Part shown: positions 1-64,000 of the stretch, in pieces
Layout: the number at the start of each line of letters is the position of its first letter
Position numbering within the stretch: the stretch's first letter is position 1
Assembly: GCF_014899185.1 (NCBI RefSeq)
Contig: NZ_CP045201.1
Location: forward strand, 3,387,501 to 3,451,500
DNA from: Pseudooceanicola spongiae
GTDB lineage: Bacteria; Pseudomonadota; Alphaproteobacteria; Rhodobacterales; Rhodobacteraceae
Direction: 5' to 3'
DNA length: 64,000 nt
Program-made: the position numbers and the translations under genes
The notes under the pieces: model-generated
Seen by the model: the letters and a program-made list of their open reading frames with translations, nothing else
Told to the model about the DNA's origin: nothing
Database searches by the model: none

Positions 1-251
1 CGCTCAAACATGGCGTGCCGGGCAAAGCCATGCTGGCGCATCGGGGCCTCTTGCCCGTTGACGGCGATACGGTCATCGGGGCCGCGCCCGACGATGGGAA
101 ACAGGATCGGCGCCCGCCCGCCCCAGAAGGCCGTGTCGCCGTGCCAGAGCAGCTCGTCCCCGGTCGCGGTGGTGATGCTCTGCAGTTCGGCCCCGAGATC
201 GGAGAGGGTGACGGTGAGCTCAGGGCTGGAGATCGTGGTGGCGACGGGCAT
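1..251 (-). CDS. Aldose 1-epimerase (galactose mutarotase-like) family protein, N-terminal fragment
   Basis: The frame starts at ATG 251 on the minus strand and leaves the window at base 1, so only about 83 residues are visible. They contain GAELQSI, LLWHGD and FWGGRAPILFPIVGR, which fit the N-terminus of the galactose mutarotase-like family (LacX/YihR type), where the last motif lines the sugar pocket. Family members interconvert anomers of sugars or act on hexose-6-phosphates. The catalytic His and Glu lie further along and are not in the window, so the substrate cannot be judged. It follows serB on the same strand after a gap of about 156 bases that holds a short repeat. Confidence 0.75.
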   Translation of the reverse strand, partial: MPVATTISSPELTVTLSDLGAELQSITTATGDELLWHGDTAFWGGRAPILFPIVGRGPDDRIAVNGQEAPMRQHGFARHAMFE

Positions 252-362
252 GGCGCGGTCCTTGCTGCGAGGGGGTGTGCGCAGCGTTACGCAGGGCGCC
301 GGGCAGGTGCAATGTGGCGCGGGCGCGCCTGGGGGGATTTCGGGCAGTTGGCGCTGCCCGAA

Positions 363-394
363 GCCTCCGGCGGGGATATTTTCAACAGGGAAAC
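363..394 (+). repeat. Short intergenic repeat, class A copy 1
   Basis: The stretch contains GGGGATATTTTCAACAGGG and then AAAC. A close relative occurs at 16974-17010 (GGATATTTATAACAGGG then AAAC). Both sit just downstream of a stop codon or close to one. It looks like a dispersed intergenic element; function unknown. Confidence 0.5.
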
Positions 395-407
395 GGGTCG
401 GGCGTGC

Positions 408-1283
408 TCAGGCGGCGAAGTCGGCTTTGGCGTAGCCTTGCAGGTAGAGCAGGGCGGTGAGGTCGCCGAAGTTGATGCGCAGCTCGCACTCTGCCGCGAC
501 GGAGGGTTTGGCGTGCAGGGCGACGCCGGAGCCTGCGCGCGTCAGCATGCCGAGGTCGTTGGCGCCGTCGCCGACGGCGAGCACGTCTGCGTCGCTCAGG
601 CCCAGTCTGGCGGTGATGTGCTCAAGCGCCTCGACCTTGGCCTGGCGGCCCAGGATCGGGAGAGCGACCTCGCCCGAGAGGGTATCGCCGCTTGTGAGCA
701 GGGTATTGGCGCGGTTTTCGTCAAAGCCGAGGATCGCGGCGATCCGGGCGGTGAAGGCGGTGAAGCCGCCCGAGACCAGAGCGCAATAGGCACCGTTGGC
801 CTTCATCGTGGCCAGCAGGGCGGGGCCGCCGGGCATCAGGGTGATCCGCGTGTCGAGAACGTGGTCAATGACAGAGACGGGCAGGCCCTTGAGCAGCCCG
901 ACGCGTTCGGTCAGGGCGCCGTTGAAGTCGAGCTCTCCGTTCATGGCGCGGGCGGTGATGTCCTTGACGCGGGGGCCGACGCCGGCCTCGTCTGCCAGCT
1001 CATCGATGCATTCCTGCTGGATCATGGTGCTGTCCATGTCCGCGAGGAGCATCTTCTTGCGGCGGCCCTCGGTCGGCTGGATGCAGAGGTCGATCTGCTG
1101 GGCTTGCAGGTCAGCCCAGACGTCGCGGAAGGTGTCCGGGAGGCTGGCGAGGGGGAATTCCGCAGCCTCGCCATCCGCGAGGACCCTGATCTCTCCACCG
1201 CCCCAGGCGTTGCGCAGGGCTGTGACCAGAGCTGTGTCGAGCGTTGGAGCAGTGGGGCTGGTGAACAGGGTGGCAGTGAACAT
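408..1283 (-). CDS. serB: Phosphoserine phosphatase SerB
   Basis: This is the last enzyme of serine synthesis, hydrolysing O-phosphoserine to serine. The 291-residue protein has the HAD phosphatase signature DMDST near residue 81 (nucleophile and acid Asp), the SGGF motif with its Ser/Thr, a conserved Lys in RQAKVEAL, and GDGANDLGML for Mg2+ binding. The N-terminal part of about 75 residues is the ACT-like regulatory region usual for SerB. The start at 1283 was chosen over the upstream ATG at 1322 because AAAGGAGAG lies just ahead of it. It is divergent from the lyxose isomerase gene, with serC and serA close by, so the whole serine pathway is clustered here. Cytosolic. Confidence 0.95.
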   Translation of the reverse strand: MFTATLFTSPTAPTLDTALVTALRNAWGGGEIRVLADGEAAEFPLASLPDTFRDVWADLQAQQIDLCIQPTEGRRKKMLLADMDSTMIQQECIDELADEAGVGPRVKDITARAMNGELDFNGALTERVGLLKGLPVSVIDHVLDTRITLMPGGPALLATMKANGAYCALVSGGFTAFTARIAAILGFDENRANTLLTSGDTLSGEVALPILGRQAKVEALEHITARLGLSDADVLAVGDGANDLGMLTRAGSGVALHAKPSVAAECELRINFGDLTALLYLQGYAKADFAA

Positions 1284-1449
1284 CTCGATCTCTCCTTTGC
1301 GGGCCTTGGCTGCTTTTCTCATGCGGTGGGGCGAAGGGCCAGAGTCGAAAGTAGCGGGCTACCGGAGGTAGGGCACGGTGATTTCCCGGCTGGTCATGCA
1401 GGGCGCGTGCAGTTTAGGTTCGCGCAAATAATTTGAGCGGGACATCACC

Positions 1450-2136
1450 ATGCTAAGATCTGACATCAACGAATTTATCCGCGAGGGCGATGCCTTCTTC
1501 CGCCAGCACGGCTTTATCCTGCCGCCCTTTGCCTATTGGACGCCGCAGGAGATGCGCGAGCGCAAGGCCGAGGCGGGCCTTATCCTTGAAGGCGGGCTAG
1601 GCTGGGACGTCACGGATTATGGTGATGGCCATTATGACACTCTGGGGCTGTTTCTGTTCACGCTGCGCAACGGCAACGCGGGCGATCTGGGCAAAGCCAG
1701 GGGCGGGCGGGTCTATGCGGAAAAGCTGCTGATTTCAGCGCAGGATCAGATTTCGCCCATGCACCGGCATATCGTGAAGACCGAGGATATCATCAACCGG
1801 GGGGGTGCTGTTCTGGTGCTGGAGCTGTTCAAGGCCGCGCCGGATGGCAGTATCGACCGTGAGGCGGGTTTCGAGGTGATGACCGACGGCATCTGGCGCA
1901 AGATGACAGCGGGCGGTTTGCTGGCGCTGCACCCGGGCGAAAGTGTGACGCTCACTCCGGATATCTGGCACGCCTTCTGGGGTGACGGCGGACGGGTCTG
2001 CATCGGTGAGGTTTCGACCGTGAATGACGATCGCACGGACAATATCTTTGAAGTCCAGATCGGGCGGTTTTCCAGCGTCGAGGAAGATGAAGCGCCGCTG
2101 CACCTGCTGGTGTCGGACTACGACACGAAACTCTAA
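1450..2136 (+). CDS. D-lyxose/D-mannose ketol-isomerase family protein
   Basis: The 228-residue protein matches the D-lyxose isomerase family (cupin fold; E. coli O157 type). The sequence shows the metal-binding cupin motif HRHIVKTEDIINRGGG-like (HRH then E at about residues 99-106) and a second His in TPDIWHAFWGD. Family enzymes interconvert D-lyxose and D-xylulose or D-mannose and D-fructose with Mn2+. No sugar transporter or kinase lies next to it, so the in vivo substrate is inferred from the family only. It is divergent from serB with about 166 bases between the two starts. The length is normal for the family. Confidence 0.8.
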   Translation: MLRSDINEFIREGDAFFRQHGFILPPFAYWTPQEMRERKAEAGLILEGGLGWDVTDYGDGHYDTLGLFLFTLRNGNAGDLGKARGGRVYAEKLLISAQDQISPMHRHIVKTEDIINRGGAVLVLELFKAAPDGSIDREAGFEVMTDGIWRKMTAGGLLALHPGESVTLTPDIWHAFWGDGGRVCIGEVSTVNDDRTDNIFEVQIGRFSSVEEDEAPLHLLVSDYDTKL

Positions 2137-2140
2137 GCCT

Positions 2141-2300
2141 CAGGGGGCTCTGCCCCCGCCGCGCGTGCCGCGCGCCTCCCCCGAAGTATTTCGGGCAAGA
2201 TGACGGGGCGCCAAGGCTTCGCGTCTTTGCCCGCCCTGGCTCTTTCATCTTGCTGGAAATACTTCGGGGGAGCCGAAGGCGGGGGCAGAGCCCCCTTTCT
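2141..2300 (+). repeat. Triple-hairpin intergenic repeat, two copies in opposite orientation
   Basis: The left arm (2141-2207) holds three successive hairpins: GGGGGC-TCT-GCCCCC, a CGCGCG/CGCGCG stem, and CCCGAA-GTAT-TTCGGG followed by CAAGATGA. The right arm (about 2245-2296) is a diverged copy on the other strand, including CATCTTGC and CTTCGGGGGAGCC. The pair lies after the lyxose isomerase stop and may act as a bidirectional transcription barrier. Almost the same left arm is found at 60624. Confidence 0.75.
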
Positions 2301-2419
2301 AGAGCGGCAGCCTGGCAGGGCGGGAGTTTCCGATAGGCGTCGCGGGCCGATGAGATTGAGTAAAATGCGACATCGAGTGGTCTGTTTGCGTCTTTTGCTC
2401 GCTTGCGTGGGGGGCGAAT

Positions 2420-2487
2420 CGTCCGTATATGCGTCGGCGGGACACCCTTCCCCAACGAAGGGCGCTTATCTGGAAGGATAGCTAGCA
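2420..2487 (+). promoter_or_regulatory. serC leader RNA candidate with hairpin-enclosed ribosome binding site
   Basis: Just upstream of serC are two small hairpins. The first is CCCTTC-CCCAAC-GAAGGG (2445-2462). The second is GCTTATC-TGGAAG-GATAGC (2464-2482), a 6-bp stem with one bulged T. The Shine-Dalgarno GGAAGGA (2472-2478) lies in the loop and 3' arm of the second hairpin, so folding would limit ribosome access. A conserved 'serC' leader motif is known upstream of serC-serA in alphaproteobacteria, and this place and structure fit it. The match is by position and fold from memory, not by a covariance search. Confidence 0.6.
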
Positions 2488-3642
<1,155 letters not shown>

Positions 3643-3657
3643 CGGTCGACGTAGCGT

Positions 3658-3715
3658 GGCGGGGAGACCCCCGCCCTACGGACAGGCCCAAGGGTAGGGC
3701 GGGGGTTTCCCCGCC
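3658..3715. repeat. 22-base-arm inverted repeat between serC and serA
   Basis: Arm 1 (3658-3679, beginning GGCGGGGAGACC) and arm 2 (3694-3715, ending GGTTTCCCCGCC) are reverse complements with one mismatch. They are separated by 14 bases. The RNA would form a very stable stem without a T tract. It could attenuate serA, stabilise the upstream serC mRNA end, or be a dispersed element. Confidence 0.8.
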
Positions 3716-3750
3716 TGCCATCCCCCCGACAGATATATTCAAGGAGCCCC

Positions 3751-5349
3751 ATGATGGCCCCCCGCGTACTCATTTCCGACCAACTCTCCGACGCTGCCGT
3801 TCAGATCTTCAAGGATCGCGGTATTGAGGTCGACTTTCAGCCGGACCTCGGCAAGGACAAGGACAAGCTGGCCGAAGTCATTGGCCAGTATGATGGCCTC
3901 GCCATCCGCTCTGCCACCAAGGTGACCGAGAAGATCCTCGAAAACGCCACCAACCTGAAGGTCATCGGCCGCGCCGGGATCGGTACGGACAACATCGACA
4001 AGGACGCCGCCTCCAAGAAGGGCGTGATCGTCATGAACACCCCCTTCGGCAACATGATCACGACGGCGGAACACGCCATCGCGCTGATGTTCGCCGTGGC
4101 GCGTCAGATCCCTGAGGCCTCTGCCTCGACCCACGCGGGCAAATGGGAAAAGAACGCCTTCATGGGTGTCGAGCTGACCGGCAAGACGCTGGGCGTGATC
4201 GGTGCCGGCAACATCGGTGGCATCGTCTGCAACCGTGCGCTTGGCCTGAAGATGAAGGTCGTGGCCTATGACCCCTTCCTTGGCGCGGAAAAAGCCAAGC
4301 AGATGGGTGTCGAGAAGGTCGAGCTGGAAGACCTGCTCAAGCGCGCCGACTTCATCACGCTGCACGTGCCGCTGACCGACACCACCAAGAACATTCTGGG
4401 CCGCGAGAATCTGGCCAAGACCAAGAAGGGCGTGCGGATCATCAACTGCGCCCGTGGCGGTCTGGTGGACGAAGAGGCTCTGGCCGAGCTGCTGAAATCG
4501 GGTCACGTTGCGGGCGCCGCCTTTGACGTCTTCGCGGTTGAGCCTGCCAAGGAAAACCCGCTGTTCGGTCTGCCGAACGTCGTCTGCACGCCGCACCTGG
4601 GTGCCGCGACCACCGAAGCGCAGGAAAACGTTGCCCTGCAGGTCGCCGAGCAGATGTCGAACTACCTGCTGGACGGCGCTGTCGAAAACGCGCTGAACAT
4701 GCCGTCGATGACCGCCGAAGAAGCCAAGGTCATGGGCCCCTGGGTTGCCCTGTCGGGTCACCTCGGCAGCTTCATCGGCCAGCTGACGGACGAGCCGATC
4801 ACCGCGATCAACATCCTCTATGATGGTGTCGTTGCCGAGATGAACCTGCCGGCGCTGAACTGCTCGGTCGTGGCCGGGATCATGAAGAAGGCCAACCCTG
4901 ACGTGAACCTGGTGTCCGCGCCTGTTGTTGCCAAGGAACGTGGGATCAAGATCAGCACCACGAACCAGGCGAAATCGGGCACGTTTGACGGCTACGTCAA
5001 GGTCACCATCAAGACCCCGACGCGCGAACGGTCGATCGCGGGCACGGTGTTCAGCGATGGCAAGCCGCGCTTCATCCAGATCAAGGGCATCAACATCGAT
5101 GCCGAGGTCGGGCCGCACATGCTCTACACCACCAACATCGACACCCCCGGCACCATCGGGACGCTCGGGTCGGTTCTGGGGGAAAAAGGCCAGAACATCG
5201 CCAACTTCACGCTGGGGCGCGCCTCGGCCAATGGTCAGGCGATTGCCGTTCTCTACCTCGACGAGAAGGCCAAGCCGGAAGCCGTTGACGCGCTGAAAGC
5301 CACCGGTCTGTTCGAGCAGGTCCGCCCGCTGGAATTCACCATGGCCTGA
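3751..5349 (+). CDS. serA: D-3-phosphoglycerate dehydrogenase SerA
   Basis: First committed enzyme of serine synthesis, oxidising 3-phosphoglycerate to 3-phosphohydroxypyruvate with NAD+. The 532-residue length is that of the long form with an intervening allosteric substrate-binding domain plus ACT domain. Seen: Rossmann motif GVIGAGNIGG near residue 150, CARGGLVDEEAL with the substrate Arg near 234, and the catalytic His in CTPHLGAAT near 281. The C-terminal ACT domain (about 455-532) includes NIDTPGTIGTLG and probably mediates serine feedback. The start ATG 3751 follows AAGGAG; the next codon is also ATG. A strong terminator follows directly. Confidence 0.97.
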   Translation: MMAPRVLISDQLSDAAVQIFKDRGIEVDFQPDLGKDKDKLAEVIGQYDGLAIRSATKVTEKILENATNLKVIGRAGIGTDNIDKDAASKKGVIVMNTPFGNMITTAEHAIALMFAVARQIPEASASTHAGKWEKNAFMGVELTGKTLGVIGAGNIGGIVCNRALGLKMKVVAYDPFLGAEKAKQMGVEKVELEDLLKRADFITLHVPLTDTTKNILGRENLAKTKKGVRIINCARGGLVDEEALAELLKSGHVAGAAFDVFAVEPAKENPLFGLPNVVCTPHLGAATTEAQENVALQVAEQMSNYLLDGAVENALNMPSMTAEEAKVMGPWVALSGHLGSFIGQLTDEPITAINILYDGVVAEMNLPALNCSVVAGIMKKANPDVNLVSAPVVAKERGIKISTTNQAKSGTFDGYVKVTIKTPTRERSIAGTVFSDGKPRFIQIKGINIDAEVGPHMLYTTNIDTPGTIGTLGSVLGEKGQNIANFTLGRASANGQAIAVLYLDEKAKPEAVDALKATGLFEQVRPLEFTMA

Positions 5350-5375
5350 TCTGTTGATCAGCTGACGCTAGAGAG

Positions 5376-5404
5376 AGGGCCGTCCCGGTGGGGCGGCCCT
5401 TTTC
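5376..5404 (+). terminator. Rho-independent terminator of serA
   Basis: AGGGCCGTCCC, loop GGT, then GGGGCGGCCCT form an 11-bp stem with one G:U pair, followed by TTTT. It ends 5 bases before the stop of the convergent gene at 5409. Confidence 0.9.
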
Positions 5405-5408
5405 GCAT

Positions 5409-5786
5409 TCAGGCGTGGGTGTCGCGGCCCTTGGTCAGCACGATGATCAGGAAGAGGATCATTGACAGGATCGACAGGACCGAGCCGATCTTGGCCAGTG
5501 CCTCTCCGGTCGCATTGATCGCCATGACGATGCCCGGAACGATGGTGACGACGCCGAGCAGCGCGAGGCCAAGGTGCACCTTCGGCAGCAGCCCGTAAGA
5601 GGCCTTTGGGTTGACGTGGTAGTAGATGCCGAAGATCGCCATGCTGACCCAGCCGATCAGGTTGAGGTGCGCATGGGCGGGGCTGAGCGTGTGGTCGCCA
5701 CTGGCCGACATGTGAATGCCCCAGGCCATGCCGACGACGGCGCAGATCGTGGCCGCAACAAAAAAGAGGTAGGAAATGCCTTTCAT
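5409..5786 (-). CDS. Small four-helix membrane protein resembling heme-copper oxidase subunit I
   Basis: A 125-residue protein with four predicted membrane helices (about residues 4-26, 38-58, 70-90 and 100-120). The second helix contains HAHLNLIGWV and a later His in YYHVNP, a pattern like the haem-ligand helices of oxidase subunit I and NorB-like proteins. It is far too short for an oxidase. The start ATG 5786 is preceded by GGGAGG. No oxidase genes are near it. Its role is unknown; possible roles are haem or metal binding in the inner membrane, but this is inference. It is divergent from the phosphatase gene, with 219 bases between the starts in which I see no clear operator. Confidence 0.8.
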   Translation of the reverse strand: MKGISYLFFVAATICAVVGMAWGIHMSASGDHTLSPAHAHLNLIGWVSMAIFGIYYHVNPKASYGLLPKVHLGLALLGVVTIVPGIVMAINATGEALAKIGSVLSILSMILFLIIVLTKGRDTHA

Positions 5787-6005
5787 GGGTGTCCCTCCCG
5801 GTGGGGCCTTTGTGGCCCGTTTGCACGCAACTGCCAGCTTTTGCCGCGATGCGTGCGGCGTTTCTACTGCCGGGACAGGGCCGTCACAAAGCACGAAATT
5901 TTGCGGGCTTTGTGCGGTGATGTTTACGCTGACTTTCGCGGGCCGGGCTCTGGCCATTGGCGGCGAAAGCTGCTTCCTTCGCGGCGAAGCAGCAGGAGCG
6001 GTGTC

Positions 6006-6761
6006 ATGAGCATCTATGCCATTGGAGATATTCACGGACAGCTGGAAATGCTGGAAGGCGCATTGGCCAAAATTGAGGCTGACGGCGGCCAGACCGGGCC
6101 GGGTGGCGCGGACGAGGTGATGTTTCTCGGCGATCTGGTGGACCGGGGGCCGCACAGCCGCGAAGTGATCGAACGGGTGCGGTCTGGCATCGCAGAGGGG
6201 CGCAACTGGACAGCGATTCGCGGCAATCACGACGACATGTTCCGCAAGTTCCTGACCGGCGGCGTCGTCTGGCACGAAGAGATCAAGAGCGATCTGGCCT
6301 GGACGCATCGCCGTCTTGGCGGGCTGGCGACGATGCAGAGCTATGGCGTCGACGTCGCTGAAGGGCGGCCTCTGTCCGAGATCTGGGCCGAGGCGCGGGC
6401 ATTGGTGCCCGCCGCGCACCGGGAGTTTTTGAACGAGACGCCCTTCTGGGCCGAGCGCGGCAAGGTGCTGTTCGTGCATGCGGGCATCCGCCCGGATGTG
6501 CCGCTGGAGGAGCAGACGATTTCCGATCTGACATGGATCCGCGGGCCGGGGTTTGAGGATTATACGCGGCCGCACCCCTGGCTGGTGGTTCATGGGCACA
6601 CGATCATGGAGCGGCCGATGCACTTTGGAAACCGCATCAACCTCGACACCGGAGCGGGGGCCAACGCGGGGCCGCGGTTCCTGACGGTGGCGGCGTTCGA
6701 GGGCGAGGAGTGCTTTGTGCTGACGGACGCGGGCCGGATGCCTTTGCGCCCTGCCACGTAA
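6006..6761 (+). CDS. PPP-family metallophosphoesterase (serine/threonine phosphatase 1-like)
   Basis: The 251-residue protein carries the full PPP signature: GDIHG (residues 7-11), GDLVDRGPHS (about 42-51), GNHDD (about 77) and later His residues in FVHAGI and VHGHT. These bind two metal ions. Bacterial relatives (PrpA/PrpB or ApaH-like) remove phosphate from proteins or cleave diadenosine polyphosphates; sequence alone does not decide between them. The start at 6006 was chosen because AGGAG lies upstream and the conserved GDIHG then sits at the normal place. It is followed by the thiolase gene 75 bases downstream. Confidence 0.85.
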   Translation: MSIYAIGDIHGQLEMLEGALAKIEADGGQTGPGGADEVMFLGDLVDRGPHSREVIERVRSGIAEGRNWTAIRGNHDDMFRKFLTGGVVWHEEIKSDLAWTHRRLGGLATMQSYGVDVAEGRPLSEIWAEARALVPAAHREFLNETPFWAERGKVLFVHAGIRPDVPLEEQTISDLTWIRGPGFEDYTRPHPWLVVHGHTIMERPMHFGNRINLDTGAGANAGPRFLTVAAFEGEECFVLTDAGRMPLRPAT

Positions 6762-6836
6762 CGTCATTTGGTGGATCTGTTGCGCGGCCCCGGTGGGGCG
6801 GGCAAGACAGGGAGACGGATTGAGGGAGGAAAGACC

Positions 6837-8015
6837 ATGGACGATATCGTTATTCTGAGCGGCGTACGCACCGCCATCGGCACCTTTGGCGGCAGCCTGT
6901 CGAGCGTGCCCCCGATCGAGCTGGGCACCATTGCCGCCCGCGCCGCGCTGGAGCGTGCCGGGGTCGAGGGCGGCCAGATCGGCCATGTCGCCTTTGGGCA
7001 GGTGATCAACACCGAACCGCGCGACATGTATCTGGGCCGGGTGGCGGCGATGCAGGCGGGCATTCCCGACACGACGCCAGCGATGAACGTCAACCGGCTG
7101 TGTGGGTCGGGCGCGCAGGCGATTGTCTCGATGGTGCAGGCTCTGGCGCTTGGCGATGCCGATTTCGCGCTGGCGGGCGGTGCTGAGAGCATGAGCCGCG
7201 CGCCCTATATCGTGCCGGATCAGCGCTGGGGCGCCAAGATGGGCGATGTGCGCACGCTCGACATGCTGCTGGGCACGCTGAACTGTCCGTTCGGTACCGG
7301 GCATATGGGCATCACGGCCGAGAACGTCGCCGCCGAGCATGGCGTCAGCCGCGAGGCGCAGGACGCCTTTGCGCTGGAGAGCCAGCGGCGCGCGGCGGCG
7401 GCCATTGAGGCGGGCTATTTCGCCGAGCAGATCGTGCCGGTCGAGATCACTGGCAAACGCCAGAGCGTGCGCTTTGAGGTCGATGAGCATGTGAAGCCGA
7501 AGACGACTCTGGAGGCGCTGGCCGGGCTGCGGCCTGCGTTCCAGAAAGACGGCTCGGTCACGGCGGGCAATGCCTCGGGCCTGAACGACGGGGCGGCGGC
7601 GCTGGTGCTGGCGCGGGGCGATGCGGCAGAGCGTGCGGGGCTTAAGCCGCGCGCGCGGGTGCTGGGGTATGCCCATGCCGGGGTGCGCCCGGAGGTCATG
7701 GGCGTCGGGCCGATCCCGGCGGTGCAGGCCTTGCTGAAACGCACCGGGCTGAGCGTGGCAGATTTCGACGTCATCGAGTCCAATGAGGCCTTTGCGGCGC
7801 AGGCGCTGGCGGTGACGGCGGGGCTTGGCTTGGACGCGGCCCGTGTGAACCCGAACGGCGGCGCGATTGCGCTGGGGCATCCGGTGGGCGCGACGGGGGC
7901 GATCCTGACCGTGAAGGCGCTCTATGAATTGGAGCGGGTCGGGGGCAAGCGCGCGCTGATCACCATGTGTATTGGTGGTGGTCAGGGGATTGCGCTGGCG
8001 ATCGAACGGATCTGA
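6837..8015 (+). CDS. Acetyl-CoA C-acetyltransferase (thiolase)
   Basis: A 392-residue thiolase. Seen: nucleophilic Cys near residue 89 in NRLCGSGAQA, NEAFAAQA, GGAIALGHPVGATGA with the catalytic His, and the C-terminal Cys motif CIGGGQG. The length and motifs fit biosynthetic thiolases (PhaA/AtoB/BktB types), which condense two acetyl-CoA; degradative use is also possible. The start at 6837 follows GGGAGGA; an upstream in-frame ATG at 6768 has no such signal and lacks homologous sequence. It is not next to phaB or phaC, so a role in polyhydroxybutyrate is not shown by context. A perfect terminator follows. Confidence 0.92.
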   Translation: MDDIVILSGVRTAIGTFGGSLSSVPPIELGTIAARAALERAGVEGGQIGHVAFGQVINTEPRDMYLGRVAAMQAGIPDTTPAMNVNRLCGSGAQAIVSMVQALALGDADFALAGGAESMSRAPYIVPDQRWGAKMGDVRTLDMLLGTLNCPFGTGHMGITAENVAAEHGVSREAQDAFALESQRRAAAAIEAGYFAEQIVPVEITGKRQSVRFEVDEHVKPKTTLEALAGLRPAFQKDGSVTAGNASGLNDGAAALVLARGDAAERAGLKPRARVLGYAHAGVRPEVMGVGPIPAVQALLKRTGLSVADFDVIESNEAFAAQALAVTAGLGLDAARVNPNGGAIALGHPVGATGAILTVKALYELERVGGKRALITMCIGGGQGIALAIERI

Positions 8016-8037
8016 TCTTTGCGCTTTGAGAGGTGAA

Positions 8038-8065
8038 AAAGGGCGCGCCTTACGGCGCGCCCTTT
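8038..8065 (+). terminator. Terminator after the thiolase gene
   Basis: AAAGGGCGCGCC, loop TTAC, GGCGCGCCCTTT: a perfect 12-bp stem with A and T tracts on both sides, so it can work in both directions between the convergent thiolase and permease genes. Confidence 0.9.
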
Positions 8066-8105
8066 GCCTTCGGCGAAAGTATTTTTGGCAAGATGAGAGA
8101 GCGCC
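8066..8105 (+). repeat. Partial copy of the GTATTT...CAAGATGA repeat
   Basis: Contains CTTCGGCGAAAGTATTTT and GGCAAGATGAGA, the third-hairpin end of the family seen complete at 2141, 35181 and 60624. It lies between convergent genes, directly after a terminator. Confidence 0.55.
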
Positions 8106-8113
8106 GGGGCGCC

Positions 8114-9469
8114 TCAGTCCATGTGGTCGGGCAGGACCAGGTTGAGGATGACCGAGAGGGCGGCGGCGGGCAGCAGGCCTGAGGTTAGCAGGATCTGCAG
8201 GGTGCGCGGCAGGTGCTGCAGGGCGGTGGGTTCGAGTTGCAGGCCGAAGCCGACCGAGAGCGAGATGGCAAAGATCACCATGTTGCGGCGGTTCCAGGCG
8301 ACCTCGGACAGCATGTTGATGCCGGCGGCGGCGACCATGCCGAACATCACCACGACTCCGCCACCGAGCACGTTGATCGGGACGGTGGAGACGATGGCGC
8401 CGAATTTCGGGATCACGCCGCAGAGGATCAGGAAGATCGCGCCGATGGTGACGACGTGGCGGCTCATCACGCCGGTCATCGAGATCAGGCCGACGTTCTG
8501 ACTGAAGGAGGTGTTGGGCAGGCCGCCGAAGACACCGGCGATGGCCGTGCCGAGGCCGTCGGCGTAGGTGGCGCCCGAAATCTCGGTGTCCGTTGCCTCG
8601 CGCCCTGCGCCGCCCTTGGTGATGCCGGAGACGTCGCCGACGGTTTCGATCGCGGAGATCACGGCCATGAAGCACATGCCGACGATGATCGCCGGGTCAA
8701 AGCCGAAGCCCCACATCAGCGGATTGGGCAGGTCGAAGACCGGGGCGCGTCCGACGCCGGCAAAGCTGACCTGGCCCATCAGCAGCGCCACGACATAGCC
8801 CGTCAGCAGGCCGACCAGCACTGCCGAGACCGACAGCAGGCCGCGTGCAAAGAAGCTGAGGGCGAGGGAGACGATGATCACCACGAGGGCCGGGATCCAC
8901 ATGGCGGCGGAGCCGAACTCGGGCTTGCCGAGCAGCGGCACGCCTCCGGCGGCGTATTGGATGCCGGTTTTCAGCAGGGCGAGGCCGATCATCAGCACGA
9001 TCAGGCCGGTCACAAGCGGCGGCAGGGCGAAGCGCATCTTGCCGATCACCGAGCCGAGGCAGAAGTGGAACAGTCCGCCGATCATGATGCCGGTCATAAG
9101 CGCGCCCATGCCAGCGGTGCCTTGTCCCGCGACCGCCGGGATCATCACCGGCAGGAAGGCGAAGGAGGTGCCCTGCACGATGGGCAGGCGCGCGCCGACG
9201 GGGCCGAAGCCGATGGTCTGGAACAGCGTCGCCACCCCGGCAAACAGCATCGACATCTGGATCATGTAGGTCATGTCGGGAAAACCGAGCGCGCCCTGAT
9301 CCGAGCCGAAGCCGAAGCCTGCCGCGCCGGCAATGATGATCGCGGGCGTCACGTTGGAGGCGAACATCGCCAGCACGTGCTGGATGCCCAGCGGAATGGC
9401 CTTGGAAAGCGGCGGTGTGAAGTTCGGGTCACGCCGCTGTTCCGGCGTGCCCATGGAGGTGTTGACCAT
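8114..9469 (-). CDS. NCS2-family purine permease (probable urate/xanthine uptake)
   Basis: A 451-residue protein with about 12-14 membrane helices. Family signatures are QHVLAMFASN near the N-terminus, the substrate/proton motif ISAIETVGDVSG, and GGLPNTSFSQNVG. These match the NAT/NCS2 family, and the SFSQNVG form is common in urate/xanthine transporters rather than uracil ones. It is the most downstream gene of a minus-strand cluster for urate and allantoin breakdown, which supports a purine substrate. The start ATG 9469 has AGGGGA just upstream. It probably works by proton symport in the inner membrane. Confidence 0.88.
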   Translation of the reverse strand: MVNTSMGTPEQRRDPNFTPPLSKAIPLGIQHVLAMFASNVTPAIIIAGAAGFGFGSDQGALGFPDMTYMIQMSMLFAGVATLFQTIGFGPVGARLPIVQGTSFAFLPVMIPAVAGQGTAGMGALMTGIMIGGLFHFCLGSVIGKMRFALPPLVTGLIVLMIGLALLKTGIQYAAGGVPLLGKPEFGSAAMWIPALVVIIVSLALSFFARGLLSVSAVLVGLLTGYVVALLMGQVSFAGVGRAPVFDLPNPLMWGFGFDPAIIVGMCFMAVISAIETVGDVSGITKGGAGREATDTEISGATYADGLGTAIAGVFGGLPNTSFSQNVGLISMTGVMSRHVVTIGAIFLILCGVIPKFGAIVSTVPINVLGGGVVVMFGMVAAAGINMLSEVAWNRRNMVIFAISLSVGFGLQLEPTALQHLPRTLQILLTSGLLPAAALSVILNLVLPDHMD

Positions 9470-9520
9470 GTTTCTGTCCCCTGACTTTTGTCACTGCGCC
9501 CCTGTTGCCGGGGCACTGGG

Positions 9521-10006
9521 TCAGGAGGTTACAGTAAATGGCTGGTCGAGGAAGTGCTCTTCTAGGTTCGGTGTGGTGCCGATGCGGTCCACAACCGCAA
9601 ATAGTCCCGGTGCTGCCAAAGGGGTGAGCACGCCGTGCCATGTGTCGCGCAGGAAGTTCACCCCCTGACCCGGCGCGCAGAGGAAAGCGCGCGGCATGCC
9701 GGGGGTGCCGTGGTCGTCCGGGGCGACGATGACCATCCAGGGCGACTCGGACATCGGGATGAAGGCCTGCGAGCCTTCGGGGTGACGCTCCAGCAGGTCG
9801 CAGGTGTAGGGCAGGCTGCGGGCCTGCGCCTTGAAGATCGAGATGCCCGCCCGGCCTGCCTCGCCGAAATCGAGGCGGGCGCGGTCGTGGTGGCGGTTGC
9901 ACATCCCGGCGTTGATCACCTTGTCGACCGCGCCGCTGGCGTCGAGGATATCGCCAAAGGGGGCGAAGGCCTCGGGCGTCAGGGGCTCGGCTTTGACGGT
10001 GATCAC
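9521..10006 (-). CDS. allA: Ureidoglycolate lyase AllA
   Basis: The 161-residue protein belongs to the AllA family, which splits (S)-ureidoglycolate to glyoxylate and urea. Seen: LTPEAFAPFGDIL at the N-terminus, CNRHHDRARL, WMVIVAP and the DTWHGVLTPL motif. The start is GTG 10006, chosen because its GTGA overlaps the stop codon of allE by four bases and the protein then begins at the usual place. GGAG lies upstream. The overlap implies translational coupling with allE. Last enzymatic step of ureide breakdown in this cluster. Confidence 0.92.
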   Translation of the reverse strand: MITVKAEPLTPEAFAPFGDILDASGAVDKVINAGMCNRHHDRARLDFGEAGRAGISIFKAQARSLPYTCDLLERHPEGSQAFIPMSESPWMVIVAPDDHGTPGMPRAFLCAPGQGVNFLRDTWHGVLTPLAAPGLFAVVDRIGTTPNLEEHFLDQPFTVTS

Positions 10007-10824
10007 AGGGTCAGCTCCGGATGGCGGTTGACGTCCTTGTAGAGCAGGTAGCGGAAGGGTTCGTCGCCGATCTGTTCGCAGGCCTGTGGGCAGAAGGCGC
10101 GCAGCCACATGAAATCGCCGGGGCCGACCTCAACCCAGTCGGTGTTGAGCAGGTAGCGCGCGCGCCCCTCCAGCACGTAGAGGCCGTGTTCCATGATGTG
10201 GGTTTCAGCAAAGGGGATGCGGCCGCCGGGCTGGAAGGTCACGATATTGACGTGCATGTCGTGGCGCAGGTCGGTCGGTTCGACAAAGCGGGTCGTGGCC
10301 CAGGCGCCATTGGTGCCGGGCATGGCGACCGGGGTTTTGTCGTCGTCGTGGCTGGTGAAGGCAGTCGGTGCCTCGATCCCCGGCGCGGGGGTGTAGCGCT
10401 TGCGCACCCAGTGGAAGCTGGTCGTGGCGTCCGTGTCGTTGCTGAGCTGCCAGTCGGCGGCGGGGGGCAGATAGGCATAGCCGCCGGGGGTCAGCTGGTG
10501 CACCGCGCCGTCCAGTGTCAGCGTCAGGGTGCCGTCGGTGACGAACAGCACGCCCTCGGCGCCTGCGTCGGGTTCGGGGGTGGTGCTGCCGCCGCCCGGG
10601 GTCAGCTCAACGATCAGCTGCGCGAAGGTTTCCGAAAAGCCCGACAGGGGCCGGGCGATGATCCAGGCGCGGCAGCCGGTCCAGCCGGGCAGGAACGAGG
10701 TGACGATATCGCTCATGCAGGCCGCCGGGATGATGGCGTAGGCGGTGGTAAAGCGCGCCGGGTCGTAGTGGCGTTCGTCCTGCGCGGGCAGGCCGCCACG
10801 GGGGGTGTAATAGCTGCGGGTCAA
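10003..10824 (-). CDS. allE: (S)-ureidoglycine aminohydrolase (bicupin)
   Basis: The 273-residue bicupin hydrolyses (S)-ureidoglycine to (S)-ureidoglycolate and ammonia. The C-terminal cupin has ETHIMEHGLYVLEGRARY with Glu and His ligands for Mn2+, followed by VGPGDFMWL and FRYLLYKDVNRH, as in the E. coli YlbA family. The start is a TTG at 10824 overlapping the TGA of the upstream puuE-uraD gene by four bases (TTGA). The product is used directly by AllA. Cytosolic. Confidence 0.9.
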   Translation of the reverse strand: MTRSYYTPRGGLPAQDERHYDPARFTTAYAIIPAACMSDIVTSFLPGWTGCRAWIIARPLSGFSETFAQLIVELTPGGGSTTPEPDAGAEGVLFVTDGTLTLTLDGAVHQLTPGGYAYLPPAADWQLSNDTDATTSFHWVRKRYTPAPGIEAPTAFTSHDDDKTPVAMPGTNGAWATTRFVEPTDLRHDMHVNIVTFQPGGRIPFAETHIMEHGLYVLEGRARYLLNTDWVEVGPGDFMWLRAFCPQACEQIGDEPFRYLLYKDVNRHPELTL

Positions 10825-12233
10825 AGCAGATCCTTCAGTCGGTGATAGGCGATACGCTCAACCTGAGCGCAGGCGGTCTTGAATTCGGTGGCGGCGTCGT
10901 TTTGCAGACGCGCGGTGAAGGCGGCGATGATGCCCGCCTTGTCGGTATCCTTGACGGCGATGATGAAGGGAAAGCCGAACTTCGTCTGATAGGCGGTGTT
11001 CTGGGCCTCGAAGAAAGCGCGTTCGTCGTCGGTCAGCGCATCAAGTCCGGCGCTGGCCTGCTCGGAGGTGCTCTCTGCCGTCAGGCGTTTCGCGGCGGCG
11101 AGTTTGCCGGCGAGGTCGGGGTGGGCCTGCAGCACGCCCAGTTTCTCGGCGTCACTGGCCGAGCGGAAGGGGCGGACGAGCGCGCTCCACATGCCGATGG
11201 GGGTGTCATGGGCGGGGCCAAGCTCCAGCTCGAACGCGCGCTCGGCGATCCAGGAGGAGTGTTCGTAGATGCTGCCGAAGGTGGCCACGAAACTGTCGCG
11301 GTCCATCTGGCTGGGGATCAGCGCGGGCGTGACGTTGGGGTGCACGGCGGCCCAGTGATCGGCGATGTCGATACGGCGGGGGAACCAGACGTCGCCCTTG
11401 GACTGCGCATATTCGATGAATTTCTTCAGCGCGGCGATGCGACCGGGGCGGCCCAGCAGGCGGCAATGCATGCCGATGGACATCATCTTGGGGCTGCCTG
11501 CCTCACCTTCCTCATACAGGATGTCGAAGGAATTCTTCAGGTGCTCGTAGAACTGATCCGGGCCGCCAAAACCGGCGGGCACGGCAAAGCGCATGTCGTT
11601 GGCGTCCATCGTGTAGGGGATGACCAGTGTCTCGTGCCCCTCAACCGTCAGCCAATAGGGCAGGTCGTCATCGATGGTGTCGGAAACCCACTTCATGCCA
11701 AGCTCGGCGGCCAGCTTGACGGTGTTCATCGAGCAACGCCCGGTGTACCAGCCCTGCGGCGCTTCGCCCGTCAGCTCGGTATGCAGGCGGATCGCCTCCA
11801 CCATATCGGCGCGCTCGACCTCTTCGGGGGCGTCCTTGTACTCGACCCACTTGAGACCGTGGGAGGCGACCTCCCACCCGGCCTCCTGCATCGCCCAGAG
11901 CTGTTCGGGGCTGCGGGCCAGCGCCGTGGTGACGCCGTAAACGGTCAGGGGGATACCCGCGCCGGTGAACAGGCGGTGCAGGCGCCAGAAGCCCGCGCGC
12001 GCGCCGTATTCATAGACCGATTCCATATTCCAGTGGCGCTTGCCCTCCCATGGCGTCGCGCCGATGACTTCGGACAGGAAGGCCTCGGAGGCCGCGTCAC
12101 CGTGCAGGATGTTGTTTTCGCCGCCTTCTTCGTAGTTCAGCACGAAAGACACGGCGACCTTGGCGCCACCGGGCCACTGCGCATCAGGCGGTGTGGGGCC
12201 ATGGCCGATCAGGTTGCGCGGATAGCGGTTCAT
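10821..12233 (-). CDS. puuE: Bifunctional allantoinase (PuuE) / OHCU decarboxylase (UraD) fusion
   Basis: The 470-residue protein joins two enzymes. Residues 1-300 are a PuuE-type allantoinase of the polysaccharide deacetylase fold (NLIGHGPTPPDAQWPGGA, GWEVASHGLKWVEYKD, QGWYTGRCSMNT, SIGMHCRLLGRPGR). Residues about 310-470 are the UraD domain, with FVATFGSIYEHSSWIAERA, LQAHPDLAGK and FGFPFIIAVK. UraD makes (S)-allantoin from OHCU and PuuE opens it to allantoate, so the fusion joins consecutive steps. The start ATG 12233 has GGAG upstream; the frame stays open further upstream but without homology. Divergent from uraH. Confidence 0.93.
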   Translation of the reverse strand: MNRYPRNLIGHGPTPPDAQWPGGAKVAVSFVLNYEEGGENNILHGDAASEAFLSEVIGATPWEGKRHWNMESVYEYGARAGFWRLHRLFTGAGIPLTVYGVTTALARSPEQLWAMQEAGWEVASHGLKWVEYKDAPEEVERADMVEAIRLHTELTGEAPQGWYTGRCSMNTVKLAAELGMKWVSDTIDDDLPYWLTVEGHETLVIPYTMDANDMRFAVPAGFGGPDQFYEHLKNSFDILYEEGEAGSPKMMSIGMHCRLLGRPGRIAALKKFIEYAQSKGDVWFPRRIDIADHWAAVHPNVTPALIPSQMDRDSFVATFGSIYEHSSWIAERAFELELGPAHDTPIGMWSALVRPFRSASDAEKLGVLQAHPDLAGKLAAAKRLTAESTSEQASAGLDALTDDERAFFEAQNTAYQTKFGFPFIIAVKDTDKAGIIAAFTARLQNDAATEFKTACAQVERIAYHRLKDLL

Positions 12234-12335
12234 GTGCTTTGTCTCCGTCTGTACTTTGGGGCTGCCACGGGGGCCGGAGCATAGTCTCCACGGCTGCCGG
12301 GGGGTTTCAAGCAAATTTACGGGAAAGGGACAGGA

Positions 12336-12695
12336 ATGGCGACAGGCTACCTGACAACGCATGTTCTTGATACGGCGCGGGGTGTTCCGGCAGCGGGGAT
12401 GGAGATCGTTCTTTATCGTCTGGCGCATGGCGCGCGCGACGAGCTGGCGCGGATGACGACCAATGCGGACGGGCGCACCGACAGCCCGATCCTGCCGGCG
12501 GCGCATTTCCTGCAAGGGCAGTATGAGCTGGAGTTCCACGCGGGTGCTTACCTCGACGCCTGTGGCGTGCCGGCTGAGGCGCCGCGGTTCCTCGACGTGG
12601 TGCCGATCCGGTTCGGTATCTCGGACGAGGAGAGCCATTATCACGTGCCGCTGCTGCTCTCTCCCTTCGGGTTTTCGACCTACCGGGGCAGCTGA
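12336..12695 (+). CDS. uraH: 5-Hydroxyisourate hydrolase (transthyretin-like)
   Basis: The 119-residue protein opens 5-hydroxyisourate to OHCU, the step just before UraD. Seen: the N-terminal [11 protein letters not shown] with the catalytic His, an internal Arg in VVPIRFGI, the [17 protein letters not shown] stretch, and the family-specific C-terminal YRGS. It has no signal peptide, so it is cytosolic. AGGGACAGGA precedes ATG 12336. The short divergent region to puuE-uraD (12234-12335) probably holds both promoters. No urate oxidase lies in the window. Confidence 0.95.
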
Positions 12696-12708
12696 GGGCC
12701 ACATAGCA

Positions 12709-12738
12709 AAACGCCCCGTCCTTTCGGGCGGGGCGTTT
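12709..12738. terminator. Bidirectional terminator between uraH and the OmpA-like gene
   Basis: AAACGCCCCG and CGGGGCGTTT form a perfect 10-bp stem around TCCTTTCGGG, with A tract left and T tract right. The flanking genes converge here. Confidence 0.85.
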
Positions 12739-12762
12739 CAAATGTCGGATCGTTGCGTCGGA

Positions 12763-13407
12763 TCAGCTGTTCGGCAGGATCACGATATCGACGCGACGGT
12801 TCTGCTGGCGGCCTTCCGGGGTCAGGTTCGACGCGCGCGGCTGATCTTCGCCACGGCCGTACGCCTGAACGCGGTTGCCCGAGACGCCGTAGTTGATCAG
12901 CGTGCCTGCAACCGAGCTGGCGCGACGTTGCGACAGATCTTGGTTGTACGCGGCGGTGCCGGTGTTGTCGGTGTGGCCGATCACCTGCACGGTGGTGCCC
13001 TGGTACTGGTTGATCGACTGCGCAACGGCGCGCAGATCCGACGTCAGGTCGGGGCGCAGGTTGGCGCTGTCGGTGGCGAACAGGATGTCCTGCGGCATGG
13101 TCACGACAAGGCGGTCGCCGGTGTTGACGATCTGCACGTTGTTGCCCAGCTGGTTGCGCAGTTCCGCTTCCTGCTTGTCGAGGACGGAGCCATAGGCACC
13201 ACCGGCCAGACCACCGGCGACGGCACCGATTGCAGCGCCTTTGCCTGCGTCCTTGCTGACAACAGCCCCGAGAGCGGCACCGAGCAGAGCGCCCGTTCCG
13301 GCACCGGCGCGGGTGTTCTGGTAGCCATCATTCGGATCTGTACAGGCCGAAAGCAGGATCATCGCAGAGCCGGCAAGGGCAAAGGTGGCGGTTTTCATAA
13401 GGTGCAT
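12763..13407 (-). CDS. OmpA-family lipoprotein with glycine-zipper segment
   Basis: A 214-residue lipoprotein. The signal peptide ends in a lipobox LLSAC (Cys near residue 23). A glycine-rich zipper follows (GTGALLGAALGAVV, GAAIGAVAGGLAGG; about residues 37-70). The C-terminal OmpA domain (about 95-210) has TDSANLRPD, VIGHTDNTG and a conserved LSQRRA, which bind peptidoglycan. It probably anchors the outer membrane to the wall. The start at 13407 was chosen because AGAGG is five bases upstream; ATG 13398 is a second option. The 173 bases upstream to ada include its promoter, but I do not see a clear consensus. Confidence 0.9.
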   Translation of the reverse strand: MHLMKTATFALAGSAMILLSACTDPNDGYQNTRAGAGTGALLGAALGAVVSKDAGKGAAIGAVAGGLAGGAYGSVLDKQEAELRNQLGNNVQIVNTGDRLVVTMPQDILFATDSANLRPDLTSDLRAVAQSINQYQGTTVQVIGHTDNTGTAAYNQDLSQRRASSVAGTLINYGVSGNRVQAYGRGEDQPRASNLTPEGRQQNRRVDIVILPNS

Positions 13408-13580
13408 AGCTGCCTCTTTAAAATTCTTCGACCGCGCTGAGCGGCCCAAACACGCTTCAGCACAACGCATGTCGCTAAAGCTCCTAATCTATAACGCACG
13501 ACTCTCCGGCAGGTTTCCGCTTTTGTAAAATGAATTCCGAGACCGGCGCTTACCCGCCGGTTTGGGCCTTGCCTGAAGGG

Positions 13581-14468
13581 TCAGGATGGCTGGGTCGCAT
13601 CGCTCTGCGCGCTTTCCCAGGCCAGCATGGCGCGTTTCACCGGCAGACCCCAGTGATAGCCGCCCAGACCGCCGGATTTGCGGATGGCGCGGTGACAGGG
13701 GATCAGAAAGCTGACCGGGTTGCGCCCGACAGCCGTGCCGACGGCGCGCACGGCGCGGGGGCTGCCGATGGCCTGCGCCAGATCGGAATAGGTGCTGACA
13801 TGGCCGCTGGGAATCGCCAGCAAGGCCTCCCACACCTTGATCTGGAAGGGCGCGCCCAGCATGTGCAGCCGGGTTTCGCCGCGCTGCGCAAAGGCCGGAT
13901 CGGCGAGGGGGGCGATATGGGCGGCATCCTCGGTATAGGTCGCGCGGGGCCAGCGGGCGGTCATGTCGGCCCAGGCGGCGGCGCGCCCGGTCTCGGCGGT
14001 GAAGGCGATCCCGCAGAGGCCCTTGTCCGTCGCCATCACCAGCGCCTCGCCAAAGGGGCTGTCCCTATGGGCCCAGCGGATCGTCAGGCCCGCGCCGCCC
14101 AGAGCATAGTCGCCGGGGCTCATCGCCTCCCAGCGCAGAAACAGATCGTGCAGGCGGCCAGAGCCGGAGAGGCCGGTTTCCAGCGCGGTGTGCAGGGTGG
14201 AATGACGGGTCGCCAGCAGATCGCGGGCATGGCCGAGCGCGAGGTACTGCTGATAGCGTTTTGGCGACACGCCGACCCAGGCCGAGAAGAGGCGCTGAAA
14301 ATGCGCCGTGCTCATCCCCATTTGCGCGGCGAGGTCCGAGAGGGCGATCGGCGTCTCGGCCGCGTCGATGGCCTGCATGGCGCGTCGCATCAGGGCGTAG
14401 TGATAGCGCGCCTCGACCCCGGTCTGGGCAGGCTCGGTCGCGGGAAGGGTGCGGGCAGGGTCGGACAT
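13581..14468 (-). CDS. AraC-type regulator / O6-methylguanine-DNA methyltransferase (Ada-like, no N-terminal metal domain)
   Basis: The 295-residue protein has an AraC-type DNA-binding domain (about 20-110: LSDLAAQMGMSTAHFQRLF, GVSPKRYQQY) and a methyltransferase domain (about 125-285). The latter holds the acceptor Cys258 in LIPCHRAIR plus GTAVGRNP and GGYHWGLPVKRAML. It repairs O6-methylguanine by moving the methyl group to Cys258. It lacks the four-Cys N-terminal methylphosphotriester domain of E. coli Ada, so the usual switch for transcription activation is missing. ATG 14468 is preferred over 14480 because GAGG is correctly spaced. Confidence 0.9.
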   Translation of the reverse strand: MSDPARTLPATEPAQTGVEARYHYALMRRAMQAIDAAETPIALSDLAAQMGMSTAHFQRLFSAWVGVSPKRYQQYLALGHARDLLATRHSTLHTALETGLSGSGRLHDLFLRWEAMSPGDYALGGAGLTIRWAHRDSPFGEALVMATDKGLCGIAFTAETGRAAAWADMTARWPRATYTEDAAHIAPLADPAFAQRGETRLHMLGAPFQIKVWEALLAIPSGHVSTYSDLAQAIGSPRAVRAVGTAVGRNPVSFLIPCHRAIRKSGGLGGYHWGLPVKRAMLAWESAQSDATQPS

Positions 14469-14568
14469 GGCGGGCCTCATGGCGGGGCGGTTTTGACGAC
14501 GATAGGCGCGTCTGCCACCCGGCGCGACCCGGTTCTTGCGCGAAATGACGGGGCGGGCGCGCCGCTGT

Positions 14569-15243
14569 TCAGGCCGCCAGAAGCTCCAGCAGGGAAAGAT
14601 CTGCGGGGCAGTTCTTCCGGATTAGCTTTGCCTCCTCGCGCGACAGGCAGTGACGGGCAAGGTCCGCGTCGCTGTCCAGCAGCCCGGTGTTGCGGCGCAC
14701 GGCGGGCGGCAGATCAAGCCGCGCGGCCATGGCAGGATCGGTGGTTTCGACCCAGAGTGCGCCGGCGCTGATGATCTCATGTCGCTCCATCAGGATCAGG
14801 TGATAGGTCAGGCCGCCCATCCGGGGGTCGTGGTGGATACGATCACGGCGCGACACCTCGCCAAAGCGGGCCAGCACCTCGTCACAGCCGAAGGTCGCGG
14901 CGACCTCGGGGTGCCGGATCAGGCCGCGATGGCCAGGGGCCACGCGGGTCTGTTCGTGCAACACGCCCTGCGGGCCAATCTCGCCGCGCAGGAAGGCCAT
15001 CGGCGCGGGCAGCGGCAGCCCTTCCGGTGTACGATGCAGCCGGGTGATATGCACGATTGGCCGCGAGCCGTTGTCGCGTGTCAGCAGCCGGTCGCCCGGC
15101 GCCAGCCATTCCACAGGCATCTCGCCCTCGATCGTCAGGACCATCGTGCCCGGTCCGAGCCCTGAGATGGGGGATTGCTGGCCGGGGCCGCCGCGGGCCC
15201 TTTTGGGGAAAAACAGCGGTGAAACCGGGTGTGAAACGTGCAT
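14569..15243 (-). CDS. Hint-domain (Hint_2) protein lacking the usual first Cys
   Basis: A 224-residue protein with a Hint_2 domain from about residue 28. The block GLGPGTMVLTIEGEMPVEWL and GDRLLTRDNG fit this family, which in alphaproteobacteria is often in cell-surface proteins. The position that in inteins is Cys (CFTPGT) is Gly here, so autoprocessing is unlikely. The C-terminal part contains ISAGALWVETTDPAMAARL and is otherwise unknown. The start at 15243 is supported by GGAGG. It is divergent from nth with 91 bases between the starts. Function unknown. Confidence 0.8.
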   Translation of the reverse strand: MHVSHPVSPLFFPKRARGGPGQQSPISGLGPGTMVLTIEGEMPVEWLAPGDRLLTRDNGSRPIVHITRLHRTPEGLPLPAPMAFLRGEIGPQGVLHEQTRVAPGHRGLIRHPEVAATFGCDEVLARFGEVSRRDRIHHDPRMGGLTYHLILMERHEIISAGALWVETTDPAMAARLDLPPAVRRNTGLLDSDADLARHCLSREEAKLIRKNCPADLSLLELLAA

Positions 15244-15334
15244 GTCGCGACCTCCGCACCCAGAATGCGGCTCAGCCCTTGATGCGGGGTTAAATGCCCT
15301 TGTTGTAATCGCGCTTTCAGGGCAGAAACCGCGC

Positions 15335-15979
15335 ATGGCCCGCCAATTACCCTATCAGACCCTGCGCGAGATCTTTTCCCGGTTCCAGGCGGCGGACGCC
15401 GAGCCGAAGGGCGAGCTGGATCACGTCAACGCCTATACCCTGCTGGTGGCGGTTGCGCTGTCGGCGCAGGCGACGGACAGCGGCGTCAACAAGGCGACGC
15501 GGGCGCTGTTTCCCATCGCTGATACCCCAGAAAAGATGCTGGAGCTGGGCGAAGACGGGCTGATCGCGCATATCAAGACCATCGGCCTGTTCCGCAACAA
15601 GGCCAGGAACGTCATCAAGATGGCGCGTATTCTGGTGGATGAGTACGGTGGTGAAGTGCCCAATTCCCGCGCTGCGCTCGAGGGGCTGCCCGGTGTCGGG
15701 CGCAAGACTGCCAATGTGGTGCTGAACATGTGGTGGCACTATCCCGCACAGGCGGTCGACACGCATATCTTTCGCCTCGGCAACCGCTCTGGTATCGCGC
15801 CGGGCAAGGATGTGGTGGCGGTAGAGCGTGCAATTGAAGACAATATTCCGGCAGACTTTCAACTCCATGCCCACCACTGGATGATATTGCACGGGCGCTA
15901 TACCTGCGTCGCCCGCAAACCCAAATGCGCGGCCTGCCTGATCCGCGATCTCTGCGAATATGAGGACAAGAACCTATGA
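15335..15979 (+). CDS. nth: Endonuclease III
   Basis: The 214-residue protein is a DNA glycosylase/AP lyase that removes oxidised pyrimidines. Seen: helix-hairpin-helix LEGLPGVGRKTAN with catalytic Lys124, catalytic Asp142 in VDTHIFRLGNR, and the 4Fe-4S ligands C-x6-C-x2-C-x5-C at the C-terminus (CVARKPKCAACLIRDLC). The start at 15335 fits the family N-terminus; no strong Shine-Dalgarno is seen. It overlaps the next gene by four bases (ATGA), so the two are translationally coupled. Confidence 0.95.
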   Translation: MARQLPYQTLREIFSRFQAADAEPKGELDHVNAYTLLVAVALSAQATDSGVNKATRALFPIADTPEKMLELGEDGLIAHIKTIGLFRNKARNVIKMARILVDEYGGEVPNSRAALEGLPGVGRKTANVVLNMWWHYPAQAVDTHIFRLGNRSGIAPGKDVVAVERAIEDNIPADFQLHAHHWMILHGRYTCVARKPKCAACLIRDLCEYEDKNL

Positions 15980-16962
15980 CCAAATATGACGTGATCGGGA
16001 TCGGCAATGCCGTGATGGATATCATCAGCCAGACAGACGAGGTGTTTCTGTCCGAGATGGCGATCCAGAAGGGCATCATGCAGCTGATCGATCAGGATCG
16101 GGCTGAGGTGCTTTATGCCGCGATGCCGACGCGGCGGCAGATCCCCGGCGGCTCGGTCGCCAATTCCATCGCCGGTGTGGCCAATCTGGGGCTGAAGACC
16201 GCCTTTATCGGCAAGGTCAGCGACGATGATGTCGGGGCGAGCTATGCCGAACAGACCCGCGCGGGTGGCACCGATTTCCCGAATGATCCGGTGGCGGGGG
16301 GCGATCTGCCCAGCTCGCGCTCGATGATCTTCGTCAGCCCGGATGGGGAGCGTTCGATGAACACCTACCTCGGGATTTCGTCCGAGGTCGGTCCCGATGA
16401 TGTGCCCGAAGAGGTCTGCAACGGCGCGCGGATCCTGTTTCTGGAGGGCTACCTCTATGACAAGGACAAGGGCAAGCAGGCGTTCGAGACGGCTGCCAAG
16501 CTGGTGCGTTCGGCGGGCGGGATGGCGGGGATCGCGCTGTCGGACCCGTTCTGCGTTGACCGGCATCGCGCCGATTTCCGTCGGCTGGTGAAGGAGCTGG
16601 ATTACGTCATCGGCAATGAGCACGAGTGGAAAGCGCTGTATCAGACCGAGGAACTGGATGTGGCGCTGGACACCGCCGCGAGCGAGAGCGGGCTGGTGGT
16701 CTGCACGCGCTCTGGTCATGACGTGGTGATCGTCAAGGGGCATGAGCGCGTCACGGTGCCGGTGCATGAGATCACGCCGGTGGATGCCACAGGCGCGGGC
16801 GATCTGTTTGCGGCTGGGTTCCTCTATGGGCTGGCGACTGGTGCGGATCTGGAGACGTCGGGGCGGATGGGCTGTATCGCAGCGGCCGAGGTGATCAGCC
16901 ATTACGGCGCGCGCCCCGAGGCGGATCTGAAGGCGCTGTTTGCCGAGCAGGGGCTGATGTAG
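15976..16962 (+). CDS. PfkB-family carbohydrate/adenosine kinase
   Basis: A 328-residue ribokinase-fold protein. Seen: GNAVMDII at the N-terminus, the glycine-rich GGSVANSIAGVANLG (about residue 57) and the ATP/anion-hole motif DATGAGDLFAAGFLYG (about 272-286) with its catalytic Asp. In alphaproteobacteria this type is annotated as adenosine kinase; the substrate could also be a sugar. It overlaps nth by four bases. A terminator with a UUCG loop follows at 17011. Confidence 0.88.
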   Translation: MTKYDVIGIGNAVMDIISQTDEVFLSEMAIQKGIMQLIDQDRAEVLYAAMPTRRQIPGGSVANSIAGVANLGLKTAFIGKVSDDDVGASYAEQTRAGGTDFPNDPVAGGDLPSSRSMIFVSPDGERSMNTYLGISSEVGPDDVPEEVCNGARILFLEGYLYDKDKGKQAFETAAKLVRSAGGMAGIALSDPFCVDRHRADFRRLVKELDYVIGNEHEWKALYQTEELDVALDTAASESGLVVCTRSGHDVVIVKGHERVTVPVHEITPVDATGAGDLFAAGFLYGLATGADLETSGRMGCIAAAEVISHYGARPEADLKALFAEQGLM

Positions 16963-16973
16963 CGCCGCCTGCC

Positions 16974-17010
16974 AGGGGGGGCCGTTGGATATTTATAACA
17001 GGGAAACATC
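16974..17010 (+). repeat. Short intergenic repeat, class A copy 2
   Basis: Contains GGATATTTATAACAGGG followed by AAACATC, closely similar to the stretch at 363-394. It lies directly after the kinase stop and before the terminator. Confidence 0.5.
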
Positions 17011-17032
17011 AGGGGCGTTCGCGCCCCTTTTT
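17011..17032. terminator. UUCG-capped terminator between the kinase gene and lpxK
   Basis: GGGGCG, TTCG, CGCCCC then TTTTT. It is a compact stem with the stable tetraloop. It ends directly at the stop codon of lpxK on the other strand. Confidence 0.88.
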
Positions 17033-18040
17033 CTATGCGCGGCGCGTGTCGCGGAAGAGGCGGTCGAGGGCCGTGTCGAGGGGGGTGGCGTTGGCGATGG
17101 CGAGGCGGACGGGCAGGGTCAGCACCTTCTGGCGGTAGCTTTGCGGCAGGCGCACGGCGTCTTTTTCGGTGGTCACCAGCTGCGCGCCGAGGGCGGCGGC
17201 GTCACGCTCCAGCCGGGTGAGGAGGGCGGTTGTCAGGGGCTGATGATCGGCCAGAGGCTCGGCATGGCGGAGGTTGGCGCCGAGGGCGCGCAGGGTGGCG
17301 AAGACCTTTTCCGGGTGGGCGATGCCAGCGAAGGCGAGGACGTCGAGGCCCTGCCAGTCCATCCCCGTCTGCAGCGGCGCGAGGTGGCCGGTGAGGTGGG
17401 GCAAGGTGATGTGCGGCCCCCAGGTGTTGGCGAAGCTGGACTGGGCCTGCGGGTCACCGATCGAGAGCAGAAGATCTGCCCGGTTGAGCCCGGGTCCAAC
17501 GGGTTCGCGCAGGGGGCCGGCGGGCAGGCAGTAGCCGTTGCCGAAGCCCTTTGCTGCGTCGACCACGACGATGGAGAGCGCCTTGGTGAGCGAGGGGTCC
17601 TGAAAGCCGTCGTCCATCACGATGACATCCGCACCTGCGGCCACGGCGGCGCGGGCGCCTGCGACGCGGTCGCGCGCGACCCAGCCGGGGGCGAAGGCGG
17701 CGAGAAGAAGTGGCTCGTCGCCGGTTTCGGCGGCGCTGTGGCGGGTCGGGTCGACGCGGGTCGGGCCGGTCAGGCTGCCGCCATAGCCGCGTGACAGGAA
17801 GTGCGGGGTCAGGCCGCGCGCGCTGAGGCGCATCAGCAGGTCGATGGCGGTCGGCGTCTTGCCGGTGCCGCCTGCGTTGAGGTTGCCGATGCAGATCACC
17901 GGCACGCCGGGGTCGGTTGGCGTGCCCTGTGCCAGACGCCTTGCGGTCGCGCGGCCATAGAGCCAACCCAGCGGCGAGAGCAGGCGGGCGCGCAGCGTGG
18001 GTCGGTCGGGCGGGGTGAACCAGAAGCCGGGCGTCTGCAT
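17033..18040 (-). CDS. lpxK: Tetraacyldisaccharide 4'-kinase LpxK
   Basis: The 335-residue inner-membrane enzyme phosphorylates the lipid A precursor at the 4' position. Seen: an N-terminal hydrophobic anchor near residues 18-35, Walker [11 protein letters not shown] with Lys61, SRGYGGS, and DDGFQDPSL with the DDGFQ motif typical of LpxK. The start ATG 18040 shares its first base with the stop of the waaA-like gene (TGATG), so expression is coupled. Both genes serve the lipid A/Kdo core. The length is normal. Confidence 0.93.
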
Positions 18041-19260
18041 CAGCGCTTGCCTGCCATGTCGAGCTCGGCGCGAATCCAGTCGACCACACGGTCCGTGGCT
18101 TCGGCGCCGTCGGTGGCGACCTGCCAGGCGGCGGCGGCCATGGTGGCGGCCTGATCGGGGGCGATCAGACGCGAGAGCGCCTTTTGCAAGCCGTCGGAAT
18201 CGCGCACGATGCGGGCGGCTCCGGCCTGGGCGAGGCGGGTGTAGGCGGCGATATGGCGCGACACGAAAGGCCCGTAGACGATGGCCGACCCGAGGGCGGC
18301 AGGCGCATAGGGGTCGTGCCCCTTCATGCCGCGCTTCAGCGATCCGGCCATGAAGGTGATGGGCGAGAGGCGATACCACAGGCCCATCTCTTCGGGACTG
18401 TCGGTCAGCAGGATCTGCGTTTCCTCACGCGGGGCTTCGTCTTCGGACCAGCGCAGGGCGCGCCAGCCTTCGCGCGACAGGGTTTCGGCCATGACTTCGG
18501 CATCCTCGGCGCGGGCGGGCACCAGCACCAGCAGCAGGCGGTGCGCAAGGCGCGAGGCGCGGCGGTGGGCATCCAGCACCGTCTCAAGCTCATCCAGCTG
18601 CACCATGGCGGCCAGCCAGATCGGGCGACCAGCCAGACCCGCGGCGAGGTCATCGCGCAGGGCGTCATCGCAGGGCAGGGCGCAGCCGCCTTCCTGCAGG
18701 GGGCCGGTGATTTCGATCAGCGCCTGCTCGACACCATGGCGCTGCAGTTTGCGCGCGGTATTGGCCGAACTGGCAAGCACGGTATGAAAGCCCACTAGCA
18801 GACGGCGGCTCTGGCCGACGCGCAGGCCCCAGCGGGGTTCGTCAAAGGCGTCTTCCTCGGCCTCGGCCAGCAGCATGGCCAGATTTTGACGGCGCGCCTG
18901 ATGGAGCAGCACCGGGCGCAGATAGCCGGTCAGCCAGATCAGCAGATCCGGGCGCCAGTGATCGAGAAAGGCGGTGACGGCGGCGCTGTCATCCTCGGGC
19001 AGGTCGCCATAGATCAGGCCGGGTTCGTCGAGCGGCGGCTGGGTGCCGCCCTCGGTGAAGGTCAGCAGGATGGTATAGCCTTCGTCCTGCGCAATAAGGC
19101 GGCTGGCCAGTTGCTCGGCCGCTTTCTGGCGGGCGGCCAGCGGGCAGTGGATCCAGATCAGCACGCCGCGCGGGCGTGCAGGGACTGCACCCGCCGTCTG
19201 CGGGCGCGCAGCACGGCGGGTCAGTGCCTTATAGGCCGCAAAACCGGCAGCGCGCCCCAT
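18040..19260 (-). CDS. WaaA-like (GT30) Kdo transferase family protein, divergent
   Basis: A 406-residue glycosyltransferase of the WaaA/KdtA fold lying between DUF4170 and lpxK, where waaA is expected in this group. The C-terminal half has [20 protein letters not shown], a good match to family sequences. However the N-terminal motif, usually HAASVGE, reads IHCPLAARQ at about residues 37-45 and lacks the catalytic Glu. The C-terminal HNPxEP motif reads KGHDPYAP, losing its Glu. It may be a non-canonical transferase or a scaffold, with another waaA elsewhere. No transmembrane anchor is clear at the N-terminus. Confidence 0.75.
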
Positions 19261-19266
19261 GTCGGA

Positions 19267-19512
19267 TCAGTGACCCAGTTCCTCGGTGGTGGAGACTTCG
19301 ACCTCTTCATCGCGCAGGCGGTGAATATGGGCGATGAAATAGCGCATATGGGCGTTGTCCACGGTCTTTTGCGCGGCAGCTTTCCAGGCGTCGAAGGCGC
19401 TGGCGTAATTGGGGAACATCCCGACGATATCGATGTCATCGACATCGCGGAACACGTTTTTCGCCGGATCGACCAGCTCTCCGCCGAAGACGAGGTGAAG
19501 GCGTTGCGCCAT
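19267..19512 (-). CDS. DUF4170 family small protein
   Basis: An 81-residue soluble protein with LVFGGELVDP, VGMFPNYASAFDAW and a His-rich HMRYFIAHIHRL. These match the alphaproteobacterial DUF4170 family, which is of unknown function and often sits beside waaA and lpxK. The stop is seven bases before the WaaA-like start, suggesting one operon. The role is not known; the neighbourhood suggests a link with lipid A/Kdo assembly. Confidence 0.85.
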   Translation of the reverse strand: MAQRLHLVFGGELVDPAKNVFRDVDDIDIVGMFPNYASAFDAWKAAAQKTVDNAHMRYFIAHIHRLRDEEVEVSTTEELGH

Positions 19513-19637
19513 GGGCAGGCTCCTGTTGACGAGGGGCGGTGAGGCCCGAAATTGATGGGGGCAACCTGCGCAGATTGGCCCGCAGGGTCAAGGGGAAGGG
19601 GCAAATGCAAGCGGCTTTGCGCGTCTCAGGGGCCGCT

Positions 19638-20489
19638 TCAGTCGCGCTGTGGCGGCAGTCCGGGGTCGTCTGGCGCAGAACCGGGCTTGTGCGGGCCACG
19701 CGGCGCTAGCCGGGCCATCATCTTTTCGTGCAGGCTGGGCCCGGCAGCGATGACCCCGTTCAGCAGGGGACGCGGGTTGTTGAAGCGCAGCGGCGCGCCG
19801 ATCCGATCCGAGGCGATGGCCCCGGATTCCGAGACGATCAGCGACCCGGCGGCGATGTCCCATTCCCAGCTCGGGCGCAGGGTCAGCATGGCATCGAAAC
19901 GCCCCTGCCCGACCAGCGACAGCCGGTAGGCCAGCGAGGGCCGGTAGACGCGGGTGAAATCGGGCACGCTATCACGCCAGTTGGCGGCGTCGAAGTTGGG
20001 CCGCGCCGCCAGCACCGTCGCACCAGAGAGCGCGTCCTTTCCGGTGCACAGGATCGGCACGCCGTTCAGCGTGGCGCCGCCGCTGCGCGTGGCGGCATAG
20101 AGGCGGTCCTTCATCGGCAGATAGACCACGGCGGCGGTGATCTGCCCGGCTTCGGCCACGGCCAGCGAATGCGCCCAGGTCTCGCGTCCGTTGACGAAGG
20201 CGCGGGTGCCGTCGATCGGGTCGATGATGAAGACGCGGTTCTGGGTCAGGCGCGCGTCGTCATCGGGGCTTTCCTCGGACAGCCAGCCATAGCCGGGGCG
20301 GGCGCTGCCAAGCTCGCGGTGCAGCATGGTATTGACGGCGAGGTCCGCCTCGGTCACCGGGCCCTGATCGTCGGGCTTTTCCCAGGTCTGATAGCCGCGC
20401 TCAGCAAAGCCGCGCGCGATCTCGCCCGAGGCAAGGGCGGCGTCGATCAGCAGATCAAGGTCATTGGTGGCGGTCTCAGGACCCTGCAA
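19638..20489 (-). CDS. Inositol monophosphatase-family protein (CysQ-like 3'(2'),5'-bisphosphate nucleotidase)
   Basis: The 283-residue protein has the Mg2+/Li+-sensitive phosphatase motifs GPVTEADLAVN, EESPDD, IDPIDGTRAFV (about residues 90-100) and WEWDIAAGSLIV near the C-terminus. Family members hydrolyse inositol phosphates, fructose-1,6-bisphosphate or PAP; CysQ is a likely match. The start is TTG 20489, with the upstream TldE-like gene overlapping by 14 bases, so an ATG start is not required by the sequence. The 125-base gap below it to DUF4170 holds no obvious signal. Confidence 0.82.
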   Translation of the reverse strand: MQGPETATNDLDLLIDAALASGEIARGFAERGYQTWEKPDDQGPVTEADLAVNTMLHRELGSARPGYGWLSEESPDDDARLTQNRVFIIDPIDGTRAFVNGRETWAHSLAVAEAGQITAAVVYLPMKDRLYAATRSGGATLNGVPILCTGKDALSGATVLAARPNFDAANWRDSVPDFTRVYRPSLAYRLSLVGQGRFDAMLTLRPSWEWDIAAGSLIVSESGAIASDRIGAPLRFNNPRPLLNGVIAAGPSLHEKMMARLAPRGPHKPGSAPDDPGLPPQRD

Positions 20490-21819
20490 TCGTCATCCCT
20501 TCGACCAGCAGAGAAGGCACCACTGTCGCGCGCCATGTCTTGCCGTCGTTCGCCGGGATCAGCCGCTGCAGCATGTCACGCAGGTTGCCCGCAATGGTGC
20601 ATTCGTTGACCGGCTTGACGATCTCGCCGTTCTCGACCCAGAAGCCAGCAGCCCCCCGGGAATAGTCGCCCGTGTTGGGGTTGATGGTGGACCCGATCAT
20701 CGAAGTGACCAGCAGCCCGGTGCCCATCTGCGCCATCAGGTCGGCGCGGCTGGCCTCGCCCATGCTCAGCGACAAGTTCCAGTTCGACGGCGAGGGCGGC
20801 GAGGACAGACCCCGCGCCGCATTCCCGGTCGAGGCCATGCCGAGCTTGCGCGCGGTGGCAAGGTCCAGCGTCCAGCCGGTGAGGATGCCGTCCGAGACGA
20901 TTTCGCGCCGCCTTGTGGTCAGGCCTTCGGCGTCAAAGGGGCGGGAGTTGCCGACGCGCACGCGCAGCGGGTCCTCGACCAGCGACATGCCCTCGGGCAG
21001 CACCTGTTCGCCAAGGCGATCGCTGAGGAAGGACGAGCCGCGCGCAATCGCCGCGCCATTGACCGCGCCGAGCAAATGGCCGATCAGGCTGACCGCGACA
21101 CGCTCATCAAACAGCACGGGATAGGAGCCGGTTTTCGGCGCCGTCGCCCCGACGCGCTGCAACGCACGCTCGGCGGCCAGTGCGCCGATTTCATCCGGGC
21201 TGCGCAGATCGGCCTGAAAAATCCGGCCATCGCCGTCATAATCGCGCTCCATCCCGGCGCCGGTACCGGCAATCGCCACGCAGGAGGTCGAGCGGGACGA
21301 GCGTTTGTAGCTGCCTGAAAAGCCGTTGGTCGCGGCCATGTAGACCTCGCTCGCGCCATATCCGGCAGAGGCTTCGACCTGGCTGATGCCGTCCTGGGCC
21401 AGCGCTGCGGCCTCGGCACGCATGGCGTCGTCCTGCAAGGCGGCGGGGTCGGGTTCGGGCGCGGGGTCGTACATCTCAAGGCCTTCGGCGTCGCGTCGCG
21501 CCGACAGCTGGTCGGGGTCGGCAAGGCCGATATGGGCGTCCTCGGGGGCCTCGCGGGCCATGGCGACGGCGCGTTCGGCCATCATGGCGAAGGTCTCGGA
21601 GCGGCTGTCGGAGCCGGAGACGCAGGCCTGACGCTTGCCGACGAACACGCGCAGACCGGCCTCAAAGCCTTCGGCGCGTTCGGCGTGTTCCAGTTTGCCG
21701 CCGCGCACGTCGATCGACAGCGAACTGCCTTGGCGCGAGAGAGCATCTGCCGCGTCCGCCCCGGCCGCGCGCGCGGCCTCCAGCAGCTTATGGGTGAGAT
21801 CGGCCAGTGATTGCGACAT
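20476..21819 (-). CDS. pmbA: TldE/PmbA-family protein
   Basis: The 447-residue protein belongs to the TldD/TldE (PmbA) family, which proteolytically processes modified peptides and supports protein turnover. The N-terminus (SIDVRGGKLEHAER) and the C-terminal GAAGFWVENGEIVKPVNECT match the PmbA branch. It lacks the HExxxH zinc motif of TldD, as TldE does, so it likely acts with a TldD partner not present here. ATG 21819 is preceded by GAGGGG. It overlaps the CysQ-like gene by 14 bases. Confidence 0.88.
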   Translation of the reverse strand: MSQSLADLTHKLLEAARAAGADAADALSRQGSSLSIDVRGGKLEHAERAEGFEAGLRVFVGKRQACVSGSDSRSETFAMMAERAVAMAREAPEDAHIGLADPDQLSARRDAEGLEMYDPAPEPDPAALQDDAMRAEAAALAQDGISQVEASAGYGASEVYMAATNGFSGSYKRSSRSTSCVAIAGTGAGMERDYDGDGRIFQADLRSPDEIGALAAERALQRVGATAPKTGSYPVLFDERVAVSLIGHLLGAVNGAAIARGSSFLSDRLGEQVLPEGMSLVEDPLRVRVGNSRPFDAEGLTTRRREIVSDGILTGWTLDLATARKLGMASTGNAARGLSSPPSPSNWNLSLSMGEASRADLMAQMGTGLLVTSMIGSTINPNTGDYSRGAAGFWVENGEIVKPVNECTIAGNLRDMLQRLIPANDGKTWRATVVPSLLVEGMTIAGS

Positions 21820-21917
21820 GGGAACCCCTCAAGGAAAACTGTTCCTGACCTAGCCGCTGGGGGGGCGCGGATCAAGGCGGCTGAGGGGCGCAGGGCCCGT
21901 CAGCCGCCCCGGCAGCC

Positions 21918-23381
21918 CTATTCCGAGATGACCTGACCGTTGATCATGACCTTTTCCTCGGGTGTGATGATCACCGTGGTGGCCAGATCGTCAGGCCCCG
22001 AGACCTGACGCGCCAGCATCCCGGCATAAAGCGCCGCGCCATAAACAAACTGCGGCGGCAGGATGCCACTGTCGCTCAGCGTCTCAAGCACGCCCATGAC
22101 GCCCTTGGCAGTCAGGTCGATCTGGCCGCTGAACTTGGGGTAATTGCCAAGGCGGCTGCGCTGCGAGAGGTCCGTGTCAAAGGCCCCTTGCGCCGTGATT
22201 TCCGCGCCGATCCCGGTCAGGGCAAAGCGGTCGATGGCCAGCCGGTCAAGCTCGGGCTCTTCGCTTTGCGCGTTGAAACGCCCGGCGCCGGACAGGGCGA
22301 GGTCCAGCGACATCGGGTCATGCGGCAACTTGTTGGCGGCATCGAACATCGCCCAGATCGCGTCGGGCACGTTCATGCTCTGCAAGCTCAGAGCCAGGCT
22401 GAAGGGCGCGGTCTCGTCCTGCGCCATGGTCGGCCCCGTGGCCTGAAACGTCACCTGATCGACCGAGGTTTCCAGTGGAAAGCCAAGATCCGCATCCGCA
22501 AGGGCCAGCGTCACGTTGCGGGCCGAGGCGTCGTAGCTGAAAGCATCCGCATCGATTCGGGCGGTGCCTCTGCCCTCCTGACTGTGCGACTGCAGGTTCA
22601 CGGAGTCGGTCTCGTCCTTGAAGCTGAACGCCAGGCTGGCAGAGGCAAAGCTCTGCTCGGTGGTCACCTGACGCGCGGATTGCAGGCCGTCCTGACGGAC
22701 CAGCGCCGTGTCGATCTGACTTTGCGAGGACGAGCTGATGTCGTTCACGGCAAAGCTGAAGGCGACATCTCCGACGGTCGGCTCGCTCATCTGCAGATCA
22801 AAGGCGAGGCCAGCAATATCCGAGGTCTGCAGAATACGGATGGTGTCGCCAAGGCTCAGGTCGGCCTGCCCCTTCGGCTCGGTTGCGCGCAGGGTGATGG
22901 GGGGCGTCAGCTGCTCCGGCGATGCGGTGGCACTGCGATTCGTGATGCTTTCGAGGCTGACGTTGAAGGCCCGCGCATCGTAGGTGTACCGGGTTTGCCC
23001 CGGCACGCCGCTGGCGATCATGCGAAACCCCTGCTGGCCATAGCTGCCGGCAAGGTCGGACGTCGGCGAACTGATCCGGAAGGGCGCGGAATTCGGCAAC
23101 GAGATCAACACGCTGTCATCGGCAGCAGGGGCCAGTGTGATCTCACCCAGCGTCACCTGCGCGGGCGCTTCGCCACTCTCTCCCGGCAGGGTCAGGGCGA
23201 TGTTGGTCAGGCTCAGCGTCCCGGCGCTGCGCAGGACATCGGCCTCAATCCCCAGACCGGAGTCGCTGAAGGCGCTTTGCCAATCGCTCCACACGTCATC
23301 AGGGGTCAGGGAAAATGCAGGGTTTGCAAATGCTTGGCTAAGAGCAAGACAGCTGACGGCGACGTGAATACGAACGGACAA
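21918..23381 (-). CDS. DUF2125 domain-containing exported protein
   Basis: A 487-residue protein with an N-terminal signal peptide (cleavage near residue 24) and a long beta-rich body with many Ser, Thr and Gln residues, matching DUF2125 of alphaproteobacteria. The start is TTG 23381, supported by GAGGAG eight bases upstream. It probably lies in the periplasm or outer membrane. No enzyme motif is seen and the function is unknown. It is divergent from the SDR gene with about 185 bases between. Confidence 0.8.
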   Translation of the reverse strand: MSVRIHVAVSCLALSQAFANPAFSLTPDDVWSDWQSAFSDSGLGIEADVLRSAGTLSLTNIALTLPGESGEAPAQVTLGEITLAPAADDSVLISLPNSAPFRISSPTSDLAGSYGQQGFRMIASGVPGQTRYTYDARAFNVSLESITNRSATASPEQLTPPITLRATEPKGQADLSLGDTIRILQTSDIAGLAFDLQMSEPTVGDVAFSFAVNDISSSSQSQIDTALVRQDGLQSARQVTTEQSFASASLAFSFKDETDSVNLQSHSQEGRGTARIDADAFSYDASARNVTLALADADLGFPLETSVDQVTFQATGPTMAQDETAPFSLALSLQSMNVPDAIWAMFDAANKLPHDPMSLDLALSGAGRFNAQSEEPELDRLAIDRFALTGIGAEITAQGAFDTDLSQRSRLGNYPKFSGQIDLTAKGVMGVLETLSDSGILPPQFVYGAALYAGMLARQVSGPDDLATTVIITPEEKVMINGQVISE

Positions 23382-23566
23382 ATCGGTAACTCCTCATGGC
23401 ACTCCGTGTTGTCGCCGCTCTGCTTGTGCGGGTCAAGCAATCGCACTGCGGCCAGTGGGGCATCGGCGGACTTCGGGGGGCGGGGGTGGACCGCCGCCAG
23501 CGGCTTCGATACCTCTGGGGCAAAGGCGCGCCGGTTGCGGTGCGCCGCCTCATAAGGAGACAGCAG

Positions 23567-24322
23567 ATGACGGATCTGACGGGAAAGACAGTGATGATCA
23601 CCGGGGCCAGCCGCGGGATCGGTGCCGCAGCGGCGCGGACCTTTGCAGACGCGGGGGCGACGGTGGTTCTGCTGGCGCGCAGCGACGAGGAAATCGCGAC
23701 ACTGGCGGGAGAGATCGGCCCCTCGGCGGTGGCGATTCCCTGCGATGTCTCGCGCTACTGGGAGGTCGAGGCCGCTGTGAACAAGGTGGTCGAGACCTTC
23801 GGCCGTCTGGATGTGCTGATCAACAACGCCGGGATACTGAAGCCGATCGTCAGCCTCGCCGAGGCCGACCCCGACGAATGGGGCCATGTGATCGACGTCA
23901 ATATCAAGGGCGTTTTCAATGGGATGCGCGCGGCCATGCCGGTGATGATGGCGGCTGGCGGCGGCACCATCCTGACCGTTTCCTCAGGGGCGGCGCATAA
24001 CGCTCTGGAGGGTTGGAGCGCCTATTGCGCTTCAAAAGCCGGGGCGGCGATGCTGACGAAATCCGCCCATCTTGAAGGGGTCGAGCATGGCTTGCGCGTC
24101 ATGGGCCTCAGCCCCGGCACGGTGGCGACGCAGATGCAGCGCGACATCAAGGCCAGCGGCGTCAATGCGGTCAGCACGCTTGACTGGGAGGCCCATGTGC
24201 CCGCCGAATGGCCTGCAATGGCGCTGTTGTGGATGTGCGATGCGGCCTCGGACGCGCATTTGGGCGAGGAGCTTTCGCTGCGCGATGAGGCGCTGCGTGC
24301 GCGTCTGGGCCTGGGCGCGTGA
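23567..24322 (+). CDS. Short-chain dehydrogenase/reductase
   Basis: The 251-residue SDR has the cofactor motif TGASRGIGAAAA (about residues 11-22), NNAG (about 87) and the catalytic YCASKAG (about 153). The Asp/Arg region after beta2 (ARSDEE) favours NADP(H). Substrate unknown. Start ATG 23567 follows AAGGAGA. The next gene, a short crotonase, overlaps by four bases, which suggests an acyl-CoA related reaction. Confidence 0.9.
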   Translation: MTDLTGKTVMITGASRGIGAAAARTFADAGATVVLLARSDEEIATLAGEIGPSAVAIPCDVSRYWEVEAAVNKVVETFGRLDVLINNAGILKPIVSLAEADPDEWGHVIDVNIKGVFNGMRAAMPVMMAAGGGTILTVSSGAAHNALEGWSAYCASKAGAAMLTKSAHLEGVEHGLRVMGLSPGTVATQMQRDIKASGVNAVSTLDWEAHVPAEWPAMALLWMCDAASDAHLGEELSLRDEALRARLGLGA

Positions 24323-24924
24323 TCCAGCAGGAGGAACTGGCCTCGGGGCAGTGGCTGGTCACCATCGACCGCCCCGACAAGGCCAATTCGCTGACGCCCG
24401 AGATGCTTGAGGCGCTCTGCGTTGTCTTCGAGAACCTTGAGGAGGCTCACCTGGTTATCCTGACCGGGGCAGGCCGCGTCTTTAGCGCCGGGGCCGATCT
24501 GGAGGCCGCGCGGGACGGTCTTGGCGTCTCGCCCCTGTGGGAGCGGCTGTCGACGGCGGTGGCCGTGGTGCAGGGCCTGACCATTGCGGCGCTGAACGGC
24601 ACGCTGGCCGGTGGCGCGATGGGGATGGCACTGGCCTGCGATCTGAGGATCGCGGTGCCGGGTGCGCGGGTGTTCTATCCCGTGATGCGGCTGGGCTTTT
24701 TGCCGCAGCCCTCGGACCCGGCGCGGCTGGTGGCGCTGGTCGGTCCGGCGCGGGCCAAGCTGATCCTGATGTGCGGCGCGCGGATCGAGGCTGCGGAGGC
24801 GTTGGGTTTTGGTCTGATCGACCGGGTGGTCGAGGGCGATGTGGTGGACGCGGCGCGTACGCTGGCGGCGGATGTCATGGCCGCCGACCCGGCCCATGTG
24901 GCGGCGATCAAGCGGATGATCTGA
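24319..24924 (+). CDS. Short enoyl-CoA hydratase/isomerase (crotonase) family protein
   Basis: A 201-residue protein starting at GTG 24319, overlapping the SDR stop (GTGA). It has the crotonase core: FSAGADLEAARDG, the oxyanion-hole region LAGGAMGMALACDLRIAVP and FYPVMRLGFLPQPSDPARL. It is about 50-60 residues shorter than typical crotonases and lacks most of the C-terminal helical region, but the end at IKRMI looks natural. The usual second Glu of hydratases is not clear, so isomerase or other activity is possible. It may form a pathway with the SDR. Confidence 0.85.
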   Translation: MIQQEELASGQWLVTIDRPDKANSLTPEMLEALCVVFENLEEAHLVILTGAGRVFSAGADLEAARDGLGVSPLWERLSTAVAVVQGLTIAALNGTLAGGAMGMALACDLRIAVPGARVFYPVMRLGFLPQPSDPARLVALVGPARAKLILMCGARIEAAEALGFGLIDRVVEGDVVDAARTLAADVMAADPAHVAAIKRMI

Positions 24925-24985
24925 GGCTGTCGGGGCGGCGTTTGGACAAGGCGGATGTCTGCGCCAGTATCTGAAGGGTGTTGAA

Positions 24986-25044
24986 AAGGGGGCTCTGCCC
25001 CCGTCGGCAGAGCCGACTCCCCCGGAGTATGAGAGCAAGAAGAA
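24986..25044 (+). repeat. Degenerate triple-hairpin repeat
   Basis: Begins GGGGGCTCTGCCCCC like the complete copies, continues with a TCGGCAGAGCCGA hairpin, then CTCCCCCGGAGTATGAGAGCAAGAAG. The third part is altered. It sits immediately before the flavoprotein start. Confidence 0.6.
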
Positions 25045-25055
25045 GGTGTGCGGGA

Positions 25056-26216
25056 ATGCGGCAGGCGCTGGTGATCGGGGGCGGCCCGGCGGGGTTGATG
25101 GCGGCCGAGGCCTTGGCGGCGGCGGGTTTGGCTGTGACCGTGGCCGAGAAGATGCCGACCATGGGGCGCAAGTTTCTAATGGCCGGCAAGAGCGGGCTGA
25201 ACCTGACCAAGGACGAGGCGCGCGAGGATTTCATTGCCGCCTTTCGGGCTGAGTGGCTGCGCCCGGCGTTGCAGGCTTTTGGGCCTGGCGAGGTGCGCGG
25301 CTGGGCCGAGGCGCTGGGGGTGGAGATGTTCACCGGCTCGACCGGGCGGGTGTTTCCCGTGGGGATGAAGGCCTCGCCGCTGTTGCGGGCCTGGCTGGCG
25401 CGGCTGGGGGGCGCGGGCGTGTCCTTGCGCACCCGCTGGGACTGGCAGGGCTGGGACGGGGGCGCGGCGGTCTTTGCCACACCGGAGGGCAGGGTGCAGG
25501 TGGGTGCCGACGTGACGGTGCTGGCGATGGGCGGGGCGAGCTGGCCTCGGCTGGGCTCTGACGGCGCATGGGCGCGGCACGTCGGGCCGGTGGCGCCGTT
25601 TCAGCCGGCGAACTGCGGCTTTCGGGTCAACTGGTCGGATCATATGGCGGCGCATTTTGGCGCGCCGATCAAGGCGGTGGTGTTGCGGGCGGGGGCTGAG
25701 GAAAGCCGCGGTGAGATCGTGCTGAGCCGGGAGGGTCTCGAGGGCGGTGGCATCTATGCGCTGGCGCATCTGCTGCGCGAGGGGGCGGAGTTGCGGGTCG
25801 ATCTGCTGCCCGACCATACGCTGGCGGATATCGCGGCGCGGCTGGCGCAGGGCAAGGCGGGCGACAGCCTTTCGAACCGGCTGCGCAAGGGGCTGAAGCT
25901 GGACGGGGCCAAGCGCGCGCTGTTGCAGGAATGCGCGCGGCCTTTGCCGCAGGACCCCATGGCGCTGGCGGCCGTGCTGAAGGATCTCAGGGTGCCGCTG
26001 CAGGGGCCGCAGGACATGGCGCGGGCGATCTCGACCGCCGGAGGGCTGCGGGCCGGGGCGTTGGATGCGGGGCTGATGCTGCGGGACCGGCCCGGGGTTT
26101 TCGCAGCCGGAGAAATGCTGGACTGGGAGGCCCCGACGGGGGGCTATCTGCTGACGGGCTGCATGGCGACGGGCCTTTGGGCGGGCCGCCACGCAGCGGC
26201 GTTTGCCGGGGTCTAG
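25056..26216 (+). CDS. NAD(P)/FAD-dependent oxidoreductase, HI0933/TIGR03862-like flavoprotein
   Basis: The 386-residue protein has an FAD-binding Rossmann motif VIGGGPAGLMAAEALA at the N-terminus, GRKFLMAGKSGLNLT, and the C-terminal FAD site FAAGEMLDWEAPTGGYLL. This matches the TIGR03862/BaiN family of flavoproteins, of uncertain substrate (possibly reductases). The start at 25056 is preceded by AAGG and gives the conserved N-terminus; earlier in-frame codons would include repeat DNA. Its stop codon overlaps that of the GST gene on the other strand (26213-26216). Confidence 0.88.
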   Translation: MRQALVIGGGPAGLMAAEALAAAGLAVTVAEKMPTMGRKFLMAGKSGLNLTKDEAREDFIAAFRAEWLRPALQAFGPGEVRGWAEALGVEMFTGSTGRVFPVGMKASPLLRAWLARLGGAGVSLRTRWDWQGWDGGAAVFATPEGRVQVGADVTVLAMGGASWPRLGSDGAWARHVGPVAPFQPANCGFRVNWSDHMAAHFGAPIKAVVLRAGAEESRGEIVLSREGLEGGGIYALAHLLREGAELRVDLLPDHTLADIAARLAQGKAGDSLSNRLRKGLKLDGAKRALLQECARPLPQDPMALAAVLKDLRVPLQGPQDMARAISTAGGLRAGALDAGLMLRDRPGVFAAGEMLDWEAPTGGYLLTGCMATGLWAGRHAAAFAGV

Positions 26217-26815
26217 GCGGCCATCGCCTTTTCCGAAGCGCGGGTGGCGCGGTAGGCGTCGCGCGCCCGCACCCGTGTGGCGTAATCGAGCAGGACCGGG
26301 TTTTCGACCGGGAATTTCGCCGAAGTGGCCCAGTCGAGGCAATGCACGGCCAGCAGATCAGGCACGCTGAAGGCATTGCCCATCAGGAACTCGCCCTGCA
26401 TCCGCACCGCAAGCTTTTCACAACTGCGCGCGAACTCCCACCGCAGGGACTCCTTGATGGCGGGCACGCGGTGCTGTTCGGGCAGGATGAAGCTGTGACG
26501 TGTCGCCGTCCAGAGCGGGCCTTCGATCTCGTCCAGGATCTGGTGGGTGACGCCGTCCTGCCGGGCGCGGGCGATGGTGCCCGCAGAGGCGGTGAGGCCG
26601 CCGTGCTTGTCGGCGAGATAGGTCAGGATCGCCGCGCTGTCGGTCAGGGGCTGGCCGTCCACCAGCAGCACCGGCAGCTTGCCGAGGGGGGTGTGCGGCG
26701 CAAGACTCGCGTCATGTGGGTGGGCGTGGGTGCGCTGATAGGGCTGGCCCAGCTCCTCCAGCATCCAGATGACGCGAAAGGTCCGATTGTTGGCGCTGCC
26801 GATGACGTTGTACAT
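26213..26815 (-). CDS. Glutathione S-transferase family protein
   Basis: The 200-residue protein has a thioredoxin-like N-terminal domain (NRTFRVIWMLEELGQPYQ; KLPVLLVDGQPLTDSAAIL with the conserved SAAI glutathione site) and a helical C-terminal domain (FSVPDLLAVHCL). GSTs conjugate or reduce electrophiles with glutathione; substrate unknown. The start at 26815 has GGGAGGAG upstream. It is the last gene before holA on the minus strand, which lies beyond a 73-base gap. Confidence 0.87.
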   Translation of the reverse strand: MYNVIGSANNRTFRVIWMLEELGQPYQRTHAHPHDASLAPHTPLGKLPVLLVDGQPLTDSAAILTYLADKHGGLTASAGTIARARQDGVTHQILDEIEGPLWTATRHSFILPEQHRVPAIKESLRWEFARSCEKLAVRMQGEFLMGNAFSVPDLLAVHCLDWATSAKFPVENPVLLDYATRVRARDAYRATRASEKAMAA

Positions 26816-26888
26816 GATTTTCTCCTCCCAGAGTTTGGCGGAAGAACAGCGCACCTTGGCCAGAAAAGCCAGCGAAACGTGGCGGCGC

Positions 26889-27917
26889 TTAGCGGCTGCG
26901 CCCCATCATCGCGAGACGGATCAGCATGCGTTCGACCAGCGCCATATCCGGCGCGCTGCGCCCGGCCGAGCGCAGGGTCAGGTCGGTGTCGGTGATCAGG
27001 CTCAGCGCCTGTTCCAGCCGGTTGGCGCCCCAGCCCTGCGCCTGATTGAGCATACGGTCGCGTCTGGGGCCAAACATCGGCGGGCGCAGCTTGCCGATGC
27101 CCGCGCCGGGGCCGTCGGGGTGGGCGGCGATGGTGTAGAGCGTGCGAAAATGGCGCATCGCGGCGATGCAGAGGCCGGTGGCGCTGGCGCCCTGCCCCTG
27201 CAAACGGGCCATCATCGGGCCGATCTCGGCACTGCGGGCCTCGGCCACGATATGCAGGATATCGTCCATGTCCGCCTCGGTGCTGGCGGGCGCGCAGAGG
27301 GTGATTTCGGTGGCCGTCAGGGGTGTGTCATCGCCGAATTTATACAGCGCGATCTTGTCGACGGTCTGGCGGAAATCGCCCGGGTCCAGCGCCAGCGCCA
27401 GCGCCGAGAGGTCGCGCAGCGCGTCGGGGGGCAGCTTGGTCAGACCCGCCTTGTTCAGCGTCGCCTCGATCTCTTCGCGGCTGGGGGGATCGTCGTAGAT
27501 GGCGCAGGCATAGGCGTTCTTGTGGCCCTCGAAGGCCTTGCGCAGTTTCGACGTCGGCTTGAGCTGGCCGGCAGTGATGATCAGCTGGGCGTCACCCTTT
27601 TGCCAGTCCTCGATGGCGGGCAGGATGTTGGGCGACTGCAGTTCGGTCGCGCCCTCAAGGTAGACGACGCGGGGGCCGGGGAAAAAGCTCTGGGCCTTGA
27701 TGGCGTCGATCAGGGCGGCGGGGTCGCGGCGCAGCTCTGAGGCATTCATCCGCGTCAGGCGCATTTCCTCTTCGCCCATCGGGCCGACAAGGGCGGCGAC
27801 CATCTCCTGTCGGCGCAGGGAAATCCGCATCGCGTCAGGCCCATAGAGCAGCACGCCGAGGCGGTCTGCCTCAGGGCGGGCGGCGTAGCGGGCGATGTCG
27901 CGCGAGGCGAGCTTCAT
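26889..27917 (-). CDS. holA: DNA polymerase III subunit delta
   Basis: The 342-residue protein is the clamp-loader delta subunit that opens the beta clamp. It has the family pattern LLYGPDAMRI at the N-terminus, FFPGPRVVYLEGATE, and the C-terminal GWGANRLEQALSLITDTDLTLRS motif. It overlaps the lptE stop by four bases (ATGA), completing the conserved leuS-lptE-holA operon of alphaproteobacteria, in which the three unrelated products share expression. Confidence 0.92.
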   Translation of the reverse strand: MKLASRDIARYAARPEADRLGVLLYGPDAMRISLRRQEMVAALVGPMGEEEMRLTRMNASELRRDPAALIDAIKAQSFFPGPRVVYLEGATELQSPNILPAIEDWQKGDAQLIITAGQLKPTSKLRKAFEGHKNAYACAIYDDPPSREEIEATLNKAGLTKLPPDALRDLSALALALDPGDFRQTVDKIALYKFGDDTPLTATEITLCAPASTEADMDDILHIVAEARSAEIGPMMARLQGQGASATGLCIAAMRHFRTLYTIAAHPDGPGAGIGKLRPPMFGPRRDRMLNQAQGWGANRLEQALSLITDTDLTLRSAGRSAPDMALVERMLIRLAMMGRSR

Positions 27918-28462
27918 GGCGTCAGGGGCGCAGGGGGCACGGCTGCGGGGGCCGGGATTTGCGGCGCGCGCGCGGCATCGGTGATCAGGCGCGGCACCAG
28001 CATGTTGATCAGCATCGACATCAGCCGCTTGTGCGCATCGCGCTGTGCGGCCTGCGTGGCGACGGTGGTGCCCGTGGCCGAATAGCCCGAGAAGTTGCTG
28101 ACCTTGCCCGCGCCCAGCTGGGTGCCGGTGGCGATGTCGCGCAGGGTGTAACTGAGGTCGCCCAGCACGTTAAAGCGCGCGGTATTGCCGTTGGAGGTGA
28201 TCGCCAGAGCGGACTCGGTCACGTTCAGTTTCATCGCCAGATCGTAGACCGGGTTTTCCGCCCGGCCCAGCCGCTGTTCCAGATCGCGCACCAGCTGGTA
28301 GCTGTCGCCTGAGTCGGGATCGGGCAGGCGGGTCGCGTTCAGCAGGCGGTTGCCGCCGCCGTCTGGGGCGAAGGCAGGGGTGAAACCGCAGGCCGACAGC
28401 GCCGCCAGAGCGGGCGCTGCGACCAGCAGTTTCAACAGGTTACGTCGGTCAGATGACCACAT
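27914..28462 (-). CDS. lptE: LPS-assembly lipoprotein LptE
   Basis: The 182-residue lipoprotein has a signal peptide ending in a lipobox LSAC (Cys about residue 25) and the family pattern GFTPAF, then [10 protein letters not shown] and [13 protein letters not shown]. LptE plugs and assembles the LptD translocon in the outer membrane. The ATG 28462 lies 14 bases inside the leuS gene and its stop overlaps holA. The proline- and alanine-rich C-terminal tail (about 165-182) is low-complexity. Confidence 0.9.
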
Positions 28463-31034
28463 TCACGATCCGCCCCGGAACAACGATGACTTTCTTCGGC
28501 GTGGCTCCATCCAGCGCCTTGATCACAGCGTGATGGGCCAGCGCCAGTTTTTCAACCTCTGCCTTGTCCATATCCGCCGGTACGTCGATTTCCGCCCGGC
28601 GTTTGCCGTTGATCTGGATCGGCAGGGTCACGACATCATCGACCAGCATCGCCTCGTCCGCGACGGGCCAGGGGGCATGCGCCACGAGGCCTTCGCCGCC
28701 AAGGATCTGCCACATCTCTTCGGCGAGGTGCGGCGTCATCGGCGACATCAGCTGGGCAAGCGCGCGGGTCGCGGTGCGCTTCGCCTCGGCGCCCGCTTTC
28801 GATTTCTGCACCGCGTTGGTGAAGGCATAGAGCCGCGCGATCGAGGCGTTGAAGCCAAAGCTTTCGACCCCCAGCGTCACGTCGTGGATCGCCTTGTGCA
28901 TCTCGCGCAGCAGGGCGGTGTCTTCGGTGGCATCAGCAGGCGCATCGGCGTCGAGCTCCGCCGCCAGACGCCAGACCCGGGCGAGGTGCTTGGACGCGGC
29001 CTCGGCCCCCGAAGCGGTCCATTCGACGTCTCGCTCCGGAGGGCTGTCAGACAGCACGAACCAGCGCGCGGTATCGGCGCCGTATTGCTGGATGATCTGC
29101 ACCGGGTCGACGACATTGTTCTTGGATTTCGACATCTTGGCGGAGGGAATGATCTCCACCTCGCGGCCATCTTCCAGGTAGCCCTTGCCGTCGCGCAGGG
29201 TCACTTCCTCGGGGTAGTGATACACCGGACGACCTTCCGCGTTGCGGGTCTGGTAGATCGCGTGGGTCACCATGCCTTGGGTGAACAGCGCATCGAAGGG
29301 CTCTTTCGCGGACTCCGGCAGGTGGCCGGTGATCTGCATCGCGCGCGAGAAGAAGCGCGAGTAGAGCAGGTGGAGAATCGCATGCTCGATGCCGCCGATG
29401 TACTGATCGACGTTCATCCAGTAGGCGGCCTCAGCCATATCGGTCGGCGTCGTCGCATGGGGCGCGGTGAAGCGGGTGTAGTACCACGAGCTGTCGACGA
29501 AGGTGTCCATCGTGTCGGTTTCACGCTTGGCCGGCTGGCCGCACTCGGGGCAGGCGCAATCGCGCCAGCTCGGGTGCCGGTCGAGCGGGTTGCCGGGGAT
29601 CGAAAAGTCGATCGGCGTGCCGTCTTCGTCGTAGGGCAGCTGGATCGGCAGGTTCTCTTTCTTCTCGGGCACGACGCCGCAGTCAGGGCAATGCACGACC
29701 GGAATCGGGCAACCCCAATAACGCTGACGGCTCAGACCCCAGTCACGCAGACGGAATTTCGTCACGCCATGGCCGACACCGTTGGATTCGCAGAAATCGA
29801 CGGCGGCGTTGACGGCCTCTTCACCGGTCTGCTCCTCTTCACCCGCGATCAGGCGGGTATAGCGGACCTTTTCGGTTTTCGCGGGTACGAAGGGGGCGGC
29901 CTGAATGTCGATCTCGCCCTCAAGGGGGGCGAAGGTTTCGACGATAGGCAGGTCGTATTTCTTGGCGAAGTCGTGGTCGCGCTGGTCATGCCCCGGGCAG
30001 CCGAAGATCGCGCCGGTGCCGTAATCCATCAGGATGAAGTTGGCGATATAGACCGGCAACTCCCAAGCGGTATCAAAGGGATGACGCACGCGGATGCCGG
30101 TGTCGAAGCCCATCTTTTCGGCCTTCTCGATGGCTTCCTCGGTGGTGCCGCCACGGCGCGCTTCGGCACAGAAGGCCGCGACCTCGGCTGATCCGGCCTC
30201 AAGCTCTTTCGCGAGGGGGTGATCGGGCGAGATGCCGACAAAGGACGCCCCGGCCAGCGTATCGGGCCGGGTGGTGTAGACGTCGATGCGGTCGAAATGC
30301 TCGGGCGCGTTGACGGTGGAGAAGGCGAATTGCAGACCGCGCGACCGACCGATCCAGTTGGCCTGCATCAGCTTGACCTTGGCGGGCCAGTTGTCGAGGG
30401 TATCCAGCGCCTCAAGCAGCTCTTCCGAGTAGTCGGAGATCTTGAAGAACCACTGCGTCAGCTCGCGCCGCTCCACCTCGGCACCCGAACGCCAGCCGCG
30501 CCCGTTCTCGACCTGCTCATTGGCAAGGACGGTCATGTCGACGGGGTCCCAGTTGACCACGGCGTTCTTGCGATAGACCAGATCCTTGGCAAGGAAATCA
30601 AGGAACAGCGCCTGCTGCTGGCCGTAGTATTCCGGATCGCAGGTGGCGAACATGCGCGACCAGTCGAGGCCGAAACCCAGCGGTTTCATCTGCGCGACCA
30701 TCGTGTCGATGTTGGAATAGGTCCAGTCCTTGGGGTGGCCGCCATTCGCCATCGCGGCGTTTTCGGCCGGCATCCCGAAGGCGTCAAAGCCCATCGGATG
30801 CAGCACGTTATGCCCCGTCGACAGCTTGTAGCGCGCGATCACGTCGCCCATGGTGTAGTTGCGCACGTGGCCGATGTGGATGCGCCCTGACGGATAGGGG
30901 AACATCTCCAGCACATAATATTTGGGCTTGTCGCTGTCGCGCAAGTCCTGTGCCAGCGGCGCCTTGAAGACATTGGCGTCTTCCCAGGCTTTCTGCCACT
31001 TCGGTTCGATCTCGGCTGCGGAATAGCGCGACAT
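28449..31034 (-). CDS. leuS: Leucyl-tRNA synthetase
   Basis: The 861-residue class I synthetase has HIGH-type [11 protein letters not shown] (about residue 50), an editing domain with TTRPDTLAG, and KMSKSKNN near residue 630. The C-terminal NVVI ends the operon's first gene. ATG 31034 is chosen because AGAGGGAG lies upstream and the protein starts [17 protein letters not shown] 31070 lacks a signal. A divergent promoter region of 173 bases separates it from the glycosyltransferase gene. Confidence 0.96.
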
Positions 31035-31207
31035 GGACGCTCCCTCTCGGCTCGTGCGGATGGTGTTCATTTGACGTTAGTTTCGGTGCGGGTTGATAGG
31101 GCCGCGCGCGCCAAGGGTCCAGCGATTTAGCGAAACTTCGCAGATCTGGCTGCTTTGCAAGCGGGGATGGGCCTGTGTAAATGGGTGTGAGAGTGAAGGG
31201 ACGGCAC

Positions 31208-32455
31208 GTGAAGATCCTCTTTATACATCAGAACTTTCCCGGCCAGTTCAAGCACCTTGCGGGCGCTCTGGCGGCGCGTGGCCACAACGTCAAGGCGCTG
31301 ACCCTGCGCGTGAACGAGGTGGTGGCCTGGAACGGCGTGCAGGTGCTGCCCTATGCGGTGGCGCGCAAGGGCCGCCAGGCGCTGCATCTATGGATGACGG
31401 ACATGGACAGCAAGGTGACCCGCGCCGAGGCCTGCTTTCATGCCGCCTGCAAGCTGCGCGACGCTGGCTTCAGCCCTGATGTCATCATTGCGCACCCCGG
31501 CTGGGGCGAATCGCTGTTTCTGCGCGATGTCTGGCCTGAGGCGCGGATGGGCATCTATTGCGAGCTCTATCATCTGCCCGGCTACCCCCACCTCGGCTTT
31601 GATCCCGAATTCCGCCGCGCCAATGAGGCGACCGAGCCGCTGCGTATTCGCATGAAAAACATCAACAACCATTTGCACTTTGATATCGCGACTGCAGGCC
31701 TCAGCCCGACCGCCTTTCAGGCCGATACCTTTCCGCCCGGCTTTCGTGACCGCATCAGCGTGGTGCATGACGGTATCGATACCGAACAACTGCGTCCCGA
31801 TCCGAACGCCGGTTTCACCTTGCCGACGGGCCGCCGCCTGACCCGCGCGGACGAGGTGATCACCTTCGTCAATCGCAACCTCGAACCCTATCGCGGCTAC
31901 CATGTCTTCATGCGCGCCCTGCCTGCGCTGCTGGCCGCGCGGCCGCAGGCGCAGGTGCTGATCGTCGGGGGCGACGGTGTCTCCTACGGGGCGCAGGCGC
32001 CGCAGGGGCAGACCTGGAAGCAGATCTATATCGACGAGGTGCGCGGCCAGATCCCCGACGCCGACTGGGCGCGGGTGCATTTTCTGGGCCGCATTCCCTA
32101 TGATGACTTTCGCGCCATGCTGCAGGTCGCGCGGGTGCATGTCTATCTGACCTACCCCTTCGTGCTCAGCTGGTCGCTGCTAGAGGCGATGGCAAGCGGC
32201 GCGGCCATCGTCGCCTCAGACACCGGTCCGGTGCGCGAGGTGCTGCGCCATGGCGAGACGGGGCAGCTGGTCGACTTCTTTGATGGGGCAGGGCTGGTGC
32301 GCGAAGTCGCGGCGCTGGCGGATGATCCTGCGGCGCGGGCGCGGCTTGGCGCGGCGGCACGGGCGCATGTCATCGCACACTATGACCTGAAGACGCACTG
32401 CCTGCCTGCGCAGATCGCTTGGGTCGAATCCCTCAGCCTTCCCGCCCGGTCGTGA
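31208..32455 (+). CDS. Family 4 glycosyltransferase
   Basis: A 415-residue GT-B fold glycosyltransferase. The N-terminus KILFIHQNFPGQFKHLA and the C-terminal FVLSWSLLEAMASGAAIVASD with an E-x7-E-type donor site fit the family. It probably moves a sugar from a nucleotide sugar to a polysaccharide or lipid; substrate unknown. The start is GTG 31208, preceded by GAAGGGA at good spacing; an upstream ATG at 31181 is out of the conserved region. No other surface-polysaccharide genes adjoin it. Confidence 0.85.
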   Translation: MKILFIHQNFPGQFKHLAGALAARGHNVKALTLRVNEVVAWNGVQVLPYAVARKGRQALHLWMTDMDSKVTRAEACFHAACKLRDAGFSPDVIIAHPGWGESLFLRDVWPEARMGIYCELYHLPGYPHLGFDPEFRRANEATEPLRIRMKNINNHLHFDIATAGLSPTAFQADTFPPGFRDRISVVHDGIDTEQLRPDPNAGFTLPTGRRLTRADEVITFVNRNLEPYRGYHVFMRALPALLAARPQAQVLIVGGDGVSYGAQAPQGQTWKQIYIDEVRGQIPDADWARVHFLGRIPYDDFRAMLQVARVHVYLTYPFVLSWSLLEAMASGAAIVASDTGPVREVLRHGETGQLVDFFDGAGLVREVAALADDPAARARLGAAARAHVIAHYDLKTHCLPAQIAWVESLSLPARS

Positions 32456-32457
32456 AA

Positions 32458-32485
32458 AAGGCGCCGCCCCGCAGGGCCGCGCCTT
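32458..32485. terminator. Bidirectional terminator between the glycosyltransferase and DUF3576 genes
   Basis: AAGGCGC and GCGCCTT form a 7-bp stem around CGCCCCGCAGGGCC, which can form an inner hairpin. On the minus strand it is followed by TTTTT, so it terminates the DUF3576 gene. Confidence 0.75.
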
Positions 32486-32508
32486 CGCATCAGATCAGCT
32501 GTTATGCC

Positions 32509-33006
32509 TTAGAACTTGCGGTCACCGACCCGCAGCTGACGCGCCCGTGTCAGGATCGCATCTTCGACCGCGCGCTGTGTGCCTGCGTCGACCGCACGGC
32601 CGCCCGAGGTTTCCAGCGCCACGTTCAGCGAGCGGGCCTCAAGAGCCGGGTCCGAGATATAGACCGTCGCACGGTAGGAGCGACCACCGCCCGGAGGCGT
32701 GCCGTACCCGGTCGAGATGACGCCAGTGAACGGATCGATCGACTGGATCGGCAGGAAATCCAGAACTTCCAGCGAGGCGTTCCAGAGATAGCGGTTCACG
32801 GCGACCTTGGTGCCATCATCGTTCTGCTTGAAGGCGTCCCAGATCTTGCCGCCCTTGCCGAAATCCCGCTCGTTCTGAATGTTGACCTTCTGGCCACCGG
32901 AATTTCCGCCGTCCTCGACGTTGCCCTCAGGCCCCGTTGCCCCGCAGGCGGCGAGCGCGAAAAGACCTGCGATGGCCGACAACCTGAATGCGCGAGTAGA
33001 CGTCAT
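32509..33006 (-). CDS. DUF3576 lipoprotein
   Basis: The 165-residue protein has a signal peptide with lipobox LAAC (Cys about residue 21) and then the conserved NRYLWNASLEVLDFLPI and PFTGVISTGYG motifs of DUF3576, an alphaproteobacterial lipoprotein family. It is predicted at the outer membrane. Function unknown. Upstream is the 488-base porin promoter region. Confidence 0.88.
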   Translation of the reverse strand: MTSTRAFRLSAIAGLFALAACGATGPEGNVEDGGNSGGQKVNIQNERDFGKGGKIWDAFKQNDDGTKVAVNRYLWNASLEVLDFLPIQSIDPFTGVISTGYGTPPGGGRSYRATVYISDPALEARSLNVALETSGGRAVDAGTQRAVEDAILTRARQLRVGDRKF

Positions 33007-33494
33007 GCTTTAGCCCCGTTCCAAACTTCCCCTCCGATCTATCGAAGCGGGCGATAGGGGGCAAGGTTCTTTGCTCAAACAGGGGGGCGGCCTGCACCGC
33101 TCCGCCGAAGCGCGGCGTAAATGACCGCGCAAAGCCGCAAAAAGCCCGCCCCTATAAGACGTGCCGGCCCCTATCAGGAGGGTTTGCCGCAAAACCGACG
33201 CTTTCAGGTGAGTCTCTCTGCGCCTTTAAGGTGTGAGTCTCTTTGCCCGATTGCGGCGATGCCCGGCCCGCGTCTTGCGGTGGTGAGCAGGTATAAGGAT
33301 GAATTCCCGCAGCTTTCCGGGGGATTTCTACCGACCGGACAGGATGACTGTGGCAGCTTTGCACCATTTCGGACGGCGCGTGCACGGGGGGGGAGCGGTA
33401 AGCTTGCAATGCAAAGGTGAAAAGAGCGAAAGACTTCTCATACCCAAATCGGATGCTCCGTTTTGGGGCAGACTGATAAATCGAGGGAAAAACA
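33007..33494. promoter_or_regulatory. 488-base intergenic region upstream of the porin gene
   Basis: No gene of useful length is seen in this stretch. It carries an exact direct repeat GTGAGTCTCT at 33208-33217 and 33233-33242 (25-base period), a T-rich AAGGTATAAGGATG tract, and GAGGGAA as the ribosome binding site just before ATG 33495. It presumably holds the promoter and operators of the porin and of the divergent DUF3576 gene. No consensus could be named. Confidence 0.5.
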
Positions 33495-34412
33495 ATGAAA
33501 AAGATTCTCATCGCGTCGACCGCGCTGGTAATGGTTGCAGGCGCAGCTTCCGCTGACGTCGCATGGTCCGGCTTCGGCCGTTTCGGCGTCGTCTATGACG
33601 ACGCAGCCGGCACCGACATCACCTACCTGGAACAGCGTTTCCAGCTTGACGTCGTCGGCACCACTGAAACCGACAACGGCCTGACCGTTGGTGGCCGTTA
33701 CCGTCTGCGTTCGGAAGAGGACAAAGCCGGCAACGACGCAGGCGCACCTGGCTACGTCCGTCAGACTAAAGCTGGCACCGTAAACGCCGCACAGATGTTC
33801 ATCCAGTCCGGTGGCCTGGAACTGTCCGTCGGTAACGTTCAGTACGCACTCGACTCGATGGCGAACCTGGCAGTCGGCAACATCGGCCTGCAGAACTTCA
33901 CCTCGTTCCTGGACGGCCCGGGCTACGCTTCGCGCGGCGCTTCGCCGACCGGCCTCGCACTGACCTACGCAATGGGCGGCCTGAACGCTCACCTGTCCTA
34001 TGACACCGAAGCTCAAGCGACCGACGCATACGTGTCCTACGATTTCGCTGGCTACACCTTCGGCGTCGGCGGCCAGGACAGCGACGCTTACACGACTGAT
34101 TGGGTTGTCGCAGTTGGCGGCACCGTTGGCACCGCGACCTTCAACGCTTCGTACGTCAACGATGGCACGAACGGCACTGGCGGCGTTGGTGGTGGTTACG
34201 CAGTTGCAGCACACTTCGACGTTGCTTCGGGCCTGACCGTTGGCGGCTACCTGACCTACTTCGACTCCGACACTGCTGGTGTTGACTCGGCAACTGGCCT
34301 GGGTGTCGACGCTTCCTACGCACTCGGCGGCGGCGTTAACCTGGTTGGCGGCATCTACGGCACCGACGACGACAAAACCGAAGCAGATTTCGGCATCAAC
34401 TTCCGCTTCTGA
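33495..34412 (+). CDS. Outer-membrane porin
   Basis: The 305-residue protein has a cleavable signal peptide (MKKILIASTALVMVAGAASA, cleavage after residue 20) and a beta-barrel body with repeated Gly/Asp/Tyr/Val strands, ending in the Phe typical of outer-membrane proteins (NFRF). It matches the small Rhodobacterales porin family. Its codon use is strongly biased and its DNA is less GC-rich than its neighbours, in keeping with very high expression. A long upstream region and a strong terminator after it make it a single transcript. Confidence 0.92.
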   Translation: MKKILIASTALVMVAGAASADVAWSGFGRFGVVYDDAAGTDITYLEQRFQLDVVGTTETDNGLTVGGRYRLRSEEDKAGNDAGAPGYVRQTKAGTVNAAQMFIQSGGLELSVGNVQYALDSMANLAVGNIGLQNFTSFLDGPGYASRGASPTGLALTYAMGGLNAHLSYDTEAQATDAYVSYDFAGYTFGVGGQDSDAYTTDWVVAVGGTVGTATFNASYVNDGTNGTGGVGGGYAVAAHFDVASGLTVGGYLTYFDSDTAGVDSATGLGVDASYALGGGVNLVGGIYGTDDDKTEADFGINFRF

Positions 34413-34439
34413 TTTCAGAAGTGTGAATGTGATTGGAAG

Positions 34440-34465
34440 GGGCAGGTCGTTTGACCTGCCCTTTT
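34440..34465 (+). terminator. Terminator of the porin gene
   Basis: GGGCAGGTC, loop GTTT, GACCTGCCC then TTTTCTTTT. The 9-bp stem is perfect. Confidence 0.92.
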
Positions 34466-34526
34466 CTTTTGTCCCGGTTTGATGTTCCTTGGCGCCACCT
34501 GATCCCTTTGTTCAACAAGGCTGCCC

Positions 34527-35174
34527 ATGTCCCTGACCGAGATCCGCACCCGTATTCAAACCGCCTGTGACGAGGCTGGCCGCGACCCGGCCACCGTCAC
34601 GCTGATCGCTGTCTCCAAGATGCAGGCGGACGAACGTGTCCGCGAGGTGCTGCAAGAGGGCCAGCGCGTCTTTGGCGAGAACCGCGTGCAGGAAGCCGCC
34701 GGCAAATGGCCCGGTTTGCGCGAGGAATTTGAAGCGATTTCCTTGCATATCATCGGCCCGTTGCAGAGCAACAAGGTGCGTCAGGCGATGGATCTGGCCG
34801 AGGCGATCCATTCCGTCGACCGCCCCAAGATTGCCCAGACCATCGCCCGTATCTCCGATGAGATCGGCCGCTGCCCGGCGCTGTTCCTGCAGATCAACAC
34901 CGGCGAAGAGCCGCAGAAAGCCGGGGTGCTTCCGGGCGAGGCCGATGCCTTTGTTGCGGAGTGCCGGGCCTTGTCTCTGCCGGTCGCCGGGCTGATGTGC
35001 ATTCCTCCGGTCGAGGAAGAGGCGGCATTGCATTTCGCGCTGCTGGCCAAGATCGCTGCGCGCAACGGTCTCGACGGCTTGTCGATGGGCATGTCGGGGG
35101 ATTTCGAGAAGGCGATCCGCTTTGGCGCGACGCATGTGCGGGTCGGCTCGGCGATTTTCGGGGCGCGCGACTGA
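34527..35174 (+). CDS. YggS-type PLP homeostasis protein
   Basis: The 215-residue protein is of the PLPBP/YggS family, PLP-binding proteins that keep vitamin B6 and amino-acid balance. It has the PLP Lys in TLIAVSKMQ (about residue 31), GENRVQEA, HIIGPLQSNK and LSMGMSGDFEKAI. Cytosolic monomer. AAGG precedes ATG 34527. It is followed by a triple-hairpin repeat. Confidence 0.92.
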   Translation: MSLTEIRTRIQTACDEAGRDPATVTLIAVSKMQADERVREVLQEGQRVFGENRVQEAAGKWPGLREEFEAISLHIIGPLQSNKVRQAMDLAEAIHSVDRPKIAQTIARISDEIGRCPALFLQINTGEEPQKAGVLPGEADAFVAECRALSLPVAGLMCIPPVEEEAALHFALLAKIAARNGLDGLSMGMSGDFEKAIRFGATHVRVGSAIFGARD

Positions 35175-35180
35175 GAGCGG

Positions 35181-35245
35181 GGAGGGGGCGCTGCCCCCCT
35201 CGCCTGGCGGCGAGTCCCCCGAAGTATTTCGGGCAAGATGACAGG
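35181..35245 (+). repeat. Triple-hairpin repeat copy
   Basis: Contains GGGGGCGCTGCCCCC, the hairpin TCGCC-TGGC-GGCGA and CCCCCGAAGTATTTCGGG followed by CAAGATGACAGG. It fits the copies at 2141 and 60624 and lies between convergent yggS and the L,D-transpeptidase gene. Confidence 0.72.
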
Positions 35246-35251
35246 GAGGCG

Positions 35252-35737
35252 TCAGCTGATCCGGATCCGGGTGCCGGGTTTGAGGTGACGGGCGAGCGCA
35301 TGCAGGTGATCGCGGCGCAGGGCCAGGCAGCCTTCGGTTGGAAAGCGCGGGCGGCGCCATTGGTGGAGGAAGATGGCCGAGCCTTTGTGGGGCGTCGCGT
35401 CGGGCCAGTTCCAGTTCAGTGTCAGGATGAGGTCGTAGAGCGGGTCGGCCCGGCGCAGGCGTTCGTGGCTGGCCGGGAAGGGCGCTGTGACGTGGTGGTT
35501 GTAGTCGGGGTGATCCGGGGCGTCGCACCACAGATCTGCGGGGCCGATGGCGCGGGCCCAGGGGCTTGGTTTTGCGATGCGGTCGGCGCGGTACCAGAGT
35601 TCGGCGATGCGATGCGTGCCGGTGGGGGTGGCGCCGTCGCCTTCGGCCTTGTCTGTGCGGATGCCGCCGCGACCGATGCTGCAGGGGTAGGTCGTGGTGC
35701 CGAGGCGCAGGCCCCTCGGGGTCAGGCGCAGAATCAC
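35252..35737 (-). CDS. L,D-transpeptidase (YkuD)-family protein
   Basis: The 161-residue protein has the YkuD catalytic motif SAIFLHQWRRPRFPTEGCLAL with the active-site Cys in TEGC and the conserved His before it. Such enzymes cross-link peptidoglycan or attach lipoproteins, but this one has no signal peptide, so its site of action is unclear. The start GTG 35737 overlaps the ribA stop by four bases (GTGA), coupling the two. Confidence 0.85.
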   Translation of the reverse strand: MILRLTPRGLRLGTTTYPCSIGRGGIRTDKAEGDGATPTGTHRIAELWYRADRIAKPSPWARAIGPADLWCDAPDHPDYNHHVTAPFPASHERLRRADPLYDLILTLNWNWPDATPHKGSAIFLHQWRRPRFPTEGCLALRRDHLHALARHLKPGTRIRIS

Positions 35738-36825
35738 AGCAGATGCCCCGATTTTGCCGCCTTTGTGGCGAGATAGGCGCGGTTGAAGGCGTTTTCGCCG
35801 ACTTTCAGGGGCACACGTTCGGTCACCTCGACGCCGTTCTTCTGCAGCATGTCGATCTTTTTCGGGTTGTTGGTCAGCAGGCGGGCCTGCTTGAATCCCA
35901 TGCGCTGCAGCAGCTCGGCACCGAGGCGGAAGTCGCGCTCGTCATCCTCAAAGCCGAGGCGGTGGTTGGCTTCGACCGTATCAAAGCCTTGATCCTGCAG
36001 GGAATAGGCGCGCATCTTGTTGGCGAGGCCGATGCCGCGCCCCTCCTGATTGAGGTAGAGCAGGACGCCTGCGCCTTCGGACCCCATCTGGGCCAGGGCA
36101 CCACGCAGTTGCGGGCCACAATCGCATTTCAGCGAGCCGAGCACATCGCCGGTGAAGCAGGCCGAGTGCAGGCGGGCCAGCACCGGCTTGTCGCGCGAGG
36201 GGCGGCCGATCTCGATCGCGTAGTGCTCCTCGCCGCCGTCTTCGGGGCGGAAAATATGCACCCGGCCCGCGTCCGAGGCGATCATCGGCAGGCGGGCCGA
36301 GACGACGGGATGCATCGGGCTGGCGGTGTCGAGCAGGCTGTTGGTGGCGCCGGCGGGCAGGGTGGTCAGGTGATGTTCAGCGGCAAAATCGCGGGCGTTT
36401 TCAAGCTCAAGCAGCAGGGCGGCGGGCAGAAGACGGGCGGACTTGGTGAGCTTCAGGGCGATACGGTGCAGGTCTGCCGGGCCATCGCGCAGCGCGATCA
36501 GCGGGCCTTTCATGGGATGGCGCAGGTCGTCTGCCGGGTCGGCCAGCGCCTTGACCCAGGCCGGGCTGGCGTCGGCGGGCAGCGGCAGGCGCGCGAGGTC
36601 GCCGTCATAGGGGCGGGCTTTCAGCGTTTCGGCGCGCCGGGCGGTGATCGCCAGCACCGGGGTGCCGGGCAGGGCCAGCAGATCGGCGAGGCGTTCCGGG
36701 CTGAGGGTTTCGGCCGCCAGCACCAGCGCCGCGCGCGTCCCGTCCAGCAGCACGACAGGCAGACCCATGCGCAAATCGGTGCGCGCGCGGGCGATGCGTT
36801 CGGTGATCTCAGGGGCAAGGGACAT
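35734..36825 (-). CDS. ribA: GTP cyclohydrolase II with N-terminal extension
   Basis: The roughly 363-residue protein makes the first riboflavin precursor from GTP. The C-terminal half (about 190-360) has zinc Cys residues in HSACFTGDVLGSLKCDCGPQL, NQEGRGIGLANKMRAY, the catalytic Tyr/Arg region and TNNPKKI. The first 180 residues do not show a clean RibB signature but resemble the N-terminal extension of alphaproteobacterial RibA proteins. ATG 36825 is given as start; ATG 36837 and 36855 are alternatives since no strong Shine-Dalgarno was seen. Confidence 0.9.
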   Translation of the reverse strand: MSLAPEITERIARARTDLRMGLPVVLLDGTRAALVLAAETLSPERLADLLALPGTPVLAITARRAETLKARPYDGDLARLPLPADASPAWVKALADPADDLRHPMKGPLIALRDGPADLHRIALKLTKSARLLPAALLLELENARDFAAEHHLTTLPAGATNSLLDTASPMHPVVSARLPMIASDAGRVHIFRPEDGGEEHYAIEIGRPSRDKPVLARLHSACFTGDVLGSLKCDCGPQLRGALAQMGSEGAGVLLYLNQEGRGIGLANKMRAYSLQDQGFDTVEANHRLGFEDDERDFRLGAELLQRMGFKQARLLTNNPKKIDMLQKNGVEVTERVPLKVGENAFNRAYLATKAAKSGHLL

Positions 36826-36998
36826 GGCAGGATCCATCGGGCAGGGCGGTGTCACAGGCGTTCATACTTAGCCCCTGCGTGTCGGGTTTGAAACATATCC
36901 CGCGCAGGCAACACGAGAGCGTGAGGCTTTTGTCGCAAATCTTGTCGAAGACGTGAACGCCCTCCATGTCAGACGGGAGCCGGATGGAGGGCTGTTCA

Positions 36999-37685
36999 AT
37001 GCCACAAATGAAAAAGATACTGCTGGTCGATGATGATGATGACCTGCGCGAGGCGCTGAGCGAGCAATTGGTGATGACCGAAGATTTCGATGTCTTCGAG
37101 GCGTCAACCGGTGCCGGTGCCATGCAGAAGGTCAAGGAAGGCTTGTTCGATCTGGTGATTCTGGACGTTGGCCTGCCGGATACCGATGGCCGCGAGCTGT
37201 GCCGTTTGATGCGCAAGCAGGGCGTGAAGAGCCCGGTGCTGATGCTGACGGGGCACGATTCGGATGCCGATACCATCCTGGGTCTGGACTCCGGGGCGAA
37301 CGATTATGTCACCAAGCCGTTCAAGTTTCCTGTGCTGCTGGCCCGTATCCGCGCCCAGCTGCGTCAGCATGAACAGAGCGAAGACGCCGTCTTTCAGCTC
37401 GGGCCGTACAGCTTTCGCCCGTCCATGAAGGTGCTGGTGACCGAAGACGAGAAGAAGATTCGTCTGACGGAGAAGGAAACCAACATCCTGAAATATCTCT
37501 ATCGCTCAACTGACGGTGTGGTGGCACGCGACGTGCTGCTGCATGAGGTCTGGGGCTATAATGCAGGCGTGACGACACATACTTTGGAGACGCACATCTA
37601 TAGGTTGCGCCAAAAAATTGAGCCTGATCCCTCGAATGCACGGCTTTTGGTCACTGAAAGTGGCGGATATCGGCTGGTCGCGTAA
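36999..37685 (+). CDS. OmpR/PhoB-family response regulator (orphan)
   Basis: The 228-residue protein has an N-terminal receiver domain (DDDDD acidic patch near residue 10-14, phospho-acceptor Asp56 in LVILDVGLP, conserved Lys in YVTKPF) and a C-terminal winged-helix DNA-binding domain (RLTEKETNILKYLY, HTLETHIYRLRQKIE). No sensor kinase lies next to it. It may be a cell-envelope regulator of the CenR kind, but this is not proven. The start at 36999 was chosen because GGAGGG lies 7-8 bases upstream. Confidence 0.88.
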   Translation: MPQMKKILLVDDDDDLREALSEQLVMTEDFDVFEASTGAGAMQKVKEGLFDLVILDVGLPDTDGRELCRLMRKQGVKSPVLMLTGHDSDADTILGLDSGANDYVTKPFKFPVLLARIRAQLRQHEQSEDAVFQLGPYSFRPSMKVLVTEDEKKIRLTEKETNILKYLYRSTDGVVARDVLLHEVWGYNAGVTTHTLETHIYRLRQKIEPDPSNARLLVTESGGYRLVA

Positions 37686-37794
37686 GGTTTTCCTTACTTC
37701 CCAGTGGACTACGGGGAATGTATGTTTGTAGCATGTTCCTGTGGAACCACCCCGCACATATCCGGGTTTGATATGTACCTCCCTGTTGGACTTG
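37686..37794. other. 3' region of the response regulator gene
   Basis: About 110 bases between the stop and the terminator. No ORF of useful length or recognised RNA was seen. It contains TTGTAGCATGTTCCTGTGG and ATATCCGGGTTTGATATG, a short inverted motif. Could be a processed 3' UTR small RNA, but this is only a possibility. Confidence 0.3.
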
Positions 37795-37821
37795 CCCGGA
37801 CCTTTGGTCCGGGTTTTTTTT
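37795..37821 (+). terminator. Terminator of the response regulator gene
   Basis: CCCGGACC, loop TTT, GGTCCGGG, then eight T. Textbook intrinsic terminator. Confidence 0.95.
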
Positions 37822-38127
37822 GATCAATAGCCTTTATAGGCACATCCGGTGGCCTAGACGCGCGCCGCCACCAAGGCAGGCGGTCTCAAAATCCCGATGA
37901 CCTGCGCCTCAGCCGCCGCGTCACCCAGCCGGCCGTCCTGTGTCGCGCTGAGGGTGACCCCGGCGGGCGCGTTCAGACCGCGTGCGGCGTATGGCCTGCG
38001 GGCAGCGCGATCAGCCGTGCGAGGCTCAGCATGGGGCCTGTCATGAAACGGGTCGCTTTCCTTGCCTGGTGGCGGATGATACCCCGAAGACCAAGCGCCA
38101 CGACCCGAATAAGGCAAGTAAAACACC
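37822..38127. other. 306-base gap with a frame-broken minus-strand reading
   Basis: No intact gene was found between the terminator and xthA. On the minus strand two reading frames fit end to end: MTGPMLSLARLIALPAGHTP (from ATG 38044) and, one frame over, GLNAPAGVTLSATQDG and VIGILRPPALVAARV with a stop at 37854. A single frameshift would join them into one small protein of about 65 residues. It may be a decayed or sequencing-disrupted gene, or chance. Confidence 0.3.
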
Positions 38128-38916
38128 ATGTCATTTACCCTCGCCACCTGGAACATCAACTCGATCCGCCTGCGCGAAGCGCTGGTCTGTCAAATGCTGG
38201 AAAGCGCCGGGCCGGACGTTCTGTGCCTGCAGGAATGCAAAAGCCCGGTCGACCTGATCCCGATCGAACGCTTCCGCGAGCTGGGGTATGCCCATATGAT
38301 CGCCCGTGGCCAGAAGGGCTATAACGGCGTCGCCATCCTGTCGAAACTGCCGATCGAGGAGACGGGCGCTCAGGATTTCGCCGCGCTCGGCCATGCCCGC
38401 CATATCGCGGGGCGGCTGGAAAATGGCGTCACCATCCACAATTTCTACGTCCCCGCAGGCGGCGACAAGCCCGACCGCACGATCAACGACAAGTTCGGCC
38501 AAAAGCTCGATTACCTGACCGAGATGCGCGACTGGTTCCACGCAGAGCGCCCGGAAAAGGCGATCCTCGTCGGTGATCTGAACATCGCACCACGGCCCGA
38601 TGACGTCTGGGATCACAAGAAACTGCTCAAGATCGTCAGCCATACCCCTGTCGAGGTCGAGCATCTCGCGCAGGTGCAGGACGCAGGCGCCTGGGTCGAC
38701 ATCACCCGCCAAGACATCCCCGAGGGCAACCTGTTCAGCTGGTGGTCCTATCGCTCGCCCGACTGGGACGCTGCCGACAAGGGCCGCCGTCTCGATCACA
38801 TCTGGGCGACGCCGGATATCTCAGGCGCGGCGCATTCCAGCCGCGTGCTGCGCGATGTCCGCGGGTGGGAGCAGCCCTCCGACCACGCCCCGGTCCTGGC
38901 GACCTTCGATCTGTAA
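38128..38916 (+). CDS. xthA: Exodeoxyribonuclease III
   Basis: The 262-residue AP endonuclease has the EEP fold motifs ATWNINSIRLR, LCLQECK with metal Glu, GYNGVAIL, VGDLNIAP with its Asn/Asp, and RRLDHIW plus the catalytic QPSDHAPVLA at the C-terminus. It removes abasic sites and 3' blocks in base excision repair. No strong Shine-Dalgarno is seen before ATG 38128. It lies convergent with the transporter-like gene, with 27 bases between the stops. Confidence 0.95.
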   Translation: MSFTLATWNINSIRLREALVCQMLESAGPDVLCLQECKSPVDLIPIERFRELGYAHMIARGQKGYNGVAILSKLPIEETGAQDFAALGHARHIAGRLENGVTIHNFYVPAGGDKPDRTINDKFGQKLDYLTEMRDWFHAERPEKAILVGDLNIAPRPDDVWDHKKLLKIVSHTPVEVEHLAQVQDAGAWVDITRQDIPEGNLFSWWSYRSPDWDAADKGRRLDHIWATPDISGAAHSSRVLRDVRGWEQPSDHAPVLATFDL

Positions 38917-38943
38917 TGCGCAGGGGCGGGGGTCACCCCGCCT

Positions 38944-40362
38944 TCACACCCAGAGCAACACCCAAACCGACAGCACCACCGCGCAGATCACCGAGAAAAG
39001 CCCGTTCCAGCGCAGGCTGACATCGGCGGGCGTCACATCCCCCAGCCGCGCGATCAGCATGACCGAGGCCGTGAAGGGCGAGGTCACCCCCGCCAGCGCC
39101 CAGCCCGCCGTCAGCGCCAGTACCATGGGCGTCGGAGAAATCCCCAGAACTTCGGGCGCGGGCAGCAGCGGGCCAAACAGCGACACGAACAGGATCGGGT
39201 TCATCCCCACCTGACCGCCCAGCGGGATCAGCCAGACCGGCAGCAGCAACAGCACCCAGACCGGCACCGCAGACAGGTCCAGCCCGCTGGCCGCCACCAT
39301 CGGCGCCAGCAGAGCCCCCGCGCCACTGCCCAGAAACCCGGCCATGCTCAGCAGCACGATCTCACCGCGAAACGCCGGCAGCTCTCGGAACACAAACGCC
39401 CCGACATGGCCGCCGAGGTGGCGCGTGCGGGCCCCCACCGGCACGCCGATCAGCAGCCACAGCCCCGCCACCACCGGCACCACGCTCAGCACCGAAAGCG
39501 AGGCCGACTGCCCCGTCGTCACATGCAGCACCATCACCGGCACGGCGATCAGCAGCAGCAGCCACAGCACCGGCAACAGCACCCGCGCGTGATCGTCATG
39601 CGAGCGGTCGCGCACCGGAACACGCCCCGGCGCCAGCTTGCTCTTGTAGGCCTTGTCCAGCGCCCAGCCGATCCCCGTCAGCAGCGCCGCCGACCCCAGC
39701 GAGGGCACCAGAATCGCGCCCCAGCTCGCCCCCGGTACCACGCTGGTCGAAATCACGATGGCAAAGCTCAGCGGCGACCACATCAGGCTGGCGGCAAAGC
39801 CCCGGTGCACCGCCTGCAGCATCCGCCGCGTGCGGATCGCGCGCACCTCGGCGTCCGGCTCGCGCGCCGCGCTTGAGCGCGCCATGCTCCCCAGCAGCGA
39901 AATCGAGCCGTAGTTCAGCACCAGCGCAAAGGTTTGCCCGCCAAGCGCCAGCGCCGAATAGCGTCGCCCCGGAGGCTGTTGCGCCAGAAACACCGCCGCC
40001 CGCGTGATCGCCTCCGAAATCTCGGCCGTATGGCGCAGCGTCGCCAGCGCACAGAAGAACGCGAGGATGAAGCTCGCCCGTTCCAATGCGTGTCCCAGCA
40101 CCGCCGCCGCCTCTCCCGGGTCCGCGATCCAGGCGTAGGCTGCCAGCGCCAGCGCCAGCACGACGAAGATCTGGCGCGACCAGCGCACCTGAGGCGTCAG
40201 CAGGGCGATCGCCAGAACGGTGCCGCAATTGGCGATGGCGTCAAACCCCCACCAGCTGAACCAGCTGCGCAGAATGACAAAGACCACCACCGTGGCGAGC
40301 AACCCTCCCACCAGCTTTTGCGCCGTGGAAACAAGCTCTTGGTCGCTGGGGTCGTCGCGCAT
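38944..40362 (-). CDS. Polytopic membrane protein, putative ion/anion transporter
   Basis: A 472-residue protein with about 11-12 hydrophobic helices. Features include an even spread of membrane segments, the pair MWSPLSFAIVIST and IPLGGQVGMNPILFVSL, and TSPFTASVMLIARLGD at the C-terminus. The pattern resembles the ion-transporter superfamily (ArsB/CitM/NhaD fold), but no specific family was recognised and the substrate is unknown. No coupled soluble partner adjoins it. The start is at ATG 40362. Confidence 0.75.
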   Translation of the reverse strand: MRDDPSDQELVSTAQKLVGGLLATVVVFVILRSWFSWWGFDAIANCGTVLAIALLTPQVRWSRQIFVVLALALAAYAWIADPGEAAAVLGHALERASFILAFFCALATLRHTAEISEAITRAAVFLAQQPPGRRYSALALGGQTFALVLNYGSISLLGSMARSSAAREPDAEVRAIRTRRMLQAVHRGFAASLMWSPLSFAIVISTSVVPGASWGAILVPSLGSAALLTGIGWALDKAYKSKLAPGRVPVRDRSHDDHARVLLPVLWLLLLIAVPVMVLHVTTGQSASLSVLSVVPVVAGLWLLIGVPVGARTRHLGGHVGAFVFRELPAFRGEIVLLSMAGFLGSGAGALLAPMVAASGLDLSAVPVWVLLLLPVWLIPLGGQVGMNPILFVSLFGPLLPAPEVLGISPTPMVLALTAGWALAGVTSPFTASVMLIARLGDVTPADVSLRWNGLFSVICAVVLSVWVLLWV

Positions 40363-40536
40363 GGAGTCCCTTTCCGAGGCGTTTGAGCCCCAGATAGCCG
40401 CGGGCTTGGCGCAAACACAAGGTATGGCGGCCTTGCACGGCGCGCACCCCGCCGCGCGCGTCTAAATTCCCCGCACCGCCCTTGTGGGCACAGGCAAAGC
40501 GTTCCAACGTAGGGCCGGGGCAGGGAGGAGTGCAGC
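40363..40536. other. Divergent region upstream of the transporter-like gene
   Basis: About 170 bases with no convincing gene. Contains short GCCGCGC-type motifs and the start of a Shine-Dalgarno, GGGAGGAG, in front of the next candidate start. Confidence 0.3.
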
Positions 40537-40832
40537 ATGAGCGACGCAGACAAAGCCTGCTCATGGAGGAAGCCGGAGGCGATCTGAGTGCCTTTGCTGC
40601 GATGATCCCTATCATGTTGCGGCGCTTCCCCGCATGGACGGCTTATCTGGACGAGGTCAGTATAGCGGCGCCCGCAGGACCTCCGATCTCCCAAAACATC
40701 CGGGATCTGGAGGCCGTCAGTGACCAGCTGCATCAAACCGACTTTGTAGCCGACGCGCTGCTTGCGCTTGCCGCTCACTTCCCGAAGTGGCTCGGATGGC
40801 TGGGACCAGTTATCGCGGCCCTCGGGACATAA
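40537..40832 (+). pseudogene. Possible frameshifted small gene
   Basis: ATG 40537 has an excellent Shine-Dalgarno, GGGAGGAG, but this frame ends after 16 residues. A frame one base over starts at ATG 40563 and continues to 40832 as an 89-residue protein (MEEAGGDLSAFAAMIPIML, later LAAHFPKWLGWLGPVIAALG). Joining the two with a single base insertion gives MSDADK then LLMEEAGG. It could be a small gene broken by a frameshift, or a sequencing error. No family recognised. Confidence 0.35.
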
Positions 40833-40880
40833 ACAAACCCTCACCGCCCGCCCCGTTAACCTCCGCACCGGCTCCGAAAA

Positions 40881-40924
40881 CGACACCGACCGGATACCGA
40901 CGCGATACCGTTCAGATACCGACC
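40881..40924 (-). repeat. Four 11-bp phased repeats, locus 1
   Basis: The 7-base core GATACCG (GACACCG in the first) begins at 40882, 40893, 40904 and 40915, exactly 11 bases apart, so all lie on one DNA face. GTTAAC occurs on both sides, at about 40855 and 40936. The minus-strand reading is CGGTATC and matches the locus at 58528. It sits about 150 bases upstream of the cnoX-like gene. It is likely a protein binding site, unknown otherwise. Confidence 0.75.
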
Positions 40925-41017
40925 TCGCTTTTCGCCGTTAACTCAGTCACTTGCTCAAATCCTGCGGGCACGGCGGGGGCAGGTTAATCGAAGCGCAGTC
41001 TCGACCGCTCTGGCATC

Positions 41018-41046
41018 TTGGAAAACCGTCCCTCAAGGTGCATATA
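41018..41046 (+). promoter_or_regulatory. Candidate promoter of the CnoX-like gene
   Basis: TTGGAA, 17 bases, CATATA; the transcript would begin near 41053, about 23 bases upstream of ATG 41076. The extended CTTGGAA and CATATA also resemble alphaproteobacterial heat-shock (RpoH) promoters, which would fit a chaperone-like product. It is close to sigma-70 too, so the class is uncertain. Confidence 0.5.
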
Positions 41047-41075
41047 GAGGCCAAGCATTTGAAGGGAGTTCCGCC

Positions 41076-41993
41076 ATGATCGAGCTTGGAACCGGCACCA
41101 AGACCACCGCCCCCGCGGGCAACTATGTCAAAGACGTCAACGAGGCCAACTTCATGCAGGAGGTTGTCGAAGCCTCTCAGCAAGTGCCTGTGATCGTTGA
41201 CTTTTGGGCCCCGTGGTGTGGCCCCTGCAAGACCCTTGGTCCGCAGCTGGAAGAGGCCGTCAACGCACAGGGCGGCAAGGTCCTGATGGCCAAGATCAAC
41301 GTCGATGAAAATCAGGGCATCGCGGGTCAGATGCAGATCCAGTCGATCCCCACCGTCTATGCCTTTTTTGAAGGCAAACCGGTCGATGGATTTCAGGGTG
41401 CGATCTCTGGCTCCGAGGTGAAAGCCTTCGTTGAAAAGCTGGCGAAGATGGCCCCCGAAGAAGACGACGGTCTTGGTCAAGCAATTGAAGCGGCTGAGGA
41501 AATGCTGACTGAGGGCGCGGCCGAAGACGCCGCCCAGACCTTTGAGGCAATCCTGCAGGAAGATCCCAACAGCGTCGCCGCCTACTCTGGTCTGGTGCGG
41601 TCGCACCTTGCCCTCGGCGATGTCGATCAGGCCGAAGCCGTGCTGAACGGCGCCCCTGCCGAGATCTCGACCGCGCCGGAACTTGAGGCCGCCCACGCCC
41701 AGATCGAGCTCGCCAAACAGGCTGCCAACGCCGGCCCGGTGGCCGAGCTTGCCGCGCAGGTCGAAGCCGACCCGACCGACCACCAGGCGCGCTTCGACCT
41801 CGCCCTCGCGCTGCATGCCGCAGGGCAGGTGCAGGAGGCCGTGGATCAGCTGCTGGAACTGTTCCGCCGTGACCGCGAGTGGAACGAAGGTGCTGCAAAG
41901 GCTCAGCTTTTCACGATTTTTGAAGCGCTGAAGCCGCAGGACCCGATTGCTCTGAACGGACGTCGCAAGCTCAGCTCGTTGATTTTCGCTTGA
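41076..41993 (+). CDS. cnoX: Chaperedoxin CnoX/YbbN-like (thioredoxin-TPR) protein
   Basis: The 305-residue protein has an N-terminal thioredoxin domain with active-site WCGPCK (about residues 46-51) and a C-terminal alpha-helical TPR-like region rich in Ala/Glu (about 130-305). It matches the CnoX (YbbN) group, which holds unfolding proteins and protects Cys residues. This one keeps WCGPC, so it may be a redox-active form. ATG 41076 has GAAGGGAG upstream. It leads a short plus-strand group with the Lon-domain gene and trm112-like gene. Confidence 0.9.
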   Translation: MIELGTGTKTTAPAGNYVKDVNEANFMQEVVEASQQVPVIVDFWAPWCGPCKTLGPQLEEAVNAQGGKVLMAKINVDENQGIAGQMQIQSIPTVYAFFEGKPVDGFQGAISGSEVKAFVEKLAKMAPEEDDGLGQAIEAAEEMLTEGAAEDAAQTFEAILQEDPNSVAAYSGLVRSHLALGDVDQAEAVLNGAPAEISTAPELEAAHAQIELAKQAANAGPVAELAAQVEADPTDHQARFDLALALHAAGQVQEAVDQLLELFRRDREWNEGAAKAQLFTIFEALKPQDPIALNGRRKLSSLIFA

Positions 41994-42035
41994 TCGGGTC
42001 TTTCCCGGCGCGGCTTGTGGCCTAGAGTCCTTGGC

Positions 42036-42680
42036 ATGATACAGCCCGCAGATCTGCCCGACGTCATCCCGATTTTTCCCTTGCCCGGCGCGCTCTTGCT
42101 GCCCCGGGCAAGGCTGCCGCTGCACCTGTTTGAGCCGCGCTACCTCGCCATGTTCGAGGAATGTCTGAAAACGCCGCACCGTCTGATCGGCATGGTGCAG
42201 CCCAACGAGGTGCCCGGTCGCCCCGGCACCGGCCTGCAACAGATCGGTTGCGCCGGCCGCCTGACGCAGTTCTCGGAAACCGAGGACGGGCGCTACATGA
42301 TCACCCTGACCGGCATCTCGCGCTTTCGCGTGGGCGAGGATGTCACCGGCTTTACCCCCTATCGCCGCTTCCGGATCGACTGGAACGGCTTCGATATCGA
42401 CATGGGCGAGAGCGAGCTGGATCCCGGCTTTGCTCGCCGCAGCTTCATGGATCTTCTGTCGCGCTATTTCGAACATCAGGGCCTGTCGACGGACTGGGAT
42501 ACGCTGAAGGATGCGGATGATGAGCTTCTCATCAACTCCTTGTCTATGCTGCTGAATTTCGACCCCGAAGAGAAACAGGCGCTGCTTGAGGCGCCGTCCT
42601 TGCAAACCCGTCGCGAAACGCTGGTGACCCTGCTGGAATACGCTCTGCGCGGCGGCGACGGACAGGAGATGATCCAATGA
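42036..42680 (+). CDS. Lon N-terminal substrate-binding domain protein
   Basis: The 214-residue protein has only the LON N-terminal domain ([51 protein letters not shown]), without ATPase or protease domains. In alphaproteobacteria this stand-alone domain is common; it may bind or deliver substrates to proteases, but a function is not established. ATG 42036 starts the conserved region. The next gene overlaps by four bases (ATGA). Confidence 0.9.
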
Positions 42681-42883
42681 CCGACCTCGAAGAGACCCAA
42701 GCCCAGCTGTTCGACCGCCGTATGCTCGAGGCGCTGGTCTGCCCGCAGACCCACGCCACCCTGCGCTATGATGCCGAGCGTCAGGAGCTGATTTCGGAAG
42801 CTGCGCATCTGGCGTTCCCGATCCGCAACGGCATCCCGATCATGCTGGTGGACGAGGCCCGCGACCTGCGGGCCGCGGACTAA
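42677..42883 (+). CDS. Trm112/UPF0434 family small protein
   Basis: The 68-residue protein matches the UPF0434/Trm112-like family ([35 protein letters not shown]). Family members bind methyltransferase partners; this short bacterial form usually has a single Cys near the start, as here. It overlaps the Lon-domain gene by four bases and ends one base before the UbiH-type gene on the other strand. Confidence 0.9.
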
Positions 42884-42884
42884 G

Positions 42885-44099
42885 TCAGCGCATCAGCTCT
42901 GGCAGGTCGCCGGTCAGCCCGGCGGCCTCACGTATAAAGCCACGCCGCAGTTTCGGCAGTGCGCCAACCGCGCCGAGGCCAAGGTCTCGACCCAACCGCA
43001 AAATCGGATTATCGTTTGAAAACAGTCGGTTGGTTAGGTCCGTCGCCATGGCGAGCGTGGCCGTATCGAAACGCCGCCACTCCTGATACCGCTCCAGCAC
43101 ATCCAGCGCGCCGATGTCTTCGCCGCGCATATGTGCCTCGCTCAGCACCTGCGCCAGAGCTGCGACATCGCGCAGACCGGCGTTCAGCCCCTGACCGGCA
43201 ATCGGGTGCATCCCATGCGCCGCATCGCCGACCAGCGCCAGCCGCAGGCCCGAAAACCGCTCGCAGACCGACAGGCCGAGGGGGTAGGTAAAGCGTTTGC
43301 CCGCAAGGGAAATCTTGCCCAGAAAATCACCGAACTGGGGCCGCAGGGCCTCAAGATATTCGTCATCCGACAAGGCGTGGATGGCGGCGGCATTGGCGCT
43401 CGTCTCGCTCCACACGATCGAGGAGACATTGCCCTTGAGAGGCAGGATCGCCAGCGGCCCGGCAGGCATGAAGAACTGATGCGCGACGCCGTGGTGCGGT
43501 TTTTCATGGGCAATCGCACAGACCAGTGCCGTTTGCCCATAACCCCAGCCGCGCCGCTTGATGCGGGCGCGCAGGGCGGTGCCACTGGCGCGCCCGTCGC
43601 TGCCGATCAGCACGCGGCCCCGCAGGGCGCGCCCCGAGGCCAGCGTGACTTCGGCGTGTTGTGCGGTGATCTCTTGCGCGGTGACTGTCTCGCCACTCAC
43701 CTGTGTAATCAACGGGTTGGCAGCGACGGCGTCGAGCAGGGCGCGGCGCAGGTGGCGGTCCTCGACCATGTGGCCCATCGGGCCTTCCTCGATCTCGGCG
43801 TGATCGAAGTGCAGGAAAAAAGGCGCGCCGCCTTGCCCTGCGTGACCGTCGGACACCTTGATGTCGAGCATCGGTTGCGCGTGCTCGGCAACGGCGTCCC
43901 AGACCCCGAGCGCGCGCAGCAGCCGCACGGAGGCGAGCGCCAGCGAATAGGAGCGACCGTCAAAATCGCTCTGGCTGCGGGCACTTAGGGGCAGGGCGTC
44001 GATCACGGTTGCGCTCAGCCCGGCACGGGCAGCGGCAAGCGCAAGCGCCGGGCCATTCAGCCCGCCACCGACGATGAGAAGATCGCTATCATGTTCCAT
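42885..44099 (-). CDS. UbiH/Coq6-type FAD-dependent hydroxylase
   Basis: The 404-residue flavoprotein has the FAD motif LLIVGGGLNGPALALAAAR, the DG motif region VLIGSDGRAS (about residue 160) and GDAAHGMHPIAGQGLNAGLRD (about 280), typical of the UbiH/UbiI/Coq6 ubiquinone hydroxylases. It hydroxylates the aromatic ring in ubiquinone synthesis. ATG 44099 is used; ATG 44135 with a nearby AAAGG is a possible longer start. It is divergent from the amidase gene. Confidence 0.9.
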   Translation of the reverse strand: MEHDSDLLIVGGGLNGPALALAAARAGLSATVIDALPLSARSQSDFDGRSYSLALASVRLLRALGVWDAVAEHAQPMLDIKVSDGHAGQGGAPFFLHFDHAEIEEGPMGHMVEDRHLRRALLDAVAANPLITQVSGETVTAQEITAQHAEVTLASGRALRGRVLIGSDGRASGTALRARIKRRGWGYGQTALVCAIAHEKPHHGVAHQFFMPAGPLAILPLKGNVSSIVWSETSANAAAIHALSDDEYLEALRPQFGDFLGKISLAGKRFTYPLGLSVCERFSGLRLALVGDAAHGMHPIAGQGLNAGLRDVAALAQVLSEAHMRGEDIGALDVLERYQEWRRFDTATLAMATDLTNRLFSNDNPILRLGRDLGLGAVGALPKLRRGFIREAAGLTGDLPELMR

Positions 44100-44217
44100 G
44101 GCCCTCAATATGAGGGGGCGGGCGGGATTGTCCATGTGCCTTTCCGACGCTAGCCTCGCCACAAATGGAAACTCAGCGCGGAGCGGCTCTTCGCGCGACA
44201 AGGGCAGGTGCTTGAGC

Positions 44218-45552
44218 ATGGGCAATCGGGATTGGCTGAACTGGCGGGCGTCGGATTTGGGGGCGGCAATCGGGCAGGGGGCGATCGACCCCGTTGCGCT
44301 GACGCAGGTCTACCTTGATGCCATCGACGGTCATGAGTACCGCGACCGCATCTATGCCCGCGTGACCCATGACCGCGCACTGGCCGAGGCGGGGGCGGCC
44401 GCAAAACGCGCGCAGAACGGCACGCGCCGGCATGCTTTGGACGGTGTGCCGGTCAGCTGGAAGGACCTGTTCGATTCGGCAGGCGTTGCGACGGAGGCAG
44501 GCTCGGCTTTGCTGAAGGGGCACACGCCTCAGGCTGATGCGCGCGTTTTGGCCAATGCGACCCAGGCGGGCCTCGTCTGTCTGGGCAAGACGCACATGTC
44601 AGAGCTGGCGTTTTCCGGCATCGGCATCAACCCGGTGACGGCAACTCCGCCGAACGTCAACGATCCGGCGTTGGCGCCGGGGGGGTCGTCTTCGGGGGCA
44701 GCCACGTCGGTCGCTTTCGGTCTGGCGGCGGCGGCCATTGGCTCTGACACCGGCGGCTCGGTGCGTATCCCTGCGGCCTGGAACGATATTGTCGGCTTCA
44801 AGACGACCTCGGGGCGGATCAGCCTCGATGGGGTTCAGCCGCTGTGCAAGCGGTTCGACACCATCGGCCCGCTCTGCCGGTCCGTCGCGGACGCAGTGCT
44901 GCTGCTGTCGGCGCTGGAGGGCAAACCCGCCGCAGATCTGGCGGGCGCCAGCCTGCGTGGCCTGCGCATCGGGGTGCTGGAGACGGAGGTGCTGACCGAC
45001 ATCCGCCCCGAGCCTCTCGCCGCGTTCGAGGAGGCCAAGGCGCGTCTGGCCGACGCCGGGGCGGAGCTGGTGCCGGTACGCTCGGCCGCACTGGAGCGCG
45101 CCTCGCCTCTCGCGGCGTACCTCTATGCGTCTGAGGCCTACGGGCTGTGGGCGGATGTCATCGAGGCCAACCCCGACGTCATGTTCCCTCAGATCCTTGA
45201 GCGCTTCCGCGCCGGGGCCAAGGTCTCGGCCCCCACATATGTCGCCTCGTGGGAGAAACTGTTCGCCGCGCGCAAGGAATGGAATGACCAGATGGGCGGC
45301 TTTGACGCGGTGATCTGCCCGACCGCGCCGATCCTGCCGCCGAATGTTGAGCGGATGTTGACGGATGACGCCTATTACGTCTCCGAAAACCTGCTGGCGC
45401 TGCGCAATACCCGGGTTGGCAACATGATGGATCTGCCTGCCGTGAGCTTGCCGACAGGGCACAAAAGCTGCGGCATCACACTGATGGGCAAGCCGATGCA
45501 GGAGGAGGCGCTGGCCCGTGTCGCCGTCGCCGCCGAGGCCGCATTGTCCTGA
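44218..45552 (+). CDS. Amidase-signature family protein
   Basis: The 444-residue protein carries the amidase signature: catalytic Lys in VSWKDLFDSAG (about residue 82), GGSSSGAATSVAFGLA (about 157-172) with the cis-Ser and nucleophile Ser in IGSDTGGSVRIPA. It could be an indole-acetamide, 6-aminohexanoate or other amidase; GatA is unlikely because gatC/gatB are absent. The start at 44218 follows GGCAGGTG. Downstream is the aminotransferase gene with 121 bases between. Confidence 0.88.
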   Translation: MGNRDWLNWRASDLGAAIGQGAIDPVALTQVYLDAIDGHEYRDRIYARVTHDRALAEAGAAAKRAQNGTRRHALDGVPVSWKDLFDSAGVATEAGSALLKGHTPQADARVLANATQAGLVCLGKTHMSELAFSGIGINPVTATPPNVNDPALAPGGSSSGAATSVAFGLAAAAIGSDTGGSVRIPAAWNDIVGFKTTSGRISLDGVQPLCKRFDTIGPLCRSVADAVLLLSALEGKPAADLAGASLRGLRIGVLETEVLTDIRPEPLAAFEEAKARLADAGAELVPVRSAALERASPLAAYLYASEAYGLWADVIEANPDVMFPQILERFRAGAKVSAPTYVASWEKLFAARKEWNDQMGGFDAVICPTAPILPPNVERMLTDDAYYVSENLLALRNTRVGNMMDLPAVSLPTGHKSCGITLMGKPMQEEALARVAVAAEAALS

Positions 45553-45673
45553 GGCCACAGGGCTGTGTCTTTCCGGCCATGACACAGCCATGCCACTGGA
45601 CGGCTTGGGCATTTCTGCGCTAGTCTGCTGTCAAACGGGGCGAAACGATCCCGTATTCAGAGGCAGTTTCCAT

Positions 45674-46852
45674 ATGTTTCCAGAGCGGTTTTCGAACCTT
45701 CCGGAATATGCGTTCCCACGTTTGCGCGCCTTGCTCGATCATCACGAGCCGGGTGGAGACGTGGTGCATATGACCATCGGCGAACCCAAGCACCCGTTTC
45801 CGGACTGGGTGCCCGAGGTGCTGTCCGCCTCTGCTGCTGAATTTGCGAAATACCCCCCGAATGAGGGCAGCCCCGAGCTGCGCGGTGCGATCTCTGACTG
45901 GATTGCGCGCCGCTATGGCGTCCGCGTCGATCCGGAACGTCAGATCATGCCGCTGAATGGCACGCGTGAGGGGCTCTACAACGTCGGCATGGCGCTGTGT
46001 CCGGAGCAGAAGAACGGCAAGCGGCCGGTCATTCTGATCCCGAATCCCTTCTACCAAGTCTATATGATCTCAGCGATTTCTGTCGGGGCCGAGCCTGTGT
46101 TCGTGCCCGCGACGAAGGAAACCGGGTTTCTGCCCGACTACGCCGGTCTGCCCGAAGATATCCTGAACCGTACCGTCGCGGCCTATATCTGTTCGCCGAC
46201 CAACCCGCAGGGTGCCGTCGCGCCCGAGGGGTACCTGCGCGACCTTCTGGCGCTGGCGGAAAAGTACGATTTTCAGGTCTTCTCGGACGAATGCTACTCC
46301 GAGGTTTACCGCGACACGCCGCCGGTCGGTGCGCTTCAGGTCGCACAGGACATGGGCGTCGATCCTGAGCGGGTTCTGATCTTTCAGTCGCTCTCGAAAC
46401 GCTCCAACCTGCCGGGTTTGCGCTCGGGCTTCGTGGCGGGCGGGCCGGAAAGCCTGCGCCGTCTGAAGCAGCTGCGCGCCTATTCCGGGGCCCCGCTGCC
46501 ATTGCCGCTGCAGCGCGTGTCCGAACGGGTCTGGGCGGACGAGGATCACGTGATCGAATCCCGTCGTCTCTACAACGAGAAATACGCTGCCGCCGACGCC
46601 GTGCTGAATGGCGTGCCGGGGTATCAGGGGCCCGAGGCGGGGTTCTTCCTCTGGCTGCCCGTGGCGGACGGAGAGGCGGCGGCGCTGAAGCTTTGGCAAC
46701 AGACGGGGGTCAGGGTTTTGCCGGGCGCCTATCTCAGCCGCGACGTTGGGGGCCATAACCCCGGCGCAGGATATGTCCGGGTCGCCATGGTGGCCCCAAA
46801 AGACGCGATGGTGGCCGGGCTGATCAGCCTGCGCGACTGTCTGTACAGGTAA
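45674..46852 (+). CDS. PLP-dependent class I/II aminotransferase (DapC-like)
   Basis: The 392-residue fold type I enzyme has YPPNEGSPELRGAISDWI, NPFYQVY, SDECYSEVY and the PLP Lys in FQSLSKRSNLPGLRSG (about residue 236-250). The family includes N-succinyldiaminopimelate aminotransferases (DapC), so a lysine/peptidoglycan role is plausible, but no confirmed substrate. ATG 45674 follows AGAGG. It precedes ftsK, a common arrangement in this group. Confidence 0.88.
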   Translation: MFPERFSNLPEYAFPRLRALLDHHEPGGDVVHMTIGEPKHPFPDWVPEVLSASAAEFAKYPPNEGSPELRGAISDWIARRYGVRVDPERQIMPLNGTREGLYNVGMALCPEQKNGKRPVILIPNPFYQVYMISAISVGAEPVFVPATKETGFLPDYAGLPEDILNRTVAAYICSPTNPQGAVAPEGYLRDLLALAEKYDFQVFSDECYSEVYRDTPPVGALQVAQDMGVDPERVLIFQSLSKRSNLPGLRSGFVAGGPESLRRLKQLRAYSGAPLPLPLQRVSERVWADEDHVIESRRLYNEKYAAADAVLNGVPGYQGPEAGFFLWLPVADGEAAALKLWQQTGVRVLPGAYLSRDVGGHNPGAGYVRVAMVAPKDAMVAGLISLRDCLYR

Positions 46853-46864
46853 CGAGGAGGCGAC

Positions 46865-49800
46865 ATGGCATTTCAGACCAAGGGACGCGACCCGCTTTTT
46901 GACAGCACCATGCAAGAGGCACTGGAAAAGCGCGGCAAGGAACTGATCGGGCTGATGCTGTTGGTCTTCGGGCTGATGGTTGCCGCTCTGCTCTACAGCT
47001 ACACGCCGGCGGACCCGTCGTGGATGTCGGCCAGCGATGCGCCGGTGCAGAACTGGCTGGGCCGGTTCGGCGCCTCGATCGCTGCGCCGATGATCATGGT
47101 GATCGGTGCCGGGGGCTGGGCGATTGCCGCGCTCTCTATCGTCTGGGGCCTGCGCTTCGGTCTGCATTTCGCGGACGAAGGCCCTGTCGGCCGCCTTGTC
47201 TTTGCACCGGTGTTCGTCGCGGCTGTGGCGGTCTATGCCGGGACGCTGAACACCGGGGCCGAGTGGCCGCATGCCTTTGGTCTTGGCGGGTTGTTCGGGG
47301 ATACCGCGCTTGGTGCCCTGATGGGCCTGCTGCCGCTGCCCATCGACACGGCCATCCGTCTGCTGGCGGTTGGTCTGGGCCTTGGCTCTGCCGTGCTGGG
47401 TCTGTGGGTCATGGGCTTCACCGTGTATGAGCTTCGCCGCATGTTCCGCCTGATGGTGCTGGGCCTTGTCCTGCTTTACGCCATGGTGCTGAAGGTGCTG
47501 GGTCGTGGTGCCGCTGGTACGATGCGCGCCGCTGGCAGTGCCGCCACCCATGCCGCAGGTCGCGGGCGCGATCATCTGGAACGCCGCCGGGCCGTGCGCG
47601 CGGAACGCACTCAGGGCGCCTTCTACGACGATCCCACCGTCCAGCAGGACTGGGAGGAAGACCCCTGGGCCTCGCCCGATATGCCGCTGTATGATGAGGA
47701 GGACGAACAGGACTACGCCCTGTCGCAAGCCTACGAACAACAGCTGCCCGAACCGAAGCCCGAGCCACGCTCGCGTTTGCTGGGGCGTCTGTCGAACGGT
47801 CTGAAGCGGCGCGCGGACCCCGCCGATATGCCCCCGGATGAGCTGGTTGTGAGCAAGCCCGTTGCGCATATGCCCTATGGTCATGATCCCAGCGTGCCCG
47901 AAAATCAGCGCATCCAGGCCAAGATCGCCGATGTCGTCCGCTCGCGCGCGCGCTCTGTACCCGTCATCCGCTCGGTTCAGCCGGCAGAGCAGGCACAGCC
48001 GCAGGGCAACCGTCCGCGTCGTCCCGCCCCGCTGATCGTCAGCCCGACGCGCACCGAGCCGCCGCTGACCTCGGCGTCGCAGCCCGCGCGCCCCTTTGCG
48101 CCGCCACCGCCCGTCGCCGCGCTTCGCAGTGCCCCGCGCGCTGTGGGAGCTGCTGACCCGCGCCACGCGGCCTACCCCTATCCCGACGAAGTGTCTGCCT
48201 ATGCGGCAGAGCCCGAGATCGAAGCGGACTACGAGACGGACGAGCCTTTCGTCGATCTCGATGCGGAGTATGAGGCCGACTACAGCACAGAGACCTACGC
48301 CGATGAGGCATTGGTCGCTCCGCCACCTCAGCCCGTCGACACCCGCGAAACATCTGGCCCCCGCGTGCTGCGCGGCGCCTATCGAAACGATGACGAGGAC
48401 CCGGCCTGGCTGGACGAGGAGGCCTCGGCCTTTGGCGATGACTATGGCGCGCCCGAGCCCGGGATTGCGGACGATCATACCCACACCAAGGCCTTTGCCC
48501 CCGAAAGCGTCCCCCCCTCCCCTGCCGTGCCGCGCCCCCCCGTGGCCGCGCCGCAGGTGGCCGCGCGTGCGCCCGAACCCGCCCCTCGGACCTATCAGGA
48601 GCCGGAGAAGGTCCATTATGACCTGCCGCCGCTCAGCCTGCTGACCAACCCGGAAAACATCCAGCGCCTGCACCTGTCGGACGAGGCTTTGGAAGACAAC
48701 GCCCGGATGCTGGAAAACGTGCTGGATGATTACGGCGTCAAGGGCGAGATCGTCTCGGTCCGTCCCGGTCCCGTGGTGACGATGTACGAGCTTGAGCCTG
48801 CGCCGGGCCTGAAGGCCAGCCGCGTGATCGGTCTGGCGGATGATATCGCGCGCTCGATGTCGGCGCTGTCGGCGCGTGTTTCGACCGTGCCGGGCCGCTC
48901 GGTCATCGGGATCGAACTGCCGAACGAGACCCGCGAAAAGGTCGTGCTGCGCGAGATCCTTGCGGCGCGCGACTTTGGCGATACGCACATGAAACTGCCC
49001 CTCGCGCTCGGCAAGGATATCGGCGGCGAGCCGATGATTGCGAACCTTGCCAAGATGCCCCACCTGCTGATCGCAGGGACCACCGGCTCGGGTAAATCCG
49101 TGGCGATCAACACGATGATCCTGTCGCTGCTCTATCGGCTGACGCCGGAGGAATGCCGCCTGATCATGATCGACCCGAAGATGCTGGAGCTGTCGGTCTA
49201 TGACGGCATCCCGCACCTGCTGTCCCCCGTTGTGACCGATCCGAAGAAGGCCGTCGTGGCCCTGAAATGGACCGTCGCCGAAATGGAGGACCGCTATCGC
49301 AAGATGTCCAAGATGGGCGTGCGCAACATCGACGGCTACAATGGCCGGGTGCAGGACGCGATCGACAAGGGCGAGATGTTCAGCCGCACCGTGCAGACCG
49401 GCTTTGACGACGGCACCGGCGATCCGGTGTTCGAGACCGAAGAGATCAAGCCCGAGAAGATGCCCTATATCGTCGTCATCGTCGACGAAATGGCGGACCT
49501 GATGATGGTCGCGGGCAAAGAGATCGAGGCCTGCATCCAGCGTCTGGCGCAGATGGCGCGGGCCTCGGGTATCCACCTGATCATGGCAACGCAGCGTCCT
49601 TCGGTCGACGTCATCACCGGCACCATCAAGGCGAACTTCCCGACCCGGATTTCCTTCCAGGTGACCTCCAAAATCGACAGCCGTACGATCCTGGGCGAAA
49701 TGGGGGCCGAACAGCTGCTGGGCATGGGCGACATGCTCTACATGGCCGGTGGCGCCAAGATCACCCGCTGCCACGGCCCGTTCGTGTCCGATGAGGAGGT

Positions 49801-50128
49801 CGAAGAGATCGTCAACCACCTCAAGGGCTACGGTCCGCCGTCCTATATCGGTGGCGTGGTCGAGGGCCCCGAGGACGACAAGGCCGATGACATCGACGCG
49901 GTGCTGGGCCTGTCCACCGGCGGCAATACCAACGGCGAAGATGCGCTGTATGATCAGGCGGTTGGCATCGTGATCAAGGATCGCAAGTGCTCCACCTCCT
50001 ACATCCAGCGCAAGCTGGCCATCGGCTACAACAAGGCGGCGCGTCTGGTTGAACAGATGGAGGACGAGGGCGTCGTGTCCTCCGCCAACCATGTTGGCAA
50101 GCGCGAAGTGCTGATCCCGGAACAGTGA
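46865..50128 (+). CDS. ftsK: DNA translocase FtsK
   Basis: The 1087-residue septal DNA pump has four N-terminal membrane helices (about residues 25-200), a long proline- and acid-rich linker (about 240-590) and a RecA-like motor. Walker A is GTTGSGKS with Lys744, Walker [11 protein letters not shown] (about 870), and a C-terminal gamma winged-helix (about 1020-1087, [20 protein letters not shown]) that reads the KOPS sites. It clears chromosomes from the division septum and activates XerCD recombination. GAGGAGG precedes ATG 46865, 12 bases after the aminotransferase stop. Confidence 0.97.
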
Positions 50129-50135
50129 GACGTGT

Positions 50136-50157
50136 GAGGGGGCTTTAGGGCCCCCTC
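50136..50157 (+). terminator. Hairpin after ftsK
   Basis: GAGGGGGC, TTTAGG, GCCCCCTC. The stem is 8 bp; no T tract follows, so it may be a weak terminator or mRNA end stabiliser. Confidence 0.6.
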
Positions 50158-50260
50158 GCGCTGCACTTTCGGCGAGGCTTTGCCGGTTAAAGTGGAACTG
50201 TGACGGCTCTGTGATCGTTCGGTGCTGGAATGGACCGCTGCCGGAGACTACATCCCTGTT

Positions 50261-50887
50261 ATGAACAGACTGACCCGCCTTCTAGCGCCCGCCGCCACAA
50301 TGACCGCCGCTGTAACCGCGACGGTTGTCGCCATGGCGCTGCCTGCCATGGCTGATCCGATCTCGCTCAACGCGATTTCAAAGTACCTCAACGGCATGAC
50401 GACCGCCGAGGCAAAGTTCACCCAGATTGCCAGCGACAATTCGGTTTCGACCGGAACGCTGTACATCAAGCGGCCCGGGCGGATGCGGTTTGAGTATGAC
50501 CCGCCGCAAGCAGCGCTGGTTCTGGCCGGTGCCGGCGCGGTCAAGATCTACGACCCGAAGACAAAAAGCACCGAAACCTATCCGCTGAGCCGCACTCCGC
50601 TGTCCATCATCCTGGACAAGAATGTTGATCTAGGGCGTGCCAATATGGTGACCTCTCACCGGGAGCAGGGGCCCTCGACAGTGGTACGGGCGCAGGATCC
50701 GGCGCATCCGGAATATGGCTTTATCGAAATGGTGTTCACCGACAATCCGGTCGAACTGCGCCAGTGGGTCGTGCATGACGACTCCGGTGGCCAGACGACG
50801 ATCGCGCTTGGTGAGCTGCGCACTGGCATGAACCTGCCGGGAACGCTGTTCACGGGGACCGGTTCGGTTGGTGACTCAGGCCGCTGA
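50261..50887 (+). CDS. lolA: LolA-family outer-membrane lipoprotein carrier
   Basis: The 208-residue periplasmic carrier moves lipoproteins across the periplasm to LolB. It has a signal peptide ending PAMA (about residue 28), then MTTAEAKFTQIASDNSVSTG and the LolA motif GRMRFEYDPP, with LSIILDKNVDL later. The start at 50261 fits the signal peptide; no close Shine-Dalgarno is visible. A perfect terminator follows. Confidence 0.92.
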   Translation: MNRLTRLLAPAATMTAAVTATVVAMALPAMADPISLNAISKYLNGMTTAEAKFTQIASDNSVSTGTLYIKRPGRMRFEYDPPQAALVLAGAGAVKIYDPKTKSTETYPLSRTPLSIILDKNVDLGRANMVTSHREQGPSTVVRAQDPAHPEYGFIEMVFTDNPVELRQWVVHDDSGGQTTIALGELRTGMNLPGTLFTGTGSVGDSGR

Positions 50888-50906
50888 GGACGCGGCTAAC
50901 CCAATA

Positions 50907-50944
50907 AAAAGGCCCGATCATCACGCCTGATGATCGGGCCTTTT
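50907..50944. terminator. Bidirectional terminator between lolA and the transglycosylase gene
   Basis: AAAAGGCCCGATCATCA and TGATGATCGGGCCTTTT form a perfect 17-bp stem around CGCC. Confidence 0.95.
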
Positions 50945-50947
50945 GCG

Positions 50948-51526
50948 TTAGCGGCAGTAGGGCAGCTGTTTCGCGTAGAGATCCGAGCGGACAGCGACGC
51001 GTTGCGACACCGACAGCAACCAGGATTTGTTGTTGTGGCTGCCGCGCAGATAGCCCGTGCGCCCTTCGTGATAGGCGAGGTACTGGTTGCGCGCATCCGT
51101 CAGCGGAATGCCGATGCGCTTGGTCGTGCCGGACATGTACCAGCCCATGAAATCAGCGGCATCGTCGATATCTGTGCGCCGTGCGCGACGGCTGCTGGTC
51201 TGTTCGCGATAGTCATCCCAGGTGGAATCCAGCGCCTGGCTATAGCCATAGGCCGAACTCTGCCGGCCCATCGGGATGATCCCCAGCATGTAGCGATGCG
51301 GTGTGCGCGCATTGCCGATGAACTTACTTTCCTGATGCATGACGGCCATCATGACGTTCGTCGGAACCCCCCAGCGACGCTCAACCTTCTTGAAGGCACG
51401 GCGATAGTGGGGACGTTCGGATAGGATGGAACACGCATCATCCAGATTGCGCGGCGCCGTTGTATCGCGACTGCCGCAAGAAGCGACAAGCATCACGATC
51501 AGCAGCGCGAATAGCTTTCTGCCCAT
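50948..51526 (-). CDS. Lytic transglycosylase (SLT)-domain lipoprotein
   Basis: The 192-residue lipoprotein has a signal peptide and lipobox VASC (Cys about residue 17). The SLT domain has the catalytic Glu in MHQESKFIG (about residue 68), then AYGYSQALDSTWDDY and ADFMGWYM. Such enzymes cut peptidoglycan non-hydrolytically. It is predicted at the outer membrane, facing the periplasm. Confidence 0.9.
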   Translation of the reverse strand: MGRKLFALLIVMLVASCGSRDTTAPRNLDDACSILSERPHYRRAFKKVERRWGVPTNVMMAVMHQESKFIGNARTPHRYMLGIIPMGRQSSAYGYSQALDSTWDDYREQTSSRRARRTDIDDAADFMGWYMSGTTKRIGIPLTDARNQYLAYHEGRTGYLRGSHNNKSWLLSVSQRVAVRSDLYAKQLPYCR

Positions 51527-51609
51527 ATGTCTCTCGTTTTTTTATCTGCTCGGTTTTTCAATTAGCGTACACGAAGCCGTGTAATAGCGAAACCGACAAA
51601 GCTGTGATG

Positions 51610-52491
51610 CTAAAGCAGAATTGCCAGCAATACGGGGATTGCCGCCACCGACATAAGGGTCGAGGCGACGACAAGGCCCGCAACGGCCTGCGCATCGGCG
51701 CCATATTTCTCGGCCAGCAGGTAGGAGGTCACGGCGACCGGGGTCGAAATCTGCAGGATCAGGACGGCGAGGGCGACCGGTTCAAGCTTAAAGAACGTCC
51801 CCACGCCCCAGGCAATCCCGACGCAGAGCACCAGCTTCAGCGCCGACAGCCCGACTGCGAGGACCATGCGCCCCGGTGTCAGGCGGGCTACGGCGACGCC
51901 AAGGGTGATCAGCATGATCGGAATGGCAATCTGGCCGACAAGCTCCAGCGTATTGGTCAGGAAACGCGGCGTTTCCCAGCCCTGCCACAGAAAAATCCCT
52001 CCGAGGATGGTGCCCCACAGCAGCGGTTCGCGCAGCGCACGCAGGACTGACCCGCCGCCCGACACCACCCAGATCCCGAAGGTAAAGTTCCACAGTGCCA
52101 TGATGGCAAAGACGATCACCGCGTAGCCCAGCCCGGCCTCACCAAAGGCGAACATAGCCAGCGGCAGACCGAGATTGCCGGTATTGCCATAGATCAGTGG
52201 AGCGAGGTATGTCCGCATGTCGAGTCGAAAGACCCAAAGTGCGATGGCGGTCACAGCGGTCAGAACACCGTAGCCGACGGCCGCAGCCAGAGACAGGGTG
52301 GTCAGCGCGACAGGGTCAATCTCGGTCCGCATCAGGGCGGTGAAGATCAGACAGGGCACAGACAGGGTCATCGCCAGACGGGTGACGAATTCGACCTTGT
52401 ATTCGACCCCCATACGGACCCAGATATATCCGATGGTGGCCAGCAGGAAAACAGGCGCGACAATCTCGAGAACTGTAAGGACGAGGTTCAC
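51610..52491 (-). CDS. AEC-family transporter (auxin efflux carrier-like)
   Basis: The 293-residue membrane protein has about 9-10 helices, with LVLTVLEIVAPVFLLATIGY at the N-terminus and the conserved GNTGNLGLPLAMFAFGE. AEC proteins export or import organic anions; substrate unknown. The start is GTG 52491 with AGGA eight bases upstream. No regulator is near it. Confidence 0.88.
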   Translation of the reverse strand: MNLVLTVLEIVAPVFLLATIGYIWVRMGVEYKVEFVTRLAMTLSVPCLIFTALMRTEIDPVALTTLSLAAAVGYGVLTAVTAIALWVFRLDMRTYLAPLIYGNTGNLGLPLAMFAFGEAGLGYAVIVFAIMALWNFTFGIWVVSGGGSVLRALREPLLWGTILGGIFLWQGWETPRFLTNTLELVGQIAIPIMLITLGVAVARLTPGRMVLAVGLSALKLVLCVGIAWGVGTFFKLEPVALAVLILQISTPVAVTSYLLAEKYGADAQAVAGLVVASTLMSVAAIPVLLAILL

Positions 52492-52575
52492 ACTCTGTTT
52501 CCTGAATATTATAGTAGGGCGTTGGACAAGCTGCGGTGTTTGACGTTAGTAGTGGGGGCCATGGGCTGCAAGACG

Positions 52576-52902
52576 ATGCTGACAACGAAAGCTAAATATC
52601 ATCTGGGCCAGATCGTGCGACACAAGAAGCACCCCTTTCGTGGGGTGATTTTTGACGTCGATCCGGAATTCAGCAACACCGAGGAATGGTATGACGCCAT
52701 TCCCGAAGACAGTCGTCCTGCGCGCGAACAGCCGTTTTATCACCTGTTGGCCGAGAACGATCAGAGCTATTATGTGGCCTATGTCTCGGAACAGAACCTG
52801 GTCGAGGACAGCTCGGGTGAGCCTGTAGATCACCCTGATATCCCTGATCTTTTTGGCCCATTTGAGGATGGCGCCTATCCTCTGCACTTCCAGTTGAACT
52901 GA
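52576..52902 (+). CDS. hspQ: Heat shock protein HspQ
   Basis: The 108-residue protein matches HspQ, which modulates Lon protease and binds hemimethylated DNA. Seen: AKYHLGQIVRH, FRGVIFDVDPEFSNTEEWY, YVAYVSEQNLVED. ATG 52576 fits the family N-terminus. ATG 52561 with a G-rich upstream (GTGGGGG) is a longer alternative. It is divergent from the AEC gene. Confidence 0.9.
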   Translation: MLTTKAKYHLGQIVRHKKHPFRGVIFDVDPEFSNTEEWYDAIPEDSRPAREQPFYHLLAENDQSYYVAYVSEQNLVEDSSGEPVDHPDIPDLFGPFEDGAYPLHFQLN

Positions 52903-52940
52903 CGTGGGAAGGCCGCGCGGGGCGGCCTTCGCCAGCGTGG

Positions 52941-54515
52941 TCAATAGCCGATCGCGCAGCCGTCCTTGCGCGGGTCTGACCCTGCCTCCAGAAATCCGTT
53001 CGCATCAATCCGGATCGCCTGCGCGCCGCCAATCGGGCCGGCTGGGGTGACGACCGCGTGCCCGCGTGCGGCGAGCTCCGCGTGCACCCCAGCAGCATAG
53101 CCACGTTCCAACTGAAGCGAGCCAGCCTCGGGGAAAGACCGTGGCGCATCGATCGCTTCCTGCGGGCTGAGGCCGTAATCACGCAAATTTGTGACGAAAC
53201 GGGCATGTCCCGCCGCCTGATATTGGCCACCCATCACACCGAACGGCATGTTGGGTACGCCGTTTTCAGCCAGCATGCCCGGAATGATCGTATGCATGGG
53301 CCTCTTACCGGGGGCGAGCGTGTTCGCGTGGTCCGGCGTCAGGGTGAAGCCGCACCCGCGATTGTGCAGCAGCAATCCGAACTTCGACGTCCCGATACCG
53401 GAACCGAAGGGCATGAACACCGAATAGATCAGCGAAACGGCCATGCGATCCTTGTCGACCACGGTGATATAGACCGTGTCGCGATGCGGCTGGCCCTCGG
53501 GCTTGGTCGTCGCGCTGCGGGCGCGTTTGGGATCGATGCGGGCCGCAAGTTGCGCCGCGAACGCCGGATCAAGCATCTGCGCGCCGCTGGCATGGGCCGG
53601 GTCGGCGATCAGATCGTTGCGCGCGTCATAGGCAAGCTTGGCCGCTTCGGCCTCAAGATGCGCGCGGTCAGCCCCAAAGGGGTCGAGGCTCGCCAGATCG
53701 AAATGCGACAGGATGTTCAGGATCAAAATTGCTGTGGCACCCTGGCCGTTTGGCGGATGCTCAAACAGGGTTGCGCCCTTGTAGTCGCCCTTGATCGGTG
53801 TGGTTTGCAGGCCTTTCACAGTGGCGAAATCCTCGGCCGTGTGACTGCCGCCGGCGGCGTGCAGGGCTGAGAGCATGTCTTCGGCGACCTCCCCCTCGTA
53901 AAACGCCGAGGCACCGTGGCGGGCGATGCGACGCAGCACCTCTGCCTGACCCGGCAGGTCGAAGCGGGTACCCGGTTTGGGTGGCGCGCCCCATGGCAGG
54001 AAATGCCCGCGGGCGGTGTGGTTGAGCGTGGGAAAGGACTGCGCCCAGTCAAAAGCGACGCGGGAATGCACGGGCACCCCGGTTTCAAAATAGCTGATGG
54101 CAGGGGCGAGGCTGTCGGCGAGGCCCAGCTTGCCCCAGGCGGCGGACATTGCATCAAAGGCCTGCACCGCGCCGGGCAGAGTGACGGCCTGCGCGCTGTC
54201 GGTCGGGATCTTGGTGTGACCCTCATCGCGCAAAGCCTGAGCGTCGGCGCCAGCGGGCGCGGCACCTGAGCCGTTGAACCCCAGAACCTGATCCGAGCCG
54301 GCGGGCTTGACCAGCACAAAGCAATCGCCCGCAAGGCCACACATCGCGGGTTCGCATACGCCGAGGGTCACGGCCCCGGCGATGGCTGCGTCCATCGCAT
54401 TGCCGCCACGTTTCATGATGTCGATGGCCACCTGCGCCGCAATCGGGTGCGAGGTCGCGCAGATGCCATTCTCGGCCCAGATGGGCGATCGGCCCGGCAG
54501 TTGAAAATCGCGCAT
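52941..54515 (-). CDS. Gamma-glutamyltransferase family protein
   Basis: The 524-residue Ntn-hydrolase has the pattern of the GGT family: N-terminal ATSHPIAAQVAIDIMKRGGN, the nucleophile Thr in HRDTVYITVVDKD (about residue 345), and NRGCGFTLTPDHANTLAPGK. It cleaves gamma-glutamyl bonds of glutathione or related compounds after self-processing at that Thr. There is no clear signal peptide, so it may be cytosolic. AGAGGAGG lies upstream of ATG 54515. Confidence 0.9.
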   Translation of the reverse strand: MRDFQLPGRSPIWAENGICATSHPIAAQVAIDIMKRGGNAMDAAIAGAVTLGVCEPAMCGLAGDCFVLVKPAGSDQVLGFNGSGAAPAGADAQALRDEGHTKIPTDSAQAVTLPGAVQAFDAMSAAWGKLGLADSLAPAISYFETGVPVHSRVAFDWAQSFPTLNHTARGHFLPWGAPPKPGTRFDLPGQAEVLRRIARHGASAFYEGEVAEDMLSALHAAGGSHTAEDFATVKGLQTTPIKGDYKGATLFEHPPNGQGATAILILNILSHFDLASLDPFGADRAHLEAEAAKLAYDARNDLIADPAHASGAQMLDPAFAAQLAARIDPKRARSATTKPEGQPHRDTVYITVVDKDRMAVSLIYSVFMPFGSGIGTSKFGLLLHNRGCGFTLTPDHANTLAPGKRPMHTIIPGMLAENGVPNMPFGVMGGQYQAAGHARFVTNLRDYGLSPQEAIDAPRSFPEAGSLQLERGYAAGVHAELAARGHAVVTPAGPIGGAQAIRIDANGFLEAGSDPRKDGCAIGY

Positions 54516-54773
54516 GTTGCCTCCTCTTTCAGCGAGCAGAGGCTGCGCGGAGGCGCGGGCAAGGTCAAGAGATCATTGCAGGATGTCTTGGTCTGATCTT
54601 TGGCGCGATGCGGCGGAGGCGTATGGCGCACTGACAAGGCAGTGGTTTTCGGTTTTCTGAGGGATGATGGCCGAACCATGAAGCGATTGCCGAGAGCATG
54701 AGCGCAAGGCCACGCACGACTTGATCCAGAGAACTCCCTCGCCATCCGCTAGTTGCCAGCGGTCCGGGGGCTG
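54516..54773. other. 258-base gap with no recognised gene
   Basis: No ORF of convincing length was seen. It is less GC-rich than the flanks. The reverse strand reads partly open but ends without homology that I recognise. It carries the promoter of the gamma-glutamyltransferase gene and the end of the RsbW-like gene. Confidence 0.3.
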
Positions 54774-55265
54774 TCAGTTGGGCAGGAGCGTGACGCCGAT
54801 ATTGATGCGGAAGCTGAGCCTGTTGATGTCACCAGTCCGGAAATATTGCACGTCATGCGAAAGATCCTGAATCAGGAACCAGCCAAATCCGCCTTCTGGC
54901 AGGGCGTCCAACTCCTCCGGCAGAGGGATGCGCAGACCTATGGGGGCGATGCCGTCGGGCATGGGTTTGCCCTCGTCAAGGATGGTGAAGTGCAGCCCGT
55001 CAGGCCTATGCGCGCATTCCAGACTGATCCAGCCACGCTCGCCCTCTCCGTAAGCATGCTCAACGACGTTGTTCAGGGCCTCTGCCAGAACCAGCTCGAC
55101 CGTTCCAAGTTCCTCAGGCTCAAGGGACAGCGCGGCAAGGCTGCCGATCACAGTCTCAAGCGCGCGACGCACCGAGAGGGACGTGCTGGGAAAGCTGATG
55201 CGAATGTCACGCTGCAACTGAAAAACGGGGCGTTTCGTTGGCGCGGAGATAGCCTCACGAGGCAT
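54774..55265 (-). CDS. RsbW-like anti-sigma factor / GHKL ATP-binding protein
   Basis: The 163-residue protein has the GHKL ATPase motifs EALNNVVEHAYGEG (N box, about residues 62-75), DEGKPMPDG (about 97) and GGFGWFLIQDL. It fits RsbW/SpoIIAB-type serine kinases that bind sigma factors or STAS antagonists. Its start overlaps the STAS gene by 11 bases, so the two form a switch pair. The C-terminal tail LSFRINIGVTLLPN matches the end of this family. No sigma factor or PP2C phosphatase adjoins it. Confidence 0.85.
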   Translation of the reverse strand: MPREAISAPTKRPVFQLQRDIRISFPSTSLSVRRALETVIGSLAALSLEPEELGTVELVLAEALNNVVEHAYGEGERGWISLECAHRPDGLHFTILDEGKPMPDGIAPIGLRIPLPEELDALPEGGFGWFLIQDLSHDVQYFRTGDINRLSFRINIGVTLLPN

Positions 55266-55593
55266 GGGGGTGCACCGCGGCTTCTGCAGCTAGGTGGATG
55301 GGAAAGACCGTATCCATGCGCGTCAGTCGAAATACCTTGTCGACATTGGGGCGGAGAGCGGCAAGCTCCAGCTTGGCCCCGCCGTGCATCTGCTTCATCG
55401 CGGCGACAATTGCGCCGAGCCCTGAAGAATCGACGAATTCCACCTGTGCGAGATCCAGCACCACGCGGCCCTTTGCCTCATCCAGAGCGGCACGCATCTG
55501 GTCCTTGAACTGGATGGCGACAGCGGCGTCGATGCGCAGGGCGTTGACGGTGACGATCATGACATCGTCCTGAAGGCGCGAAGTAAGATCCAT
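55255..55593 (-). CDS. STAS-domain anti-sigma factor antagonist
   Basis: The 112-residue protein has the STAS motif VLDLAQVEFVDSSGLGAIV with the phospho-acceptor Ser in DSSGLG (about residue 60). Unphosphorylated it would bind the RsbW-like partner. The start at 55593 was chosen for length and because GGGGAA lies upstream; ATG 55620 is an alternative. It overlaps the RsbW-like gene by 11 bases and is transcribed first. Confidence 0.85.
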   Translation of the reverse strand: MDLTSRLQDDVMIVTVNALRIDAAVAIQFKDQMRAALDEAKGRVVLDLAQVEFVDSSGLGAIVAAMKQMHGGAKLELAALRPNVDKVFRLTRMDTVFPIHLAAEAAVHPHAS

Positions 55594-55702
55594 TCTGCGT
55601 GTATTCCCCAAGTCTGGCATCAGCGCGTTGTTGATTGGCACAGAGACTAGACGGCAATCCTTACCATTCGGTATGCATGTTCAGCACATGCAGGAGGATG
55701 CG

Positions 55703-56875
55703 ATGCAGGAGGTTGTCATCGCGGGCGCGGCCCGCACGGCGATGGGGGGATTTCAGGGGGTCTTTGCAGGGGTTCCTGCGGCCAACCTGGGTGGCGCGGC
55801 GATTGCGGCTGCGCTGCGTGGTGCCGGAATTACCACGGTGGATGAAGTGCTTATGGGCTGTGTGCTGCCCGCCGGGCAGGGACAGGCCCCGGCGCGGCAG
55901 GCAGGCTTTGCAGCCGGTCTGGGCGAGGAGGTTCCGGCCACCACGCTGAACAAGATGTGCGGCTCCGGCATGAAGGCGGCGATGATGGCGCATGACCAGA
56001 TCGCTCTCGGTCACGCCGCGACCATGATTGCGGGCGGGATGGAGAGCATGACCAACGCCCCCTATCTGCTGCCTGCGATGCGCAGCGGGGCGCGGCTGGG
56101 CCATGCGCAAACGGTGGATCACATGTTCCTCGACGGGCTTGAGGACGCCTATGACAAGGGTCGTCTGATGGGCACCTTTGCCGAAGATTGCGCCGAGGCC
56201 TTTCAGTTCACCCGCGAGGCTCAGGACGATTACGCGTTGAAATCGCTGTCAAATGCGCTGGAAGCTCAGGCTTCGGGCGCCTTCGAGGCCGAGATTACAG
56301 CGGTTGTCGTGCCCTCGCACAGGGGCGACAGCACTGTGGTCGAGGATGAGCAGCCCGGCACGGCGCGGCCCGAAAAGATCCCCCAGCTCAAGCCCGCGTT
56401 TCGCAAGGACGGGACGGTGACGGCGGCCAATTCCTCGTCGATTTCCGATGGGGCTGCGGCTCTGGTGCTGACCTCGCGGGCCACGGCGCGGGCGCGCGAT
56501 CTGCCGATCCGGGCGCGCATCATGGGCCATGCGAGCCACGCTCAGGCGCCGAAGGATTTCCCCACGGCCCCCGTACCGGCGGCGCGCAAGCTGTTGAAAA
56601 GGCTCGGTTGGTCCGTGGCGGATGTCGACCTGTGGGAGGTGAACGAGGCCTTTGCCGTCGTCCCCATGGCCTTCATGCACGAGATGGGTCTGGGGCGCGA
56701 TGTGGTAAATATCCACGGCGGCGCCTGCGCCCTGGGTCATCCGATCGGCGCCTCTGGCGCGCGGATCATCGTGACGCTGTTGCATGCGCTGGAACGCCAT
56801 GATCTGAAACGGGGTATTGCGGCGATCTGCATCGGTGGCGGCGAAGGTACTGCCATCGCGATTGAGCGCCCCTGA
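55703..56875 (+). CDS. Acetyl-CoA acyltransferase (thiolase)
   Basis: The 390-residue thiolase has the catalytic Cys in NKMCGSGMKAA (about residue 89), NEAFAVVPMAF, GGACALGHPIGASGARI and CIGGGEGTAIAIE. It is a second thiolase besides the one at 6837, sharing the same fold. It may be biosynthetic or degradative. ATG 55703 has AGGAGG upstream. It is the first gene of a plus-strand run including the free-Met sulfoxide reductase 22 bases after it. Confidence 0.92.
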   Translation: MQEVVIAGAARTAMGGFQGVFAGVPAANLGGAAIAAALRGAGITTVDEVLMGCVLPAGQGQAPARQAGFAAGLGEEVPATTLNKMCGSGMKAAMMAHDQIALGHAATMIAGGMESMTNAPYLLPAMRSGARLGHAQTVDHMFLDGLEDAYDKGRLMGTFAEDCAEAFQFTREAQDDYALKSLSNALEAQASGAFEAEITAVVVPSHRGDSTVVEDEQPGTARPEKIPQLKPAFRKDGTVTAANSSSISDGAAALVLTSRATARARDLPIRARIMGHASHAQAPKDFPTAPVPAARKLLKRLGWSVADVDLWEVNEAFAVVPMAFMHEMGLGRDVVNIHGGACALGHPIGASGARIIVTLLHALERHDLKRGIAAICIGGGEGTAIAIERP

Positions 56876-56896
56876 CGCGCCTCGGAAAGGACTGAT

Positions 56897-57352
56897 ATGC
56901 CTGATTATTCTAGCCTCGCGGCGACCGTCGCCTCACTGACCGAAGGCGAGAGCGACGAGGTTGCGCTGATGGCCACGCTGGCGTGCGAGCTGCACCATAG
57001 CGACGACCGTTTCGACTGGACCGGGTTCTACCGGGTGACTGAGCCGGGCCTGCTGAAGATCGGGCCCTATCAGGGGGGCCACGGCTGCCTGAAAATCCCT
57101 TTCGACAGAGGGGTTTGCGGGGCGGCCGCGCGCAGTGGCGAAACCCAGCTGGTGCCCGATGTCGACGCCTTTCCGGGCCATATCGCCTGCGCCAGCAGCA
57201 CCCGGTCTGAACTGGTGATCCCGGTGCGCAACGGCTCCGGTGCCGTGATTGGCGTGCTGGATATCGACAGCAATCAGCCCGATGCCTTCACGCCCGAGGA
57301 TGCCCGCCAGCTGGAAGAAATTCTGCACAGCGTCTTTTGTGGACGACCATGA
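56897..57352 (+). CDS. msrC: GAF-domain free methionine-(R)-sulfoxide reductase
   Basis: The 151-residue fRMsr protein reduces free methionine-R-sulfoxide. It has the family Cys residues in GGHGCLKIPF, GVCGAAARSG and GHIACASSTRSE and the GAF fold end FTPEDARQLEEI. It protects against oxidative damage and pairs in role with the peroxiredoxin at 62588. AAAGGAC-type region precedes ATG 56897. Confidence 0.92.
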   Translation: MPDYSSLAATVASLTEGESDEVALMATLACELHHSDDRFDWTGFYRVTEPGLLKIGPYQGGHGCLKIPFDRGVCGAAARSGETQLVPDVDAFPGHIACASSTRSELVIPVRNGSGAVIGVLDIDSNQPDAFTPEDARQLEEILHSVFCGRP

Positions 57353-57397
57353 CGACGGGCGAAAAAACCATGCAAACCAACGGGAAGGCCTGAAAAT

Positions 57398-57775
57398 ATG
57401 CTGAAAGGATCATGCCTCTGCGGCGGGATCTCCTGGCAGACCGAGGCCGCGCCGCGTGCCTCTGTCGCCTGCCATTGCACGCAATGCCGCAAGACCTCTG
57501 GGCACTACTGGTCGGCGACGCAGGTGCCGACCGAGGCGCTTGAGATGATCCGCGCTGACACGCTGGCCTGGTACCAGAGCTCGCCCCAGGCGCGGCGCGG
57601 GTTCTGCAACGCCTGCGGGTCGTCGATCTTCTGGCAGATGGAGGGCGAGGGGATGACCTCCATTGGGTCGGGGACCATCGACGGCGACAGCGGACTCACC
57701 ACTTCCAAGCATATATATTGTGGTGACAAGGGCGACTACTACGACATAGAGCCCGGCCCCGACAAATCTGCCTGA
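57398..57775 (+). CDS. GFA-family (glutathione-dependent formaldehyde-activating-like) protein
   Basis: The 125-residue zinc protein has Cys motifs CLCGGISW, CHCTQCRKTSG and CNACGSSIFW, typical of the GFA family. The original formaldehyde role is established only for some members; many have unknown function. It is 45 bases after the sulfoxide reductase gene. Confidence 0.9.
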   Translation: MLKGSCLCGGISWQTEAAPRASVACHCTQCRKTSGHYWSATQVPTEALEMIRADTLAWYQSSPQARRGFCNACGSSIFWQMEGEGMTSIGSGTIDGDSGLTTSKHIYCGDKGDYYDIEPGPDKSA

Positions 57776-57814
57776 GCCATTTACGCGGGACGGGGCAAGG
57801 TCTATCACCCGCAT

Positions 57815-58474
57815 ATGTCGAGCGAATATAGCCCCCCGGACGTGCCCCTGACCGTGATCCACGAGGACCACGAACTGCTGATCGTGGACAAGCCTGCCGG
57901 GCTGCTCTCGGTCCCCGGCAAGGGCGATCATCTGGCGGATTGCCTGCTGAGCCGCATTCAGTCGGCCTTTCCCAACGCCCTGCTGGTGCACCGTCTGGAC
58001 CGCGACACCAGCGGCGTGATGGTCTTTGCCCTGTCGCGCCATGCGCAGCGTCACCTGGGGTTGCAGTTTGAGCATCGCCGGATCAAAAAGACTTACTATG
58101 CAAGGCTTTATGGCAAGTTGGAGCCTAAGGCCGGCACCGTCGATCTGCCGATTATCGTTGATTGGGAGAACCGGCCGCTGCAAAAGATCGACCATGAAAA
58201 CGGTCGCGCGGCGGTCACCGACTGGAAGGTCAAAAGCTATGGCGCGGCGGGGCCTGAGGGCGAAACCCGCGTGCGGCTGTTCCCCCATACCGGGCGCTCG
58301 CACCAGCTGCGGGTGCATATGCTGGCGATGGGCCATCCGATCCTGGGCGACCCGTTCTATGCCAGCGGCGCGGCGCGCGACCACCCTCGTCTGATGCTGC
58401 ACTCCGAAGAGATCCGGCTGCTGCATCCCGACGGCGGCGCGGGGCAAAAATTCCGCTCCAAATCGCCGTTCTGA
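57815..58474 (+). CDS. RluA-family pseudouridine synthase
   Basis: The 219-residue synthase has the catalytic motif HRLDRDTSGVMVFAL (Asp near residue 56), ARLYGKLEP and the C-terminal HTGRSHQLRVHM with the conserved Arg. It makes pseudouridine in rRNA or tRNA; which RNA is unknown. ATG 57815 is 39 bases after the GFA gene. Confidence 0.93.
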   Translation: MSSEYSPPDVPLTVIHEDHELLIVDKPAGLLSVPGKGDHLADCLLSRIQSAFPNALLVHRLDRDTSGVMVFALSRHAQRHLGLQFEHRRIKKTYYARLYGKLEPKAGTVDLPIIVDWENRPLQKIDHENGRAAVTDWKVKSYGAAGPEGETRVRLFPHTGRSHQLRVHMLAMGHPILGDPFYASGAARDHPRLMLHSEEIRLLHPDGGAGQKFRSKSPF

Positions 58475-58527
58475 AGGGCTGCGCCGGAGGGCGCTGCGAT
58501 ACCCTCGACAGGGCCGAAGTGCGATGT

Positions 58528-58567
58528 CGGTATCCGGTCGGTATCTGAACGGTAACTGAACGGTGCG
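58528..58567 (+). repeat. Four 11-bp phased repeats, locus 2
   Basis: Cores CGGTATC, CGGTATC, CGGTAAC and CGGTGCG start at 58528, 58539, 58550 and 58561. The 11-base period matches locus 1 at 40882, which is in the opposite orientation. This one lies between two convergent genes (rluA-type and phzF-type), so a promoter role is unlikely there. Confidence 0.75.
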
Positions 58568-58575
58568 AAATCGGC

Positions 58576-59418
58576 TCAGTCGTCGATCAGACGGGTCGCG
58601 CCGCTGACCTGAACCGGCGCGTGCGGAAGGCCGGATACGGCGACCTCAAGCAGGGAGGGCTGGTCCATATCCTCGCCCTGACGGATGGTGAAGCGGCCTC
58701 CGCCCACCAGCGCAGGCCAGCCGAGATCGACCAGCGCGCCGCCAAGCGCGGCGGCGGCGGCCCCTGTCGCGGGATCCTCGACCACGCCGCCGATCGCAAA
58801 GGCGTTGCGGGCGGCAAAGGCAAGGTCAGACGTGATGTGCAGCAGCGATACAGTGGTCAGCCCCTCGGCCTGCATGAGATCGCGCAGGGCCTCGAACGGA
58901 TAGGCCATGGCGGAGAGCTGGCTGCGCTCTTGCAGGGTCAGAATGGCGTGCTGCACCCCGGCATGGGCCAGCAGGGGCGGCAGGGTGGGGTCGAGGTCCG
59001 CAGTCGTCAGACCAAAGAGATCGGTCAGCCTGCTCAGAAGATCCCTCGCCAGCGGGCGCGACCAGGTTGGTGGAGAGCGCAGACTGGCCTGCCAGTGACC
59101 CTCGGCCAGGTGCGCGTCGACGGTGATGCTGCCCTGCGCCAGAGTGAGACGGAAATGCCCGGCGCCGCGGTGCTGGCCAAGGGCGGCCCCAAGCGCGATG
59201 GTGGCATGGCCACAAAAGGCGACCTCGGCCTCGGGTGAGAAATAGCGCACCTGCCAGGCGTCGCCGTCGGGCGCGGCAAAAGCGGTCTCGGAATAGCCGA
59301 CCTCGCGGGCGATGGACTGCATCTGCTGCGGGCTCGGCAGAGTGTCCGCGATGACGACGCCGGCAGGATTGCCGCCGGTCTGGCCCAGACAGAAGGCTGA
59401 AATGCGTTGCAGGGTCAT
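58576..59418 (-). CDS. PhzF-family epimerase/isomerase
   Basis: The 280-residue protein matches PhzF-like proteins with the N-terminal AFCLGQTGGNPAGVV and conserved Glu in VGYSETAF. It has the second-half motif AIGGVVEDPATGAAAAALGG. The family includes phenazine isomerase and diaminopimelate-epimerase-fold enzymes; no phenazine genes are near, so the substrate is unknown. ATG 59418 follows GGAG. Confidence 0.9.
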   Translation of the reverse strand: MTLQRISAFCLGQTGGNPAGVVIADTLPSPQQMQSIAREVGYSETAFAAPDGDAWQVRYFSPEAEVAFCGHATIALGAALGQHRGAGHFRLTLAQGSITVDAHLAEGHWQASLRSPPTWSRPLARDLLSRLTDLFGLTTADLDPTLPPLLAHAGVQHAILTLQERSQLSAMAYPFEALRDLMQAEGLTTVSLLHITSDLAFAARNAFAIGGVVEDPATGAAAAALGGALVDLGWPALVGGGRFTIRQGEDMDQPSLLEVAVSGLPHAPVQVSGATRLIDD

Positions 59419-59527
59419 GGGGGGCTCCGTCGTCTGCGATCAGGGATGACAGGACGCTAGAGGGTCTACGGCATAACGGGTAATGAATTTATAAAGCCAA
59501 ATCATCACAATTGGCGATGTGTCGGTG

Positions 59528-60556
59528 TCACTTGCGCAGGATACGGTCCGTCAGGTTTTGCCGTCCGGGCAGGATCTGGCCCAGCTCGACCGACAGGGCC
59601 GCATCGGCGCGGCGCATCTCTTCCAGCTCGTCCAGACGGTTTGCAGCGACCAGCGACAGCACATCCAGCCGCACCGAGCCACTGGCGCTGCGCGGCAGAC
59701 AGACGACCGGCTGCACCTTTTCCGACAGGGACTCGGGCACAAGCGCGCGCAGCTCCTCCTGGGAAAGATCGGTTTCGGCAAAGGTGTAAAGGCCGACGCC
59801 CTTGCCGGGCAGAGCGAAATTGGTCAGCACATGCGTGGTGATACGGGGGTGCGCGCTGAGGATCCGGGTGATCTCGGCACCGTCGCTCTCGATCCGGTCC
59901 TCTGTGCCCTCACCGTCGGACCAGTCGAGCAGCCGCCGGGTGATGAAGTTATAGAGCAACTTGCCGGTGGCCATCCAGATGCGGGTCGGGACGGCCTTGT
60001 GATTGAGCATGGTGCGCTCGGCAGGGGTAAGCAGATCCGGCGCATAGGCCCGCTTCTGCTTCAGCAGATGGCGCAGATCCTCGCGCGCCATGGTGCGGAA
60101 CAGGGCGCCGCGCCGTCGATGCACCGAGGCAAGCTGAAAATCGATGACAGCAGCGCCACCGTCTGGCCGGCAAAGCCAGTTCTGCGGCTTGGCAATGTCG
60201 TTGTGTGTGACGCCGCGCCGGCGCATCTCGCGCAGCAGCCGCTTGGCATCGCGATAGAAGAGGGCTTCGGAGGGGCGTGCCAGATGCAGTGGCGTGCCCT
60301 CTGACCATTCGCGCAAAATCCCGGTGCGGTCATAGCGTAACAATTCCGGACAGCCTTCGATGCCCCGCACAGCGCGCAGACCCCGCACTTCGCGCCGGGC
60401 CAGGAACCAGGCGATCGGGCGCGACCAAAGCGGCAAGGCATCGAGCTTGCGCAGCGCCAGTCGCCGTTCGGGCGAACGTGCGAGATGCCCCGAGATGGTC
60501 TCGGAAAAGGCGTCGCGCTTGAGCACCGTGACGGGGATGAAGTCATTTTCTGACAA
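59528..60556 (-). CDS. Kinase-like domain fused to ANL (AMP-forming ligase) C-terminal subdomain
   Basis: A 342-residue protein. The N-terminal part (about 1-200) looks like a lipopolysaccharide-type kinase: catalytic loop GVTHNDIAKPQNWL and metal motif VIDFQLAS (DFG reads DFQ). The C-terminal part (about 225-330) looks like the C-terminal subdomain of acyl-adenylating enzymes: an A8-like RIESDGAEITRIL and VVCLPRSASGSVRLDVL. The usual A10 lysine (GK) is replaced by Ser. The start is a TTG at 60556 because no ATG is present before the conserved region. No adjacent partner genes. Function unknown. Confidence 0.75.
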   Translation of the reverse strand: MSENDFIPVTVLKRDAFSETISGHLARSPERRLALRKLDALPLWSRPIAWFLARREVRGLRAVRGIEGCPELLRYDRTGILREWSEGTPLHLARPSEALFYRDAKRLLREMRRRGVTHNDIAKPQNWLCRPDGGAAVIDFQLASVHRRRGALFRTMAREDLRHLLKQKRAYAPDLLTPAERTMLNHKAVPTRIWMATGKLLYNFITRRLLDWSDGEGTEDRIESDGAEITRILSAHPRITTHVLTNFALPGKGVGLYTFAETDLSQEELRALVPESLSEKVQPVVCLPRSASGSVRLDVLSLVAANRLDELEEMRRADAALSVELGQILPGRQNLTDRILRK

Positions 60557-60623
60557 GGGCAGGCCCGGGATTTGTGATCATTGGCGCATCTAGCAGGGCG
60601 GAGCGGGTTTCGGCAAGCCTCGC

Positions 60624-60745
60624 AGGGGGGCTCTGCCCCCGCCGCGCGTGCCGCGCGCCTCCCCCGAAGTATTTCAGGCAAGATGACAGGGGAGCCGCGC
60701 GCTTTATCATCTTGCCAAAAATACTTCCGCCGGAGGCATCCGAAA
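60624..60745. repeat. Triple-hairpin repeat with partial inverted second copy
   Basis: The first copy (60624-60689) is nearly identical to 2141-2207, differing in the third hairpin (TTTCAGGC for TTTCGGGC). A partial inverted copy (60705-60740) reads ATCATCTTGCC and ATACTTCCGCCGGAGGC. It lies between the kinase-like gene and the aldehyde dehydrogenase terminator. Confidence 0.7.
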
Positions 60746-60770
60746 GCTGGCCATGCGCGAAGGCGGAATG

Positions 60771-60800
60771 AAAACAGCCCCGCCGTTGAGGGCGGGGCTG
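60771..60800 (-). terminator. Terminator of the aldehyde dehydrogenase gene
   Basis: CAGCCCCGCC, GTTGAG, GGCGGGGCTG form a 10-bp stem. On the minus strand TTTT follows, so it ends the aldehyde dehydrogenase transcript. The stretch 60801-60876 upstream of it holds nothing else that I can identify. Confidence 0.85.
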
Positions 60801-60876
60801 ACTGTCAGGCCGGATCCTTGATCTTGCCGGGGGCCGGAGACGAGGCCAACTCGGGATCGAGGAACAGGGTCCGCTT

Positions 60877-62322
60877 TCAGGCCATTTCGGCATCCCAGCC
60901 TGAGACCGCCTTGACCTCCATGAAGTCCTCAAGGCCCCAGACGCCGCCTTCGCGGCCGTTGCCCGAGGCTTTCATGCCACCAAAGGGCGAACCGGCGCCG
61001 CGTGAGGTGCCGTTCATCTCGACCATGCCGGAGCGCAGAGCGAGGGCCATGCGGTTGGCTCGCTTGGCGTCGCGGGTCTGGACGTAGTTCGTCAGGCCGT
61101 AGGGCGTGTCGTTGGCGATGGCGATGGCCTCTTCTTCGGTGTCGAAGGGGATCATCGTCAGGACCGGGCCAAAGATTTCCTCGCGCGCGATGGTCATCTG
61201 GTTGGTGGCGTCGGCAAAGACCGTTGGGCGCACGAAGTAGCCACGGTTGAAGCCCTCGGGGCGGCCGGTGCCGCCGGCGACGAGGCGGGCGCCTTCATCA
61301 ATGCCCTTCTGGATCAGGTCCTGGATCTTGTTGAACTGCGATTCGTTGACGACGGGGCCGATGTGGCGGCCTGCGTCATGCGCCGAACCGACGGCAACCG
61401 AGCTTGCGACAGAGGCGGCGGTCTCAACCGCGGCATCGTAGATCTCGCGCTGGACAAGCATCCGGGAGGGCGCGTTGCAGCTCTGGCCGGAGTTGCTCAT
61501 CATGTGCAGCACGCCGCGTTTGACGGCTTTGTCGTCGGCATCGGCGAAGATCACGTTGGCGCCCTTGCCGCCGAGTTCGAGGTGCACCTTCTTCAGCGTT
61601 TTCGCGGCGTTTTGCGAAATCGCCACGCCGGCGCGGGTCGAGCCGGTGAAGGAGACCATGGCGACATCCTCGTGACCCGACAGCGCCGTGCCGACGCCGG
61701 GGCCGTCGCCGTTGACGAGGTTGAAGACACCGGCGGGGATCCCCGCCTCGTGCATCATCTCGGCAAAGAGCATGGCGTTGAGGGGGCTTTCCTCGGAGGG
61801 TTTCAGCACCATCGTGCAGCCTGCGATCAGGGCCGCGATGACCTTGAGCGTGATCTGGTTCATCGGCCAGTTCCAGGGCGTGATCAGCGCGCAGACACCG
61901 ACGCCTTCATAGACGATGCGGTCGTTGGGGGCGTGATCGCCGAGCGGGCGGATGAACTGGAAATTTTTCGCCGCCGTCAGGAAGTTCTTGGTGTGGCTGT
62001 AGCCCGCGCCCCATTGCGAGGCGGTGGCCATGTCGATGGGCGCGCCCATCTCGGTCGAGATCGCCTCGGCCATGTCACCCTGGCGGGCCTTGTAGATCTC
62101 AAGAAACTTTTCGACCAGCGCGATACGCTCGGCCGGGTCACGGCGCATCCAGGTGGGGAAGGCGGCCTTGGCGGCGGCGACGGCGGCATCGACATCGGCA
62201 GCAGAGCCGAGCGAGATCACACCGCAGGGTTCCTCGGTCGAAGGGTCGATGACGGCGCGGTCATTGGCGTGCACCGGGTCAACCCAGGTGCCGTTGATGT
62301 AGAACTGGCGTTTCTCGATCAT
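60877..62322 (-). CDS. NAD(P)+-dependent aldehyde dehydrogenase
   Basis: The 481-residue enzyme has the ALDH motifs: PWNWPMNQ (about residue 150), FTGSTRAG, the catalytic Glu in LELGGKGANVIF (about 248), and the catalytic Cys in NSGQSCNAPSR (about 282). It oxidises aldehydes to acids; substrate unknown. The start at 62322 was chosen because GGAG lies seven bases away; ATG 62328 and 62361 are less well placed. It is divergent from the peroxiredoxin gene, with a 265-base region between that holds no other gene. Confidence 0.93.
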   Translation of the reverse strand: MIEKRQFYINGTWVDPVHANDRAVIDPSTEEPCGVISLGSAADVDAAVAAAKAAFPTWMRRDPAERIALVEKFLEIYKARQGDMAEAISTEMGAPIDMATASQWGAGYSHTKNFLTAAKNFQFIRPLGDHAPNDRIVYEGVGVCALITPWNWPMNQITLKVIAALIAGCTMVLKPSEESPLNAMLFAEMMHEAGIPAGVFNLVNGDGPGVGTALSGHEDVAMVSFTGSTRAGVAISQNAAKTLKKVHLELGGKGANVIFADADDKAVKRGVLHMMSNSGQSCNAPSRMLVQREIYDAAVETAASVASSVAVGSAHDAGRHIGPVVNESQFNKIQDLIQKGIDEGARLVAGGTGRPEGFNRGYFVRPTVFADATNQMTIAREEIFGPVLTMIPFDTEEEAIAIANDTPYGLTNYVQTRDAKRANRMALALRSGMVEMNGTSRGAGSPFGGMKASGNGREGGVWGLEDFMEVKAVSGWDAEMA

Positions 62323-62587
62323 GGTCATACTCCGATCATAATGCGGCACAAATTCCGCCATGCGGGCGTCAATTTCGTGCGATCGCAGTTAATGTGGCAC
62401 CGCCGGGGAAAAAGGGCAAGCTGTGCCGCAGGTCTTTGAGGCCTGCGTCGATGCACAGCCGCCCCGGCGCAGGCGACGTAGGGGCACGCTTGGCCATCGG
62501 GGTGCGGGCCGGGCCTCAGGACAGGGGGTGCAAAGGGGCACCGGAGGGCCTAGGTATGGATCAACCGCATTTAAACCGGAGGATATC

Positions 62588-63241
62588 ATGGCTCTGCGTA
62601 TCAATGACATTGTACCTGACTTTACCGCTGAAACCGATCAGGGGACGATCCATTTCCACGACTGGATCGGCGACAGCTGGGCGATCCTGTTTTCCCACCC
62701 GAAGGACTTCACGCCCGTCTGCACCACCGAATTCGGGGCCGTGGCGCAGCTGGCGCCGGAGTGGGAAAAGCGCGGCACCAAGGTGATCGGCATCTCCGTC
62801 GACAGCGCCGAGCAGCACAAGAAATGGAAGCGCGACATCGAGGCCTTTGCCAGTGTCCCGGCCAATTTCCCGATCATCGCGGATGAGGGGCTGGAGGTCA
62901 GCAAGGCCTTCGACATGCTGCCCGCCGATGCCTATCTGCCCGATGGGCGGACCCCGGCGCATTCGGCCACGGTGCGCAGCGTCTTCATCATCAGCCCGGA
63001 CAAGAAGCTGCAGCTGAGCATGACCTATCCGATGTCGGTCGGGCGCAATTTTGCCGAAGTTCTGCGCGCGCTCGATGGCCTGCAAAAGACCTATGGCGCG
63101 CCGGTGGCGACGCCTGCTAACTGGCAGGTCGGTCAGGACGTGATCGTGGCGCTGTCGCTGGATGACGCTGCGGCGACCGAGAAATACGGTACCCTCGACA
63201 AGAAACTGCCCTATCTGCGGTTTGCCAAGGACAAGAGCTGA
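62588..63241 (+). CDS. 1-Cys peroxiredoxin (Prx6-like)
   Basis: The 217-residue peroxiredoxin has the peroxidatic Cys45 in KDFTPVCTTEFG and the long C-terminal region of the Prx6 group (AHSATVRSVFIISPDKK, TPANWQVGQDVIV). It lacks a clear resolving Cys, so it is 1-Cys and needs glutathione or another reductant. It reduces hydrogen peroxide and alkyl peroxides in the cytosol. ATG 62588 follows GGAGG. Confidence 0.95.
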   Translation: MALRINDIVPDFTAETDQGTIHFHDWIGDSWAILFSHPKDFTPVCTTEFGAVAQLAPEWEKRGTKVIGISVDSAEQHKKWKRDIEAFASVPANFPIIADEGLEVSKAFDMLPADAYLPDGRTPAHSATVRSVFIISPDKKLQLSMTYPMSVGRNFAEVLRALDGLQKTYGAPVATPANWQVGQDVIVALSLDDAAATEKYGTLDKKLPYLRFAKDKS

Positions 63242-63286
63242 TCACACGCGCCAGACGTTCCGCTCAGGGGTGTCAGCCATAAGGGG

Positions 63287-63308
63287 GGCGGGCCAGGATT
63301 GGCCCGCC
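63287..63308 (+). other. Hairpin just upstream of the capsule gene
   Basis: GGCGGGCC, AGGATT, GGCCCGCC: an 8-bp stem without a T tract. It ends 10 bases before ATG 63319 and covers the region next to the Shine-Dalgarno GGGGA, so it may restrain translation or partly end the peroxiredoxin transcript. Confidence 0.55.
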
Positions 63309-63318
63309 GGGGACTTGA

Positions 63319-64000
63319 ATGTTCGTAAAACTCGACACTGGCGTCGTGCGCCATTTCGACACGGCCCTTGCGGGCGAGGTGGACAGCATTGCGACCTCCA
63401 GCCGCGAGGTCTATCGCCGCCTTGCCGCGCTGAAGGGGGCTGCGTTTGCCCGCCGCGCGTTGTGGCAGGCGCTGACGGCTGACAAGTCCGATATCCGTCC
63501 GCTGATCGAAGGCAATCTGACGCGCAAGCGAATCCGCTTGCCAAAGGTGTTCGGCAATCCGGTGATCGGGGGCATTTACGGGGCCATCAAGCGGGTGCAG
63601 GCGCATCTGCTGCGCAGCTTGCTGCGGGCCGAGTTCGAGACGGTGCGGCAGGATCGCGTGGCGATTGTCTATAACGGTTCGAACTACCCCGAGTCGGTGC
63701 TGGCAGAGGTGACGGCGGGCCATCCGCGGGTTTTTGTCGAGGCGGGGTTCTTTCCCGGCACGCTGCAGATTGATCCCCGCGGCCTGAACGGTGCCAATTC
63801 GGTTCCGCGCGACGCGGCCTTCTACCTTGAGAGCGATCAGGATTTTGCGGCGGGTGGTCTGCCGGAGGCGGTGAACAACCGCCCCTCCAAGGGCAAGTTC
63901 GCGCCGGTCGACTTGCAGCCCGGGTTTGTGTTCGTGCCATTTCAGGTGCCCTCGGACATGCAGGTGACGCTGCATTCGCCGATGGTGCGCGATATGGAAC
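63319..64000 (+). CDS. Capsular polysaccharide synthesis (KpsS/LipB-like) protein, N-terminal part
   Basis: The frame begins at ATG 63319 with GGGGA upstream and leaves the window at 64000, so about 227 residues are visible. They include VAIVYNGSNYPESVLAEV, FVEAGFFPGTLQIDPRG and NSVPRD, which fit the capsule-export glycosyltransferase family (KpsS/LipB, PF05159-like). That family adds Kdo or acts in capsule assembly. The remainder lies outside the window, so the family call is moderate. Confidence 0.7.
   Translation, partial: MFVKLDTGVVRHFDTALAGEVDSIATSSREVYRRLAALKGAAFARRALWQALTADKSDIRPLIEGNLTRKRIRLPKVFGNPVIGGIYGAIKRVQAHLLRSLLRAEFETVRQDRVAIVYNGSNYPESVLAEVTAGHPRVFVEAGFFPGTLQIDPRGLNGANSVPRDAAFYLESDQDFAAGGLPEAVNNRPSKGKFAPVDLQPGFVFVPFQVPSDMQVTLHSPMVRDME

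Follow-up and report, generated by a model that had tools for sequence, protein, structure and literature searches.

The gene described here belongs to a catalogued protein family. NCBIfam PRK09188 (NF006620, 365 positions) describes the same two-domain protein over its full length, under a family name that specifies no substrate and makes no mention of an Acs-type domain. PRK12274 (NF008910, 219 positions), named 'serine/threonine protein kinase', corresponds to the kinase half only; the catalytic residues are common to both, but PRK12274 proteins have no C-terminal domain, unlike the fusion. The C-terminal domain of Acs, within the ANL superfamily, is homologous in sequence to the C-terminal domain of the fusion up to the tail. 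Compared with Acs, however, the fusion has no adenylation domain, its hinge stretch is missing, its A10 lysine is not conserved, and N306 and D337-R338 are new near-invariant residues. In the available portions of two reports, the Acs C-domain is a surface bound by acetyltransferases (GNAT) (PMC11910552; PMC4053389).

Two further kinase groups invite comparison. The Kdo/WaaP LPS kinases (PF06293; KdkA, PRK01723) are likewise atypical kinases. ArkI (COG2112) is archaeal and, according to the accessible part of its description, makes the tRNA 2'-phosphate at U47, has an altered DFG motif (DFE) and a C-lobe with positive charge, and came to notice as the product of a putative kinase gene sharing an operon with that of a tRNA enzyme (PMC9095486). 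It resembles the fusion in being a small basic kinase with an altered DFG and, for some lineages of the fusion, in having a tRNA-enzyme neighbour, but it carries HGQ in place of HxD (same part of PMC9095486), whereas the fusion family keeps H-N-D.

The window, a 64,000-nucleotide stretch of the Pseudooceanicola spongiae genome, encodes such a fusion on its minus strand, and the coordinates and frame first assigned to it proved correct. Its features are as follows.

59528..60556, minus strand: whole gene, fusion of a kinase and an Acs-type C-domain, 342 aa, TTG start (from the ORF and NCBIfam PRK09188)
59918..60556, minus strand: kinase-fold domain, residues 1-213 (from AlphaFold models, structural matches and PRK12274)
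60179..60205, minus strand: catalytic loop HNDIAKPQN, residues 118-126 (from sequence and conservation)
60134..60142, minus strand: metal-binding motif DFQ, residues 139-141 (from sequence; invariant in 156 aligned proteins)
59531..59917, minus strand: C-terminal domain, residues 214-342, Acs C-domain homologue (profile alignment from residue 227)
59669..59680, minus strand: A10-equivalent GSVR, residues 293-296, with S294 at the catalytic lysine site (from profile alignment and conservation)
59543..59557, minus strand: tail motif NLTDR, residues 334-338, with N334, D337 and R338 nearly invariant in two large groups

PRK09188 covers residues 4-340 of the window protein (E 3.8e-124, model positions 18-361 of 365). 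The score of 414.4 bits does not reach the curated cut-off of 490 bits, which two members from a second alphaproteobacterial family (f159), L140 and L162, exceed with 626 and 516 bits. Because the match extends over the whole protein, the fusion already has a catalogue entry, named 'serine/threonine protein kinase'. Among 80 relatives (the best 80 of 416), the start codon closest to the start of the alignment is ATG in 66, GTG in 8 and TTG in 6. The kinase model PRK12274 matches residues 5-218 at E 4.2e-55, and the Pfam APH model (PF01636) reaches 21.5 bits, under its gathering score of 23.2.

The sequence-only reading knew of no described function for this arrangement. As regards function this stands, since none was found described for the family in the open-licence literature; the arrangement itself, however, is a widespread catalogued family, PRK09188. 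In the same literature no paper mentioning PRK09188 or PRK12274 was found, and searches with combinations of terms gave no paper on a kinase/Acs-type fusion protein by title, and none containing trmFO among the matches listed. In the available part of a 2005 survey of prokaryotic kinase architectures, AMP-binding, acetyl-CoA, acyl-CoA synthetase and ligase do not occur (PMC1262709).

The kinase half

AlphaFold models of the whole protein gave a mean pLDDT of 79.7 with 14 sequences and of 86.7 with 48, while a pTM of 0.61 leaves the relative placement of the two domains unsettled. With the first model, VIA-align returned CurKC (Z 15.6, rmsd 3.1, 181 residues) and RIO2 (Z 15.4, rmsd 3.8, 174 residues), and Foldseek on the second model agreed with a kinase fold. 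In both searches, residues 1 to about 190 match class III lanthipeptide-synthetase kinases, RIO kinases, PknB and many others. The N-terminal half had initially been called kinase-like from its motifs, with the lack of a kinase fold named as grounds for giving the idea up; models and structural matches instead give it the bilobal fold of the protein-kinase-like superfamily.

Both motifs, HNDIAKPQN (118-126) and DFQ (139-141), are present as first described, and conservation around them is strict. We aligned 156 proteins, consisting of 81 Rhodobacteraceae-type sequences (window included), 70 from f159, one fusion from a third family (G122) and four kinase-only relatives. R36, E56, H118, N119, D120, K123, D139, F140 and Q141 do not differ in any of the 156, and N126 is kept in 155. 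R162, H163, K166, K168, K199 and Y202 are also invariant, the four kinase-only relatives included. Read from the model, E56 is the helix-C Glu and R36 the strand-3 basic residue, an Arg and not a Lys; the catalytic set of D120, N126, D139, E56 and R36 is complete. DFQ was considered as a sign of a dead kinase, which its invariance (156/156) excludes; on this conservation it is best described as a family trait and not as decay.

The kinase half is also strongly basic, with a calculated pI of 11.1 in the window and of 10.3-11.7 in seven relatives; that of the C-domain is 4.9 (window). From the invariant residues and this basicity, we read the kinase half as a probably active atypical kinase with an anionic substrate.

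The same half could belong to a protein Ser/Thr kinase that its Acs-type C-domain steers to an acyl-CoA synthetase, or to the acetyltransferase recognising domains of this kind, a possible but doubtful reading. For such steering speaks the binding of GNAT acetyltransferases to the Acs C-domain, as given in the available portions of the two reports (PMC11910552; PMC4053389). On the kinase side, Pfam Pkinase matches weakly (window E 0.021; 36/48 relatives at E up to 1), PknB is among the structural neighbours, and StkP provides the top PDB sequence matches for this half (E 4.9e-5, profile of 48 relatives). The NCBI name 'serine/threonine protein kinase', however, is no test of a protein substrate, and the altered DFG together with weak APH, Kdo and Bud32 matches are traits of atypical kinases, a group with many members that phosphorylate small or non-protein substrates. 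Moreover, no acetyltransferase or synthetase gene was noticed among the conserved neighbours, most of which were named by eye.

Similarity to LPS kinases is weak. Pfam Kdo is matched by 20 of 48 relatives when E values up to 1 are allowed, the lowest being 0.001, and KdkA (PRK01723) matches the window protein at E 0.042 and one kinase-only relative at E 1.9e-5. PF06293 gave no match to the window protein at E 10, and a Pfam Kdo scan of the window genome found two places, neither of them the fusion gene. For ArkI, no sequence or fold match was found among the matches listed in a PDB profile search and by VIA-align.

An Acs-type C-terminal domain

When a profile of 48 relatives, one of them Acs-like (L017), was searched against the whole PDB, the top match was the Acs C-domain chain 4u5y_D (E 8.8e-8, positions 228-322); the next ANL entry was a malonyl-CoA synthetase / benzoate-CoA ligase chimera (E 0.066). 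hhalign aligned the 81 Rhodobacteraceae-type proteins with 27 alphaproteobacterial Acs C-domains at a probability of 97.7, using a profile built without the most Acs-like member; the 108 aligned columns run from residue 227 into the tail. The comparison is partly circular, as the 27 Acs sequences were drawn from loci found by the NF006620 profile. In the reverse direction, a search with the Acs profile brought 70 of the 81 members past the inclusion threshold, the window protein among them with E 1e-4, and missed 11. Of the 48 relatives, 7 match PF13193 at an E of 1 or lower, with a best value of 1.1e-19, and the last third of the G122 homologue (residues 242-360) matches acetate--CoA ligase at 4.6e-26. 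Pfam AMP-binding_C was not reached by the window sequence alone, the C-domain by itself had no Pfam match at E 0.01, and an AMP-binding_C scan of the window genome found 14 places, none of them the fusion gene. Among ANL models, L140 and L162 match best the acyl-CoA synthetase PRK09088 (E 9e-7 and 6.5e-5), L140 matching acetate--CoA ligase more weakly (E 5.6e-4). By sequence, Acs is the likeliest source of the domain, though given these two proteins it is not a certain one.

An ANL-type C-domain had been proposed from the letters alone, and this is now sharpened to an Acs-like one. The resemblance comes from sequence profiles and from the order of predicted elements: in the AlphaFold model the C-terminal half runs helix, strand, strand, helix, strand, helices, which we take to fit an ANL C-domain. 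In fold searches with the whole protein, the matches listed by Foldseek and VIA were all kinases, with no ANL C-domain. The N-terminal adenylation domain is absent from the window protein, as first noted, and the kinase domain stands in its place.

GSVR does occupy the A10 site, with S294 in place of the catalytic lysine. The missing lysine thus holds for the window but not uniformly, since a lysine is found in 19 of 151 fusion proteins (3/81 Rhodobacteraceae-type, 16/70 f159), and loss of the lysine was rejected as a defining trait of the fusion. The Rhodobacteraceae-type proteins have S, A, T, R, K and others at this site, those of f159 K, E, A, S, R, N, D and others, and G122 has A. Positions around it are held (P288 151/151, R289 149/151, G293 148/151, R296 141/151), and further residues of the domain are nearly invariant, namely N306 (151/151), R332 (150/151), N334 (149/151), D337 (150/151) and R338 (149/151). 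The last four make up a tail motif, R-x-N-x-x-D-R, nearly invariant in the two large groups; the G122 fusion keeps R332 and has lost N306, N334 and DR.

The proposed A8-like hinge, RIESDGAEI, largely did not survive comparison with Acs. When 9 fusion proteins were aligned with 6 Acs, the Acs stretch before and through the hinge proved to be missing from the fusions, and the hinge motif GHRxGT[AS]E, found in 27/27 Acs, is mostly gone. R221, kept in 147 of 151 fusion proteins, seems to be the sole remnant of the A8 motif.

The C-terminal half diverges faster than the kinase half. It is nevertheless under strong purifying selection relative to its closest homologue, the 93% identical protein of Pseudooceanicola sediminis (L046): Nei-Gojobori dN/dS comes to 0.049 in the kinase half and 0.078 in the C-terminal half. 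Two other close pairs, divided at the same length and with few changes, gave 0.11 and 0.14, and 0.01 and 0.22. The faster divergence, together with the lost catalytic lysine and hinge, might suggest a decaying fusion remnant without function, which is scarcely credible given the dN/dS of 0.078, the new near-invariant residues and the presence of both halves in 69 of 70 aligned f159 proteins; debris was rejected on that dN/dS value. A free A10 site, near-invariant new positions and the dN/dS together indicate a repurposed module, and the rarity of the lysine (19/151), the absent adenylation domain and the missing hinge stretch suggest that it is non-adenylating. The initial view of a recycled ligase lid kept as a module is therefore strengthened.

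Another use of the domain would be as a sensor of acetyl-CoA status, in which Pat-like enzymes bind or acetylate it and thereby switch the kinase. The top PDB match is suggestive in this respect, since entry 4u5y is reportedly a complex of the Acs C-domain with a Pat GNAT domain, and 16 of 70 f159 proteins have a lysine at the target site. That lysine is missing, however, in 132 of 151 fusion proteins, so acetylation there is not general and binding without acetylation is what remains; we regard a sensor of this kind as improbable.

Distribution and gene neighbourhoods

A pattern scan of genome contigs gave 448 matches, 416 of which encoded a relative, and the best 80 of the 416 were kept. These are mostly from Roseovarius, Pseudooceanicola and other Rhodobacteraceae, one (L123) being from a Phyllobacteriaceae MAG. 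Matches occur in 12 of 21 genomes of the same genus (window genome not counted), in 15 of 198 genomes of the window's own family (window genome included, one split) and in f159 in 91 of 149 genomes and 32 of 47 sampled genera. Seventy of the 91 matching f159 genomes were aligned, several others being cut by contig ends, and 69 of these 70 proteins have both halves. A fusion unique to the window is thereby ruled out, as relatives with the same arrangement are spread across genus, family and f159, with neighbours that differ by lineage. In a 289-genome draw of the class there were two full-length fusions, that of the window and that of G122, found in one genome of its family. Two families that lie outside the class, f184 and f205, contain kinase-only relatives, L129-L132 among them being 220-221 aa long.

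Trees were computed on a chosen subset (16/81 Rhodobacteraceae-type, 21/70 f159, G122, 4 kinase-only and 10/27 Acs). The G122 fusion groups with the kinase-only proteins in the kinase tree (98/87) and with Acs in the C-domain tree (100/100). Judged by these sequences, one old fusion with later loss of the C-domain and two separate fusions would fit equally well.

For the Rhodobacteraceae-type proteins, neighbours were compared in the best 80 of 416 loci, in flanks of up to 7 kb, some shorter, and named from one example each. Upstream lie genes for an aldehyde dehydrogenase (same strand, 74/80), a GT25 glycosyltransferase (39/80) and a GT11 glycosyltransferase (33/80, in 32/80 within 200 nt on the same strand); downstream, a convergent RNA pseudouridylate synthase gene is found in 57/80. 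In the window, the aldehyde dehydrogenase gene lies 320 nt upstream of the kinase gene, and a PseudoU_synth_2 RNA pseudouridylate synthase gene is at 57815-58474 with another gene between the two. No glycosyltransferase gene stands beside the kinase gene in the window.

The neighbourhood in f159 is of another kind. In 66 of 70 loci (duplicates and other families left out) the gene immediately upstream, on the same strand, is trmFO, identified from one example by NCBIfam; the spacing ranges from overlapping to about 100 nt as measured from the alignment end. The four loci without it are L216, whose contig ends about 760 bases upstream, L221, L232 and L234. Among more divergent f159 loci, 36 of 39 were used, being those in which the kinase gene was picked (kinase identities down to 44%), and a trmFO-like gene family is upstream in 32 of the 36. 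trmFO is the most constant same-strand neighbour found.

Since TrmFO methylates U54 of tRNA, this linkage raises the possibility of an RNA kinase that phosphorylates tRNA or another RNA alongside TrmFO, like the archaeal ArkI. Persistence of the linkage at kinase identities down to 44% (36 loci) and the basic kinase half are in keeping with it. So is the appearance among the weak NCBIfam matches of two relatives of Bud32, which is part of the tRNA-modifying KEOPS complex. ArkI itself, in the available part of its description, shares the altered DFG, the positive C-lobe and an operon with a tRNA enzyme (PMC9095486). The constancy of trmFO has another explanation, however, as opposite-strand genes downstream are conserved as well, in 26, 23 and 21 of the 36 loci (by eye, secF-like in 26 and squalene/phytoene synthase-like in 23), so that the f159 region is syntenic, which may by itself account for part of the trmFO link. 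Outside f159 the link was not seen: the window genome has its trmFO about 2 Mb from the fusion gene, tblastn found none in the flanks of the 80 Rhodobacteraceae-type loci (best 80 of 416), and no trmFO match was obtained in G685, G459 and G689, three genomes that encode kinase-only relatives. ArkI is also absent from the PDB matches listed (best 60 of 90) and has HGQ where the PRK09188-type fusions have HND. An RNA kinase is on balance rather unlikely, yet it is a serious rival for the substrate.

Proposed function

Judged from the sequences, the homology of both halves, the invariant kinase active site, the lost A10 constraint and the continued selection on the C-domain can be considered established. 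Beyond these, we propose that the protein would combine a small, active eukaryotic-like kinase (ELK) with an Acs-type C-terminal domain that does not adenylate and has been put to another use. Its strongly basic kinase half would phosphorylate a non-protein anionic substrate, either an envelope glycan or lipid, or RNA; in Rhodobacteraceae an envelope glycan or lipid would be most likely. The C-domain would present a partner protein with a surface for docking or regulation, as the Acs C-domain does for the acetyltransferases that bind it, and the R-x-N-x-x-D-R tail may be part of that docking surface or fold back on the kinase. Docking is the natural guess, because the Acs C-domain is the surface that acetyltransferases bind. 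For this reading as a whole, an active ELK whose substrate is anionic and not a protein (in Rhodobacteraceae an envelope glycan or lipid) with a C-domain for docking or regulation, we tentatively estimate a probability of about 0.42.

That the kinase acts on a non-protein anionic substrate is what we consider most likely, and neighbours differ by lineage in the substrate they favour. Glycosyltransferases, and the lpxB and PAP2 genes at the G122 locus (lpxB divergent on one side, PAP2 on the other), favour a lipid or sugar, as does a DedA/PAP2 gene divergent from the kinase-only relative L156, while trmFO points to RNA; for the window's lineage we favour an envelope glycan or lipid kinase. Against an envelope substrate count the lack of a PF06293 match, the window gene without a glycosyltransferase gene beside it, and trmFO as the constant neighbour in f159. 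A basic kinase half would suit RNA no less than LPS. Against descent from Acs in every member count L140 and L162, which are closer to PRK09088; against the reading as a whole counts G122, which is without N306 and the DR tail. A combination of the rivals, in which an RNA kinase co-transcribed with TrmFO in one family docks an acetyltransferase or acetyl-CoA-linked partner through its Acs-derived domain, so that acetyl-CoA status sets an internal RNA phosphate, is highly improbable.

The arrangement is of interest as an ANL lid domain that has been freed from its synthetase, without catalytic lysine and hinge, and kept under selection on a kinase. Many Rhodobacteraceae carry the family, and 32 of 47 sampled f159 genera have matches; it bears a generic name only, and its trmFO and glycosyltransferase neighbourhoods provide two concrete, opposed hypotheses for the substrate.

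Several loci show individual features. In G030 the homologue is split into a kinase with part of the C-domain (L014, 311 aa) and the remainder (L015, 96 aa) in another frame; either the gene appears to be frameshifted or the sequence is wrong at that place. The kinase-only gene L156 (G685) is divergent to a DedA/PAP2/LssY-type gene (Pfam), as by eye is L157 (G399), and L156 overlaps a DUF2867 gene. In the window, the gap of about 320 nt between the aldehyde dehydrogenase and kinase genes (60557-60876) contains, by eye, a G+C-rich inverted repeat near 60780, which may end the upstream transcript. Finally, two f159 proteins of about 475 aa, L233 (G884) and L234 (G871), have two tandem Acs-type C-domains behind one kinase domain, which is consistent with a binding module.
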